The position numbers and the translations under genes were made by a program. The notes under the pieces are model-generated. The model had not been told where the DNA came from. It made no database searches and saw only the letters and a list, made by a program, of their open reading frames with translations. From Protoeuglena noctilucae (Eukaryota; Chlorophyta; Pedinophyceae; Marsupiomonadales; Marsupiomonadaceae): a stretch of DNA of 64,000 bases. Location: positions 992,001 to 1,056,000 of the forward strand of contig OY253668.1 in NCBI GenBank assembly GCA_958009085.1, read 5' to 3'. The first letter of the stretch is position 1. The number at the start of each line of letters is the position of its first letter. This document shows, piece by piece, positions 1-64,000 of the stretch.

Positions 1-789
1 ACGTGGCGTCCTCCATGGTCGGCCTGCCGCCCACCTCGGCCCAGAAGCCCAGCCTCACGTAAGGCTGCAGGAAGAGAGGCGCAGTTTTAGGGGAAGGTCT
101 GTGCAAGCTGAGGATCGACCACCGCCCTTCCCGGGACCACTAGACCCAAGGCATGCCTCGCTGCATCCCCAGCAGCCCCTCACCATGTAGTCGGCCCCGT
201 CGCCGTCGCGGTGCATCGTCGTCAAGTCCACCACCGACGCTTGCGGGGTCAAGTCGACCGACGTGTCGAGGCCCCCCTCGCTCGCCAGGTCCGCCGCGCT
301 GTCCTCCGCCCGTATTCGCCCCACGTGCGCCGAGGCAGCGCTGTCACGCCGGCTGTGGCCCACGCTGGGAACCGCGCTCGCCCGATGCGACGCGCCCTCC
401 CCCGGCGTGCCGGGCACCGACTCGCCGCCCGGCGCCCCACGCGGCGTGCCCCGCGGCGGGAGGCCGGGCGAGTCCACGTCCGCGCTGTCAGTAAAGCGGA
501 GGGACATGCGCGGGTGCACGCCGCCCTCAAAGGCCGCTAGGTCCTGGAGGTGCGGGGGCCGGTAGGGACGGACCCCGCCCGCCCGCGACGCCTCGCTCGA
601 GGTGCTCGGCGCGGCCGCGCCACCCACGCGGGCCGGCTCGCGGGCCGGCGCGGCCCCAAAGCCATCGCGTGGCAGCAAAGGGCCCGCCTCCGCGCCGGAG
701 CCCGAAGACGAGCGCACGCTCGGGGTCTCCAGGCGCGAGACAGTCTCGTCTCCGCGGATGCGGTCTATAGGCGCCGAGACCGATCCCAT
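1..789 (-). CDS. PP2C-family protein phosphatase, N-terminal part (runs off window)
   Basis: Serine/threonine phosphatase of the PPM/PP2C type, Mn/Mg-dependent. Only the N-terminus is inside the window. Exon 1 (789-184) encodes about 200 residues rich in Ser, Pro, Gly and Ala, probably a disordered regulatory extension. A GTGAGG donor follows, and a CTGCAG acceptor resumes at 64 in the same phase with the residues VGGRPTMEDAT. This is the first PP2C motif, whose Met-Glu-Asp holds a metal-coordinating acidic residue. The start is the first Met (789) that gives an extension without low-quality sequence; an upstream in-frame Met at 939 is possible. The rest of the catalytic domain lies to the left, so activity cannot be judged. 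Confidence 0.75.
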
Positions 790-1770
790 GCGTGCCTCGG
801 AGAGACGCCACGCGTGCCGCGAAAGTCGGTCGTCTCGTGCGGCGCACGCTGGCCGAAAAGGCTGTCCTGCGCCACCGCGCTGCTGCTCTAATTTGTATCC
901 TTCCAACCCGCGGCGCGTTGCTCGAATGCAGCACGTCACTCCCTCGCGCCGGATGCGCTCAGCCAGCGATCACAGCCTACTGCGAGGGGGACGGGTGGGT
1001 TGCTCGCCAACACCACACGGTGCGCATGAAGAATAGTAGCGCCCGGGCGCAGGAGTGTGCGGGGCCGAAGCAGGGCGTGGAACGCGCAACACGTGCGATG
1101 AGTGCCGCAAGCTGTGCCACATGCCCCCACGAGGCTATAGACGGGGTCCCCCACCCTTACCCACAGTCCCACTTACCTGATGCACGTAGCCCTTCATGGA
1201 GAACGCGCTATGGCAGTCGCCCAGACCGCCATGGGGCCCGGCAAGCGTGGGCAGGCTGACGTGACAGCTGGCTGAGGCGGGAGCCCCGCCGCCCCTCCGG
1301 ACCAGATGAGGGGAGCTAGCTGACGACAGCGGAGGCTTACAAGAAGCACGGGAAGTCCCACAAGCTTGAACCACGAGCTGGTTTTTGACTCCGGGCCTCT
1401 GAGGCGCGCGGAAGCCAGGCGAGAGTCGCGCGGGCCGTCTTCCGTTCTCCAACCACACGGGACCAGAGAAACGACTCCAGCGCGGCGTGCGTGCGTGCAG
1501 CCGAGTCTGACGAGGCCCAGAAAGACGGTCTTTGTTTGATTGCTGTGCACTACTGTTCGAATCGTCGCATATGAACACGGGAACGGCCAACTAAGGCAAC
1601 TTGCGGCGCTTCTCGGTTCCTGCAAGTGCGAGTCAGGCGTCGGACTTGCTAATCGGCTTGGTCTTTGGCAGTGATTTCTGTGCGATTACGGGACGATAAC
1701 GCGGCGTCGTTGCGGGGGCTTATGCTTGGCTGCAGCGGCCCACGTGTGGGTGCGGAGGGGTCGGATTTCC
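790..1770. other. intergenic region between divergent PP2C and FAD-oxidase genes
   Basis: About 980 bp separating two divergent starts. It must hold both promoters and 5' UTRs. I see no convincing coding exon, TATA box or repeat; the open frames here are short and GC-driven. Confidence 0.4.
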
Positions 1771-4074
1771 ATGGCTCTGGCGTCGGCAGTCCCGGCGCCC
1801 CCTGCGGCCCGATCGGCCCTGGCGGCCTCGATCGCGTGCCCTCCCTCTGCATGCGTCTGCCCGCTGCACCTGCGGAGACCTTTCGTGCCGGCTAGGGTCC
1901 GCGATTCGCAATCGTCGCATGGGCCTTTGCGTGGCTTGTCAAGGCTAGGGGTGGGGCGGATCCCGCGAGCAACTACGGTGACGGACGCCCTGTATGTCGA
2001 CCTCGCGTCCGGCTTGGCGCGTGTGGGATGGCACTGTCGCGTTGCATGGCCAGCTCTGCCCTTCCTTCCGCAGGGCGGGGGCCCCGATGCTGGTACGGAA
2101 GATGGGGTCATCGTCGTGGGCGCTGGTCTGGCGGGCCTGGCTTGCGCCGTCAAGCTCGCTGAGCGAGGCGTCAAGGTGTGACTCCCATGACACCCAGACA
2201 CGGCCTGCCATTGCTCGTGCGCCTCCCATCCCCGCACCTGCACCTGCACCTGCCGCAGCACCCATGAGCCCAGCCTGCTGTCCCCGCCTGTTCTGTCCAG
2301 GTCACAGTCCTCGAGGCCAGCGACGGAGTCGGGGGCCGCGCCCGCACCGACGTCGTGGACGGTTTCCTCCTCGACCGCGGTTTCGCCATCGTGCTGTCGT
2401 CCTATCCCGAGCAGAAGGCCATGTTGGATTTAAACAAGCTCAATCTCAAATCCTTCTACGCCGGGGCGTCCGTGAGGTACCAGGGCACCTTCCATCGCGT
2501 GGCAGACCCGTTCCGGTGAGGGCACAGATCCTGGGATGCTGTGCTCCTGACCAGGGGCTCAGATATGGATGCCGAGTTATTGCTGTGAAACCTTGGGAGA
2601 GCGTGCTTTGTCAAGTGGGCACTGCGAGCATGCGAGAACGCATCTTACGGTGCCCGCAGCCACCCGCTTGACGCCCTCGCCACCCTGTCCCCCTCGCATC
2701 CCATCGGCACCCCGATGGACAAACTCCGCGTGGGCCTCCTCCGCCTCAAGGCCCTCGCCACCCCCGACGCCGCCCTCCTGAGCGGCCCCGACTCCCCCAT
2801 CGCCGCCGCCCTCCCCGCCGAGGGTTTCTCCCCGTCCATCGTCAGGGGATTCTTCCGCCCCTTCCTCGGCGGCATCTTCTTCGACCGCGACCTCGGCACC
2901 ACCTCCCGCCTCTTCTATTTCGTGATGAAGATGCTCGCGTCCGGCAGCAACTGCCTGCCAGAGCGCGGCGTGGGGGCCATGGCGGAGCAGCTCGCGGCGC
3001 GGCTGCCGCGCGGGGCCCTGCGCCTTAGCCAGGCCGTGGAGAGGGTCGACGCGGCGGGGGCGGGCGTGAGCGTGAGGACGCGTGCGGGGGAGACCCTGCC
3101 AGCAAGCAAGGCCGTGGTGGCCGTGGACGGGCCGGAGGCGGAGCGGCTGCTGGGGGCAGCCGTGGCGGAGGGGAGCCGGGCGTCGCGGACACCCATGGCA
3201 AAAGGTGGGGGCGGTGCGGGAGCGGTTGCCACTTATCGGACATGCGATGGTCCTGTTCACTGGCCTCTTGCTGCCCCACCTTCACTTTCCACTCGTTTGC
3301 TCCCACTCCCTGGCATCTCTCCACCCCCAGGCGTCGGCACGGCGTGTGTCTACTTCCGCGCCCCCCGTGCCCCCACCGCGGACCCCGTGCTCTTCCTGAA
3401 CGGCGAGGACGAGGGCATCGTCAACAACTGCTGCTTCCCGTCCAACGTGCAGCCCTCGTATGCGCCGCCGGGGCAGGCCCTGGTGTCTGCGTCCACCGTG
3501 GGAGTGCCGGACATGAGGTGAGGTGCGGTGTTGTTGCTGATAAGACTTGGGACATGCCAGATATGAGGTTAGGCACGCTGTTGTGGATGATGATAAGACG
3601 TGGGCCAGGGGTGCGCCACGTGTAGCTGCGGCTATCTCGCTTCGCGTGACGCGTCGCCGCCTTTGCCGCAGCGACGAGGAGCTGGCAGGGGCCGTCAAGG
3701 CGCACCTGGCGGAGTGGTTCGGGCAGCAGGAGGTGCAGACGTGGCAGTTGCTCCGGTGAGACGCAGTCAGCCTCGCATGTAGCGCACCAGCAGAACCTTG
3801 GAAAGTCTGCAGTTGCATGGCAGTGTGCACGCATGTCCGGGAACACCTCCCGTCGTGGCATCGTCATCCAACGCATTCTCGTGCTCTCCATCGCAGGGTG
3901 TACCGCATCCCGTACTCGCAGCCCGTGCAGGCCCCCCCAACGGACCTGGAGCGCCCCGTGAGCCTCGGCGGGGGTCTCTTCGTGTGTGGGGACCACCGGG
4001 AGAGCGCCACCCACGACGGGGCGCTGCGGAGCGGCAGGCGCGCCGCGGAGGCGGTGCTGGCGGAGCTGAGCTGA
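1771..4074 (+). CDS. FAD-dependent amine oxidase / phytoene desaturase-like oxidoreductase
   Basis: Flavoprotein of the amine oxidase/protoporphyrinogen oxidase/phytoene desaturase superfamily. Exons: 1771-1977 (uncertain), 2074-2175, 2301-2515, 2660-3204, 3331-3517, 3672-3755, 3897-4074. Phases agree throughout. Exon 2 carries the Rossmann FAD motif VIVVGAGLAGLACAVKL, and exon 3 continues with VTVLEASDGVGGRARTD, the adenine-ribose Glu and GGRARTD motif of this superfamily. The last exon has the C-terminal flavin-binding segment (LFVCGDHRESATHDGALRSG). The Ala/Pro/Arg-rich N-terminus from Met1771 looks like a plastid transit peptide. The first intron has a weak donor, so the start is the least certain part. 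The substrate cannot be told from sequence; a carotenoid or tetrapyrrole-type substrate is only a family-level guess. Confidence 0.8.
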
Positions 4075-4100
4075 GAGGTGCTGGGATGAGATAAGCCGAG

Positions 4101-4152
4101 CTGAGTTTAGTTGAGTGGAGTGGAGCTCAGCTGAGTTCAGTTGAGTGGAGTG
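4101..4152. repeat. short 30-bp tandem duplication downstream of FAD-oxidase gene
   Basis: CTGAGTTTAGTTGAGTGGAG at 4101-4120 recurs as CTGAGTTCAGTTGAGTGGAG at 4131-4150, period 30 bp, one mismatch. It lies in the 3' flank or UTR of the oxidase gene. The rest of 4075-4445 shows nothing else recognisable; the two flanking genes converge here. Confidence 0.6.
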
Positions 4153-4445
4153 CGGTGGCTTGCGACTTTTGCCTGGTGATGTGCGATGTCGCGTGGTGAG
4201 CAATTGAACGAGAAAGCTTCGCAGCGACGCATTGATCCCATGCCATCTTCACATGCGTGCAAGCCCTCATCATTCGTGCCAATCAGTGACACTGACTGTC
4301 CCACCCCCGCCCCTCATCGCCGTCCCACCATCTGCGCCACGGTCTGCAGCAAGCCCGTCTGCTTTTCGCGCCCCCCCGCGGCCCTCCCTCTCGACGTGGC
4401 ACTCCTGTCCATCAGCTGCATGCGCGCACGCGGTCACCACCTTGG

Positions 4446-5074
4446 TCACAGGTATGAGCGACACCACAGGTACCCCCAAGTGCGGCCATCCATATCCGCC
4501 ACTGCAACTTTGGCATCCCTCAAGCCACCGCCACGCACCTCGGTCATGACCTCGTCGAACCCGCGTGCCACCGTCTCACACGCAGGGCCCCCCAGGACGC
4601 GCGCCGCCACTGCCCCCGTGCCGCCGCTCTCCACGTCGCTCTCCGACCCCACCGGGGGTGCCAGGGTCCCCACCACGCGCCAGTCCTCATCCAAGACCAG
4701 CTTGATCCCCTCGCTAAGCATTGCCACCATGACCGTCTCCTCCCCGGTCCCTACGTTCTCCAGCCGCACCCGCACCGTGTCGGCGCGATCAGGGAAGGCC
4801 AGCCGCGGCACGGGGTCCGGCTCGCCGGGGTCCTCCGAGAACTCCACCTTGCACCCCGTGAAGGCCCCCGCGCCATCCAAGGTGGGGCCGCGGGGTCGCT
4901 GGCGCAGGCTGCGCAGCAGACGCCAGGCGACGACCGCCAGGGTGGCCGCCAGGGGCAGGCCGATGGCCACGGCCGCACACCAGAAGAGGAGCGTGAAGGA
5001 GGGGCCCGAGGAGGACGCCGGGGATGGGGTGGACTTTGCTTGAGAAAGAGCTCGGGTGGGACTTTGGAACGTGC
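4446..5074 (-). CDS. uncharacterised single-pass membrane protein (5' exon not found)
   Basis: The frame from 5074 to 4446 encodes about 210 residues. It starts at a plausible acceptor (CTTCAG before 5074), so at least one upstream coding exon is missing; there is no in-frame ATG in this exon. A Ser/Pro stretch is followed by one hydrophobic helix (residues around LLFWCAAVAIGLPLAATLAV), then basic residues, then a soluble domain rich in Val, Gly and Asp that ends in a Tyr/Trp-containing tail (GYLWCRSYL). The basic residues after the helix suggest that the C-terminal domain faces the cytosol or stroma. I do not recognise the family. It converges on the FAD-oxidase gene. Confidence 0.5.
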
Positions 5075-5568
5075 CTGAAGGTTAGAAGGGGCAGGTGGAT
5101 TTAGATGGCGGAGCGACCGGGCCGGTCGGGGCCCGGCGCGCGCGGCGCGGATGGGATGACTGTCCGGCCCACGCTGGGACCTGCAGCCTCACGCACCCGG
5201 CGGGAGGGCCTTCTTCAGGAAGGGCTGATCCTGGGATGTCAAATGAATGTCAACCATTGTAATGGTTGCTTGCGGGAGGGACTGAACACAGCGCGGGCGC
5301 CGCCGGGCTGGACGGGCAATGGAGAGGCCGCTGAGCGCAAGGCCGCTGGTCCCAGGTACCTCAACGATTTGCTTCGACGACAGTTATGCTGGACGTTTGA
5401 TAATTGAGTGCAACCGCTGCCGACACTCGCGCGGAGAGCCCCGTGCCCCTTCGGGTCGTCAACCGGCCGCTCTGGCACGCCGGTCGTTGACGCGCGCGCA
5501 GCGGGTCGCTAATCGTGACATTTCAATAAAGCAGCCATCACGGACCATCACGCTTGTCCTATCTCCCC
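5075..5568. other. intergenic, with a short perfect palindrome
   Basis: It should contain the missing 5' exon(s) and promoter of the gene ending at 4446, and the 3' UTR of the gene ending at 5569. A perfect inverted repeat CAACCATT-GT-AATGGTTG lies at 5251-5268. No further coding evidence. Confidence 0.35.
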
Positions 5569-7303
5569 TCACTTCCGGCGCCTGCGGTCCTCCTTGAACT
5601 TGTCCACCCACGGCGAAGGCGCGGGCCAGCTCCCTGCGAGCGAGATCGGGCGAGTCGACGCGTCGGTGGCACCTGCAACTGAATGCGCGCACACGCAGCG
5701 GCACTGAGCCACCCTGCGCGCCTCTCACCGGACGCCTTGACCGGCTCGGAGGTCGTCTTGGCCGTCGGCACGGACTTGTTCTCCCTCGGGCCGTACTTGG
5801 TGTCGCAGCTGACCCACCAGTCCGTGGGCGCCCTCGCCGCGCGCGACGACCGCCGCACCTGCGCTGGGGGGCACCTCGCATTGCGACGTCCAGCAGCTGC
5901 TACCACGTGCGCAGTGGGCAGTGAGCCTGCCTGCTTGCGCCAGCCACGTGCACGGCTGCCATGCCTCGCCGCACCTGCTTCCCGTCCACCTCTTCCTCCC
6001 TGAGGCCGAAGGACATGATGGACTGCCGGCGCTCCACCTCGGCGCGCCACAGGTGCCGGGCCTTCTTGGAAGGGCGGGGCGCGGGCGTGTGGAAGGGCGA
6101 GAGCGACGGNNNNNNNNNNNNNNNNNNNNNNNNNNNNNNNNNNNNNNNNNNNNNNNNNNNNNNNNNNNNNNNNNNNNNNNNNNNNNNNNNNNNNNNNNNN
6201 NNNNNNNNNNNNNNNNNNNNNNNNNNNNNNNNNNNNNNNNNNNNNNNNNNNNNNNNNNNNNNNNNNNNNNNNNNNNNNNNNNNNNNNNNNNNNNNNNNNN
6301 NNNNNNNNNCCGTGGGACGAGCGAGCGGGAGCTGGCGGACCCTCACTTGGCTCGCAGCGCCCTCGGTGTCCCTCGCAGCAGGGGGCAATGCGCCGTACCC
6401 GCCCGCGAGCCCTGCGCCGCGCGTTTCCAGCTCGCGGATGCGATCCACGAGGTCCTGTAGGTCTTGCGGCAGGGGACCAGAGCGGGGAACCCCCGTGAAG
6501 ACTGCGCCAGGCACAGGTGCTGCCGGGCGCGGCCTGGGCGGGGAGGCCTTGGGCGCAGGGGAGCGGTTGCGGACCGGACGGCAAGCAAACGCGGCGTCCT
6601 CTTCCGCTGGAGGCGAGGGCGGCGCGGCGTCAGGGCGGCCGGACTCCGGCGCAGGGGAAGGTGTGGGTGCAGTGGGGCCTTGGGGGGCGGCGTGGGCGCG
6701 GTGCGCATCGCAACGGCCGGCGGCCTGAGCCTTCCTGCGAGACGCACGTCGGAGCAAGGCGGATCGCGCACAAGATTGGGCCCGGACTGGCAGACAGGAG
6801 GGAGCAGGTGGGCATGTGTCGGGCGTGGGTGTCAAAAGGAGGAGGAGGCGTGCGCCGCGGCGACGACGCAAGAGTATGCCCCTTCTCTCACTTAGCCGCA
6901 GCGAATGCCGCGTCACGCCTCCGGATTTCCTCCGCCGTCATGATGGTGATGTGGAAGGTACGCTCGGACGGGACCCGCCCAGAGCCGCGGCGCACCAGCT
7001 CCGCCATCGACTTGAAGAGCAGCACGCGGTCCCGGCGTCGTTGCTGCATACATGGCGGGAGCGGGGGCGGCTGAAGCGGGTCCGAGTGGGACGCGGCCTG
7101 CCGTCAAGCGCGACGACACTCGCGAAGGCCTCCCGGACGCGCACCTTGACGACTGGGAAGAAGGTCAGCCGCGGGAGCGCAGCAAAAAGCGACTCCGTCA
7201 TCTCCTCGCGGCCGACATTCGCCTTGGCGCCGGGCGGAGCCAGCGGGTTGAACGTGTGCGCCGGGGCCGTGTTGGACCGGTCGCCGAAGACGACGCGCGA
7301 CAT
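5569..7303 (-). CDS. uncharacterised Ser/Pro-rich protein, possible CENP-C-like motif
   Basis: Six or more exons: 7303 to about 7120, 7043-6892, 6734-6347, one partly inside the N gap ending at 5975, 5858-5729, 5633-5569. Start Met at 7303 (MSRVVFGDRSNTAPAH). Exon 2 begins QRRRDRVLLFKSMAEL; exon 3 is proline-rich and ends in a short amphipathic helix (LPQDLQDLVDRIRELE). Exon 5 opens with VRRSSRAARAPTDWW. Its pattern R-R-S-x-R-x(4)-P-x(2)-W resembles the second half of the CENP-C motif. The protein ends in a basic tail (DKFKEDRRRRK). The donor of exon 1 is ambiguous and the gap hides sequence, so the full protein cannot be judged. No family assigned; the CENP-C resemblance is a hypothesis. Confidence 0.55.
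6110..6309. other. assembly gap (200 N)
   Basis: 200 consecutive N. The round length suggests a placeholder of unknown true size. It interrupts an intron and the 5' part of an exon of the minus-strand gene 5569-7303. Confidence 0.99.
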
Positions 7304-7734
7304 GGCTGAAACTGCAATATGCGGGGCAGGCTCACGGCAGCAATGGCAAAGAACGGCAACCCGCAGCGGCCCTGGGGGACTGGCGGTGGCCTGAGATGGC
7401 CCAGTTAACAACGTTGCCCGGGCGCCTCGGCTGACGGGGGAAGGAGCGAGAACGCGACCCAACGAGCAGTATATTGAACATTCGTGACGGTATGGTGAGC
7501 GACGCATGCGTGTAGACGGCAGGACGCGGCGAAAAGCCAGTCCCGGCGCCAGTCCCACGTCTGACAGGAAAGTTCAAGAGTGCGCGGTGGAGCAGGTTCG
7601 CCGCGCACGCGAAACGCCCTTCCTTCGTTCGCGTCACTCGGTCGCCGTGTCTCGCACGCTGTTAAGCCAGGCGCACGACCCCCAGCGTTTCGAACTCCCG
7701 ACGAGGCCCGTGATCCCCATTCGCAGCAGCTTCC
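7304..7734. other. divergent promoter region
   Basis: Lies between the start of the minus-strand gene (7303) and the first supportable exon of the plus-strand coiled-coil gene (7735). No recognisable element beyond short GC-rich open frames. Confidence 0.35.
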
Positions 7735-9617
7735 ATGATTCCTTTGATCGCTTTTACGACGGGCGCACTGGCGTCCCGGATTGTCGGGGCACGGGGGGAG
7801 AGGAACGGCACGGCTGCTGAGACCAAGCTCCAGGAGGTCGCGGCGGAGGCGGAGGTGAGCTCCTTGGGGAGGCATCGATCGCGTTCTGGTCCATGCAACT
7901 GTGCGTTGATCAGGGCAGCTGCTTGGGACGGAAAGCCCCAGCTCGAGGCCGCGCCGGGCCGCCCCCCCGGTTGTTGACCGCTGCATGTCTCGCCCCACCC
8001 TGGACTCCCCGCGCACCACGGCTCCCCGCCTGGCGCGCTATCGAAAGCCTCTAAAGTAGCCGAACCTCGAGTTATCGGCCTCTGTTTCACTGCGCCGAGA
8101 TCACCACGATATGCCACCCACGCGCCCGTCCCAGGAACTCCGTGCATACCTTGCCAAGGAGAGCGGCAACTCTGACGAGCTGCGACTCAAGAACGAAGAC
8201 CTGATCCGCAGCGTGGAGGCCTTGAAGGCCCAGGTGCCTTGGCATGCCTGGGGCTCGGCCTCGTGCTCGGAACGAGAAGCGCCGCTTTGCATGCCGAGGC
8301 TAGTGCGCCCCGGCCACTGCACCCGCCGACGCGCCTCGGCACGCGCAGGCGACGGAGATGCGCCGGCAGAACGACGGCTTGCGCACCGAGAACGCCGAGC
8401 TCGTCTCGCGCACCACGGAGCTGGTGGACCGGCTGGCGGCAATCAAGGCCGAGAGGGAGGACCTCGCGGACCGCCTGACGCGCGCAGAGGTGACGCAGGG
8501 CAGAGGCAGTGCGGGTGGCGGGCTCGCGTTGCGGCACTCGCACCGACTGGGTCGCTGCTGACCGTCACGCAGGCCTCGGCGGACGAGCGCGTGGCGTCGC
8601 TGCGGGCGGCCGTGGAGGGCGCCCTGTCCAAGTTTGCCCAGCGCGCCTGCTCCCTGTCGGAGCTGGTGTCGTCCCTGGCCTCGCTGGGCCTGCAGCTGGA
8701 CTTTGAGGAGGACCAGCTGGTGCAGGCGCTCATGTCCGAGCACAAGCGCGACCCCGTCGAGCTCGTCCTGCTGTCCGGGTGGATGGCGAGGCTCCGGGAG
8801 GCCGTGAAGGACGCACGCAGGTGCGGCGGAGAGCCACTGCCTTTCTGACTGATGGCACCCGACCCACACAGTGTCCTGCGACGTCACTGGTCCGCGCCCC
8901 GCCCCTTCTGCAGCCCCGACGCCCTGGTGTCCCCTGGCACCCCCGGCCCCCTGGGACTGGAGGGCAACCCGACCCCCCGCGGCCCCGCAACCCTCGCGCT
9001 GCCCGGGCCCATCGCGGACCCCTCTCGACCCCTGGCGCGCTCCCTCACCGGCACCCCCCGCGTCCCCGCCCTGGGCGCCCCCACCCCGCGCCCGGGGGAC
9101 TCGTTCGAGGCCCGTGCTCTCCGCGCCCTCGCCAGCCGCGGCGCGGCGGGGGCCAAGGCCCCAGAGAAGGCATCGCAGGACAAGGCGAGGGCCCATGCGC
9201 CATCCCACACCGCTGCCGTCACAGCCCTCGCCCCGCCCGCCCACCCGCCGTCTGCGGCCGCACGCGCAGGGCTCCGGGTCGCCCGCGGCCACCGTCGTGT
9301 CCCCCGGGGAGCGCGTCCCCGGCCGCAAGCCCCTGGCGGCCCTTGGCGCCAACACCGACGCCCCGAGCCCCATCGCCAAGCCGGACGGCAAGGGCGGGCT
9401 GACCCTGACGCGGACGCTCGAGGCAGCCCCTGTGCACGGCTCGGCGCGCGCCCAGGGGGGGTGGGGCTCCTTCTTTGGCCGCCAGAGCAGTGCGCCCGCC
9501 GCGCGCACGGGCGCTGCGGCGGTGCAGGGCTCGGCCGGCGGGGACGCTGCCGTGGCCCCGGCGCTGCCCGCCGGCCGCGGCATCGCCGCAGCGGAGAAGG
9601 GCTTGAGTGTGGTGTGA
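7735..9617 (+). CDS. coiled-coil protein with Pro/Ala-rich C-terminus
   Basis: Probable exons: 7735-7854, 8139-8233, 8349-8489, 8573-8820, 8914-9184, 9268-9617. The 5' end is uncertain; a start at Met8111 in exon 2 is an alternative. Exons 1-4 encode heptad-rich helix (ETKLQEVAAEAE, then ELRAYLAKE, then LRTENAELVSRTTELVDRLA), followed by a more globular helical segment (LSSLASLGLQLDFEEDQLVQAL). The C-terminal third is Pro/Ala/Gly-rich with SFFGRQSS near the end. Intron 9185-9267 fits only with a GC donor (AAG/GCGAGG). The pattern suits a structural or cytoskeletal protein, but no family is recognised. Confidence 0.55.
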
Positions 9618-9784
9618 CCTTGTTCCGTGACTCGGGGCGTGACTCGCTGTTAGGCTGACATCAGCGCCGCCAGTCTTTTGAGATGTGACCTCTCTGCCTG
9701 CGCCGCTCGCGGGGACTTGTGCGAGGCATCAATCGCCGGCGTGCATAGCCACCCGGCGTGTAAAAGAGCGGCCGCGGAAGTTGC

Positions 9785-10721
9785 TTGGGTCGGGGTATTA
9801 TGGCGGGCCCCGTGGTTCCGTGGCAAAGCCGCGTGCCGGTCGCCGGTGTCGCGTTGCACACGCATCGTCATTGTGGTCTGGCGGTGGTGCGCGCGGGGAT
9901 TATCCGACGCTATGCGATTTGGACCAGCGTCTCGCATACGCTGCTCATGGATGCGCGGCGCCGGCGCACCTGGGCGCTGCCGGCCGGCGCGGACTCGTCG
10001 GGAGACTCGAACGATGTGGAAGCGGCGAGGAGACGGCTCACGGACGCTCTGGTGGCTTCCGAGGCGCGACCCATCACAGGGCAGGAGCTGTGGGATACGG
10101 TCAAGTGAACGCGCGGGCTGCTGGCTTGCAGGCGCCATGGAATTGTCGTGTGCATGTGATGTTATGCGCGTGCTTGCTTGTAGGAGCAAGTTCGGCGCCA
10201 GCTTTGACGTTCGGCTCGTGCGGAGGGGCTATCAGATGTACCTCCACGTCATGTGGCGGTACCTGGAGCAGCAGGTGAGCGGCCAAGCTCCATACTTCAG
10301 GGTGTCCGTTGTGATGGGCCCCTGTTGTGTGATAAGTTTGCATGCTTGCGTGCACCGCAGAGCTTCCCTCTCACCCCCGACGAGTACCTGATGCAATTGG
10401 ACGCGGTCGCGGAGTACCTCAACTCCTGGGTCTGCCAGGACAAGTGAGGCGTGCGTTTATCATGCCGTGCCGCTTTGGCGGGTCCCTGGACGCATCCAAG
10501 GGCGCCCCAGTCCCGCTCTTTGCTGCGTCGACCGTGCCACGCATTGGTAGGCCCCGAGCGTGATGCCCTGGAATGCGTATGTGCGTCGCAGGGTCCGACG
10601 GGAGATCATGGCGGCCAAGAAAGGACCCGGGATTGGCCCGGGGGGGGCGCGGGCGGTGCAGATCCGGCTGGACGTGGACTTTGGCAATGCGGGGGAAGGA
10701 CGCAGCAAGGAGTGGACTTGA
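9785..10721 (+). CDS. DUF3067 family plastid protein
   Basis: Four exons: 9785-10104, 10184-10274, 10361-10443, 10592-10721, with splice phases 2, 0, 2. After an Arg/Ala/Val-rich N-terminus that looks like a plastid transit peptide, the conserved core begins at PITGQELWDTVK. It continues FGASFDVRLVRRGYQMYLHVMWRYLEQQ, then SFPLTPDEYLMQLDAVAEYLNSW. This is the signature of DUF3067, a small family shared by cyanobacteria and plastid-bearing eukaryotes whose function is unknown to me. The C-terminal part (VRREI, then AVQIRLDV, ending GRSKEWT) also matches the family layout. Start could be Met9785 or Met9800. Its presence supports a photosynthetic host. Confidence 0.85.
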
Positions 10722-10957
10722 CCGTCGCTTGCCCTCATGCCTCGCACTGCACGGCACTGCGCTATCCGTTCTGTCAACTCTAGGGAGTAGCTCACGCTAG
10801 ACAGCATGCTGACTCCCCACGCTGGCGGCTGGCCAGTCTAGCTCTCAACGCACCCGTGCCAATGCGCGGCATCCAACCAGTCTCTCGCACGCCTGCAACC
10901 GCCATGGCAACACCCCTGCAGTCCTCTCCCACTCGAGACACCACCCGGCACTTGCTC

Positions 10958-13091
10958 CTAAGCCTTGTTGTACAGCCCCGGGGTCTTGTCCGGGAAGGCG
11001 TCGCGGCCGTGGGGCACGTCCAGGCCGAGGTCGGGGCAGATGGGGATGATGGCGAAGCTGTTGATGAACTCGTGCGAGGTGAAGTAGTGGCCCCTGCGGG
11101 ACGCAGGAGGGGCGGTGAGAGGTGTCGAGCGAGCCATCCCCATCTCACGTCTGTAACCGATTATCCGTTGCTTGGATGGCTGCAGCAGCAGAACCTCCAC
11201 CACTAAGCCAGCGATCAACGAACAACCCCGCGTCTCACCGGATGTGGTCCATGCGGATGACGTCCTTCATGCCGGGGAGCTTGTAGACCTCGCGGGTGAA
11301 GGCGTGCAGGTGGGGGTACTCGCGGAGGTCCCGCTTCGTGCACTTGAAGTGCTGCACGTAGACGGCGTCGAAGCGCACCAGCGTCATGAAGAGGCGGAGG
11401 TCTGCCTCGGTGAAGCGCGTGCCGTCCCCGGCCATCCAGCGCTGGCGGGAAAGGATCGACTCGGCGCGGTCCAGGGCTGCGGGGGGTGCGGAGGCACGGG
11501 GTGTCGTGACAAGGGGAAGGAGGAGCCATTGGCTGTCAGTGAGGGTGTCAGTGAGGGGACGTCGCCTCGCCCTTGCCTCCCATCGCGTCAGTGAGGGGCA
11601 GCGGCATCGGGTGTCATGGCGGGCGCGACACGGAGCCCACAGGAACATAGAGTGGTCTGGTGTGCGCCCTGCGTTCGCCACTCACCCTGGAAAAGCTCCG
11701 TGACTGCGACGTCGTACGCTTCTTGGCTCCGGGCAAAGCCGCAGCGGTAGACACCGTTGTTGATGCCGGGGTACACCCAGGCGTTGACCTCGTCGATGGC
11801 GGCGCGGAGGTCCTCGGGGTAGAGATCCAGACTGGGGTTGCGCGCCAGGTGGTCGAACTCGGCGTTGAGCATGCGGATGAGCTCCGAGCTCTCATTGTTG
11901 ACGATGGCCTTGGTCTTCTTGTCCCTGCTCGAGGGATGGAGACGTTGGTAGTTGATAACCAGTGGCCCCTTGGATGGGGAGAGGACAGCTCTCAGTCACC
12001 GTGCCCTGTCATGATGTGCGGTGCTTGCGACGCGGGGCATCTCACCAGAACACCGGCACGCTGTACTTGCCGCCCTGGTCTCCCACCATCTCGTACAGGT
12101 CCCGGATCGTCTGCGGGCACTCGCCAAGGGGTGCATGCATCCGCACCAGACGCGCCAACCGGGGCGTGCCGGCACGGTGTGGAATTTGCTGTGCTTGACA
12201 GGGCCCTTCACAGTGAGCCACTCGCCCCGGCGTTGTTGACCGTGTCGGGCCGCAGGAGCTCGTCGCAGGGGAAGCTCCCCACGCCCCATGCGCTGGACAC
12301 GGGGGGGTCGCCCGGCTTGCGGAAGGCCCAACCGACGTGGTTGTCCACGCCCGGGCGCGTCCGCTGCATCACGGGGTGCACCACGGACAGGCCAATGTGG
12401 TCCTCTGCGAGCGGAGAAAGTCGGACTCTAATCGGCATGCGCAAATGCTCCTCTCGCATTCAGCAGCATGGATCAATTTCCTCGGACACCCACCGAGGCC
12501 CTTCAGCTTGATCGTGGCGTAAGCGCGGCACGCCCAGGGGCAGGCGTAGGCGATGTACAGGTGGTACCGCCCGCTCTCCGGCTCATAGGGGCCGCCTGTG
12601 GGCGGAAGAAGGTGATGGTGTGCTGCGTGACGCCGCGAAGGCCGGGGCGACTATTCTGGCCGATTCGCGCGACCATCTGCACAAACATTGGCCCAGTAAC
12701 AAGGCTGCCCCTTTGCGATGCCGTCTGTGTGCCCGAGATGCGCGCATCGCCGCATTACAAACACTCATCGGCGGATGTCCTAAGGGCCCGATGCCCGCCA
12801 ACGGAGCCATCACAAGCCCAGATGGGAGGTGCGATGGTTTGTCATCGATAATATCATGCTGTATGAACAGTCTTGACGCGCGATACGCCCCGGATTGCGC
12901 GCACCTTGCTTGACCCAGTTGCGGTGCACGCTCTCGGAGCGCACGAACTCGCCCCCCTTGGCCACCTCCTCCATCGCAGTTCGGGCAGGACCAGCCACCA
13001 TAGCGGAGTGGGCGCGGCGCGGCGAGGCCCGGGCCAGGCAGGCAGGATGGGTCAGAGACAACGGCAGCAACCGGCGGGAAAGGATGGACAT
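10958..13091 (-). CDS. glutathionyl-hydroquinone reductase (GST omega-like)
   Basis: Reduces glutathionyl-hydroquinones to hydroquinone and oxidised glutathione; family known as GS-HQR, YqjG, PcpF or ECM4. Multi-exon: exon 1 is 13091-12905 and exon 2 starts at 12595. Further segments carry LEDHIGLSVVHPVMQ, then YEMVGDQGGKYSVPVFW, then IVNNESSELIRMLN, then the C-terminal helical domain (LDRAESILSRQRWMAGDG, then FTEADLRLFMTLVRFDAVY) and the end GRDAFPDKTPGLYNKA. The catalytic CPWA motif is in exon 2 (YIAYACPWACRAYATIKL), typical of this family rather than of common GSTs. The N-terminus is basic and hydroxylated before ARTAMEEVAKGGEFVR, compatible with plastid or mitochondrial targeting. It converges with the DUF3067 gene, 236 bp apart. 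Confidence 0.88.
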
Positions 13092-13658
13092 ACCGGCAAA
13101 CGACTTCTCGCAATTACTGACGGCACAGGCGGCTCGCTGCCATTCAAGTTCAATTGACCTGGAATCGCTCTCACATCAGGCCCCGTGCAGCACGTCTGGC
13201 ACTTACAAAGAAACGACTTCAACCGGCGCCAACGGGGCAGGCTTTCTGACGGAGAGCGGCGCCGCTCACCACTGGGGGGGGCAGCCAACGCAAGCCGCCC
13301 GGATTCTCATCGAATGGGGCTGCGCCAGTCATGCAGGGCATCACAGGCACGCCCGTTGCAGGCGTCGCTGCTGAAGGGAGTAGGCACTAAACAGCGGCGC
13401 TATCCAACGTGCCTCTCTGGGCCAGCGAGTCCCGGCGTGCAAGGCAGGGGGCGGCATCCCCGCTGTGGATGCTCCCCGCGCAACCACCGTGCCCTGTGTG
13501 CTGCAGCAAAGAACTGGAAACGGTCCAAACACAGCTCGCTCTGGTGAGACGTCTCGACGGTGACGGGCCCCGCGGGGCGCGCCCGCTGCTGCCGATCCCG
13601 GCTGGGCCGGCAGCGCATGGCGCGGCGCACGGGCACGCCACACCCGCGCTGCTACCCC
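13092..13658. other. intergenic region
   Basis: 567 bp between the start of the GS-HQR gene and the end of the HSF gene. Expected to hold the GS-HQR promoter and the HSF 3' UTR. No gene or repeat seen. Confidence 0.35.
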
Positions 13659-16600
13659 TCAGTCGTCGACCGCGGGCGTCAGCAGCTCGTCCCAGAAGCG
13701 GTCGTCCTGGGACGCCGACAGCAGAGCCTTGAAGTCCACCCCTGCCAGGTCCCCGCCGTCCGCCGCTAACCCCGCGCCCCACGCACCCGCACCAAAGTCA
13801 GGCCCGTCCGGCCCATTCGCCGACGGATCCACCCCGGGAACCCCCGCCGGCATCGCGGCTGGTGCGCCCGGGAGGCGCGCCCCGAAGGCGGCAGCCGGGG
13901 CGGGGACGTCGAGCGGGGGCGGGAAGGCGACGTCCATGCCGTGGATATGGACCTGGCCAGGCACGCGCAGCGGGCCGGGAGAGGCAGCGCCGGCAGCCGG
14001 GGGCGCCACGGGGGAGGGGCTGCGGAGGAGGTCCTGCGGAGCAGGAGACAACAACATGGGGCTTACAACACGCCTAGGAGCGCAGGGCTGGCAATGCAGG
14101 TGTGTTTCAGGGTCTGGACCGACATCATGATGGTCAGAAATGTCGATGATGGGAGGTTATGGCTGACCCGCGCGTCCCCTTCCTGGGAAGTAAGTTAGCG
14201 CCGTCAACCCTGGGGTCTGAGTGCCACACAACCACTTATCCATCCCGCTTGCACTCACTGCAGCGCGAGGGGCGCCGTGCGGCGCGCGCGCGGAGGGGCT
14301 GTGCCCCGGGGGCGGGCCGGGGCCAGAGGAGGGCGCCTGGGGCGCTGGCGGCTGGCCGTGAGGCGCGGCACAGCGCACCGGCTGTGGGCCCCCAGGCGAG
14401 GGCATCTGAGCGTGGCAACGCCGGACGGCGCAAGTGAGGGCACCGCGCCCGCATGCACTTCACGCGCATCGCAGGATTCCCCGTGCGTGTCACCGACGCC
14501 TTCCCATGGCAAAGGGTGCGTGAGGTCAGTCAAGGGCCAACCGCGCCCCGTCCACAGACACCCCGACACCGGTATTACAGTACCATACCTCGGTCGAAAT
14601 TGCGGGATAGAAAGAGAGGCTCTGAGGTACGGGCCGACTCCCCCCGCGACAGCTCACCTTGCCGGTGGCGGACACGACGGCCGAGGGGCGCAGTGCCACA
14701 GCGGGCATGGCCTCGTCCTCCAGGTCTTCGAGCGTCACGTTCCCGAAGTCCGCGAGAGAGACGTTGTCCATCTGTGCTGCCATGCTGCGGGGCAGCGATG
14801 GCCGCGGGCAATGGAGTCGCACAGTGCAGGGGCAGCGCAGGTTTGTGCAAGTGCGCTCATTCGCCAGCCAGCAGTGGACCGTGGAGCGACTGATGTGGAC
14901 GGGGTGGTGCCAGCGCAGGCAACGGGTACCCTGTCCCTGCCCTCACCTGGCCACTGCCAAGTTGGCCTCATGTGCAGCTGCCTGTGCCTGCGCAGCGCTG
15001 GCCTTCGCCTCCCCCTCCATCTGCTGGAGGAAGGTAACGAGGAAGTCCCGGCCCAGTCCCCCGGGCTGCTGGTACACGGACAGTTGCTGCGGGCACGGGG
15101 CGGACAGGGACAGGTCGACTGCACCCTTCACGGTTGCCCAACGAAGGGTATGCAGCGAGAGCACCAACTGCGCTCATTGATTCCCAATACTCTTCCTGCA
15201 ATCGACAGGCTGCCGGCGCGTCTCACGTTGGCGGCTTGGTCGTCGCCGGCAGGTGCACTGGGCTCCAGTCCCTGGGCCTGAGGCTCCGTGTCCCCGACGG
15301 CTCGTCGCTTGCGCTGCCCCGAGTGCTCCAGGCTCCGGTGCAGGTGGCCCGAGCTGACCATCTGCAAGGGCGACAGATGTGCTGGGTGGCAACACGCTGG
15401 CGGGGCTACGAGAGATGCACAACAAGGCGCAGGTAAGCGGGGGCGCGATGCGTCCCCGCGTGGACTCGCACCTGTGGAATCAGCTGTGGGTTCTTGAGGG
15501 CTTGTGCCAGGAAGGAGATGAGCTGCGCCTGGCGGTTGTCCGACTGCGCAGGCGGGGAAAGCATGAGTCATCCCGTCATCCTGTCAGTCTCAAGCCGGGC
15601 GATGACAACATGAGGTCACGAATAACCATCTGCTCTCCGTCTATGCCGTCGCAGTTCTTCGACGTCGTGCACCCCATCGCATGGTATCGCATCCCACTCC
15701 ACTGCCACGCACCCATCCTCACCTGCGCCATCCGCTCGTGCATCATGGCCACCTGCTGCTGCTGCGCGAACATGGTCTGCCGGAGCCGCATGACCTCTGA
15801 CACGAGCGTGACCTTGTCACGCTTCAAAGACTCGATGTCGTCGCGCACCCCGCCATACTGACCCAGCTCAATCGCTGCGGGAAAAGCAGAAGGTGCCTTG
15901 GAACGGGCCGGGGACGGTTCGAGGAACGCGGGAAAGCAGCGCAGCGGTCCGCTGAGACGGGCCAACGAACGACAGAGAGCCGCCCTCACCGTACAGGCCC
16001 TGCTCGTTGGCTGGGGCGCGCTTGTCGCTGCTGCTGGGCTTCCGGCGATGTATCTGAACCAGAAGGTCCTCCCGGCCCCGCATGAAGTACTCGTTCGCGA
16101 ACTCCCAGCGGTCGGGGTCGACCTTTCGGAAGCCGTACGTGTTGAGCTGGCGGACGAAGGAGGAGAAGTTGTTGTGCTTGAAATGCAGCGGGAGGAGGTC
16201 CCGCGCAAACTCGGGAGGCTTCCAGACGATGAACGTCCGGCCGTTCGGGCCCCACGACACGATGTCATCGCTCGTCGGGTCGTTCACGAGCTCGTACGTC
16301 TGCGGGAGCTCGGCGCACGCACGGGTCACTCGGCGGCGCTTCCGCTGGCCGCGAACGGCACAGATAGCGGGTCTGCGCACACACGCGCGCGCGCCGCGGC
16401 GAAGACGCGCGGCCTCGAGGCGACGGCAGCACTCAGCAGCGCACGTCTGGGCAGGTCGCGCGGGGCCCCGGGAGCGCAGGGAACGGCCGTTTCTGAAGCG
16501 CGATGCGCAGTCGACAACGCAGGCGATCGCGCGCGAGCAACACCGCCCCCCTGCGCGCGCGGCAACCGCCGCACCTTGGTGAGGAAGGGGGGAGGCGAGG

Positions 16601-16673
16601 ACGCGGTGGAGGCTGCCGCGCTAGGTGCGGCATCTCCCCGCGCCCTGGACGAGGAGCCCGCCCTCCTTCTCAT
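13659..16673 (-). CDS. HSF: heat shock transcription factor, class A-like
   Basis: Master activator of heat-shock genes; binds nGAAn repeats as a trimer in the nucleus. Exon 1 (16673-16575) ends PPPFLTK. Exon 2 (16299-15990) holds nearly the whole winged-helix DNA-binding domain: [20 protein letters not shown], then [20 protein letters not shown]. Exon 3 (15874-15723) gives the leucine-heptad oligomerisation helix ([20 protein letters not shown]). Later exons give HR-B ([17 protein letters not shown]), a basic nuclear-localisation patch (QRKRRAVGD), acidic segments and a long Pro/Ala-rich tail ending [17 protein letters not shown]. The FWDELL core is a typical aromatic/acidic AHA activation motif of plant class A HSFs. 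Eight or nine exons; some in the 14.2-15.4 kb part are tentative. Confidence 0.9.
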
Positions 16674-17438
16674 AACCCCCTCCTGCCCCCGCTCCCCGGC
16701 TCAGATGGACGACGCGGCCAGAACGAGGCGCCTGATGGGCAGCCTTGTGGGGGCCTGCGCGCGGACGTCTCCGCAGGGGTGAGGGGTGCGCGCGAAGCCC
16801 CCTAGCCAGTAATGAACAAAAGCAAGCGCTTTCCGCGTAGAAATGCGATCGAAGAGCTGCGGCCGAGGCACAACGACGCCGGAGAGGGTCGTCCCGGCCA
16901 CGAAATCGTCCCCCGCTTCGCGCTAGAACTGACATGTCTTTGACAAACAGACACGCGGCGCGGGATTCGGAGGCGCGCGAAAACTCTTGCAGGAACGGGA
17001 GGGCAACCCACCTGCGCGCGCGAGGGCTTCTGCGGGCGCGTCGATCCGCCCGGTGTCGGGAATCGCAAGGTGCGGGCATTTGACGGGCGACGTTCGGGGA
17101 TTGCGGCCTTGGGAAGGGCTACCCAGTTGTCAGAACTTCCAGAAACCACCACACCCGCTGAGGCCGTGCCCAGACCCGACAGCGGGCGGCGCTACCGACG
17201 CAGGGCGGCAGCCGGTGGGCCCACGCAGGAACCTACACCGATTTGTGTTCAAATGTTTGGAGGGCGTGAGCGGCGGCGCGGAGGAAACACATCACGCAGG
17301 GCAAGGGAGGACGCTACGCCGCACGGGACACCTCTAGCGCTAAGTCAACGGTCCCCTGCCTGGCAGGAAGGGGAGGGGAGCACTGGCCACAGGCCCCAGC
17401 TGCTGCACGGGGCACCACAGGAGATGTGGGGCGGTCGC
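16674..17438. other. intergenic: HSF promoter and centrin 3' flank
   Basis: 765 bp. No coding exon recognised. I did not find a clear array of heat-shock elements (nGAAnnTTCn) by eye. Confidence 0.35.
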
Positions 17439-18565
<1,127 letters not shown>

Positions 18566-18758
18566 CGTCCCTCTCTCCCCTCTGCTCCTGAACGGGTCCG
18601 GTTCTCGCAAGGCTTTCGCCGTGTAATGTCGCGGGGCGTCTCTTCGCGGGCAGCGGGCCGCGGGGTCGCTCAAAAGACCAAAACGTCAGTCGCCCCAGTG
18701 TCAGTGCTTTTCAAGGAATGCCAACCGCGGTCAGCGACGGTGGCCACAGACGCTCTAT

Positions 18759-19936
18759 TCAGCCAAGAACCGGGACGGCGTTGGGGAGGCGGCTCTCGCC
18801 TCCCACCACGGGCACGTGCTCTCCAGGGACAAACTCACGCCGCGCCCCGCGCTCGTCCACTGCAGGCAGGGGCAGGGTGTCCGGGGCGTCGGAGGGAGCA
18901 ACCGCCGAGGACAAACCATCGGCCGGCGAAGTGCTCAAAAGTCACACATTTCACCATCGCCTCCACACCACTGAGCATGTGGGCCCAGCCTCACCGATGA
19001 TCAGGCGGATGCAGCCGCCGCTAGACCCGTCCCGCGACATGGCGTGCGCGACGGCCTTCAGGACGAAGGCCCGGCACTCCTGCTCGGTCATCCCATCCCG
19101 CCAGTTGCAGTCGCACCACCCCGTGATGTACGCAGACCCAGAGCCCCCGATGTGGTACGGCTCGCGGAAGAGGGTCCCCCCGAGAGGAAGGGCCCACACG
19201 CTCCCACCCTCATGCTGCACGACGGAAACAGCGGACGCTGCTCGCCGGGCGCTCTGGCGGTGCCGTCAGCCAACCCTCTCGCTGCGCCATTGCCCGCAAC
19301 GCACCTTGTCCCAGCCGGCGACGATGAGACCGGCCTGCAGGCGGTCCTTGTAGGAGTAGACGACCTCGCGGACGATGTTGGCCGCTGTGCGCACGTCGCA
19401 GGGCTCCTGCGTCATCTGGCAATGCTGCTCGAGGGCGTGACTCACGGTCCACGAGACGTTTTGGGTGTCCGCCGCAGAGCCAGACCTGCGCGGGAGTCAG
19501 CGACGGCAACATGCGCTCGCCTGCCGAGCCTTCAGTGAGCCCAGGAGCACCCCATCTCCCAACTGCTGCCTCTCACCTGCAGATCCACACCTTGTCTGCG
19601 AGGGGTGTGATCTTGTCGGCGGCTCTGTTGGCCACGAAGTCGCCCGTGGAGGTCCGGGAGTCCGCACCCAGGATGACCCCCCCGCTGAACGTCGCAGCCA
19701 TGATGGTGGTCTGCGGGCAGGGCAGGGCGCACATCTCGACAACTAACCAATCCTCTGGCGTGACGGGCACAAGCTGAAAGCTGCCCCAATCGTCGCCGAA
19801 GCGCGTTTATGGCTGGCCAGAGAGACATATGTATTGCGCTCGTCCCTATGAGGTCGGGCAGGGCAAATGCAGCCGGGATCTCTCGCGACCTCACCCCCGT
19901 GGATACGGACTGCGACGTTGAGCAGCTTTCCGCCAT
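18759..19936 (-). CDS. 20S proteasome subunit beta type-6 (beta1)
   Basis: Catalytic caspase-like subunit of the 20S core. Exon 1 (19936-19895) encodes only a 14-residue propeptide ending in Gly. Exon 2 (19710-19577) starts exactly at the catalytic Thr1 ([20 protein letters not shown]). Thr1, Asp17 and Lys33 are present, and Arg45, which sets the acidic-residue preference of beta1, is conserved just before SGSAAD. Later exons: [12 protein letters not shown] to [27 protein letters not shown] to CIRLII; and a last exon from a CTGCAG acceptor to the stop at 18759 ([18 protein letters not shown]). All phases agree. The 5' end faces KNL1 across a 475-bp divergent promoter; the 3' end lies 193 bp from the centrin start. 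Confidence 0.95.
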
Positions 19937-20411
19937 CACCCAATGCGACAGCGCGAGGGGGGGTCCCCGCGTGCGCTGCACAGTGCCTCGGGACCTCTAG
20001 CGCGAGCGCTGGCCCCAGCAGTCAGCCACCGTGGTTCCTGTTCAACAGGATCTGCTCGGCAGCGGAGGGACGCGTCCAGAACGGCAGGGAGAAGCGAGGC
20101 AGGGCCTTTTGAAGATAAACGCGAGAGCGGCGACAGACGGGCAGCCTTGAGTTGATTCTTTGACAGACAGGACCATGATCACAGCCGAAATCCTAAGAAT
20201 CAAGCGGCGTGGAGAATTCTGACACGTACACGCCAGTAGCCTTGGCCTCTTGAAACTATCCGCCCGCTGGAGCTTTCCGACATCGCTGCGCTACTCTCTG
20301 TGCGCACGCTGGGCTCCTTCAACCGCTGGTTTGGACGTGACCCTTCGATTCATTCGGCCCGGCCTGGAGTCGCACCCGCGACCGGCCTCGGATGCGCGCG
20401 GAGACGGTATC
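19937..20411. promoter_or_regulatory. divergent promoter shared by proteasome beta1 and KNL1
   Basis: 475 bp between the two opposing start codons. It must carry both promoters and 5' UTRs. It is less GC-rich around 20100-20240 than the flanking exons. No motif identified with confidence. Confidence 0.45.
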
Positions 20412-23400
20412 ATGGACAGGAACGCGGGCGTATCCGGGCTTGCGGCGCCCCGCGCCGCGCCCAGCCCGCTCGTGAAGGGCTTGGCCGCTGAGAAGGAGAA
20501 CACGCCGGTGAAGCCGCCGAACCCGGGCAGGAGGAGTTCTATCGGGGGCAAGACGCCGGGGAGGACGCCTACTTCGGTGGGGACCGCGCGTGGCTGCCCA
20601 GACAGAGGCGTTGTTACACAACGCCGAAGCGTTCGCGCGCTCCTCGTCCGCCGCCCGGCTGGCCTCCCTGGCACCGCAGTGCAATTCTCGGTTTTTCGTC
20701 CTGTCCTGCAGATTCTCCGGAAGCGCCCCGCGCTCGCTCCCCTGAGCGCGGAGGGGAAGAAGAAACGCAAGTCCCTCGGCCGCCGCGTGTCCTTCGCCCC
20801 CGACCCCGAGGCGAGGGCAAAAGCTTGCACTTTTGCTCGTCTACGACCTCTGCTTGCGCGCGAACTCACAGCGCACAAGGCCCAGGCCTACGCCCTCACG
20901 CGCAGTTGCACACGCTTCACATTTACGAAAAGGACCGCGGCGGCTCCCCGCTTCCCCGCGCCGTGGTTATCCAGGAGGAAGAGGAGCGGAGCTCTCGCGA
21001 AGTCAACCTGGATGCCGTGCCCGGGGATGCGAGCCCGATGGAGATCACTGGTGAGCTCCACAGTGGGCTGTCGGCCCAGCCCACGGCGCGTGCTGGCCCC
21101 ATGCCCATCGTCGACACCGCAACCGTCCCATTCGCAGGGCGGTCGGCCACCTCTCGCCGGCGGAGCTTCATGCTGACGAGCCCACCCCGCCCTGCCGACC
21201 ACGACGCAGCCACGTCGTCCCCGCCCAACGCAACGGTGACTGGCGTGCTGCGTGCCGCGTTGCCTCGCCGCCCGGCCTCTGCTCCTCGCCGGCACCAAAC
21301 GGAGCACGCCCAGTCGCGACCAACCGCCGCATGCTGCGCCCGAGCCAGCATGAGGTCGTTTACCACGCACCTTTCCTGGCGTGTCTGCAGGAAAGCAACC
21401 ACGTGGCCCTTCCCCGCGCCAATCTCGCAGCGCTGATGGCCTCGCCGGCTGGCTCGGACATGCAGCTGTCCAGCGATGGCAGCGCCGAGGCGGAGACGGG
21501 CGCGCTGACGTCTCCCAGCACACACCTTCGTGCCCCAGGTTCGCGGCACTTCGGTGTGTCGGATGTGACGGCGGCTGTGCCCACCCTGGGGGCGCTGTTG
21601 GAGGAGGACGCAGGGGAAGACGGGCACGACGAGCGCGGCATGGGCCACGCATGGGACGTGACCAAGGCAGTGCCTTCACTCGACGCGCTGCTGGAGGAGG
21701 ACGTGGGGGACAGCGGGCGGGATGAGGGCGTAGGCCGCACGTGGGAGGTTACGGCGGCGGTGCCCTCCCTCGAGGCGTTGCTGGAGGACGACGTCAAGGG
21801 CGGGGGAGACGAGGAGGCAAAGGGCTTGGCCGAGAGCCCTGGCGACGCCGCGCACGAGCACCCCGGGTGGGAGGTGACGGCGGCGGTGCCGTCTCTGGGG
21901 GCGCTGCTGGAGGAGGACGTTGGCGAGGAGGGGCCGGAGCGTGACGCCAGGGAGGACGCGATGGATGCGTACGCGGGCGACAGCAAGCACAGCCACGCGT
22001 CGCCCGTCGCGGCGGCAGCGCTGCCCGCCGGCCCTGCGTGCGACGTGAGCGCGAGCGAGGACATCGCCGATGACGCCGTCCCCGCCACCCAGCCGGAGGG
22101 CGCGGCGGACGAGGCAGGCGTGGCAGGGCGCGAGGCCGACACAGCCATTGCTACGCCGGCGCCGGAGGCTGCGGCAGAGCACCCTACTCCGGCGGACAGC
22201 CCTGGTGCGCCCCTTCCCACGCCCCTCACCGCCCGTGCACCACTCGAGCCAACGCCCTCCCCTGTGTCCCTCGATGCCGGCATGGGCGCCGGCCAGGAGC
22301 AGCCAGACACCCCGATCAGGTGCGTGGAGTAGCTGTCAAGTGCTCTCGAGTGACCCCACCCCCGTGATATTCGCGCTGCCGACACACAGAGTCGGCCCCA
22401 CCACCCAGGGTACCCACAATCCTCACCACACCCACTCGGCTGCCCTTCGTGCCCGCAGCTGGTTCAATGCCGCCGTGGCGCCCTCCCTGGATGGCCTCGA
22501 CACCCAGAGTCCTTTCGCTGCCTCGGACTCTGCCATCGCTCCCTTCCACGCCACGCCCTCGGAGGTCCAGGGCCCGCGCCAGGCCACGATGTCCCCGGAT
22601 GCCGCAGTGGACCAGGCGCTGAGCCCGGCGCCCGTCCAGGCAGACCAGGACGTGAGGGACGGCGCCGGCACGTGCATGATCCCAGAGGCTTCAGCGGGGA
22701 TCAACGTCCCAGAGGCCGTCGCTGGCGTTGCGGACAACCAGCGCAAGGATGTTGAGGACGAGGCTCGTGTCTCGTCGCCCTGCCCCACGCCCGGCGACGC
22801 GGGGGCCCAGGCAAAGCAGACGCCCCTGCCCCCGGCTGCGTGCCCATCGCCCGGGGACGTGGAGATGGAGGTCGCAAGCGAGTGCGTCGGTGGAGCAAGC
22901 GGCGTGGTTATCGCTGATGGCGTGGCTGACGAGGGCCTGCCGTCGCCGGCGGAGGTAGCAGACCACTCGTCTTCGTTTGCCTTCGATGCGATCCCGACCG
23001 CGCACGCGCCCTCGCCCGCTGACAAGGCGACGGAGGCCGCTGCCGAGACCCCCCTCGGCTCCACGCTGCTCTCGCCCCACCCCGCGGCGGGGGCGAGTCC
23101 CACGTCCGCTCCGGCACCCTCGGCCAGCTCACCGACGTCGTCCCACGGGGGTCCGGGCCCCTCGCATGCGGCCCCGGCCAGCCTGTCGCTGACGCCGGCG
23201 TCCGGCCTGGACCTCACCGGCGACGACTCAAGTGACCTCGTGCGCAAGTGGGGGTTCGTGCCCGGTGCAGATGACACGCTCGCCCTCAACCTCAGGTGAG
23301 CAGCGCTTGGCTGCTGTGCGACCTTGCTTGCCATAGGTGCAGCGACTCTCGTGCTTAACCAAAGCCGTCATGGCCTTTCTTTGCCAACCCATCACTCCTC

Positions 23401-26400
23401 CCCGCACCAAGGGGGCCCTCCCGTGCCCTTTCGTAAGCCCATGATGCCTGGCACCTGGCCCCACTCGCCGGTCACCGTTTCCTGCCCCGCTCCTTCGCAG
23501 GGGCGAGGCCAAGGCCACCCTGGGGGACGCCACGTACCACCAGGTGTTTGGCGACGCGACGTCCGCCAGTGCCTTCCGCACCAGCACCAGCACTGGCTTG
23601 CCGAGGGAGGGCCAGGCGTCGCCCAGGGCAGAGACCGAGGAGGAGCAGGATGGGATGGATCCCCTCGTGTCCAGCTCGCCCATGGTGGCCGAGGCGGGCG
23701 ACCCGGACCGCGATGAGATGGCAGACGGGCGCGGGGATGTGGCAGCTGGTCCTTTGGGAGCAGAGAGCGGCGGCCACGACGACGACGACGACAACCTGGG
23801 TCTGGGAGCGGACCTGGTGCCCGAGGTGCGTGGCTGGGGGCCTGGCGGGAGGGCGGGGCTGGGCAGGGACACTGCATGCTCGACCATGGTTGTCCGGACC
23901 ACAGGGATGCTCATCGGCATCGACAGCTGCGTGCCAAGCGTGCATTGGCGTATGCTCTACTCTCCGTGCGCAAGCCTTGTCCGTCCACGCCACCCGCAGG
24001 CCGAAGAGGGCGACGAGGTGATGGCGGATGACGACACGTTTGCGGCCCCTCGGCCCAGGGACCACCGGCGGCTAACCATGTCGCTGCTGGCGGACGACGA
24101 CGACGGGGATCAGCTGCTGCGGGAGACCCCGGAGCGCAGGGACGATGGGGAACACGAAAAGGGACCCGGGGGGGCTGCAGAGGCGGTGCTGGGGGCGGTG
24201 ACGGGGGACGCCTCAGCGCTCCCCTCGCCCTCCCCGCGCGAGGCGTGGATGCCCGCCCACGCGGCCACCGCCACGCAGGCGCTGACGCTCTCCTCCGCCC
24301 CGGCCGCGGGCGCCACGGAGGCCCTCCTGGCCGACACCCGCACCGCCGACGCGCGACCTGACGCCGACGCCGATGCGGGCGCGGAGACGGGCCCATCTGG
24401 CGCCACGACGGCCGCTCCCGATGCCGACTCTTCCCCGGCACTCGCGCCGTTCCCGTCGCCCTCCCCGGCCCTCGCCCATCCCTCGGCCGCCACCCCCCGC
24501 CCCGCCCCCCAGGACGTCGCCCTCTACCCCGCGGAGGCACCCCCCGCAGCCACGCCGCAGCTCCGGGGACGCCAGGCACCCGCGCAGGCGCCCACGCCCG
24601 GCCTGTCTGCCCGCGCTGTCCCGGCGCCGGAGGCCACCCCGTCTCAGCAGGCCCCGCGCCACCCTGCGTCCACAGCCCAACCGCAGCCGCCCTCGTCCGC
24701 CCGGCCCCCCTCGGGCCCCGCCCCCGCCGAGCGCCGCCTCAGCGGGGCACTGGGATCCGCCCGCGGCCCCGCAGCGCCCGCCCCGCCCACCACCGCCCGC
24801 GGCGTCCCACTCCTCAGCCCCGTCATCGTGAGCGAGCGGCCCAAGGCTGGGCCCCCCGCCGCGACCCCGGTCCCCGCCGTGTGCCAGCTCACCGTCGCGG
24901 ACTTCCTCAAGGCAGCCGAGGTGCAGGTGACACTTCATCCACAGTGGGTAGGACAGGCACTCACGCGCGCACCTCGCCCGCTCACGCATAGCCTCATAAC
25001 GGCACCGTGGGTCATCACCACTCCCCTCACCCTTCTCCTGTCCCAATCCACACTTTTCTTAACCCCACCCAGCCCCCCATTCCACACCTTCTGTAACGCC
25101 ACCCACTGTCCCCCACGTCTCAGTTCTTGGACCACGTCCGCCGTGGCGCCAGCATCGGCCTGGGCGACCTGGCCGAGGACCCGCTCCCCTCCACACTCCC
25201 CGCGTGCTATGCCCTGCTGCACCTATCCCGCCCGGATGCCGAGGCGCTAGCCAGCGCGGTGCGGACGCTGCAAGAGGAGGCAGCAGCGTCGCGGGTGCGC
25301 GTGGGGCAGGCCGAGGCACAGCTGGCGGCGGAGAACCCCAGGCTGTTCGAGGAAGTGCAGCGCGCGAGGGGCGCGGAGCTCGACCGCATCAGGTGAGCGG
25401 CGCTGAGGATAAGGAGGGTGGCGGGGACTCGTCACCTATCCCGTGGGCGTAAGTTCACGAGTGGCGGAAACAAGGGGGTCGCTGACTGCTGATGACTCGC
25501 TCACTGACTTATCCACTCGCGATCGTCCACTCTCCTGAGTCACCGCGTGGTGACTGTTCCTGTCCCTCGTCTTGCTCCCCAGGGCGTCGGTGGCCAGTTT
25601 GAAGAAGGTGTGCCGGGCGCAGACGATGCTGGCGTGGAAGGAGTGGCGGCAGCGCATGGAGGAGGCCACACGGCAGGGGCTGCTTAAGAGCGCAGAGCAC
25701 CTCCGGTCCGACCTGGCCCTGCTGGACCGGGCCCTGGCGTCCGTCTCCAAAGTCGCAGTGCAGGTGAGGGCGGGGATGAGGAGCGGGACATGAGGGGTGC
25801 GAGATACAGACACGACTGTGGTTATTAACACTGCATGTCTGTAAATGACCCCTCCTGGCAGCCGCCTTGGTGGTCGCTTGCTGGCTGCCACTGCGGCCCT
25901 GGTCGGCAGGCTGCGGTGCATGGTTTATAGCTACTGACGTGCCCCCATCCACCTCTCAAGGTCACTCTCTCCGCGCCGTGCTCTCAGGTGCGCGACGCCG
26001 CGGCCGCTGCCCGGCAGCAGATGGAGGCAGAAGCCACGCAGCGCATCGCGGAGGCTGACCGGGCACGGCGAGCCGCGGCACTGCAGGAGGCGAGTGGGGG
26101 AAGCCCGGCTGTCGTCTGTTGCGCTCAAGGCCCTCGTAACGTCCCTCGTCACCACATGGCTGCTCCCGTGTGCTCTCGGAACCCCGCAGTCGTGCTTTCT
26201 GGACAATGCAAGCGTGGGGAGCCACGGCGGCTGTTGACGGAGCCCTTCGCGTCGACTCACCGCAGAAGCTGTCGGCCCAGGAGTCGCACAACGCCGAGCG
26301 GGCGGCCGTGCTCGAGTCGGAGCGGGCGCGGGTGCGTGCGCTCGAGGTGCAGATGGAGGAGGCAGCCCGGCGTAGGCGGAGGGCGGCAGCTGAGCTGGAG

Positions 26401-27758
26401 CAGGGGGCGGGGAGCGCCACGTCCCACGAGGATGCGGGAGGTGAGAGGGTGTTGGTTAAGATCGGTGGTGCCGTTTGACGCGATGCCTGCTGAGGCTTGG
26501 TGGTGACTTGGAGGTGCGCATGTCATGGTGCTGGGCGCGCGGTCATCGGTCGCGCCCCGCACATGGCACAGGCACCGTCCGACTGGTTTGCATCGATCTG
26601 ATGACCGTCCACTCCGCTTCCCTGCTCACGCTGCCGCTCTGTCCTCCCTTCACATCGCCGCTCCTCTCCCCACGCAGCCCGGGCCGGCGAGGAGGGCTCG
26701 GCAGTCAGGGCCCGGTTCCAAGAGCTGTCGCTGCTGGAGGGAGCGCTGGGGATGACCCTGGAGACGCTGAGCCACGGTGAGCAGGGGCGGGTGTCAGTGG
26801 ACATGGGGCCCCTAGTGCTCACCTACTGTCTGTGGCATGGGGCGCTGACGAGGACACGCGGGCGCCAGCCGCCTCGCACTGTCACCCGAGTCGCGGTCTA
26901 AGATGACACGAGGGATTTGGGTCGCTGCCGCTGCCGAGGGACTCGAGGGTGACGTACGTGACATGACCCCCCGGTCCGTGCCTCGCCCGCAGAGGCAGAG
27001 GGGGCGTGGCGCGCGACGGTCCACCTGGGGCCCCAGGGCCTCTTCCGCCTCACGCTGACGGGGCGCGGGGACGGCGCCGCACCCCACGCGTGCGCAGGGA
27101 GCGTCGACCTCGCCCCGGCCGCCTCCGCACCGGGGTCCGCGCTGCCCCGCGAGTGGCTGGCCCTGGCGGCGCGCCTCGTCGCGGGACCCGACGTGGCCCC
27201 CCTGGGCGGCAACCTCCTCCGCTGGACGGCCGCCGGCCAGCCCTGGGCTTTAACGGAGGCCCTGCAGCGCCTTCGCCCGCGCCTGGCGTCTGCCGCGCGG
27301 CTCCTCGCCAACCTCCAGGGCCTGCGCCGACGCTGGGCGCTCCTGGCCGGCGTGGACTGCCGGCCCGAGTCGGGCACCGTGTCCCTCACCTTCCTCCACC
27401 ACCCCAGCCAAACGAAGGTCGCCGTTGAAGTGGACGCGACACACGCGGCCCGGGAGGGACAGGGGCCCTGCGACTGTCGGGTCGAGGTGTCGTACTCCGC
27501 CCGGCCACCCCAGGTGAGAGCGGACGCACGAAGCGACGTCAGTGGCCGTGGCCCAGCGCTGCGACGTTCGTGCTGTGGCCCCACTCTGCCGGACCCGTGC
27601 AGGGCGCCACACGTGCGCTTGCATGCCGGCGCTCAGCCCTCGCACGCGTCCCCACGCAGGACGTCCGGGCCGTGCTCGCGGAGGCGCTCGCCAAGTGCCA
27701 CGACGCGTCCCTGGGCGCGGTGTGTGAGGCCGTGACCGGTGCCCTTCCGTCCCTCTGA
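20412..27758 (+). CDS. KNL1: KNL1/Spc105 outer-kinetochore scaffold protein
   Basis: KNL1 is the KMN-network subunit that recruits PP1 and the Bub/Mad checkpoint. Exons: 20412-20576, 20712 to about 20822, 20906-21050, 21138-21235, 21391-22319, 22459-23295, 23501-23825, 24000-24926, 25124-25392, 25583-25763, 25988-26089, 26266-26440, 26678-26776, 26993-27513, 27660-27758; phases fit. In order: a basic N-terminus; the PP1-docking motif KSLGRRVSFAP; a canonical MEIT (MELT-type) motif at the end of exon 3; four WEVT-type repeats in exon 5; a long low-complexity acidic and Pro/Ala region; the Spc7 region (LTVADFLKAAEVQ/FLDHVRR); a long coiled coil; and an RWD-like C-terminus (WRATVHLGPQGLFRLTL). 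Intron 26090-26265 uses a GC donor. The exon 2 donor is unclear. Total about 1,600 residues. Confidence 0.9.
21551..21921 (+). repeat. four-copy MELT-like protein repeat array within KNL1 exon 5
   Basis: Copies at about 21551-21612, 21650-21706, 21738-21795 and 21865-21921. Shared core [W/S]-[E/D]-V-T-x-A-V-P-[S/T]-L-x-A-L-L-E-[E/D]-D, for example VTAAVPSLGALLEEDV. Spacing is about 88-127 bp, with Gly/Asp/Glu-rich linkers that differ. The [W/S][E/D]VT core sits where MELT is expected, and the last repeats share long identical stretches, which suggests recent expansion. A decayed fifth copy (NAAVAPSLDGLD) follows in the next exon at about 22465-22501. Confidence 0.85.
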
Positions 27759-28375
27759 GGCGGAGGCAGAGCGGCAGCGCTGCGGTGTCCGCCGATCCTA
27801 GATGCACCGCGTGGCAGCATCAGATCCACGCGTGCGTGCCTCAGCTCTAGGCCATTGAATGGCGATGTGCGTGCGGGTGTTGTCGAGATGCACAGCACAA
27901 AGGCCGCGGCCACCCTTCCGCTGCGCAAGCGTGCACGATCGCCGTCCCGCGAGTCGCTCTGCGGCGCACTTCGGCCTCCCTTTGCTTTCCGCTCCGCTCC
28001 CTGCGCCAGCCTCTGGCACGTTGCGCAAGTGCACTGGCGGGCCTCCCTGCCCGCGCCTTCCGCGGGGCTCGGGCTCGGCGCAGCGCATTTTGTCAGAACT
28101 ACTGCGTACGAGGCTGAGCCAAGAGTACAGCCACGAGTGCGCGAGCGGGACCGCAGGGCCAACACAGCACGTAGCCCAAGGCCCTCCCCGGCGTCCGCGC
28201 CGAGTCATTTCGGGGCCGACGGGGCCGGCCGCAGGACGCGTGAGTGGCCACGCAGCTGCGCGGCTGGACAGCACAGGCGTCGAGGCCGCGGATGACGCGT
28301 GCGCGCCTGGTGGATGGACGCGTGCCTGGGCAGCCGCGACGGCGCGCGGGGTCCGTGTCCGCAGGCTTTGGTGCC
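27759..28375. other. intergenic region upstream of ankyrin gene
   Basis: 617 bp between the KNL1 stop and the F-box/ankyrin start. No coding exon or repeat recognised. Confidence 0.4.
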
Positions 28376-30180
28376 ATGCCGCGCGGCACGAATACCAAGC
28401 GGACGTCGAGGGCCAAGCGGCGGGGCCCCCGCGTCGGTGAGGCGCTGCGCCGAGGCACCCTCTGTATTGATGCCCGCTTTGGCCAGGTCGTGACGGCAGC
28501 CCGCGAGTGCCGCTCGCGTGCGCAGGGTGGGACGACCTGCCGGGGGAGCTGCATTTCGAGATCCTGCGGCTGGTGCCCCTGTGCGACGCGACGGCCGCGC
28601 GGCAGGTGTCGCGGGAGATGCGCGACAAGGTGGACGAGACGTGGAGGGCCTGGGGCATCCGGGCGACGGCGGACGAGCTCGTGTCCGCAAACTATCCTGC
28701 TAACTGGCGCATGCGTGAGGCAGAGCTCGAGTGCGGGCCGCTGGCGGTGTTCAGATTTGACGGATCCCACAGGCACCACCTGATGTGCCTGGGGCTCAAG
28801 TGGCAGGCCCAGCTGGTGGCTTGGGAGGAGCAAGAGGTGGACATCAACAGGTCTCTGTGGTTTGATGAAGAGTGCGAGGATTTCTCTCTCCTGCTGGTGG
28901 CGGTGCGGGCGCGGCGGCCGGCGGAGCGTGGGGCGGACGGCGCGGTGGAGTGGGAGTATGTGCTGAGGGACGAGGTGGTGAAGGTGGTGAAGGCTGCATT
29001 GGAAAAATCGGGGGCGGAGGAGTACATGAAGGAGCATTGGTACTGTAACATGGGCGTGGACTGGCATCGCCGCGACATGCGTCCGCTGCTATCGCAGTGC
29101 GCGATGCGGGGGTGTTTGGGGGCGGTCAAGGCTTGCCTGGATGCGGGGGCGCAGGTGGACGCCGACTCGCCTTCCAATCTCCGCTATTGGATGGATGGCG
29201 ACCCTCCCGAGGAGCCCAGCAGCCGGCTCTCCCGGGGGGACATCTTTGACTTCACCATGTACTGGCCGGCGCTGGTGCTGGCCGCGCGGGCTGGCCACGA
29301 AACGGTGGTGGAGGCGCTGCTGGAGGCGGGGGCGTCGGCTCAGATCGGGTGGCATGGCGAGGACTGGACCTTCCCGGCGGTGTGCGGGGGTCAGCCGACG
29401 GCGGGCATCCTGCGGCCGTTGGCCGAGGCGGGCGCGGACGTCGACGCAGTGCCCAGTTATCCCGAATGGTGTAGGTTCGAAATGCCTGCCCAGTACCCCA
29501 CGGCGCTGATGATTGCGGCCCGCGACAAGAGGCTCGACATGGCCCAGACGCTGGTGGAGCTGGGGGCCGATGTCAACGATGTCGCCTGCTGTGGGCACAC
29601 CGTCATGCATATGGCGGCAGACGGGGAGGTGGTGCGGTGGCTGGCTGCGCGGGGGGGCGAGGTGTCTGGCGACTCCTTTGATGGTTGGCCCCCGTTGCAG
29701 AGCGCTTGCGGGGGTGGCCGCGTCGACGCCGCTCGCGCCCTCATCGAGCTGGGCGCGGAAGTGGACGGCGACAGTCTAATGTGGGCGGTCGGCGTGAGAG
29801 ATGAGGAGAACGCCGTGGAGATCACCAGGATGCTGCTGGCGGCGGGGGCCAATCCGGAGGGGTACGGTCTTCAGCCCCAGCACGCCATTAGGCACCCTGG
29901 GTGCGTGGACCTGCTGGTGGAGGCGGGGGCGGACTTGGAGGCGCTTGATTGCTTTGAGAAAACGCCCATCTACTCTGCTGTCAAACACTTGCTGAGGGAG
30001 GAGGAGTTGGTGGCGCCTGACAAGCGGCACGATTGGGGCGCCGTGGTGCTGCGGCTGGCGGACCTTGGCGCGGACCTGATCAACACGGGCGGCGAGCCGG
30101 GGCTGGTGAAGCGCAAGGTGGAGGAGCTGCGGCGTCAGCGGGCGGCTGAGTGCGGTGGTGATAGCTGCGCGGCTGACTGA
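28376..30180 (+). CDS. F-box-like / ankyrin-repeat protein (paralogue 1)
   Basis: Two exons. Exon 1 (28376-28436) encodes a 20-residue basic leader (TKRTSRAKRRGPRV), a likely nuclear signal. A phase-1 intron follows, and exon 2 (28526-30180) is one long frame. It opens with an F-box-like segment (DDLPGELHFEILRLVPLCDA) and then about 8-9 ankyrin units, for example LVLAARAGHETVVEALLEAGA and LMIAARDKRLDMAQTLVELGA. Such proteins usually act as SCF-type ubiquitin-ligase adaptors, with ankyrins as the substrate platform; that role is inferred. The family, intron position and intron phase match the gene at 60616-62672. It ends about 100 bp before the repeat island. Confidence 0.85.
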
Positions 30181-30282
30181 TGTGCACGGCCACAACGCTG
30201 CGAGAGCATGTGCCATCGCCAGCAGTTGGCATGGTTGAAGTGGCATCGCTGCAGCATAGCCTACCCTCGCCCCCATAGCTGT

Positions 30283-30485
30283 CCCGGCGCCAGCACCCTC
30301 GCCATCCGTTGCTCTCCTGCAGGGCCTCCTCAACAGACTCCCAAGGACAGACCCTCCGGCCCGCTTGCGCTCCCACTCTCCCCGCCTCGTCGCAGCCACG
30401 CCGCTCTCTGATCCTGTGGCGCCTGGTCCGTTCTGCGCCATTGCCTGGTGTTCCCGCGACATCCCCGGCGTTCCACCCCACGGGC
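30283..30485 (+). repeat. orphan tail fragment of the 1.44-kb repeat
   Basis: About 200 bp matching the 3' part of the long direct repeat (compare 31723-31925 and 37308-37511), with scattered substitutions. It lacks the final 50 bp of the repeat. It abuts the left full-length copy (30525), so copies are arranged head to tail. This fragment is more divergent than the two full copies are from each other. Confidence 0.8.
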
Positions 30486-30524
30486 GGGGTGCACCCCTAG
30501 CCTAGTGCACCCCTAGCCCCCTCG

Positions 30525-31975
30525 ATGATGATGAGCGATTCAACAGTCGAGGGGTGCTATGACTCTCAGAGCCACGCCTTGCGGCAGAAGTGCCGTCCCC
30601 CGGGGCAGCTGACACCCCGGGGTTTCCATCGTTGCAGTGCATATGGCACGTGGCCCGCCCCCGCTAGGTCGCCCCACCCTAAGGCAAAGGGGTCGCCCAC
30701 CCCGGGTTCTTGCACCCCTAGCCCCCTCGCTGCGCCCGAAGGCAGAATCGCCGTCCCGGAGTGGGACGTTGCAGCCGCGGGGGCCCTCCGTGGAGACCCC
30801 CGGGCGTCTATTACAAAAGGTGAGGCCGAGGCTAATGACGATCTGTGTAGCTTATGTGCGGCCAATCATGACATCCCCCGCTCCCTACCCTCCTCCCATC
30901 CTCCTCAGGCGGCCCGGCTGGCTCGCCCACCCGGCGACGCTGGCCCGGACGCGAGGGCGGTGGGGACGGTCCGAACGCAGACGGCGTTCCCTGGGGGGCG
31001 CAGCGTTGCCCCTGGGCGCCCCGCTCGCCCACGCTGCGCCCCTGAGGGCCGGCTGCCTCTCATATGGACCGCCCCAGACCGCCCCGCTCCGGGTGCGTGC
31101 GCCGGCACGACCCACTCGGCCGTGTGCCCAGAGACCCACGACGCGACCCCGCTCCTCGCTCCCGCACGTCAACCTTGGCCCTTGGCCCGTCCTCTCCCGC
31201 GCCCGTCGGCCTTGGCCCGTCCCTCATCTCCTCGCCCCCACACGCCCAGATGACGTTGGCCTGTCACGCTGACGACCTTGGCCCATCACGCTGACGGCCT
31301 TGGCCCATCACGCTGACGACCTTGGCCTATCACGCTGACGACCTTGGAGTATCGTTTTGACGACCTTGGCCAAATGCGCTGACGACCTTCAACCGACGCT
31401 GTGGCAACCCTGGCCCTTTAACGCTGACGACCTTGGCCCACCTCCCGCTCCGCGCACCCGCGCGCCTGATAACCGAGGCCTGCCCCCCGCCCACGCGCCC
31501 CTGCGCATCCAGAGGACCTCGGCCTGCCTCGCGCCCCCGTCGCCCCCCAGACACCCGACACCCCTGTGTCGCCCAGCCCATGCCAACCCACACCATTCGA
31601 TGCCCCTTGTGTTACTCTCGCCGCCACCGCTCGCTCTTGCCGCGCTGCCATCGCGCCCGCCCCCAAAAGCCCGCTGCCCTGCTGTGTGTCGTGCGAGGGG
31701 TCGCCCCCGCCAGCGCCACCATGCCGGGCGCCAGCGCCCCACGCCGTCCGTTGCTCTCCTGCAGGGCCTCCTCAGCAGACTCCCAAAGACAGGCCCTCCG
31801 GCCCGCTTGCGCCTCCACTCTCCCCGCCTCGTCGCAGCCACGCCGCTCTCTGATCCTGTGGCGCCTGGTCCGTTCTGCGCCACTGCCGGGTGTTCCCACG
31901 ACATCCCCGGCGTTCCACCCCACGGGCGCCACGTCTCTCGCCACTGTCTGAGCCCATCAACCCGTTGCTGCCAGC
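30525..31975 (+). repeat. long direct repeat, left copy (about 1,451 bp)
   Basis: Nearly identical to 36131-37560 in the same orientation. It begins ATGATGATGAGCGATTC and ends CCCGTTGCTGCCAGC. Offsets to the right copy change from 5,606 to 5,585 bp, explained mainly by one extra unit of an internal 22-bp minisatellite. Trimming one base gives a TG...CA element, but I see no target-site duplication or primer-binding site, so an LTR identity is unproven. It has no credible coding frame and contains several GC-rich palindromes in its first 300 bp. Confidence 0.85.
31252..31440 (+). repeat. 22-bp minisatellite inside left repeat
   Basis: About six to seven imperfect 22-bp units with the core TGACGACCTTGG followed by CCCATCACGC-type variants. 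The homologous array in the right copy (about 36855-37025) has one unit fewer. Confidence 0.8.
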
Positions 31976-33572
31976 TCTGCCCCGACGTTTGTCCCCCGTC
32001 GCACCCTTTGCCAGCCCCCCCCAGCGGGGCTGGTCTCTCACGTTGGCTGGAGCACAGGCGACGCGCTGACGACCCCCACGCGGACCCACCCGACCAGCGC
32101 CAGAGCCCCTGAAGGACCACGGGCGGGGAGGCCACGCGGCACGCGCAGTACCGTGGGTGTGCGGGGCGCGCCGCGACGGCGACGGAGCAGACGCCCCACG
32201 GGTGAGCGCTGGCGGCTGTGGGACACCAAGGGCCTGCGAGGCATGGCTGCAAAGGGCTAGGGGTGAGGCAAGGGTGCGTGTGCGCGTCCGTCCAGGTCTG
32301 CGGTCGGGGAGAGGTGACGGTGTGCGTGACGGAGGATGAGTGTCGGTGTGGGTCCTGACCTGCGGCTGGCAAAGAGGGTGGTCGTGGGAGGATGCGAGGA
32401 GGTCTGTGCGTGATTGGGGGAGGTCAGGGGGTGCAGATGCTGTGCTGGATCAGTATGTGGTGCTTGGTGTGTGGGGAGTGATGCGCTGAGGGAGGCGTGT
32501 GCTCACCTGGGCACTAGCTGTGAGGAGAGGGTGCTGAGCCTTACCTGTGCAGCTAGGGGGGGAGTGCGTGGGGCAGGAGGGTTTGCGAAAAGGGCGAGGC
32601 TGGTTGGGCGTGTGAGGTGAGGTGTGTGGGGGGGCGTGGTCCGTGAGAAGGGTGTGGCGTGGGGCTGGCAGGAGGAGGGGTGGGAGATGATGCGTGCTGA
32701 GCAGGAAGGTGGTTTATGTGGGGGTCCATGTGGAAGAGGAGAGGGGGTTGAGAGGTGAACGTGTGTATGTCAGTGGTGATGCGCGGTGAGTGGGCAAGAG
32801 TGGTGCTGAGCGGCGAGATCGTGAGATGAGTGACGAGGGTGCGTGCAGAGAGTTAGACGGTGTGTGTGGTCTGGTTGGAAGAGGCATCTACCTGTTAGCT
32901 GCGGGCATGGACGGGGAGGCGTGGCATGCGGGTGAGTGCTGCTGGGGCAGGGTGCGTGTGCAGTGTGATGTGGGGGGTGAAAAGTGTGCGTCATAGGAAG
33001 GCAGTGGGCTGGCTTAGGGACCTGGTGGGAGCAATGCGGTCGGGTGGATGTGGGAGTAATGCGGATTGGGGTGGGGTGGCATGGCCGGCTGCGGGGCAGG
33101 TGTGGAGCAGGCGTGTGGGTAAAGCTGTCGAGTGTGCGTCCGAGAACCTGCGAGGCATGCGAGGGATGGAGCGTGGGTGCGCAGAAGCCCTTGGTGTCCC
33201 AAGCGCCGGCACCCTCCCCGTGAGGCGCCCGCCCTTGCCGCCACAGCGCGCCCCACGCCCCTGCGGCTGCGCGCGCATCGCGTGGACCCCCCGCCTGCGG
33301 CCCCTCTCAGGCTCCGGCTCCGGCCAGGCAGCCCAGGGGGTCGCCGGTGGCGCCGCCGTGCGATGCTCCAGCCCATATCATCATCCTGGGTGCAGGGGAG
33401 CTTGTTTTAGCCGGCAGACGGGCTCTTCCGTAGATGCTCAGTGTGGCCGTGGACGCCCCAGTTGGCCGGGGCGCCGTCGCCGGAACGAGCAGCCCGAAGG
33501 CCACCCGTCCGGCGCCGGCGCCCCGGCCCGAATGTCGTGGGGTGATGGCGTGCTGCGAATGAAGAGGCCCCC
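31976..33572. other. G/T-rich non-coding interior of the repeat island
   Basis: About 32150-33180 is strikingly rich in G and T on the plus strand (runs of GTGTG, GGGTG, GAGGG) and poor in C and A, unlike all flanking sequence. No coding frame on either strand looks real. It could be a structured non-coding part of the element, a decayed satellite, or DNA under strand-biased mutation. Confidence 0.6.
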
Positions 33573-35720
33573 TCAGGGGAGTAGCGGCTCGACGGCTGCC
33601 CATGTGGGCGCAGTGTAGGTGAAGGTGGACCTCGCCGGGTCCCTTGGGTGTAAGAGGGCGTCGTCAGGGTGCGTGCAGCGCGCGAGGGCCCACCCGCCCC
33701 GGTACGCCGCCAGAGCGACGAGCTCCTCGGCCATGATGCGCGTCATCTGCGCGAACAGCTGTGCCGGGGACGCGTCCGCCCCCGCGTCCTCCGTCAGCTG
33801 CTGCCGCCTGCGCCAGATGACCTGCACGGTCGCCCCCGCCACGACCGCCCACGTGAGCGGCCCCAACCGCGCGCCCTCCGGCACGCGCAGCAGGAAGAGG
33901 GCCGACGGGCGGAGGGGCGCCCCCTGCGCCCCCCCCGCCCACGCCACGATGCCCCTTGCCACGCGCCACACCTCCCGCGCGCGCGAGCACTCCCAGAACG
34001 CGTGGGCCGCGCTGTCCTTTCCCATGCACGCCTCCCCCTCCTCCGTCAGCAGCGGGCACTCGTCCCGCTCCGCCCAGTACATCCTGTCCTGCGTAGCCCA
34101 CCCGTCCGCCAGCGTCAGCCACAGCCGCTCGTGCAGGGCGTCCGACAGCGGCAGCCCGTTCAGCGCCACCAGCGTGCGCCTCAATCCCTCTCCCGTTAAG
34201 CCGTGTCCCTCCCCCAGCGCCGCCGCCCAGCCCTCCGCCTTGCGCTCCAGCCGCTGCCGGATCGCCGCCCTGTCACACGTCGTCCTCGCCGCCTCCCGCA
34301 CCGTGTAGGAGGCCAGGTCCAGCGCCGCCTTGGAGGCGACGCCGGGGTCTAGTGCCCAGCCCGGCGCGGTGGCCGTCATGGGCCGGTAGAAGTCGTTGGC
34401 CTCCCCGCCGCCCGGGGAGGCAAGTCGCAGGCGCTCCATGAAGCCCTCCGTGAGCGCCAGCCCGTCCCACGGGTCCCAGAGCCCCTCCACGTCTGGCCGG
34501 GCGTACTCGTTGCCCGGCCCAAGGAGGCCCAAGTCCCGCATAAAAGCCCCAACCACCCAGCCGAGGCCCCTCCGATCCACCCCCGGCAGCCGATCATAGC
34601 CCAGCGCGAACGCCCAGGAGACCCACGTCTCCCATCGCCGCGCCGGGTTCCGCATGCAGAGATAATGCCCCACAGTTCCGAATCCCCGTAACGCCATCGC
34701 CCTCCCCACCGGGTGCAGGAGGAGGGGCCGGCCGCCCCCCGCCGGCCGCCCAGCACCCCCCTCGTCGATCCCATCATCCGTATTGTCGTCGCCCGGCGCG
34801 CCGTCGTGCACCCACGCCCCACCAGCCCTCCCATGGACGCCCGTCGCGAAGCTGTGGAGCGACGAGGCCGAATCGTCTTGGTCCTGTCCCATGTCGTTGT
34901 GGAGGGGGCCAGCCGCCCCCCCATCGCCGGCGCCCCCAGGCCTGCCACCCCCGCGCCCGGGCCGCCCCCGCCGGCGGTACAGAGGACCCCCGGGGTGAGA
35001 AGCGACGCGCAGAGTAGATCCCCCTTTGTAGTCCCAGTGACGGGGGTGAAGAAGTCCGTAGAAGAGGCGAAACGCGAGCCGTCCGTGTCCGCCAGGCCCC
35101 CGCCGCCCACGCGCGCCCCCCGCCAGCCATGCCCGTCCATGGCCACGTTGGACAGGCGGTCCGCCAGGGGGTTCTGCTCCCGTGGCACGTGCTCCCAAGT
35201 GATGTCGAGGCCCGCCGCGAGCCTCTGCGCCTCGGTCCACAACGGCACCAGCGCCGGGTGCCGCAGCACCGAGCAGTCCCGCGGATCCATGGCGCGGATG
35301 ACGAGGAGGGAATCCCCCCGGACGCGGAGCTTGGTGGCGCCGAGCTCGACTGCCGCGCGTAGCCCTCCCAAAAGCGCGGCGAACTCGGCCTGGTTGTTGG
35401 AGGCCCCGCGCACGGCGGGGCCCGCGAGCTCCAGCGTCTCCACCCCCTCGCCTGCCCCGGCCGCCAGCACCGCCCCCGCGCCAGCCGTGGACGTGTCGGA
35501 GCCGTTGCCCCGCGAGCCCCCGTCGAAGTTGAGCGTCAGCCGGCCCTCCGCCGCCAGGCCGGTCCAGCGCTGCCGGGCGACCTCGTCCGTCGTGGGTGCC
35601 AGAGGTGGCGGCGCGTGCGCGGGCCCGAGGGTCGCGCGCAGGGACCCGAGGCCCTCGATGGCGTCGCAGAAGCTCTCGCGCGCCGGCACCCCCTTAGGGG
35701 CGCGTGCTGCCCCTAAGGCT
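33573..35720 (-). mobile_element. retroelement-type frame: RNase H followed by zf-RVT-like domain
   Basis: On the minus strand a frame from about 35720 to 35130 encodes a type-1 RNase H. It has LNFDGGSRGNGSD (first catalytic Asp), SNNQAEFAALLGGL (Glu), LRVRGDSLLVIRAM (Asp) and REQNPLADRLSNVAMDG (final Asp), so all four acidic residues are present. Continuing in another frame, 35240-33573 encodes a helical region with C...C...AHAFWECSRAREVWRVAR, the zf-RVT zinc-binding pattern found at the C-terminus of LINE-type reverse transcriptases. Between them lies a low-complexity stretch where the frame changes by frameshift or unrecognised intron. No reverse transcriptase, endonuclease or integrase is present, so it is a truncated or non-autonomous piece. 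No ATG opens the frame. Confidence 0.7.
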
Positions 35721-36130
35721 GAATCGCCGTCCCAGAGTGGGACGATGATGATGTGCAGTTCAATAGCTGAGGGTGCTGAGGTCCATCAGGATCCTTGCCG
35801 CACGAGCTAGGCCCGCGCGACAGGGGCGCCTTCCCCCGGGGCTGCCGCACCCCGGGGGTTCCATTATCGCAGTGCATATGGCACTTGGCCCGCCCCCGCT
35901 AGGTCCCCCCACCCTAAGGCTATGGGGCCGCCGCCCCGGGCTCCAGCGCCCCTAGCCCCTTCGCCGAACCGCCGCCCCTGCCGGGACGAGCAACCGCAGG
36001 ATGCCCCGCGAGCGGGCCCCTGGGTACAAATACAACAGCGAAGCAACGAAGCAGAGACAAGCCCCCATGCCGCGGCGCAGAGCACTTTCGCCCCATGCTA
36101 ACAACGGACCCCACCCTGGTCCCACCGGAA
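35690..36130 (+). repeat. diverged copy of the repeat head, palindrome-rich
   Basis: Sequence at about 35720-35990 is a diverged relative of the first 230 bp of the long repeat. It shares GTGCATATGGCAC, GCCCGCCCCCGCTAGGT and CACCCTAAGGC blocks in the same order. It starts with a perfect hairpin CCTTAGGGGC (35692-35701) / GCCCCTAAGG (35709-35718). The stretch 36000-36130 before the right copy shows no further similarity. Confidence 0.75.
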
Positions 36131-37560
36131 TGATGATGAGCGATTCAACAGTCGAGGGGTGCTATGACTCTCAGAGCCACGCCTTGCGGCAGAAGTGCCG
36201 TCCCCCGGGGCAGCTGACACCCCGGGGTTTCCATCGTTGCAGTGCATATGGCACGTGGCCCGCCCCCGCTAGGTCGCCCCACCCTAAGGCAAAGGGGTCG
36301 CCCACCCCGGGTTCTTGCACCCCTAGCCCCCTCGCTGCGCCCGAAGGCAGAATCGCCGTCCCGGAGTGGGACGTTGCAGCCGCGGGGGCCCTCCGTGGAG
36401 ACCCCCGGGCGTCTATTACAAAAGGTGAGGCCGAGGCTAATGACGATCTGTGTAGCTTATGTGCGGCCAATCATGACATCCCCCGCTCCCTACCCTCCTC
36501 CCATCCTCCTCAGGCGGCCCGGCTGGCTCGCCCACCCGGCGACGCTGGCCCGGACGCGAGGGCGGTGGGGGCGGTCCGAACGCAGACGGCGTTCCTTGGG
36601 GGGCGCAGCGTTGCCCCTGGGCGCCCCGCTCGCCCACGCTGCGCCCCCGAGGGCCGGCTGCCTCTCATGTGGACCGCCCCAGACCGCCCCGCTCCGGGTG
36701 CGTGCGCCGGCACGACCCACTCGGCCGTGTGCCCAGAGACCCACGACGCGACCCCGCTCCTCGCTCCCGCACGTCGATCTTGGCCCTTGGCCCGTCCTCT
36801 CCCGCGCCCGTCGGCCTTGGCCCGTCCCTCAACTCCTCGCCCCCACACGCCCAGATGACCTTGGCCCGTCACGCTGACGACCTTGGACTAATGCGCTGAC
36901 GACCTTGGCCCATCGCGCTGACTACCTTGGCCCATCGCGCTGACGACCTTGGCATATCACGCTGACGACCTTTAACCGACGCTGTGGCGACCCTGGCCCT
37001 TTGACGCTGACGACCTTGGCCCACCTCTCGCTCCGCGCACCCGCGCGCCCTGATACCTGTGGCCGCCCCCCCGCTTACGCGCCCCCGCGCACCCAGAAGA
37101 CCTTGGCCTGCCTCGCGCCCCCGTCGCCCCCCAGACACCCGACACCCCTGTGTCGCCCAGCCCATGCCCACCCACACCATTCGATGCCCCTTGTGTTACT
37201 CTCGCCGCCACCGCTCGCTCTTGCCGCGCTGCCATCGCGCCCGCCCCCAAAAGCCCGCTGCCCTGCTGTGTGTCGTGCGAGGGGTCGCCCCCGCCAACGC
37301 CACCATGCCGGGCGCCAGCACCCCACGCCGTCCGTTGCTCTCCTGCAGGGCCTCCTCAGCAGACTCCCGAAGACAGGCCCTCCGGCCCCGCTTGCGCTCC
37401 CACTATCCCCGCCTCGTGATAGCCACGCCGCTCTCTGATCCTGTGGCGCCTGGTCCGTTCTGCGCCACTGCCGGGTGTTCCCACGACATCCCCGGCGTTC
37501 CACCCCACGGGCGCCACGTCTCTCGCCACTGTCTGAGCCCATCAACCCGTTGCTGCCAGC
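36131..37560 (+). repeat. long direct repeat, right copy (about 1,430 bp)
   Basis: Partner of 30525-31975, differing by scattered substitutions and one 22-bp minisatellite unit. Its right end is followed by unrelated sequence and, 112 bp further on, the 3' end of a tRNA-Thr gene. Confidence 0.85.
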
Positions 37561-37617
37561 GCCCCGAATGCCCAGAGTGGGACGCAGCTGCTGGGATGAG
37601 AGTAAGGGTTAGGATGA

Positions 37618-37632
37618 AGAAAAACGAAAAAT
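37618..37632 (-). terminator. probable Pol III terminator of tRNA-Thr
   Basis: On the minus strand two runs of five T lie about 40-54 nt past the tRNA 3' end. They are the first strong T tracts downstream and would serve as RNA polymerase III stop signals. Confidence 0.5.
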
Positions 37633-37671
37633 CCAACACCAAAGACCCCCGCCAGCGCAGAAGAAAGGGTG

Positions 37672-37760
37672 TGCCCCCGGCAGGATTCGAACCTGCGGCC
37701 TTTCGTTCTCTAGGCGACTGCTACAAGACGAACGCTCCATACCAACCGAGCTCCGAGGGC
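37672..37760 (-). tRNA. tRNA-Thr(UGU) with a 14-nt intron
   Basis: Cloverleaf on the minus strand. Acceptor arms are GCCCTCG (5') and CGGGGGC (3'), giving 7 pairs with one T-G. D-stem is GCTC/GAGC; anticodon stem TTCGT/ACGAA; loop CTTGTA with anticodon TGT. T-arm is GCAGG-TTCGAAT-CCTGC, which is the B box. Folding requires removing 14 nt (GCAGTCGCCTAGAG) directly after position 37, the standard site of eukaryotic tRNA introns. Discriminator base A. Mature length 75 nt before CCA addition. Confidence 0.93.
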
Positions 37761-38070
37761 TTAACTTTTTCTAAAAAACCTGCGATTTAAGTACTACAAG
37801 GTGACGCAGGAGACGCGATACCCTGGCACGAGGGCGAACCCGAACCCCGCGTGCCCGGGGGCCCCGTGGCTCGCCCCGACCCTCCCGGCGGCATCGCGTC
37901 GAAATCCGCAGAACGCAGAAGGGTGTGCGCACCCTCGTGCCGCGGTTGACCCACGCTCTGACCCTGCCGGTGTCAGACGTGTTCGGGCTGAACCATTACG
38001 CCTTGAGTCTTGGGGGGGGGGGGGAGATCGCAGAAACCGCGCGCACGTCGCCAGCCGGCCGCCGCTCGCC
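37761..38070. other. intergenic: tRNA 5' flank and HPPK-DHPS promoter
   Basis: 310 bp. The frame of the downstream HPPK-DHPS gene stays open back to about 37801 but contains no ATG before 38071. A run of ten or so G lies at about 38015-38025. Confidence 0.5.
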
Positions 38071-39705
38071 ATGATGCGCCGCCCCGGCGCGGCGGGCGAG
38101 GCTGCCACCCTCTTCGTGCTGGCGCTCGGCTCCAACGTCGGCGACCGCGCTGCCCACCTGCGGGATGCCGTCGCGCGTCTCCGGGGCTCCGCCGGCGTGC
38201 GGGTGGAGCGTGTCTCTGGCATCTTCGAGACGGCCCCGGTGGGCGTCGAGGACCAACCGCGCTTCCTGAACGCGGCGCTGCTCTGCCGGGCGCCCCTCTC
38301 CCCTTCCGAGATGCTCCTGCGCGCCAAGTCCATCGAGGCCTACATGGGCCGCGACCTCGCCGCCGGGCCGCGCTGGGGCCCCCGGGTCATCGACGTCGAC
38401 CTCCTCTTCCATGCCGGGGGGCCCCTGCGCGCGGAGGCGCGCCCGGGGATGCCCCTGGAACTCCCCCATCCCCGGTGGCAGTCCCGAGACTTCGGTGAGG
38501 CGTCCAATTATCGCAGGCGAGAGAGCGGGGGGCCTCCTCGCATCGCCGTGCACCGACCCATCTTCTCCGTCGCACCTCTCCGCAGTCCTCGCGCCCGTCG
38601 CCGACCTGCTGGACCTGGACCAGCTCGACGCGCCTCGAGAAGACGATGGGCACGCGGGCGATGCGCACGTCACGGGCCTGCTGCGCCACGCCCACCATCT
38701 CTGGGCCCAGGTGCGCCGCCGCTCGGCCCGCCAGCTCTGCCCTCGACTCGGGCCGCCGCCGACCGCGTCAACTCCCCTGTCCGCCCACAGCGCCGCGCTG
38801 CGTCCCCCGCCCCCGACGTCGCCCGGGTGACGCCCATGCCCGGCGCACCCGGGGGCGTCCTGGACTGGCGGTCGCGCCCGCTGCTCATGGGCATCCTGAA
38901 CGTGACGCCCGACAGTTTCAGCGACGGCGGCGCGCACCGTGACGTGGCCGCGGCCGTGGCGGCGGCGCGCGCCCTGGCGGCCGAGGGCGCCGCCATCGTC
39001 GACGTCGGGGGGCAGAGCACGCGCCCCGGGGCCGCCCGGCTGCCCGCGGACGCCGAGGCGGCGCGCGTCATCCCCGTCATCCGCGCCATCCGCGCCTGCC
39101 CCGACCTCTCCGGCCTCCTCCTCTCCGTCGACACGTTCCACGCCGCCGTCGCCACCGCCGCCGTCCACGCCGGCGCCAGCCTCGTCAACGACGTGTCGGC
39201 AGGGGCCCTCGACCCCGCCATGCTCCCGGCCGTCGCCGCCACCGGCGCCCCCTTCGTCGCCATGCACATGCGCGGCGACCCCACCACCATGCAGCACCCC
39301 TCCCACACCGCATACCCGGACGTGGTGGCCGACGTGGCACGGGAGCTGTCAAGCGCCGTGGCGCGCGCGTGGGACGCGGGGATCGAACCGTGGCGCGTCG
39401 TCCTGGACCCCGGCCTCGGGTTCGCCAAGGGGGCCCAGGACAACGTGCGGCTCCTGCGGGAGGCGGGGGCCATGCGCGCCCGCATGGCCTGGGGCACCAT
39501 GCGCCACGCGCCGCTGCTACTGGGCCCGTCGCGGAAGGGCTTCCTGGGCGAGGTCGCGCACCGCGCCGACCCCCGGGACCGCGACGTGGCCACGGCGGCC
39601 GCGGTGGTGGCTGGCTATGTGGGCGGCGGCGACTGCTTCCGCGTCCACGCCGTCGGGCCGTGCCGGGACGCCCTCCGCGTCGCGCAGGCCACGTGGCCGA
39701 GGTAG
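38071..39705 (+). CDS. bifunctional HPPK-DHPS (folate biosynthesis)
   Basis: Two sequential folate enzymes. HPPK pyrophosphorylates 6-hydroxymethyl-7,8-dihydropterin; DHPS joins the product to p-aminobenzoate. Exons 38071-38494, 38586-38710, 38791-39705. HPPK: VLALGSNVGDR, then FETAPVGVEDQPRFLNAALL, then RWGPRVIDVDLLF, then LPHPRW. DHPS: LLMGILNVTPDSFSDGG, then DVGGQSTRPGA, then LLSVDTFHAAVA, then VNDVSAG, then MHMRGDPTTMQ, then VLDPGLGFAKGAQDN, then LLGPSRKGFLGE, and a final FRVHAV. All catalytic signatures are intact. Plant enzymes of this type are mitochondrial, yet only 16 residues precede the first HPPK strand from Met38071. Either a 5' exon is missed or the protein is cytosolic. Confidence 0.95.
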   Translation: MMRRPGAAGEAATLFVLALGSNVGDRAAHLRDAVARLRGSAGVRVERVSGIFETAPVGVEDQPRFLNAALLCRAPLSPSEMLLRAKSIEAYMGRDLAAGPRWGPRVIDVDLLFHAGGPLRAEARPGMPLELPHPRWQSRDFGEASNYRRRESGGPPRIAVHRPIFSVAPLRSPRARRRPAGPGPARRASRRRWARGRCARHGPAAPRPPSLGPGAPPLGPPALPSTRAAADRVNSPVRPQRRAASPAPDVARVTPMPGAPGGVLDWRSRPLLMGILNVTPDSFSDGGAHRDVAAAVAAARALAAEGAAIVDVGGQSTRPGAARLPADAEAARVIPVIRAIRACPDLSGLLLSVDTFHAAVATAAVHAGASLVNDVSAGALDPAMLPAVAATGAPFVAMHMRGDPTTMQHPSHTAYPDVVADVARELSSAVARAWDAGIEPWRVVLDPGLGFAKGAQDNVRLLREAGAMRARMAWGTMRHAPLLLGPSRKGFLGEVAHRADPRDRDVATAAAVVAGYVGGGDCFRVHAVGPCRDALRVAQATWPR

Positions 39706-40449
39706 GGAGGGCGCCGGGGGTGGTCGGCGACGCCAAGCAGGGGCAGGGCGCTGGCGGCGAGGGTCGCGTGGTTGCGATGGGGGGACTGGCGATGGGGGGG
39801 GCTGGCAGTGGGTTGGCGACGATGGAAGTGGCTGCAAGGGCATTCAAGCACGCGCTTCGTGACAGGGCTGCGCTACCTGCCCCCCTGCGCCCCGCCGCCG
39901 CTGCTCGTCGGAGGTGGGGCGGACTCTATGGCGCGGGAGTCGAGGGAAGGGAGAGGGAAAGGGACCGGGCCGAAGGGGGAGGGGGTGGCCCAGGGGACGA
40001 GGCCGGGCGGGGGCACCTGCGGCGCACGACGGGACCGGACGGCCAGGTGGGGTGTGAGCAAAGTGCTTGGGGTGTCGTTGAGAGCGTGCGACCCCGTGGG
40101 GTGCACATGCAGCGTACGGGGTGCGCCAGATGCGCAACTCCTACTGAGATACTCACCGCGACGTTTGGTGTCGCCAACCCCTGCAGGGCCTCCGCCTCGC
40201 TGCCCTCCTCGACTGGGGGTGCCACCTGACCCCGGCCCAAGGCACCCTGGCCAGGCGCGGGCAGCAGCGACTGTGCCTCCAGAGCCCGCTGGCTGGGCCG
40301 ACTGGCGCGACCGCTCCGGGTCTGCTGCGGGGGCGGGGTTCGGCGGGGAGCGACGTGCTGAGCAAAGCACTATCGTCCAGCAAGCGTGCTCACTAGATGG
40401 CCAGCAAGGGTGCATCGAGGTGCTGCGTGCATCCAGGACCTAGAGGAGG
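39706..40449. other. intergenic between convergent genes
   Basis: About 740 bp, G-rich on the plus strand at its left end. A minus-strand segment near 40230-40190 (VAPPVEEGSEAEALQ) follows a good acceptor and might be a further 3' exon of the minus-strand gene. Nothing else seen. Confidence 0.3.
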
Positions 40450-42668
40450 TTATTGAAATCGAAAGCTGGATGGGCTTCGGCTGAGGATCGTGCGTGGGAG
40501 GTGCCACGCGTGTGGTGGGACTGCTACCCTCACCCGCACGGACGCGGAGTCAGGGGGGAGCGACTCTTCCGCCGTGGCAGCCCGCGTGCGCTTGCGCTCG
40601 GGCTCCTCTGCGCTGGTCCCCTCGCCAAGGTCCAGGAGGAGCTGCGGGGGTGACACAACACCACTCTCGCATGCACCGGGCACACACCGCGTGGGATGCA
40701 CGCATGCACCGGTGCATGTATGCTGCCATGCACACATACACACACATCTAGAACCATACATGAACCACGTCTCCCTCCCCATGCAGTCCCCTGCACCCCC
40801 GCGCCGTCATCGCCATTCATCGCTCACCTCAGCCGCCTCACGGTCGTTGCCCCAGGCCTCCGCCCCCGCCCGCAGCTCCGCCACGCGGCCCCGCCGCGCG
40901 CCCCGACCCGCAGCCCGCCGCTCCACACCACGCCCGCGCCCCCTCGCGGCCGGCAGTGCCTTCCGCGCCACCCGCTGCCTCGCCAGCCCCTGGCGGATCT
41001 GCGCTGGCGAGCTCAGGGAGGGGTCCGCCAGCCGCCCGACCTGCACCCCCTCCGTCTGCGCCAGCTCCTCGTAGGCTGCACGGTACTCCTGCAAGCACGC
41101 ACGCCCCTCGCGCATCACCAGCCATGGCCCACGCATCTCCCGCCCCCAGCTCCCCAGCACCCCGTGCCTCCCAACATGAAAGCATGTGCCAATAGCAAAC
41201 CCCGCGTCTCACCTGGGGAGCCGCGTCCCACGTGGCCAGCAGCGCCTCCTGCACAGCCGCGTCGCTGAGCCGGGGCCGCACCCCACGCACGGCACTGGCG
41301 CGCTCCTCTGAGAATAGGCGGAAGCCGAGGGTGAGCGCCAGGGCCCCGGGGAGAGGAGGCAGTGGCGGCAGGGGCGGTAGGGGCGGCAGTGCGGGGGGGC
41401 CAGGGTGGCCCTTGCCAGAGCCGCGCTCGAGCCACGCCGAGACGCCGGGCGGCATCTCGACCTCGACGCGCGTGGTGGGAGGGAGGCCCAGCTGCTCCCG
41501 GGCGACTTCCAGGAAGAGCGCGTGCATGGCGGAGAGGGCGGCAGCGGCGCGGAGCGAGAGGGCGGGGCCGCACGGCTGGTCGGCAATCTCACGCAGGCCG
41601 GCGGAGAGCTCAGCGGCGGCCCAGGGCGGGGGGGAGCCACGGGGGAGGTGCACGGCGGTGGCGGGAGTGGCGGGGCTGGGCCCGGGGAGCGGGCCGGGTG
41701 GGGTGGCGATGGGGTACATGGGGGTGCGCTGGGAGGGCAGGGGCAGGGCGGGCGAGGGGGCGGCGGGGTCGGCGAGGCCGCCCAGGAAGGCCTCCGCCAG
41801 CAGCGGCTCGTCGAGGCTGCGGGCGGCGCGGTGGGGTCAGCGGTTGCGACGGCATGGGGCCCATCAGCATCAGGCATGGGGGGCAGCGCGGTGCCATGCA
41901 TGCAGGCGCCGCCTGGCAAGCCCACCCCAGGGTCTCCACGACGGCCTGCGCCGACGGCAGCTGCCTGCCGATCGCGAGGGCGAGCTGGGTGAAGGGGGAG
42001 AGGATGCTGGGGCCGGAGAACCTGGGGAGCGAGGGGAGGGCAGGGCCTGTGACGCGCCATCTCGGCGGCCGCCGAGAGCCCGCCGGCGCCTGCCCTCGCC
42101 TCATGACTTTGCCCGTTTCTTCGTCTTGGTACCGAAGCTCAAAGCGGGGCGGATCCGCGCCGCCCTGGCCGCGCCCGCCTGCGAGCAGAGACCCCGGCCG
42201 CGATCGCTCGCCCGCCCTCGCCGCGCGTCGCTGCGGCCCGGAACGCCGCCCACCGGCATCGAAACTCGTTCTCAGCAAATGTGGGTGTCGCATCGCGCAC
42301 GAGGAGGGCTCAAGGAGGCGCGGAGCGGCCTAGGCAAGTGCGCGCCGTAGCACGCAGAAACCGTGTCGCGGGCCCCAGGAACTGGCCTGGGCGCGTTGTC
42401 CATGCCTCCACACACTTCCCTTCGCCCTATTCCAGCCCACCAACTCACCGGGAGACTCGGCGCCGAGCAGGTGCTCCAGTTGCAGCCGCATGTTTCCCGT
42501 CGTGAGCTCCAAGACCACGCCGGCCGGGAGCCACAGGCATCGCCCCCCCAGCAACCAGACTGCGGTGAACGCGAGATCGTCCAGCTCCGCGGGGGGCCGG
42601 AGGGGGTGGCGAGCGCGTGCGGCAGGGGGCGTGATGCTGCCAACGGAGCGTCCGAACAGCGCTTCGAG
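40450..42668 (-). CDS. uncharacterised multi-exon protein (possibly same gene as 43014-44511)
   Basis: Exons inferred from splice signals and phase. The first starts at 42668 (LEALFGRSVGSITPPAA, then LDDLAFTAVWLLGG, then GVVLELTTGNMRLQLEHLLG). The next holds FELRYQDEETGKVM. It is joined by a GC-AG intron (42022-42099) to FSGPSILSPFTQLALAIGRQ. A long exon around 41820-41220 has LDEPLLAEAFLGGL, then LFLEVAREQLGLPP, then LSDAAVQEALLATWDAAPQ. Another holds EYRAAYEELAQTEGVQVG. The last supported exon (about 40650-40534) is acidic then basic (EPERKRTRAATAEESLP). Mostly helical. No family recognised. It may be the 3' half of the neighbouring locus, because no convincing start ATG is seen. Confidence 0.45.
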
Positions 42669-43013
42669 CTAGCTTCCAGCTGACGAAGCGTTGGAGGCTA
42701 TCGTAAGACACGTGCTGGGCTCGCCGACGCGCTCGTCACCGTGAGGGGGGCCTTCGCATTTAGCGCGGGTGCCGACACCCCCCGCGGACCCGTCCGCGAG
42801 CCGGACGAGGACCGGTGGATTCCGGAGGAGGCAGAACGGCAAGAAGATTGTGCGCATCGCGCGAGGGGGGCCGTCCAGGGCCCCGCGCGGCCGGGACGGC
42901 GTCGGATCCGAGAGCCAGCGGCCCCACGCGGGTGCGGAGCGAGGCGCAGGCGATTGTGAATTGAAAGCCGTGAAGACTGCGTCGCGGGACTGCGCTCTTC
43001 CAATTTCCTGGGT

Positions 43014-44511
43014 CTACCCCTCCCCTGACCCAGGTGCTGCCACGCCCGACCCGCCCAGGGACCGAGCGGCGCCCGCCACCCTCCCCGCGGCCGCCAGCAG
43101 CACCGCGTCAGAGACCCCCAGACCGCGGGCCAGCTCAAGCACCGCGCGGCTCGGCTCGGGGAGGTCGGCTGGCAAGTCCAGCGGCGCGCTCGGCCTTCCC
43201 ACCGCAAGCACCGACTCCCGCAGCGCAGGAACACGTACTGCTGGCACGCCCCTAACAGCGACGGGCGCGGCGAGGCCCCGGGGGGCTGCGGGTGGCTTGC
43301 GCGCCGGCTGCGCCGCGCACACCGCCTGGGCCTCGTCGCGCACTCGTGGCAGCTGGGCGCATGCCAGCCGTGCCTGCCTCGCCGTTTCCTGCGCGCGCAC
43401 GCGCCGGTCGGTTCGCATCGCACTCGCGCCGCGGCGTTTTTTCCCCCTGCCAGCCCGCAGCGCCTCGCCTGCTCTGGGTCGACGTCCTCCGGGAATTCGA
43501 CATCTGTGCGCGCCAGTGGGGCGCGGCAGGCGGGGAGGAGCGTCTCCGGGTCGAGGGCCCATGCTGGGGCGTCTCCGAGAACGAGCACGTCCACCCCTTC
43601 GTCGCACAGGGCCGCTTTGATGCGCGACACCTGCGGCGACTCAAAGACCCGACATGTGCCGAGAACCGGAAAAACAAAGCAAGGTGCTGTAATAGACCAA
43701 AACTAACGCCGGGACGCACCGGTGTCGGCTTCGACGCCCGCTCTTTCTCTGCGGGGCTCCGTGCCGCACGTGCCGCGCCCCTCAGCAGGCCCTCCACGAG
43801 GGCGTAGACAACCCCGGCGGCCCCGTTGCAGGCCGCAGCGACGTCGCGCTGCGGGACGCCGTGCCTCGCGCGCGCCGCCGCCCGCAGGCTCGAGAGCAGG
43901 GAGAGGAACGAGGTGTCGACTCCCACCCGTTGTGCAAGGGCGCCCGCCGCCGCCCCCGCCAGCCTGCCCCGGCTGTGCTCGTATGCCGGCACCTGCCACT
44001 CCATCAGGGGCGGCTCCCCAGCGTTGATCGCCACGACGTCCCACGCCGCGTCGGCGCCGGGATCACCGAACGGGGGCCACCGCCCTGCCCACCCCCGCGC
44101 CCACGGGAATGAGGCGCCAGGCGGCGAGGCGCAAGGCGGCAGGGAGAGCAGGACAGGGGACGCCGCGAGGGCATGGGCGCCGAGGGAGCCGCGCGTGGCG
44201 ACGACCCGGGCCTCTTGTGCCGGTGTGAGGCGCACCCCACACACGAACGGGTCGGGGCGCGTCAGCTGGCTTTGACCTGCCGACTCCCATCGCTGCAGTT
44301 CCTCGTCGATGGCTTGGAGGAGGTCGGGCCGGGAGGTCTGGACGTCGAACCCCAGCTGCACGCTGAGGTGCCGCATGAGCTGCGGGAGCGGTGAGAGGGA
44401 CTTGCTTGCAGGGCGTGCCGACGGGGCGCCTGATGTGCGCTGTGCAGGCGAGGCAGACAGTTTGATGGAGACGGGGAAAGATGAAGTGGGAACTGACGAC
44501 TGCTTGCTCAT
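43014..44511 (-). CDS. uncharacterised protein
   Basis: Start Met44511 (MSKQSSVPTSSFPVSIKLS). Exon 1 runs to about 43717, with MRHLSVQLGFDVQTSRPDLL, then RPDPFVCGVRLTPAQEARVV, then WDVVAINAGEPPLMEWQVP, then GAAGVVYALVEGLLRG. Exon 2 (to 43469) has VSRIKAALCDEGVDVLVLGD, then LARTDVEFPEDVDPEQ. A GC-AG intron of 80 nt (43389-43468) leads to exon 3 (RQARLACAQLPRVRDEAQ, then SRAVLELARGLGVSDAVLL), which stays open to a stop at 43014. Phases agree. The compositional bias looks coding, but I do not recognise the family. It could be continuous with 40450-42668. Confidence 0.5.
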
Positions 44512-44842
44512 CGCACCATGGCATCCCTGTCGCTCTCTAGCTACTCCTGCCCGTCACTCGCCTGCACAGTGGACGTGGATTTCCGATCGGCCGCCGACAG
44601 TGCCGCGCGGATGGCTTGGCGAGCGCCCAGCGGCAGGGTCGCGCCGGCACGGGGCGCCAGGCACCATGCGCACGTGTCACGGGTGAAGCGGTTGACGTAG
44701 CAGCACTCCCGTCCAGCACCTGCACCGGTTGAGCGGGTGAGCGTGACGAACTCCAATATACACATTAGTGGAGTACTAAGACGGGGCGCCTGCTGCCACG
44801 GTCAACGCGTTGCCATCATCGACATGTGTCGCACGTGCCGTC

Positions 44843-46554
44843 TCACCCAGACCATCGCACCACTGAGGGAATTGCAACTGTCCTCACCCCCCCTACCCAC
44901 CGCATCCTCTCCGTCTCACCTTCCTCTCCCCCGCTGTCCACCGGCTCCCCCTCCACTCCCCGCGCCCACCCCCGGCGTGGCACGTTTTCCGCCAAGGCCA
45001 CACGGCACGTCCATGCACCGGGCTCCCCGAGGCCCCCGCCTGCACCAGAGGTGCCAGAGGCGGCCGCTCTCTCCCGGTCGTAGCGCTGCTTGTCGAGGGA
45101 CGCCGCGAACACGAAAGGCTGGCGACGGTCCTCATTCATCGCCTTCCATTCTGCCACCGTCTGGGGAGAGGGGTGGCACTGAGCGATGAGCGAGGGGTTG
45201 AATGTGAGTCATCGGAGCACGTTTATTGTGCGTGGAAAGGGAAAGGCGCCAAAAGACAGCCCGGTTGGCATGGCCAGAGGAGGTCACAATGCCAGTCACT
45301 GCTCGTGGCTTTCTGTGTCACATTTGCAAGCGGTGTGTGTATGTGTCCCGTAAGCGTCACCGCAAGGCACCTGTTTCATGGCGGCGGACTTATGAGCTTC
45401 TTGTTCTATCCACTCAGGTGATTTGGCTGCGTGGCGGTGGCGGATGAAGATGACCTGGGCGGTGAGGAAGCGAGAGGGGCCCGCCTGCATGCAGATGTCG
45501 GGGAGCAGAGAGGTGACCCATTTGCACAGGGAAATGGTGGTGAGCATGACCGGCTGCTTGCAAATCACACCGCGACGGGCAGCACGCGTTTTCTGACCTG
45601 CACCTTACGGCGCTTGGCCCCCGTCTTTGGGGCCGCACCGCCGGCAGAGTCGGAGCGAGCCACTCCCTTCGCGGAACCCTCGCTCGCCGCTGACCCCTCG
45701 CCCGCCAGTGCCGCCCCCGAGGGCTCCAGTCGCGGTCGCTTGGGCGGGGCCCGAGAGCGCAAGCCCTCCTGCTGCAGCACCGCGCGGGCCACTGCGGGGG
45801 CGTCGAGCGTCACGACGTGCAGCAGGTGAGCATGGACGCGGGCAGCGAGTCATAAGGGCCGGCATGGAACACAACAGCCCCTCGCGGCCTGTTCGTGACC
45901 CCACACCACCCCAGGGCCTAGGGATTGTTGATGGGACACGATGAGCCGCGAAACACTGATGGTGCATCATTCGGTGGTGGTAATCCTCACCCGCTTCCGT
46001 GCCCGTCGCCACGATGCGGTCGCGGCGGATGCAGCGGGCTCTTTCTGCCCACGCCGTGAGGGCCGCAGCGTCGTCGTCGTCCGTCGCGCCGTGCGGGATG
46101 ACCAGAATGACCGACGCCTCGCGTCGCGTCTCGCGCTCGTGCGTCAAGAAGGCCGCGCCAGCGCGCGCCACGGGCCACAGAGCTGCCAAGGGCCCGTCAC
46201 GTTCCAAGAACAGACCCGCCAGCGCCTCAGCGCCGGCCTCGAAAGACGCGATGGGTCCCGATGATTCCGCGTCGTCCTCCTCCAGCGCCGCGGACGCGTG
46301 CGGGGGGAGCGCGCGCCCCTCGCCGGCCTCGGCCCAGGCACGCGCCTCGTCCCGCGGGCACAGCGCCCACGCCTCCGCCAGTGCCAGCGCAGGGGCTCCG
46401 CCATCCGTTGCCCTTAGTCCTTCCTGTTCATCGGCACCCCAGGCGCTGACCGCGGCTGAGCCGGGGCCTGCGCCAAAGCCTCGGGGACGTGAGTCTTTCG
46501 TGGCCCCCCGCGCGGCGAAGGGAGAGGTATTGCGGGCACCAAACTCCGCGATGG
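44843..46554 (-). CDS. HMG-box protein (5' end uncertain)
   Basis: Four or more exons. A long N-terminal exon from about 46554 carries ALALAEAWALCPRDEARAW, then LAALWPVARAGAAFLTHE, then REASVILVIPHGATDDDD. It splices to an exon with two basic nuclear-localisation patches (PPKRPRLEP and GAKRRK). Then come two exons that together rebuild an HMG box: GPSRFLTAQVIFIRHRHAAK to KSAAMKQ, and TVAEWKAMNEDRRQPFVFAA to SLDKQRYDRE. All three joins are phase-consistent and the box has the normal spacing between helix 1 and the Trp-Lys of helix 2. HMG boxes bend DNA, so a nuclear chromatin or transcription role is likely. The N-terminal domain is not recognised, no start ATG is visible, and the last exon's end is provisional. 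Confidence 0.6.
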
Positions 46555-46881
46555 CTCACCTAAAAGTCTGGAGATGCTGACATGCCCGTGGCGTGGCGGG
46601 GCTGCGCTCATTGCGTCCCCAAGCGGCGAAGTGTCGGCGTGGGGTACGTGTACAGAGCGCCCAGGTGCCAGGCCAGCCAGGCGAGCACCGCCGGCGCACC
46701 TGGTGTCGATAGACGAGATCGCGCGCGCTGAATTGATGTTTCGTTCAACCCCCCTGGATTTGCCCTGTCAGAAAACTCATCGGAGCGTTCAACTGATTGC
46801 CAAAAGGCTACCAATCCGTGGAACAGTGGAGGGTGACGGCGATGCAGACACCTCAGTGGTCGGCATGAGCAGTGAGCTCCA
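46555..46881. other. intergenic
   Basis: About 330 bp between the HMG-box gene's first visible exon and the end of the EF-hand gene. A missed 5' exon of the HMG-box gene may lie here. No repeat seen. Confidence 0.3.
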
Positions 46882-47899
46882 TCACTTCTTCTTCTTCTTC
46901 GCCCCCTTGGCCTTCATGGCCTCCTGGGCCCCCGTGGCGAACTCCTCGTAGAAGATGATCTGGCCGTCTTCAGCGCTGATCTGCAGGAGCAACACTGGAC
47001 GCTTGATGACGCCTCCAGCCACCCCGGCTCCATCAACCAGGACCCTCCATGACCCCTCCAGCCCCTCCAGCCACACCGACATCCATCTGGGATAGTAACA
47101 GTGCTCGCCTGCAACTTGTCGAATGTCTTGACCTCCTCAACGAAGGCGTCAAACTCCTCCACCGTCATCGGCGCAGCGCCGCACTGCACCCGCAGCAGAC
47201 TCCGCGCGATGCAGCACAGCTCGCCCAGAGAGGATGCCAGCGGCAGCCTCAGCGCATCAACAGCCGCCAGCAGGCACGGCACCTTGAGGAGGTAGTTGCG
47301 GCAGTCGTCGAGTTTCAGGTACCCCCGCATGTGCCCATCGTACATGAGCGTGTCGAGGACCTGGAACGCGCGAACGAGCTTCATGTCCTGCTCCATCGCC
47401 GCCGGAGACTCGAGATTCTGCATGAGCTCTGCGGAGGGCGCGGAAGGCGGCGGTGAGGGCGCGGGGCGGTGTGGGACGGAAGTGTGCCTGCCGCGCAGTC
47501 CCCGCAGCTCGCCGTAGAAGTCCTGCCACGACACGTCCTTCATGTTGGCGATGTCCTTCCCGATCGACTTGAGGAAATCCTTCAGGTCGTTTACCGGCAT
47601 GTTCTCCCCCACGACCTCCAGGAGTCGCGAACACACCTCGAAGCTGATGGCACCCGTACCCTGCTCATCGAAGAGCGCAAACCCCTCTCGGCATCTGCGT
47701 CATGCGCGACATGAATCATTCGAGCGACGCGCGCCTGAGAAATGGGACCGGACGCAGCGCGCGGCCGCGAAACGCCCGCTCACTTGGTCTCCAGCGCAGG
47801 CGGCAGCGGATCCGGGCCCCGGATCTCCGGCTCCACGTCCAGCTTGCGCTGTGACTTCTTCTTCCCCCCCGTCTTCTTCTTTGGGCTTTTGGGGCCCAT
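46882..47899 (-). CDS. EF-hand protein, DRC8/EFCAB2-like
   Basis: Start Met47899 (MGPKSPKKKTGGKKKSQRKL), a lysine-rich leader. The calmodulin-like body follows: REGFALFDEQGTGAISFE, then LKDFLKSIGKDIANM; then MKLVRAFQVLDTLM with GYLKLDDCRNYLLK; then MTVEEFDAFVEEVKTF; and SAEDGQIIFYEEFATGAQ before a Lys-rich end. Human EFCAB2/DRC8, a subunit of the axonemal nexin-dynein regulatory complex, has the same order, including RAFEVLD and a final helix-loop-helix with a Tyr/Phe-rich strand. The Ca-binding loops are degenerate, so calcium binding is doubtful. The last intron (46981-47108) needs a GC donor. If the assignment holds, this is a cilium gene in what looks like a coccoid alga. An ordinary calmodulin-superfamily light chain is the alternative. 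Confidence 0.6.
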
Positions 47900-48484
47900 G
47901 GCCCTGCGGCGCAGAGCGTGTCAGCGGACATGCCATGCAACGCAACTTGTCGCTGCGCTGGAGCGCCCATGGGCTCCTGATAACGCTGGCCCCGCATGCA
48001 GCTAATAGTCGTCATCCTACCTTCAGCCCTGCCTTGTCCGCCTCTCTCCGGGAGTGCCTGGCGAGCGGAGCGCTACAGGGGACGGTCCATGCGTGCCTGT
48101 GCGCGCAGGGCTGGTCAACGCTGATGTCCTAACGTAATGGTCGCGATATCTGCTGTCACATGGCAGTAACGGTGCTGCTCGAAACGTGGAGGAACGGCTT
48201 TTCAGGTGTCGCTGACGGGGCCACGTCAGAGAACCAGCCTCAGGGTCGCACAAGCGCTTGTCTCGGCCCGTCTGGCAACAGACGCACGGAGACGCCTTTC
48301 AAATGTGCGTTCGTGCAACCTCTGCGCCAAAGTAACCCGCCTCGCCGCGCGAACTCGCAGCCGTGGCTGTCCCCTTCCCCCCGCAAGACTACGTGGCGTC
48401 TGCCCACCGGACTAGCCTCTGGTGCGTACACCGCGAGTCCTTGCACTCCTCGCCGTCGGCGGACGCGTGTTGAGAGTCGGGGAG
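47900..48484. other. divergent promoter between EF-hand gene and NOL10
   Basis: 585 bp separating two divergent starts. It holds no supported exon; small open frames here are compositional. Confidence 0.4.
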
Positions 48485-51400
48485 ATGTCGGGGGGCCACG
48501 GGACCCTGAAGCTGATGGCAGCGGACGGCGTCAAAGTCTACTGCGTCAGCGGGGGGAAGAAGCTGCCCGAGTGGGTGAATGAGAAGAAGGAGCGCAGGAA
48601 GCTCGCCAAGGACGTCGAGTATCGGTGCGGGGCGGGGCGCGGGACGGATGCGCGGCCCCCTCACGGCTGCTCCCCCGCGCCGCAGCGGCGGACGCGTCCG
48701 CGGAGGGATTGGTGCATCGCAACCTGAATATCGTGCATGTAGCTGTCCAGGGCGGTCTGCTATGCCGTCCCGTAGCGCGTAGCTCGCCCTCTCCGGGGCT
48801 GTGCACGGGCTCTGCTGCGTCCCTGCGCCCGCGAGGGCTCACCGCCTCCCAAGTTTCCCCCCGCAGGCGCCGTATCGAACTCATACAGGACATGCACTTC
48901 CCCAGCGCGTGCGTCCGCATCAAGCTCACCCCGGACGGCCAGCACATGCTCGCGACGGGCACGCACCCGCCGCAGCTGCGGGTCTTCGACCTGACGCAAA
49001 TGGCGATGAAGTTCGACCGGCACTTTGATTCAGAAATCGTCGATTTCCAGGTACTTGCTGACCGGCGCGGGCTTCCCGGCGCGCACGGGAGGGAGACGGG
49101 TGTTCTTCTCACAAGGGCGTTGATGCAGCTGCTATCAGACATCCCCGCGCCGTCCCGCGCCCCCAGATTCTCGGCGAGGACTACGGCAAGCTCGCGATCC
49201 TCTGCTTTGACCGCAGCGTCGCATTCCACGCCAAGTATGGCGCACACTACCGCATCCGGTGAGCGAGAGGGGCGTGGACAAAGGGCGCAGCGTTGTGCGT
49301 CATGCAGGCGGCAACTGCGGTTGAGGAGTCTCACACAGGCTTCACGGGGCGCTGTTTGCATGTCAGGTCCCCCACTAATGACACGCGTGCTTATGGCTAC
49401 TTCTGTTCCCTGACCTTCTCAGGTTCCCCCGCCAGGGCCGTGACATGGCGTACCTGCCCTTCCTGGGAGACCTGGTGGTCGTGGGCAGCAGCCCCGAGGT
49501 GAGGAAGCGTGCTTAAATGATAAGGGTGGTGATGCGGGTGAAGCGAGCACCATAGGACACCATCTCGCCACTCCATCCACGCACCGCCACCCCCACAGAT
49601 GCACCGCTTACCCGTCCACACCATCCCACCCACCCAATTCGCAGATATACCGCCTCAGCCTCGTGGAGGGCCGCTTCCTGTCCCCCGTCTCCTCGTCCCT
49701 CCCGGGCATCAACGCCTGTGGGTGGTCGCCCTCTCACGGCTTGCTAGCATGCGCGGGGGAGGACGGGGTGCTCGAATGCCTCGACATGAGGGCGCCCAAG
49801 GCAGTGGGGCTGCTGGGGGCGGCGGCGGCTGTGGGGGCGGACGGGCAGGGTTTGACGGCGGTGCGGTGAGGGGCGGTGGGTGGTGTGGGGGGTGGGAGGG
49901 GCGCATAGAGGCTTGGAGGTCTGACACAAGTTGCCGGTGCAGCCCACCCATGCAGTTGACTGCGAAGATGGGCCACGTTATCGACCCACACACCTCGATC
50001 CGTCGCTCCCTGCACTGGTGACCCACCCACCCACCTCCTCACGACGCCACTGCCTGTCGCCCCCTCAGCTTCGACGATGCCGGGATGTCCGTGGCCGTGG
50101 GGACGTCCGAGGGCGTCGTGGGTGTCTTCGACCTCCGCTCCTCTCGGCCCCTGGTCTCTAAGGACCACATGTACGGCGCACCGATCGTGGACATCAAATT
50201 CCACCAAGGGGGCATGGATGGGCTCGGGGGTGAGAGGGAGGCATCAACTATGCGTGCATGCATCCGATGATCCATGGCTGACGGACGATGGTGGTGTGAT
50301 GGGGAACGCGGGAGTGATGTGGCTGACAATAGATGGGCGCACGTGGGCGGTGATGGCAGACTTCTCGCAGGCGGGCTCTGGCTGGTTATGGGGCTCTAGA
50401 GTTCTGTGACATGCCAAAACCCGCCTGTGAGAGGTCTGCCATCAAATGGCTTGGGTAGCTCGACGCCCGCACATGCCAAGCAACCCTTGCGCATTTGCCA
50501 TCCATGCCTCCGTCCACCGCCCCACCCCTCGTTCCCCGCCAAAAGCGCCGCGTCGTGTCAGTTACTGCCATCCAACCCAGTACCATCACATACCCCACCC
50601 GTTTCTCTCTGCTCCAGAGCGCCGCGTCGTGTCGACGGACACCAAGATCGTCAAGATCTGGGACGTGCGCACGGGTGCACCTTTCACGTCCATCCAGCCC
50701 CTGGGCAAGGTGGGCGACCTCAACGACGCCTGCGTGCACCCCCACTCGGGTCTGATCATGGTGGCGTGCGACGCGCCCCACATCCACTCCTTCTTTGTGC
50801 CTGCCCTGGGGCCGGCACCCAAGTGGTGCTCCTTCCTGGAGAGTCTCACGGAGGAACTGGAGGAGAACAAGGAAGCCACCATCTACGACGACTACAGGCG
50901 AGGGGTGGCTGATTGGGAGGGGGGGTTTGGGGGTGGTGGTGGTGGCCAGGCGGGGTGGTGTGTGCGCGTGCGGGTGCGGTGTTGGTGTGCTGTTGTGATA
51001 AGCTGATGTACGGTGTGTGCGCGTGCGGGTGCGGTGTTGGTGTGCTGTTGTGATAAGCTGATGTACGTGTGTGGGTGATGGTGAGGGCAGGCAACAACGC
51101 CTTATCATCTTACACCCTGCACTAGCCCCACCCTGCCCCTCTCCTCGCCCCTCACCTCCGCATGCCATCGCATGACCCAGCCCCCCTCCCTCTCCCCCCC
51201 AGGTTCGTCACTCGCGCGGAGATCGACTCCCTGGGCCTCACGCACCTGATGGGCACGGCCCTGCTGCGCGCGTACATGCACGGATTCTTCATCGACGCAA
51301 GGCTGTACGCCAAGGCCAAGGCCATCGCCAAGCCATTCGACTACGAGGAGTACAAGTGAGTGGTGGGTCATTGCTAAGCCTTGAGTACAAGTGAGTGGTG

Positions 51401-52667
51401 GGGATGAGTAGTGCTATGGAGGAGGGGGAGGGTCAGAGAAGAGATGTGGCGGGGTAGAGGGTGGATGGAAGTGCGTATGATGGGACGCTTGGCTGGGACA
51501 GTCAAAAGGACTGTCAGTGTTTTCAAGGCAGCAGATGGAGGGTGGCAGCATTACCGTTACCCCACTCCCCTCACTCCGCACCACCACCCCCTCACACCAC
51601 CTCACCTCCCACCGCTACCCCTCACCACCCCACCCCACCTCCCTCCCAGGCGCCAGCGTGTGCAGGAGAAGCTCGACGCGGAGCGCAAGTCCCGCATCTC
51701 CGTCACCCGCAAGGCCCCCCGGGTCAACGCGGCAGCTGCGGCCCGCATGCTGGAGCGCAAGACCAAGGGCGACGGTGCGGGTGTCACTCCGCTCGACGAC
51801 CCTCGCTTCAAGGCCATGTTCGAGAAGGACGACTTCCGGTGAGGAATGGGATGGAAGCGAATGTGACATGGCATTGATTCGGTGATGTGAGGGGCTGGGT
51901 CGCGTGGCGGCAGCATGGGTGGCGACGGGGTGGCGGTGGTGGTGGTGGTGGTGACGAGATTGTAACGACACTTGCTCATCTTAATCCTTCACGACACCTC
52001 TTTGCTTTCCAACCACCACAACTCACCGTCTCTCCCCCCACTCATACTCGCAGCATTGACGAGGAGGACGAGACGTACCGCGCCCTTCACCAGAGTGGGA
52101 GGAAGTCCAAGGCACTGGACAGGGAGCTGGTGCGGGAGCATTTCGTGGACGTGGACGGGGGAGACGAGGAGGAGGAGGATGAAGAGACGTCGCAGGGTGA
52201 GGGGGGCAGCTTGCGTGAGTGCATTCTTTAACACCTTTACACACTCAATCCCTCTTTCCCTCACTCACTCCCTCCCTCCCTCACTCGCTCCCTACCCCCC
52301 ACCCTTGTCTCACGCAGCATCCGAGGGCGAGCCCACCCCAGCACGTGGTCCCCGAATGCTGGCGGCAGTGGACGACAGGGCAGCCGAGGCATTCCTGGCG
52401 GGGACGAGTCTCAGATCGGAGAGAGAGGCGCCGATGGGGCAGAGGGCGGGGAGCGCGGGAGCGGGGGTGGCAGCAGGGGCGGGGAGGCGTGCGGTGGGGC
52501 CGCAGGAGGTGACGTTTGTGCCGCAGACAGTGGAGGGGGAGGGGGAGGGAGAGGGGAGGGGGGGGAGGAAGGGAGGGAGAGGGGGGCGAGGGAGGGGGCG
52601 GGGGCGTGGGGGGCGCGGGGGGGTGGGGAAGCGGGGTGGTCGGGGTGGGCGCGGCGGGAGGCGATGA
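48485..52667 (+). CDS. NOL10: NOL10/Enp2 nucleolar WD-repeat protein
   Basis: Small-subunit processome factor for 18S rRNA maturation. About eleven exons: 48485-48624, 48867-49050, 49167-49258, 49423-49498, 49645-49865, 50069-50229, 50618-50897, 51203-51355, 51650-51839 and two more to 52667. The N-terminus reads VKVYCVSGGKKLPEWVNEKK, then RRIELIQDMHFPSACVRIKL, the hallmark of this family. A WD40 propeller follows (VAVGTSEGVVGVFDLRSS; VVSTDTKIVKIWDVRTGAPF), then the NUC153-type region (LDDPRFKAMFEKDDFRIDEE). The tail is a long Gly/Arg-rich GAR domain, common in nucleolar proteins. Intron 50898-51202 fits only with a GC donor (TACAG/GCGAGG, joining YR to FVTRAEIDSLGL). The first introns carry minor repeats. 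Confidence 0.94.
50351..50444. repeat. hairpin-forming inverted repeat in a NOL10 intron
   Basis: 25-bp arms at 50351-50375 (TGATGGCAGACTTCTC...) and 50420-50444, complementary except for two positions, separated by 44 nt. It lies entirely inside the intron between exons 6 and 7. Could be a small MITE-like relic or a structured RNA element. Confidence 0.7.
50958..51067. repeat. exact 55-bp tandem duplication in a NOL10 intron
   Basis: The block beginning TGTGCGCGTGCGGGTGCGG at 50961 recurs at 51016 with period 55 and no visible mismatch. Each copy ends in TGATAAGCTGATGTACG. Recent duplication within the GC-AG intron. Confidence 0.75.
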
Positions 52668-52886
52668 GGGGGTCGAGACATGCACACACAGTGCTGAATG
52701 TGCATTTGTATGGCTTAACTAATACAACCATGTGGGGTCGTTTCCATGGCTCATTTGCCTCATGCAGCCGCGACGCGCTGTCAACGGTGGGTGGCAGCCG
52801 GTCTTTTCTGGTGCGAGGCCAGCCTAGAAGGCTTTAATGCTTTGCATGAGAGATTCCTTGGCACTGTTATGCACCCCAGCAGTGTT

Positions 52887-55437
52887 TCAAAGGAAGGGGC
52901 GGTCGTCGGCGCCGCTCTCGGCCCAGGTTCCCTCATCCTCCGCCACACAATTGGCCCCTGCCGCAATGGCCAGGCACCGCTGCAGTACCCAGGCCCTGTC
53001 GACCCCACTTAGGGTAAAGTCGGTGGGGGGAGGGACGCCCGTGAGCACGTGGGTCTGCCAGAACCTCGACACCTGGGGGGGTAAATCGCTTTGCTAGGCC
53101 ATATGCACAGAGGCACAGAAACAGAGAGATGGGGAAAAGCACACAAACGGGCACAAGCACATACACACAGAGGCACGCACGGACACAGACAGGTGCGCAT
53201 CCCATGCACATGCCTCGTTCACGACATCAAATGCCTGCCTGGCTGCCAACAGGCCATCTCCTCACCATGCGGATGGCGCGGACCAGAAAGGCATCGTCCC
53301 TCTGCACCCGGTGCGCCGTGCACCCCCGCACGGCCGACCGACTGAGGAGGATTGCACTGCGCGCCCCGGTCGCCAGCATCGCTGCGGACAGCGTCAACCG
53401 CACCGACTGTCATGTCCATGCACCATATCCTTACATGACAGATGCATCTGGGACACTCACCCTTGACTAGGGTGACAGCAGCGTCACCACTCACCCCTCG
53501 CACACCTAATGCAGCACCACCACTCACCCATCTGCAGCTGTGGCACGGCGTGGGGCGGCACGCGGTCGTGGGGGCGTGGGCGGCCCAGCAGGTACCTCCC
53601 CCGACGGTCCTGCTGAAAGGGGCAGGGGCTCTTGACCTCCAACACCTCCGCAGTCCACGCTGACTCGCCACTGTCTCTACCACTATCTCTACCACCTCTA
53701 CCACCACTCGGCACGCCTGCGCCCACCGCCCTCGCTTGCGCCCTTGCAACCCCCGCCGACCCTTCCCCACTCATCTCGCCATCGCACTGGCACGTCCCAA
53801 ACACATCCTGCATGCTCCTTGGCCCCTCTGGGTCACGCCGTGCCATTCCGCCCCCCTCCCTCAACCTATCGCCTTGTGTCATCCCACCATCTCCGCCATC
53901 CCCGCTCTTGCTTTGTCCCTTCGCTCCTCCCCCTCTCCGCCGCCCCTTGCGTCGCCCCGCCCCGCCCCTCCGCCCCACTCCCGCCCCACCCTCCAGCCAC
54001 TCCGCTCGCACGTGTGCAGGAATCCACTCGGACTCGCTCCCTTTTTGATCCCCTTCCCCCGTCATCGGCTCTGCCACCGCCTGGCTGCATGGCACCACCC
54101 CGGCATGGTCCGGCACGCGGCGCCACCGAAAGCACGTTCCGCACACCCCGTCTCGTGCTGTGCTCTGTCGGGGTTCCTGCTCGCCCTCTGGTGCCCCGCC
54201 CCCGCTCCTGCCCACCCAGCGCGCCGGGCCAGGCCCCACCACTCGCACGGCCCCGTCCGAGGGGGCTGTTTCTGGCGCTTGGGGGTGCAAGAGGATGCCG
54301 TCTGGGGAGGCACCTAGTGGGGGCAGCTCCCAGGGGAAGACCTCGGGGACTCCCGCATCTGACTGGGGGCAGGGAGGGTGGGGGGTGCAGGGTCAGGCGA
54401 GCAACGCTGTCTGAGGGGCAAGGAAAGCGGGCCAATGCAGGCGTAGCTGGATAAGGTGCGGGGGGTTAGTGGGAGTGTCAGGTGAGCATTGCCCGAGCGT
54501 CTGTGAGAGTGCGGACACCGTAACGTGCGCCTACATGCACCCGCACGCAGCCTCACCCAGGGCAGCGCGGCGAGGGCGGCGGGGGTGACCATGCTCAGCC
54601 CCGTCGTCCGCACGCGCGCAGACGGCAGCAGCTCCAGCGCAGCCAGCACCCCCGACGCCTCCTGCGCTCGGCCCCACGCGCTCCCCACGCCGTCGCGCCG
54701 GATGGCCGCCTGCGCCGCCGCCTTCGTGGCCGCGTCCCGCAACTCTCTTGACACCTCTACCTCATCGACGCCCTCCGCCCAGTGGGGGCGCTCTAGCCAG
54801 ACGGGCGCAGGGGCCGCGTTGGCGCCCCGCCCTTCACCACGCAGGGCATGGAACTGCGGAAAACCTACTCGGTAGTTGGTTAGGCTTCACGCGAACTGCA
54901 TCGCACGCATGCTGAAAAGGCGAGACCCCAACGCACGGGGTCAACCCTTTGCAGTCAGACAGGTGCTCTGGTCTGACCTGGTCCACGGCCCGCCCGTGGC
55001 CGGCGAGGGTGGCTGGCGCGCCGAGAGCCTTCGCGGCGCGAGGCTCCAGCAGACCCAGCACAGCAGAGAGGGTGCTGCCCGTCACGACACCCTGCGCGGG
55101 GCAGAGGGGAGCGCTGGGCACCGGGAGCAGCGTTCAGCAGCACTCGCGTCGTGCCCATGCGACGACTCACCCGTCGAAGCGCCCACCACTCTTCCGTGTC
55201 CTGTGCGGCCTCTGCCCACGTCAAAGGGTCCGCCTGCGACACTCCACATGGCTCGCCGCGCTCCAGGTAGCGCGGGTGGCCGTGCAGGGCCCGCCAGGAC
55301 GTCGCCCTGAAGAAGATATTCGGGATGCCCCCCTCTGCTCCCTGCATGGAATCATTCCGCACGTACGTGAACGTCGCTGGGCGCATCGGACGGTGGCAAG
55401 CCACGCGCGGCGGGTCGGATGGGACGTGGAGGGCCAT
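52887..55437 (-). CDS. YqaJ-type (lambda-exonuclease-like) PD-(D/E)XK nuclease
   Basis: Nuclease of the YqaJ/lambda-exonuclease fold, which acts on DNA ends; plants have related organelle-type proteins. Exons rebuild the motifs in order: TWAEAAQDTEEWWALRR joined to GVVTGSTLSAVLGLLEP (N-terminal TGS helix); an exon with AWGRAQEASGVLAALELL and RVRTTGLSMV; PLGASPDGILLHPQ (conserved Asp); VLEVKSPCPFQ (catalytic Glu-x-Lys) with PHAVPQLQM (Gln); AMLATGARSAILLSRSAV; and VSRFWQTHVLTGVPPPTDF to the stop at 52887. Between the SPDG and EVKSP motifs the frame stays open through about 180 residues of low-complexity Gly/Arg/Ser sequence, an unusual insertion. Start could be Met55437 or Met55348; the leader is basic and could target an organelle. 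Confidence 0.8.
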
Positions 55438-55986
55438 GAAGGGCCGCCGCCTCCATGCGCCGCGGGTGCCCGTCCATCGGTGGGCTTGTCCTCTCGGCCG
55501 CCAATCGAATTGGGCCCAATAGCAATGCCAGCCGTAACCAGTTTTCTGACGCGATCTGACGCGGCGCGACGCCACCTGCGAGCGAGCCCCGACGCCCCTG
55601 TCCTTTTCTTCAAACGTGTTTCCACGTCCCCCGAAGCAGGTGCTTGCTTGCCAACGCTCGTTTGCCACGCCCGCGTTTTCGTAGCGTAGCCGAGGCGGAC
55701 CTCCCGCCCCGTTGTTCCCATCCGTAGCCGCTTGGATCATGTTTTCCGGCCGCGCAGCCGCTGGGCCGCCCTGCGCGCCCGGCGCTGCGGCGAGCCCGTC
55801 TCGCCGCCCCCCCTCGATTGCGTCCCCGTCTCCGCCGCTCGGCGGCTTTGCCCCTCGCGGTCGTAGTTTTAATCGTCCCTCCTTCCCCTCTCGAGGCGTC
55901 TCCACGTCCCCCAGGGAGACTCCTTCTCTCTGGGGCGGTGGAGTGCCGTAACCCGTTGCTCCCCCGCCCCCTCGCAGGCGATCAAC
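55438..55986. other. divergent promoter of YqaJ nuclease and eL22
   Basis: 549 bp. Plus-strand pyrimidine-rich sequence just before 55980 fits a ribosomal-protein 5' UTR. No separate gene supported; the long open frame antisense to eL22 is rejected. Confidence 0.4.
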
Positions 55987-56782
55987 ATGGCCCCCGTCAA
56001 GTCCGCCAAGAAGAAGGAGCAGGTCTTCAAGATCGACTGCTCCACCCCGGTGGAGGACAACGTCATGAAGGTCGTGGCCCTGGAGGACGTGAGTGTGCCG
56101 GCTGGCTCCGGCCCCGTGCGGCCACCCCAGGCCTCCGCGTGCGCTCGGAGCCGCGCCGACGCCCGCTCTTCGCCTCACGCAGTACCTCCGCGGCAAGATC
56201 AAGGTCGATAAGAAGACGGGCAACCTCGGCGACAACGTCAAGCTCGCCTCGAGCAAGACCCACATCACCGTCACGTCCGGTGAGGCCCGCGCGCGCCGTG
56301 GCAACCCTCGCCTCCTTCCGCACCCGCCGCTGGGGTCTTGAGCGGTCCCTGCCGCCAGTGCATGAGCAACGGTGCCCTGGCACCAATCCACCCACGCAGA
56401 GGTGGCCCTGTCGAAGAAGTACCTCAAGTACCTCACGAAGAAGTTCCTGAAGAAGTACGGCGCCAGGGACTGGGTCCGCGTGGTGGCGGTGTCCAAGGAC
56501 ACGTACAAGGTGGGGCGCTGAAGCGGCCTGGGCCGTGGATGTCGGCTCCGGATGCGCCGGGGCTGATGAAGAACGTGTTGTCCAATCGCTGGCTGAGCGG
56601 ACACCTGCGCTGATGACCAACACCACGTCATAGCTGCGTTCGTTCTGACCCGCCACGCCCACAGCACGCCTCGGCCCGCCCGTGCCGCGATGCGCACGCT
56701 GACGGTGACCCTGCGCCCTGCTTGCCTGCAGATGGTGTACTTCAAGCAGGCTGGCAACGAGGAGGAGGAGGAGGACAAGTGA
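55987..56782 (+). CDS. RPL22: 60S ribosomal protein eL22
   Basis: Eukaryote-specific large-subunit protein. Four exons: 55987-56088, 56183-56279, 56400-56509, 56732-56782, phases 0, 1, 0. Sequence follows the family from [20 protein letters not shown], through the conserved [18 protein letters not shown] and [19 protein letters not shown], to ARDWVRVVA and the acidic tail NEEEEEDK. About 120 residues, normal length. Intron positions fall inside conserved blocks, so the joins are secure. Confidence 0.97.
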
Positions 56783-57656
56783 TCGTCCTCCCGGGCGTCG
56801 TAGCCACGTCCACGTTCAGGGGCGCGGGCTCCGGCCCGCGTCCTGGGGGTGTGAAGCGTTTGAAGAGGGAAAATGCCAGTTGCTGCGCTCGGGGCCAGGT
56901 CACTGTGCTTGAGAAAGCAGTCGAAGGTGTCTGTCGTGCCGCTGGCAGGAGCTTGTGACAGGCCGCTACAAGTCACGTCACGTGGGCTCATCCTTCGCAC
57001 TCCCCGGTAGTTGGACCCGTGCCGTGTCACTGCCGCTGTGTCGATACTCTGCATGGCAAGGCTGTTGCGCATTCAGACTCTGACTCGGACCACCCGTCGC
57101 CCCATTGCCGTTCTCAGTCGCTGAAGTGCGATCGCGTGTGCGCGGTGGTGCACGTGCAGGCGTAGGTGAGCGCGCTGCGCTGTCCGGGAGGCCCGACGCG
57201 CAGGCGAGGGAAGTGACCGATCCTCGCTGCGCGTGGGGCGGCGATCCGCCCCCTCTCGTGCGACGATTCCAGCGATACAATGTTTGTGCGTTTTCGGCCG
57301 GCTTCTCGTGGCCCCGCTTGGCCCCTGCCGGCCCGATGGTCGCTGCAAGTCCAACTGCCCATCGACGCCGTGCCTCGACCCCGCCACGCGCTTCCGTCCC
57401 CGCCGGCGGAGCGCCGCATAATCTCACTCCACAACGCTGTCCTTTGCGCCAGCTTGGACCTCTCCCCGGGCGCCTCGCGGCCGCACGAGCGAGGTTGGAG
57501 CATGGTCGCAAAAACTGCAGGCCCCTCCTGCCCCGCCGCGCCCGCAGGCATCGACCCTCACCTCCCCCGTGCTTCCCCAACCTCCAGCGGCCTGGCCGAT
57601 AGCTAAGGACTTGTTGTTCCGCGCCCCGCCGGGGCCCGCGCGACCCGGGTTCGGCC
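56783..57656. other. intergenic between eL22 and MO25
   Basis: 874 bp. Contains the eL22 3' UTR and MO25 promoter. Less GC-rich around 56870-57130. Open frames on both strands are not supported by splice signals or recognisable protein. Confidence 0.4.
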
Positions 57657-59996
57657 ATGGTGTTTGGGCTCGGCAAGCGTAAACTCCGCCCGCCGCACGA
57701 GTGCGTCGACGGCGCCGTGGAGGCCGTCCAGCAGCTTCGGTGCGTCGCAGCGCGACCACACGATCCTTGCCACGCGTCGCTGCGGCCTGAACGTCGCTTT
57801 GCGGGGGCACAAGCGAGCGTGCGATGCATCGCTTCCCTTAGCTGTCCCCAGGAGCACATCCAAGGATGAGAAGGCCCACAAAAAGAACGTGGAGGACCTC
57901 GACCGATGCTTTTACTCGATCAAGTGCCACCTCTTTGGGGACGAGGACCACGAGACGAGCGTGGCAGCGGCGTCGGCCGTGGCGTCCGCGGCAGTGCGGT
58001 GCGTGGGGGAGGGGCGTTTAGCAAGCACGAAAGAGCTTGGGACAGCGAGGGGCAGGGAGGGGCCATGGTAGGCACTCTTCACCTCCCTGCCACACCCCAT
58101 GCATAACCGCGCCTGCCACGCAATCTCAGCCCCCACCACCTCACCGCCCACGCCCTTGTCCACCCCAGTGCCGGTCTCCTCGAAGTGTTGGCCCAGGACA
58201 TCGACGTCATGGAGTTCGAGCACCGCAAGGACGCCGCATACATCTTCGGGGCCGTGGTGCGGATGAAGGAGACGGAGCCAGAGTACGAGGGGGCGCGGTA
58301 CGTGGAGGGGCACCCGCAGGCGAGGGGGGTGGTGGGTGGGTGGCTGGCTGGGGGTGCAGGGGTGGGCAGGTGTGGGTGTGGTTTGGTATGCAGGGGTGTA
58401 TAGGTGTGGTTGTGGTTTGGTATGCAAGGGTGTGCCCGCCACCGCTCCTCGTCCGCACCCACCCACTGCTTCGCTGCCCATGCGCTCACCACCCTGCCCG
58501 CGCCCGTGCGTGTTCAGATCGTGGAGAAGCTCCTCCAGGGATACGAGAACAACCACGTGGCCATTGCGTGCGGGTCCATGCTGAGGGACTGCATGCGGCA
58601 CCCCACGCTGGCGGCCGTGGTGCTCTCGCAGGAGAGCTTCTGGGAGCTGTTCCGGCACATGGAGGTGAGGCGCCAGAGGCAGTGTCAAGTGACCATGCAC
58701 GGCAGTAGTGGCCTGGCACCTGGCCAGGGGCGACGACCCATGCTGCCACCAACTCACCTCACCCACCCCCCTTTCATTACCATTCAGAACCCCGCGTTTG
58801 AGATCGCGTCGGACGCCTTCTCGACGTTCAAGGAGTCCCTAACCAAGCACCCCGCCCACTCGGCCCCCGTGGTCATGTCGCAGCTGGACCGATTCATCGA
58901 GGCATACCTGGGGCTCCTGAGGTCAGACAACTACGTGGTCAAGAGGCAGAGGTGAGGGAGTGGCGGTGACGGTGGTGGCGATGCCCACACTCACGGTGGT
59001 GGGAGTGACGCATTCTTTGCGTCGTGCATTGCCGTCACACATCGACCACTCCACTCCCGCACCTGCACCCTGCCATACACCTCCCCCACCCCTCTGCACC
59101 CACCCACCCCTCTGCACCCACCCCTCTGCACCCACCCCACCTCTCTGCACCCACCTCTCTGCACCCACCCTCTGCACCCACCCCTCTGCACTCACCCCTC
59201 AGCACCCACCCACGCCTCTGCACCCACCCCACTGCACCCACCCCACCCCTACCCCTCCCCTCTGCACCCACCCCACCCCTACCCCTCCCTCCCCAGTCTC
59301 CACCTTTTGGGCGACCTCCTGGGCCTCCCCGAGTACTCCGGCCTCATGCTGCGCATTATCAACCGCCTCGACTGCCTCATGCTGGTCATGAACCTCCTGA
59401 GGGACCCCCTGCGCCACATCGCCTACGAGGCGTTTGTCGTATTCAAGTCCTTCCTCATCGCCCACGCCGCGGGGAGGCTGCAGGAGCCGGCGGTCGAGGA
59501 AGTGCTGAGGAGGAACCGGGACAAACTCATCGCATTCGTGGGGGGGTTCCAGGTGACACCTGAGGGTGGGGCAGATGGGGTGTGAGGTGGCAGATGGTGG
59601 TGAGCAGGTGGGGTGGAAGTGGTGGGGTGGGAGAGATGGGGGGTGGCAGTGCGTACAGGGTCATGATTATGCACTTGCGTTCGTCCTCCTTGCCACCTTT
59701 GCATGGCTTCGCATGCCCCGGGACCACCCCACTCGCGCCCAGCTATGTGCGTCGTCCCACCCGCATTCCATCGCACACATCCATCCAATCTGCAGTTGGA
59801 GCGCGATGCGGAGGACGAGGATTTCCGAGAGGAGCGGGAACTGGTCAAGAACATCATCCGGCGCATCCCGGCATTCGAGGCCGAGGGGTCCGCCGAGGGG
59901 GGCAGCCAGCGCGCGTCGGGGGGCGTGGGGGGAGGGTCGCCGGGTGCCGCGCAAGCGCAGGGGCAGGGGCCGGGAGAGGTGCCCCGCTTCCAATGA
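57657..59996 (+). CDS. CAB39: MO25/CAB39 scaffold protein
   Basis: Armadillo-like helical scaffold that activates STE20/GCK kinases (with LKB1-STRAD in animals, and in polarity and cytokinesis pathways elsewhere). Seven or so exons: MVFGLGKRKLRPPHECVDG; KNVEDLDRCFYSIKCHLFGD; AGLLEVLAQDIDVMEFEHRK with DAAYIFGAVVR; IVEKLLQGYENNHVAIACGS with MLRDCMRHPTLAAVVL; NPAFEIASDAFSTFKESLTK with IEAYLGLLRSDNYVVKRQ; SLHLLGDLLGL with RIINRLDCLMLVMNLLRD and AYEAFVVFKSFLIAH; and DEDFREERELVKNIIRR. Every conserved MO25 block is present in order. The C-terminal 40 residues are Gly/Ala/Gln-rich. One intron carries a CACCC minisatellite. Confidence 0.95.
59085..59290 (+). repeat. C-rich minisatellite in a MO25 intron
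   Basis: Around a dozen imperfect copies of a 10-16 bp unit (CTCTGCACCCACCC and shorter versions) fill most of the intron before the exon that begins SLHLLGDL. Variable unit length suggests slippage; likely polymorphic. Confidence 0.8.
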
Positions 59997-60615
59997 CGGA
60001 GTGCAGAGGAGCGGGGGTGCGTGGGCGGGGTGGCGAGGCGTGGCGCTCAAGTGCAGGGTGGGACAGGGCCGGGTTGCGACGCGATGTGCTAGAGAGAGCG
60101 CGAGTTGTGGAGCCTTGTCCCACCCTGGCGCTGGCGCCACACGGTCGGCGTAGGACTGGCATGGATTGGATTGGCATAGGGGTATTTACCCTATGGGTTA
60201 AATTCTGGTCGGAGAGCGGCTATGGGAAGGCTCACGGCTGTGCAATGGTTGCAGATGGCGCGAGGACTGCGAAAGCACACATTCGCACGTGGCAATGGCG
60301 ATAGATGGGTGAGTGGCTACCTGGAGCCTTGGCGGTGCAGCCTGGGCGACTTACAGAGACTGCATGTGTGACTGCTTGCGTGGCTTACGGTTTGTGGTTG
60401 CTGCGGAGGGCCCCTGCTCGCCCTGCGAAGCGGCCACACCGCGCTTCGTGCTTCATGGCGGGTGGATAAAACGGGATGGATTTGAACAGGTACTGGGAAA
60501 CAAGGGAATTCCTAGTAACGAGGCTAGTCTCTGCGCCCGGTCAGCTGCATCATTGCCAGCCTATCAAGCTGCGCTCTTCCATCACGCATCATGCATCACA
60601 CTGCCAGCCCCTCCA
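59997..60615. other. intergenic between convergent MO25 and ankyrin genes
   Basis: 619 bp holding two 3' UTRs. Near 60175-60215 a short AT-rich stretch (GGTATTTACCCTATGGG) stands out from the GC-rich background. No gene seen. Confidence 0.4.
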
Positions 60616-62672
60616 TCACGCGTCATCTCCACCACCAGCCCCTCCATCGCCCATCTTCGCCTTCAGCACCGTGATCACGCTTCGCCGCCACTCCGCCGGT
60701 CCTGCGCTCTCGCAGACCTCGAGAGCCGTCCGCCCATCCAAGTCTCGCACCCAGGGGTCCACCCCCGCCTCGCACACCGCCGTAGCTGCTCTCTGCGTCT
60801 CCTCCACCGCCTGCTCCATCGGGGTGAACAACCTGGGAGCGTCCGCCGCCGCCAGCGCGTGCAAGGAGGTGCCGCCCCGGATGTCGGTCGCGCGCAGGTC
60901 GACGCCCCGCTGCGCCAGGGCCAGGAAGCCACCCCAGGCCCCCCGCCGCAGCATCGCCATGGCCGGGGTCCGCCCATCGCGGTCCCGGGCATCCAGCGCC
61001 GCCCCGTGCCTCGCCAGCACCTCCACCTGCTCGGCGCCCCACGTCATGTGCAGGAACGTCGTGTCGGTTTCGGCGAGGCGCCAGCCCACCCCCACCCCCG
61101 CCCCCAGCAGCACCTCCATGCACCGGGCGGCCTTGGCGCAGTCGGGCGGCTTCGCCTCCGCAGCGTACCGCATGGTATCCGCCAGATCCACCCGGGATAA
61201 GGGCGCGTGGCTCGCCAGAGACTCCGCGTCAGGGGGGTCGACCAGGGCCTGGAGGACCTGGGGGCTGCCCCAGACCACGCCACGCCAGAGCGTGCCACGG
61301 CTCACGACGGTGCCCAGCCGCACGAGCTCCCGGGCCACAGCCGCGTCGGCACCCTCGCCCAGCCGCACCAGCCGGTCCAGGGCCGTCCACCCGTCCTCGT
61401 CAGGCGCGTTGACATCGTCCATGCCATGGTTATGCAGCCACCGCACCACCTGGCCGGTGCTGGCCCGGCAGAAGAGGTCGGAGGCCAAGGCCCCCTCGTG
61501 GACGTCCACGCCCAGCTCAACCAGGCAATCCAGCACCGAGAGGTCCCCACGTGCGACGGCCCGCGTCAGCGCGACCGGGGTGAAGACGCGGGGCAGGTCG
61601 AACCGGGGTGTCCTTTCGGCCAGAGCGCGCAGGACGCCCGCCGTTCCCCGGCACCCGCACGCCTGGGTGACGACCATGTCGGTCACGCGCGCCCCGCGCC
61701 CCAGCAGCGCCCTCACGACCTCCTCGTGACCCGCGGCTGCCGCGTGCGTCAGCGGCGACCACCCACGGCCGCCGGTCTCCACCGCGTAGGAAGGGACGGA
61801 CTCGGCGTTGACGACCGCGGCTGCCTCGCGCCCAGGGACCCGGGCGTCGATGCACGCCTGCACCGCCCTCAGGCACCCCCGCTCCGCGCACACTGCCAGC
61901 GCCGAGATCTCGCCCTCATTGGCGTGCATGGGATCGAACCCCAGCGAGGCCGCGAGGCGCACGAGGGCGGCCAGGGCCTGGTCGTCGTAGATGAACTCCC
62001 ATTGGGCTTGGCCAGGCACCGGGCGCTGCGACACGGCCGCCAGGGCCAGCAGGGACGGCGACAGGCGCATCTTGCTCAGGCCCCACGTCGGCCCAAAGTA
62101 CATCACGTCTGGCTCGTCTGGCTCGGTGCACAGCAGCGCCAGGCGCCCGTGGCCCGTCATGGCGATGTGCGCCGCCTGCGATCCGCCGTGGGCCCAGCAA
62201 GCCAGGGGACCTGAGAAGCGGTCGGTCCCGAACTTGCTGACGTCGTGGACCGACATTCCCTCCCCCGCTCGGCAAGGCCGCACGCCGAACTCGGCCCAGG
62301 CGCGGTGGGGCGACGACGGGTCCACGAGGCGGCGGAGATCCTCGTCCTCTGCCGTCACGAGGGCCTCCCGCACATTTGTCAGGTCCTCGAGCGGGAGCAT
62401 CTTGATGATTTCACTTTGCACCGCTATGGGAAGCCCTGGAAGGGTCAAGGGTCGTCGTGATAACGTTTGTCAGAGCAATGGCACGCGGCGTCTGCGCAGA
62501 AGAGCACTGCGCGGCGCATTGAAAACATCATGACGGTCGCATTCGCAGAAGGCTGCTTCATCATGTACGGGCTCTGTGCCGCACCTGGGAAATTGAAGTG
62601 TGGGGGCTCGGTGGCGTCCTCCACGCCCGGGGAAGCCCCCATCGCCTCCTCGGAGAACTCGTGCAGTACCAT
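60616..62672 (-). CDS. F-box-like / ankyrin-repeat protein (paralogue 2)
   Basis: Two exons. Exon 1 (62672-62585) starts at MVLHEFSEEAMGASPGV and ends in phase 1. Exon 2 (62435-60616) begins LPIAVQSEIIKMLPLEDLTN, an F-box-like segment, then about ten ankyrin-type units, for example LTHAAAAGHEEVVRALLGRG and VLRALAERTPRFDL. It shares the family, exon layout, intron position just before the F-box, and phase with the gene at 28376-30180. Matching blocks include ERGCLRAVQACID against MRGCLGAVKACLD, and TAGVLRALAE against TAGILRPLAE. A predicted SCF adaptor by domain logic; no substrate can be named. The continuous frame without intron inside the ankyrin part is unusual among the intron-rich neighbours. 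Confidence 0.82.
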
Positions 62673-63049
62673 GCTAGTGTCTGTCTATGCGCAGCAGGAT
62701 GCGGTGTCTCACGACTCTCGGGTGGCCGCGGTTCGGCGCGAAGCACAGTGGGACTGTGCTGCGCTCGCGCCCGGCGAATTGCGCCCCTCTGCGCGAACCA
62801 GGTCGCTGCCGGTGTACTCATGACCACGTTTGCTAGCTGTCTCACCTGTACTCGTGGGGATTATTCGTCGGACGGCACGGAGGATCGCGGCAGATGTTTC
62901 TGCATGCACCCTGACGCTCAGCGAACGCACTAGCGCCCAGCGTCTCGTATCGCGCACTGATTGTATATGTGGCAGACAGCTGCAGCGAAAGCTGGGCTCG
63001 AGTGCGCTCCGCCGGCCGAGCGTGCTGCGTTTCAAGCGCGGGCGCGTCA
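62673..63049. other. intergenic
   Basis: 377 bp between the ankyrin gene start and the end of the last gene. No feature recognised. Confidence 0.35.
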
Positions 63050-64000
63050 TCAAGATTGGGCCGCGTTCACAAAGTCCGCCGTGGCACCCAGCCCCGCGTC
63101 CCGGTAGCACTGCGCCACCTCCCCCGCCACGTCCGCCCACGCAACCCCCTCCTCGGCGGAAGCCTTGTCCAAAAGCATCCCAGCACGGTCCAGCGCCTCC
63201 TGCTCCGATGTCTGCGGCCGGGGAACCGAAAAAGGACCCTATTACACGCAACGTCGTGCGACGGCTGGCCCCGCGGGCGCAGCGCAGCGAGGCGAGCACA
63301 AACCTTAGGGTCCGGCAGCATCCCCCGTGCCTTTTTGGCCATGGCCTCCTGGTCGTGCATCCACGCGCGGATCTCGAGGGGCGAGCCCTAGGGGAAGCAG
63401 CCGCAGTGGGACAGATGAGGGCTCGGGAGGGCACTTGAAGTGCGCAGATCGCTCACCGCCCCCTCCGCACCTTGTCCGCCACCCCGGCCTCCTCCGCACA
63501 CGCGTGGAACCCCTCCCTCAGCGTCCACCACGGCATCCGCAGCGCCACGCGCATCGTGTCCCGTGCCTCCTCCCCGTGCCCTAGCCTGCGCACAGCGCGA
63601 GGTTGGCGCGTGCATGCCTCGCAATCGCACCGCCACGCAAGTCGCTCTGTGATCGTGACCCGCCCTGTCCAAGCGCGTGCTTCGTGCGCTCCTTTGCTCA
63701 CCGTGCTTTCAGCCTCGCGTTGAACTCGTAGGGCCTTCCCCAGCTGACGAACTTCCCGTTGCGCATGTACCACTCCCCCGCCACCAGCGACCCCGTCACG
63801 TCGCCCCGCTTGCGCTCGTGCGCCTCCGCCAGCGCCTCGCAGACGTCCACGAAGAACCCCACCTGGGGTGAGGCAGCAGATGCGAGAATGCCTGAACTGA
63901 CAATGGAGCTCACTGACTGAAGAGGTGGGCACTTCATGAATGCCACGCACCTTCTTCACCAGGTACACCTCCATCGACGGCAACCCGGACCTCGCGAACC
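63050..64000 (-). CDS. conserved plastid-type protein of unknown function (5' end beyond window)
   Basis: Five exons visible. From the right edge: FARSGLPSMEVYLVKK; VGFFVDVCEALAEAHERKRG with SLVAGEWYMRNGKFVSWG and RPYEFNARLKA; GHGEEARDTMRVALRMPWWT; SPLEIRAWMHDQEAMAKKA; and SEQEALDRAGMLLDKASAEE to the stop at 63050. All joins are in phase. The blocks resemble a helical protein family conserved in green plants and algae, probably plastid-located, with TPR-like character. I recall the pattern but not a gene name or function, so none is given. The N-terminus, including any transit peptide, lies beyond 64000. Confidence 0.7.

Follow-up and report, generated by a model that had tools for sequence, protein, structure and literature searches.

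A constrained four-copy MELT-like repeat array in an algal KNL1/Spc105 gene

The KNL1/Spc105 gene and its neighbors

The window (the whole stretch of 64,000 nucleotides of algal DNA that was analyzed) has a GC content of 68% and contains numerous long open frames on both strands. On its forward strand lies a predicted 15-exon gene that had been annotated as KNL1; this assignment is borne out by the match of the C-terminal half of the product to the Spc7 domain (PF08317) in a Pfam search (E=3.4e-16, 59.6 bits against a cut-off of 34.5), and we regard KNL1/Spc105 as the supported identity of the gene that hosts the repeats described below. The main features of the gene are as follows.

20412-27758, plus strand: KNL1/Spc105 gene, model B (15 exons, 1656 amino acids)
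20412-20576, 20712-20810, 20906-21050, 21138-21235, 21391-22319, plus strand: exons 1-5 of model B
22459-23295, 23501-23825, 24000-24926, 25124-25392, 25583-25763, plus strand: exons 6-10 of model B
25988-26089, 26266-26440, 26678-26776, 26993-27513, 27660-27758, plus strand: exons 11-15 of model B
20574-20576 (S) and 20712-20720 (ILR), plus strand: SILR motif, spanning the exon 1/2 junction (conceptual splicing)
20784-20795, plus strand: RVSF motif, N-terminal region
24885-26038, plus strand: Spc7 (PF08317) kinetochore domain, across four exons
26993-27758, plus strand: C-terminal segment, the expected site of the KNL1 RWD domains (by position only)

The exons are predictions, with splice sites chosen by eye from the genomic sequence alone; in model B, 12 of the donors are GT and two are GC, all 14 acceptors are AG, and there are no internal stop codons. 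Model A, in which 21051-21137 is retained as coding sequence, leaves the frame unchanged. The two GC-AG introns, at 20811 and 26090 (donors GCGAGG and GCGAGT), keep the KNL1 frame open. The N-terminal pair of motifs looked for in KNL1, SILK and RVSF, is present in the spliced model as SILR and RVSF, although SILR hinges on the predicted splice. SILR resembles SILK, and we take both motifs to be PP1-docking sites in the position usual for KNL1. Searches of Pfam and of PDB sequences gave no RWD match, and the single-sequence AlphaFold model of exon 26993-27513 had a mean pLDDT of 40, too low for use.

Upstream of the gene, on the opposite strand, are an exon of a proteasome subunit (18951-19265, minus strand; PF00227, E=1.2e-11) and an exon of an EF-hand protein that looks like centrin (17800-18135, minus strand; PF00036, E=4.4e-9).

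A four-copy repeat array under constraint

The single long exon 21391-22319 encodes four copies of the unit [W/S][D/E]VTxAVP[S/T]LxALLE[E/D]D, located at 21559-21918 on the plus strand. The initial annotation described four tandem repeats with an invariant Thr and with Trp at the first position in three copies and Ser in one, all of which holds: every copy matches [WS][ED]VT.AVP[ST]L.ALLE, the first residues are S, W, W and W in order, and the Thr is present in all four. Two further motifs of the canonical MELT type are encoded in the same gene, outside the array.

21038-21049, plus strand: MEIT, canonical MELT-type motif outside the array
21559-21609, plus strand: repeat 1, SDVTAAVPTLGALLEED, Thr codon 21568-21570
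21652-21702, plus strand: repeat 2, WDVTKAVPSLDALLEED, Thr codon 21661-21663
21742-21792, plus strand: repeat 3, WEVTAAVPSLEALLEDD, Thr codon 21751-21753
21868-21918, plus strand: repeat 4, WEVTAAVPSLGALLEED, Thr codon 21877-21879
23207-23218, plus strand: LDLT, a further canonical MELT-type motif, encoded by a later KNL1 exon and followed by GDDSSDLVRKWGFVPG

The repeats start 31, 30 and 42 residues apart, and TRF reports 2.6 copies of a 90-bp unit at 21561-21794. The PSSM and HMM scores of the array contain the four copies by construction, and we therefore relied on a family test, in which 17-residue windows of the array exon were compared and a reference window was scored by its summed identity with the three windows most like it; the four copies score 44 of 51, against a maximum of 22 in 40 shuffles. 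DNA identity between copies is 75-86% in the core and 20-53% in the flanks on either side. The copies differ mainly at synonymous sites, with variable columns at codon positions 1, 2 and 3 numbering 4, 3 and 9 of 17, respectively, and with pN of 0.15, pS of 0.45 and pN/pS of 0.34 (six pairs pooled over 20 codons, the pairs being non-independent and repeated hits uncorrected). The repeat array is thus real, above chance and constrained. That the pattern is a coincidence, or the product of a wrong frame or exon in GC-rich DNA, is extremely improbable: the many open frames of the window and the exons drawn by eye invite such a reading, but the shuffle test, the distribution of substitutions over codon positions and the location of the array exon inside the KNL1 gene model all speak against it.

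Among the best candidates scored, the array was seen once in the 26.3-Mb assembly, and no relatives of it were found in viral contigs. Among the literature matches listed, titles and abstract openings name no algal KNL1 repeat of this kind; Tromer et al. 2015 lay outside that scope. A degenerate fifth copy (WFNAAVAPSLDGL) across the 22319/22459 splice was considered and rejected, with a score of 11.5 that is below the mean of 16.0 for the best windows of shuffled KNL1 (300 shuffles). Pfam gave a single hit there, DUF5813 (PF19130), which we took as chance: its E-value is 0.0075, and its 16.6 bits fall short of the cut-off of 25.

Comparison with MELT motifs

The initial alignment of the first four residues of each unit with MELT stands for positions 2 to 4 in all four copies (E/D, then Val where M/I/L/V is accepted, then Thr) and fails at position 1 in all four, where M/I/L/V is called for. 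The failure applies to both consensus forms that we considered, M-[E/D]-[L/I/V/M]-T as given in PMC3779320 and [M/I/L/V]-[E/D]-[M/I/L/V]-pT as given in a review that names Met as a binding determinant (PMC7614552). Because position 1 departs from both forms in every copy, we classify the units as MELT-like rather than as MELT motifs; they may nevertheless work in the same manner. KNL1 repeats are described as changing fast in number and sequence (PMC7292645, citing Tromer 2015), and, this rapid evolution being already known, the present array would be another variant within the known class of KNL1 repeats.

Of the canonical motifs, MEIT had been recognized before, at about 21040-21048 rather than at its actual coordinates, and was the only one reported; LDLT, which may be a further docking site, had been missed. 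In residues 1-1160 of KNL1, [D/E][LIVM]T occurs six times against 1.55 expected, and 30 of 5000 shuffles reach six, although four of the six occurrences belong to one duplicated unit and so are not independent.

Checkpoint partners and the Bub3 contact residues

Candidate partners of a Bub3-docking array are encoded elsewhere in the genome. A Mad3/BubR1-like gene (L009) matches the Mad3_BUB1_I TPR family (PF08311, E=7e-36) and has a KEN sequence, read by eye, near its start; a genome-wide search with PF08171 (Mad3_BUB1_II), run to E=1, had no match. Another gene (L010, at C5:159000-168000, minus strand), which we read as MPS1, has an N-terminal segment with a weak match to the Mad3/BUB1 TPR family (E=2.3e-6; 28 bits, below the cut-off of 31.4), followed by a kinase domain (E=6.4e-45). 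The genome further contains a Mad1 match (E=1.5e-20), HORMA exons at two loci (assigned at the HORMA level only, not to Mad2) and PP2A B56 exons at one locus.

Two Bub3-type WD40 genes, L020 and L021, were read. L021 is clearly Rae1: its E-value is 5e-58 with the solved Rae1 and 5e-13 with yeast Bub3. A human BUB3 query finds L020 as its best match, although, among solved structures, L020 matches Rae1 (E=3e-26) better than yeast Bub3 (E=4e-18); because L021 is so clearly Rae1, we read L020 as the candidate Bub3.

In yeast Bub3, according to Primorac et al. (PMC3779320), F236, F238, W278 and R283 form the pocket for motif residues 1 and 3, R217, R239 and R242 form the site for the phosphate and the Glu, and K193 and Y194 lie near motif position +3, Tyr194 being called invariable. 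Of these nine residues, five are identical in L020 (F236, F238, R242, W278 and K193), two are replaced with charge kept (R217K and R239K) and two are changed (R283Q and Y194S), with the equivalents of K193 and Y194 read by eye from the alignment. The aromatic pocket and the charge of the phosphate site are kept, with two changes beside them, and one may speculate, from this one species, that the shorter side chain at position 283 makes room for Trp. The same paper describes the MELT-binding residues as perfectly conserved in Rae1 (PMC3779320), so the retained contacts alone do not prove that L020 is a reader of phospho-MELT.

The repeat tail and PP2A-B56

The initial annotation treated each unit as a single docking module. 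The tail, however, also fits a separate motif class, that of PP2A-B56 docking sites, and the unit may be composite. The tails (LGALLEEDA, LDALLEEDV, LEALLEDDV and LGALLEEDV in repeats 1-4; tail peptide VPSLEALLEDDV) all match [LMFI]xx[ILV]xE by sequence, as LGALLE, LDALLE, LEALLE and LGALLE, and this fit suggests a possible binding partner for the tail. The consensus is given as [LMFI]xx[ILV]xEx in PMC5586252, where a table includes the LxxLxEEE of AXIN2 and tallies acidic residues at positions 2 and 6-9; Glu at position 2 is described as mimicking a phosphoserine that binds H187/R188 (PMC7108865). The array tails are the only four matches in residues 1-1150 of KNL1, where shuffles average 1.0 and 26 of 2000 reach four, the four being one duplicated unit rather than independent events. 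The algal B56 retains all 16 of the motif-pocket residues named in PMC4930772 (alignment to B56 delta, with numbering counted by hand).

In a composite kinase-phosphatase unit, [W/S][D/E]VT would dock Bub3, as in the explanation that we favor below, and LxALLE[E/D]D would dock PP2A-B56, such that every repeat would recruit to KNL1 the checkpoint signal together with the activity that erases it. Apart from the confinement of matches in the N-terminal part of KNL1 to the tails and the intact pocket, such a unit would be in line with the E/D and D directly after the Glu in all four copies, the D/E at tail position 2 in copies 2 and 3, and the fact that lineages differ in which checkpoint protein bears the B56 docking site (BubR1 in humans and BUB-1 in Caenorhabditis elegans; PMC10155811, PMC7787666). 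We nevertheless consider it unlikely. Position 4 is Leu in all copies, not the Ile or Val found in BubR1 and BUB-1, and position 3 is Ala, not Pro; the tail is nearly fixed except at position 2, so the fit is unselective; and LxxLL-type helices yield the same pattern. A match by itself says little, given that LGDLAE and LGAVCE in the C-terminal half of KNL1, and LRPLDE in the readable exons of the Mad3-like protein, match as well. Human Bub1 has a putative B56 site that is reported to be non-functional (PMC10155811), and B56 pockets are widely conserved, so that retention of the pocket does not discriminate.

The boldest form of this idea, a bifunctional repeat with a Trp-led Bub3 dock and a PP2A-B56 dock of its own, read by a Bub3 adapted through R283Q and Y194S to the Trp-led core, seems improbable to us. 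If it were true, the phosphatase-recruiting role of human BubR1 would have moved to KNL1 and been multiplied together with the checkpoint motif; because LRPLDE is present in the Mad3-like exons, loss of that role from Mad3 cannot be claimed. More generally, if the tail docks PP2A-B56, each checkpoint unit would have a built-in off-switch, and the role could sit on KNL1. Compared with the KARD/LxxIxE motif of BubR1 and the motif of C. elegans BUB-1, the algal tail has in common LxxLxE followed by acids, a location on a checkpoint scaffold and an intact B56 pocket in the same genome; it differs in its location on KNL1, in its fourfold repetition, and in its Leu at position 4 and lack of Pro at position 3.

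Possible function of the array

The array probably serves to dock Bub3 on an algal KNL1 through diverged, MELT-like units, each of which includes a second short motif. MPS1 would phosphorylate the Thr shared by all the [W/S][D/E]VT cores, and the phosphorylated core would be bound by Bub3, which a Mad3/BubR1-like protein would carry. The phosphate and the acidic residue would face the basic residues K217, K239 and R242 of Bub3 (yeast numbering), while the Val, together with the Trp that replaces Met, would pack on F236, F238 and W278; PP1 docked at SILR and RVSF would reverse the phosphorylation. The fixed tail P[S/T]LxALLE[E/D]D would be the second short motif of each repeat unit. Docking of Bub3 by the repeats is plausible in view of the likely partner genes and of the seven of nine contact residues that the candidate Bub3 keeps in identity or charge. 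Several points count against the proposal. Trp and Ser at position 1 fall outside both of the published consensus forms considered; residues 1 and 3 occupy a common pocket, where Trp might not fit; the canonical MEIT and LDLT motifs could do the docking alone; and L020 scores nearer to Rae1 than to yeast Bub3, with Ser at the position of the invariable Tyr194. The green lineage is also known to replace the MELT mechanism, as land-plant KNL1 is reported to be without MELT repeats. We lowered our confidence slightly, both in this explanation and in the bifunctional one, because of the Rae1 result and the B56-consensus matches in the C-terminal half of KNL1.

Two further explanations have to be weighed against Bub3 docking by the core with a tail of its own. 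The tail might be a short helix (a P-[S/T] cap followed by LxALL) that binds Bub3 at a second surface, or else the TPR domain of either the Mad3/BubR1-like or the MPS1-like protein, and so strengthens the core in the way of the vertebrate KI and SHT motifs. The two genes that match the Mad3_BUB1_I TPR family, one of them weakly, would supply the partners, the S/T at +5 is kept in all four copies, and vertebrate MELT units are described as bearing added motifs that raise Bub recruitment (PMC7614552). But KI motifs, which only some metazoans have, precede MELT1, whereas the algal tail is downstream of the core in every unit; the array is without SHT, and the helix is guessed from the residues, so that this reading, while possible, appears rather unlikely. 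Alternatively, the array may have lost Bub3 docking and acquired a different binding partner, Bub3 being left to MEIT and LDLT. The off-consensus position 1 in all four copies, the two canonical motifs remaining outside the array and the reported use of other KNL1 regions in land plants speak for such a loss; yet the acid at -2, the Val at -1 and the Thr are all kept in four of four copies, and the genome keeps both an MPS1-like gene and the phosphate site of Bub3. We hold this loss to be quite unlikely and retain the diverged docking array as the preferred explanation.

Comparison with known KNL1 systems

As in the MELT arrays of yeast and human KNL1/Spc105, the algal repeats lie in the N-terminal half of KNL1 and have an [E/D]-[aliphatic]-T core; unlike those arrays, they have Trp or Ser at position 1 instead of Met, Ile, Leu or Val, carry a fixed 13-residue tail and number only four. 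The SHT and KI elements of vertebrate KNL1 are likewise extra short motifs beside MELT that tune Bub recruitment. However, SHT is Ser-His-Thr after MELT, whereas xAVP[S/T]L follows the Thr in all four algal copies, and KI, described as a 12-residue motif upstream of MELT1 that binds the Bub1/BubR1 TPR (PMC7614552), does not recur per unit, whereas the algal tail lies downstream of each core. Judged by both sequence and place, the tail is neither SHT nor KI.

Land-plant KNL1 (the 145-residue BMF region of maize and the eudicot-specific domain of Arabidopsis) also recruits BUB3/BMF proteins and belongs to the green lineage. It differs from the algal protein, which has MELT-type motifs as well as a MELT-like array: plant or land-plant KNL1 is said to be without MELT repeats in PMC12526889 and PMC11794483, one of which raises the question of how checkpoint proteins are recruited in plants. 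Should the lineage be green, two canonical motifs together with a recast array may be intermediate between the standard and the plant system. The genome contains 21 exon-level matches to light-harvesting proteins, which indicates a photosynthetic eukaryote, putatively a green alga.

The Mad3/BubR1-like gene has a repeat of its own, a tandem duplication of GDVTVNTRAAMALIDGAFGG at L009:5565-5705, which has no Pfam matches up to E=1. A likeness of the KNL1 repeat to the duplicated Mad3-like segment (DVTVNTRAAMALIDGAFGG) was rejected, with 259 of 1000 shuffles scoring as high. The Mad3-like gene and the MPS1-like gene are located on the same contig, about 17 kb apart.
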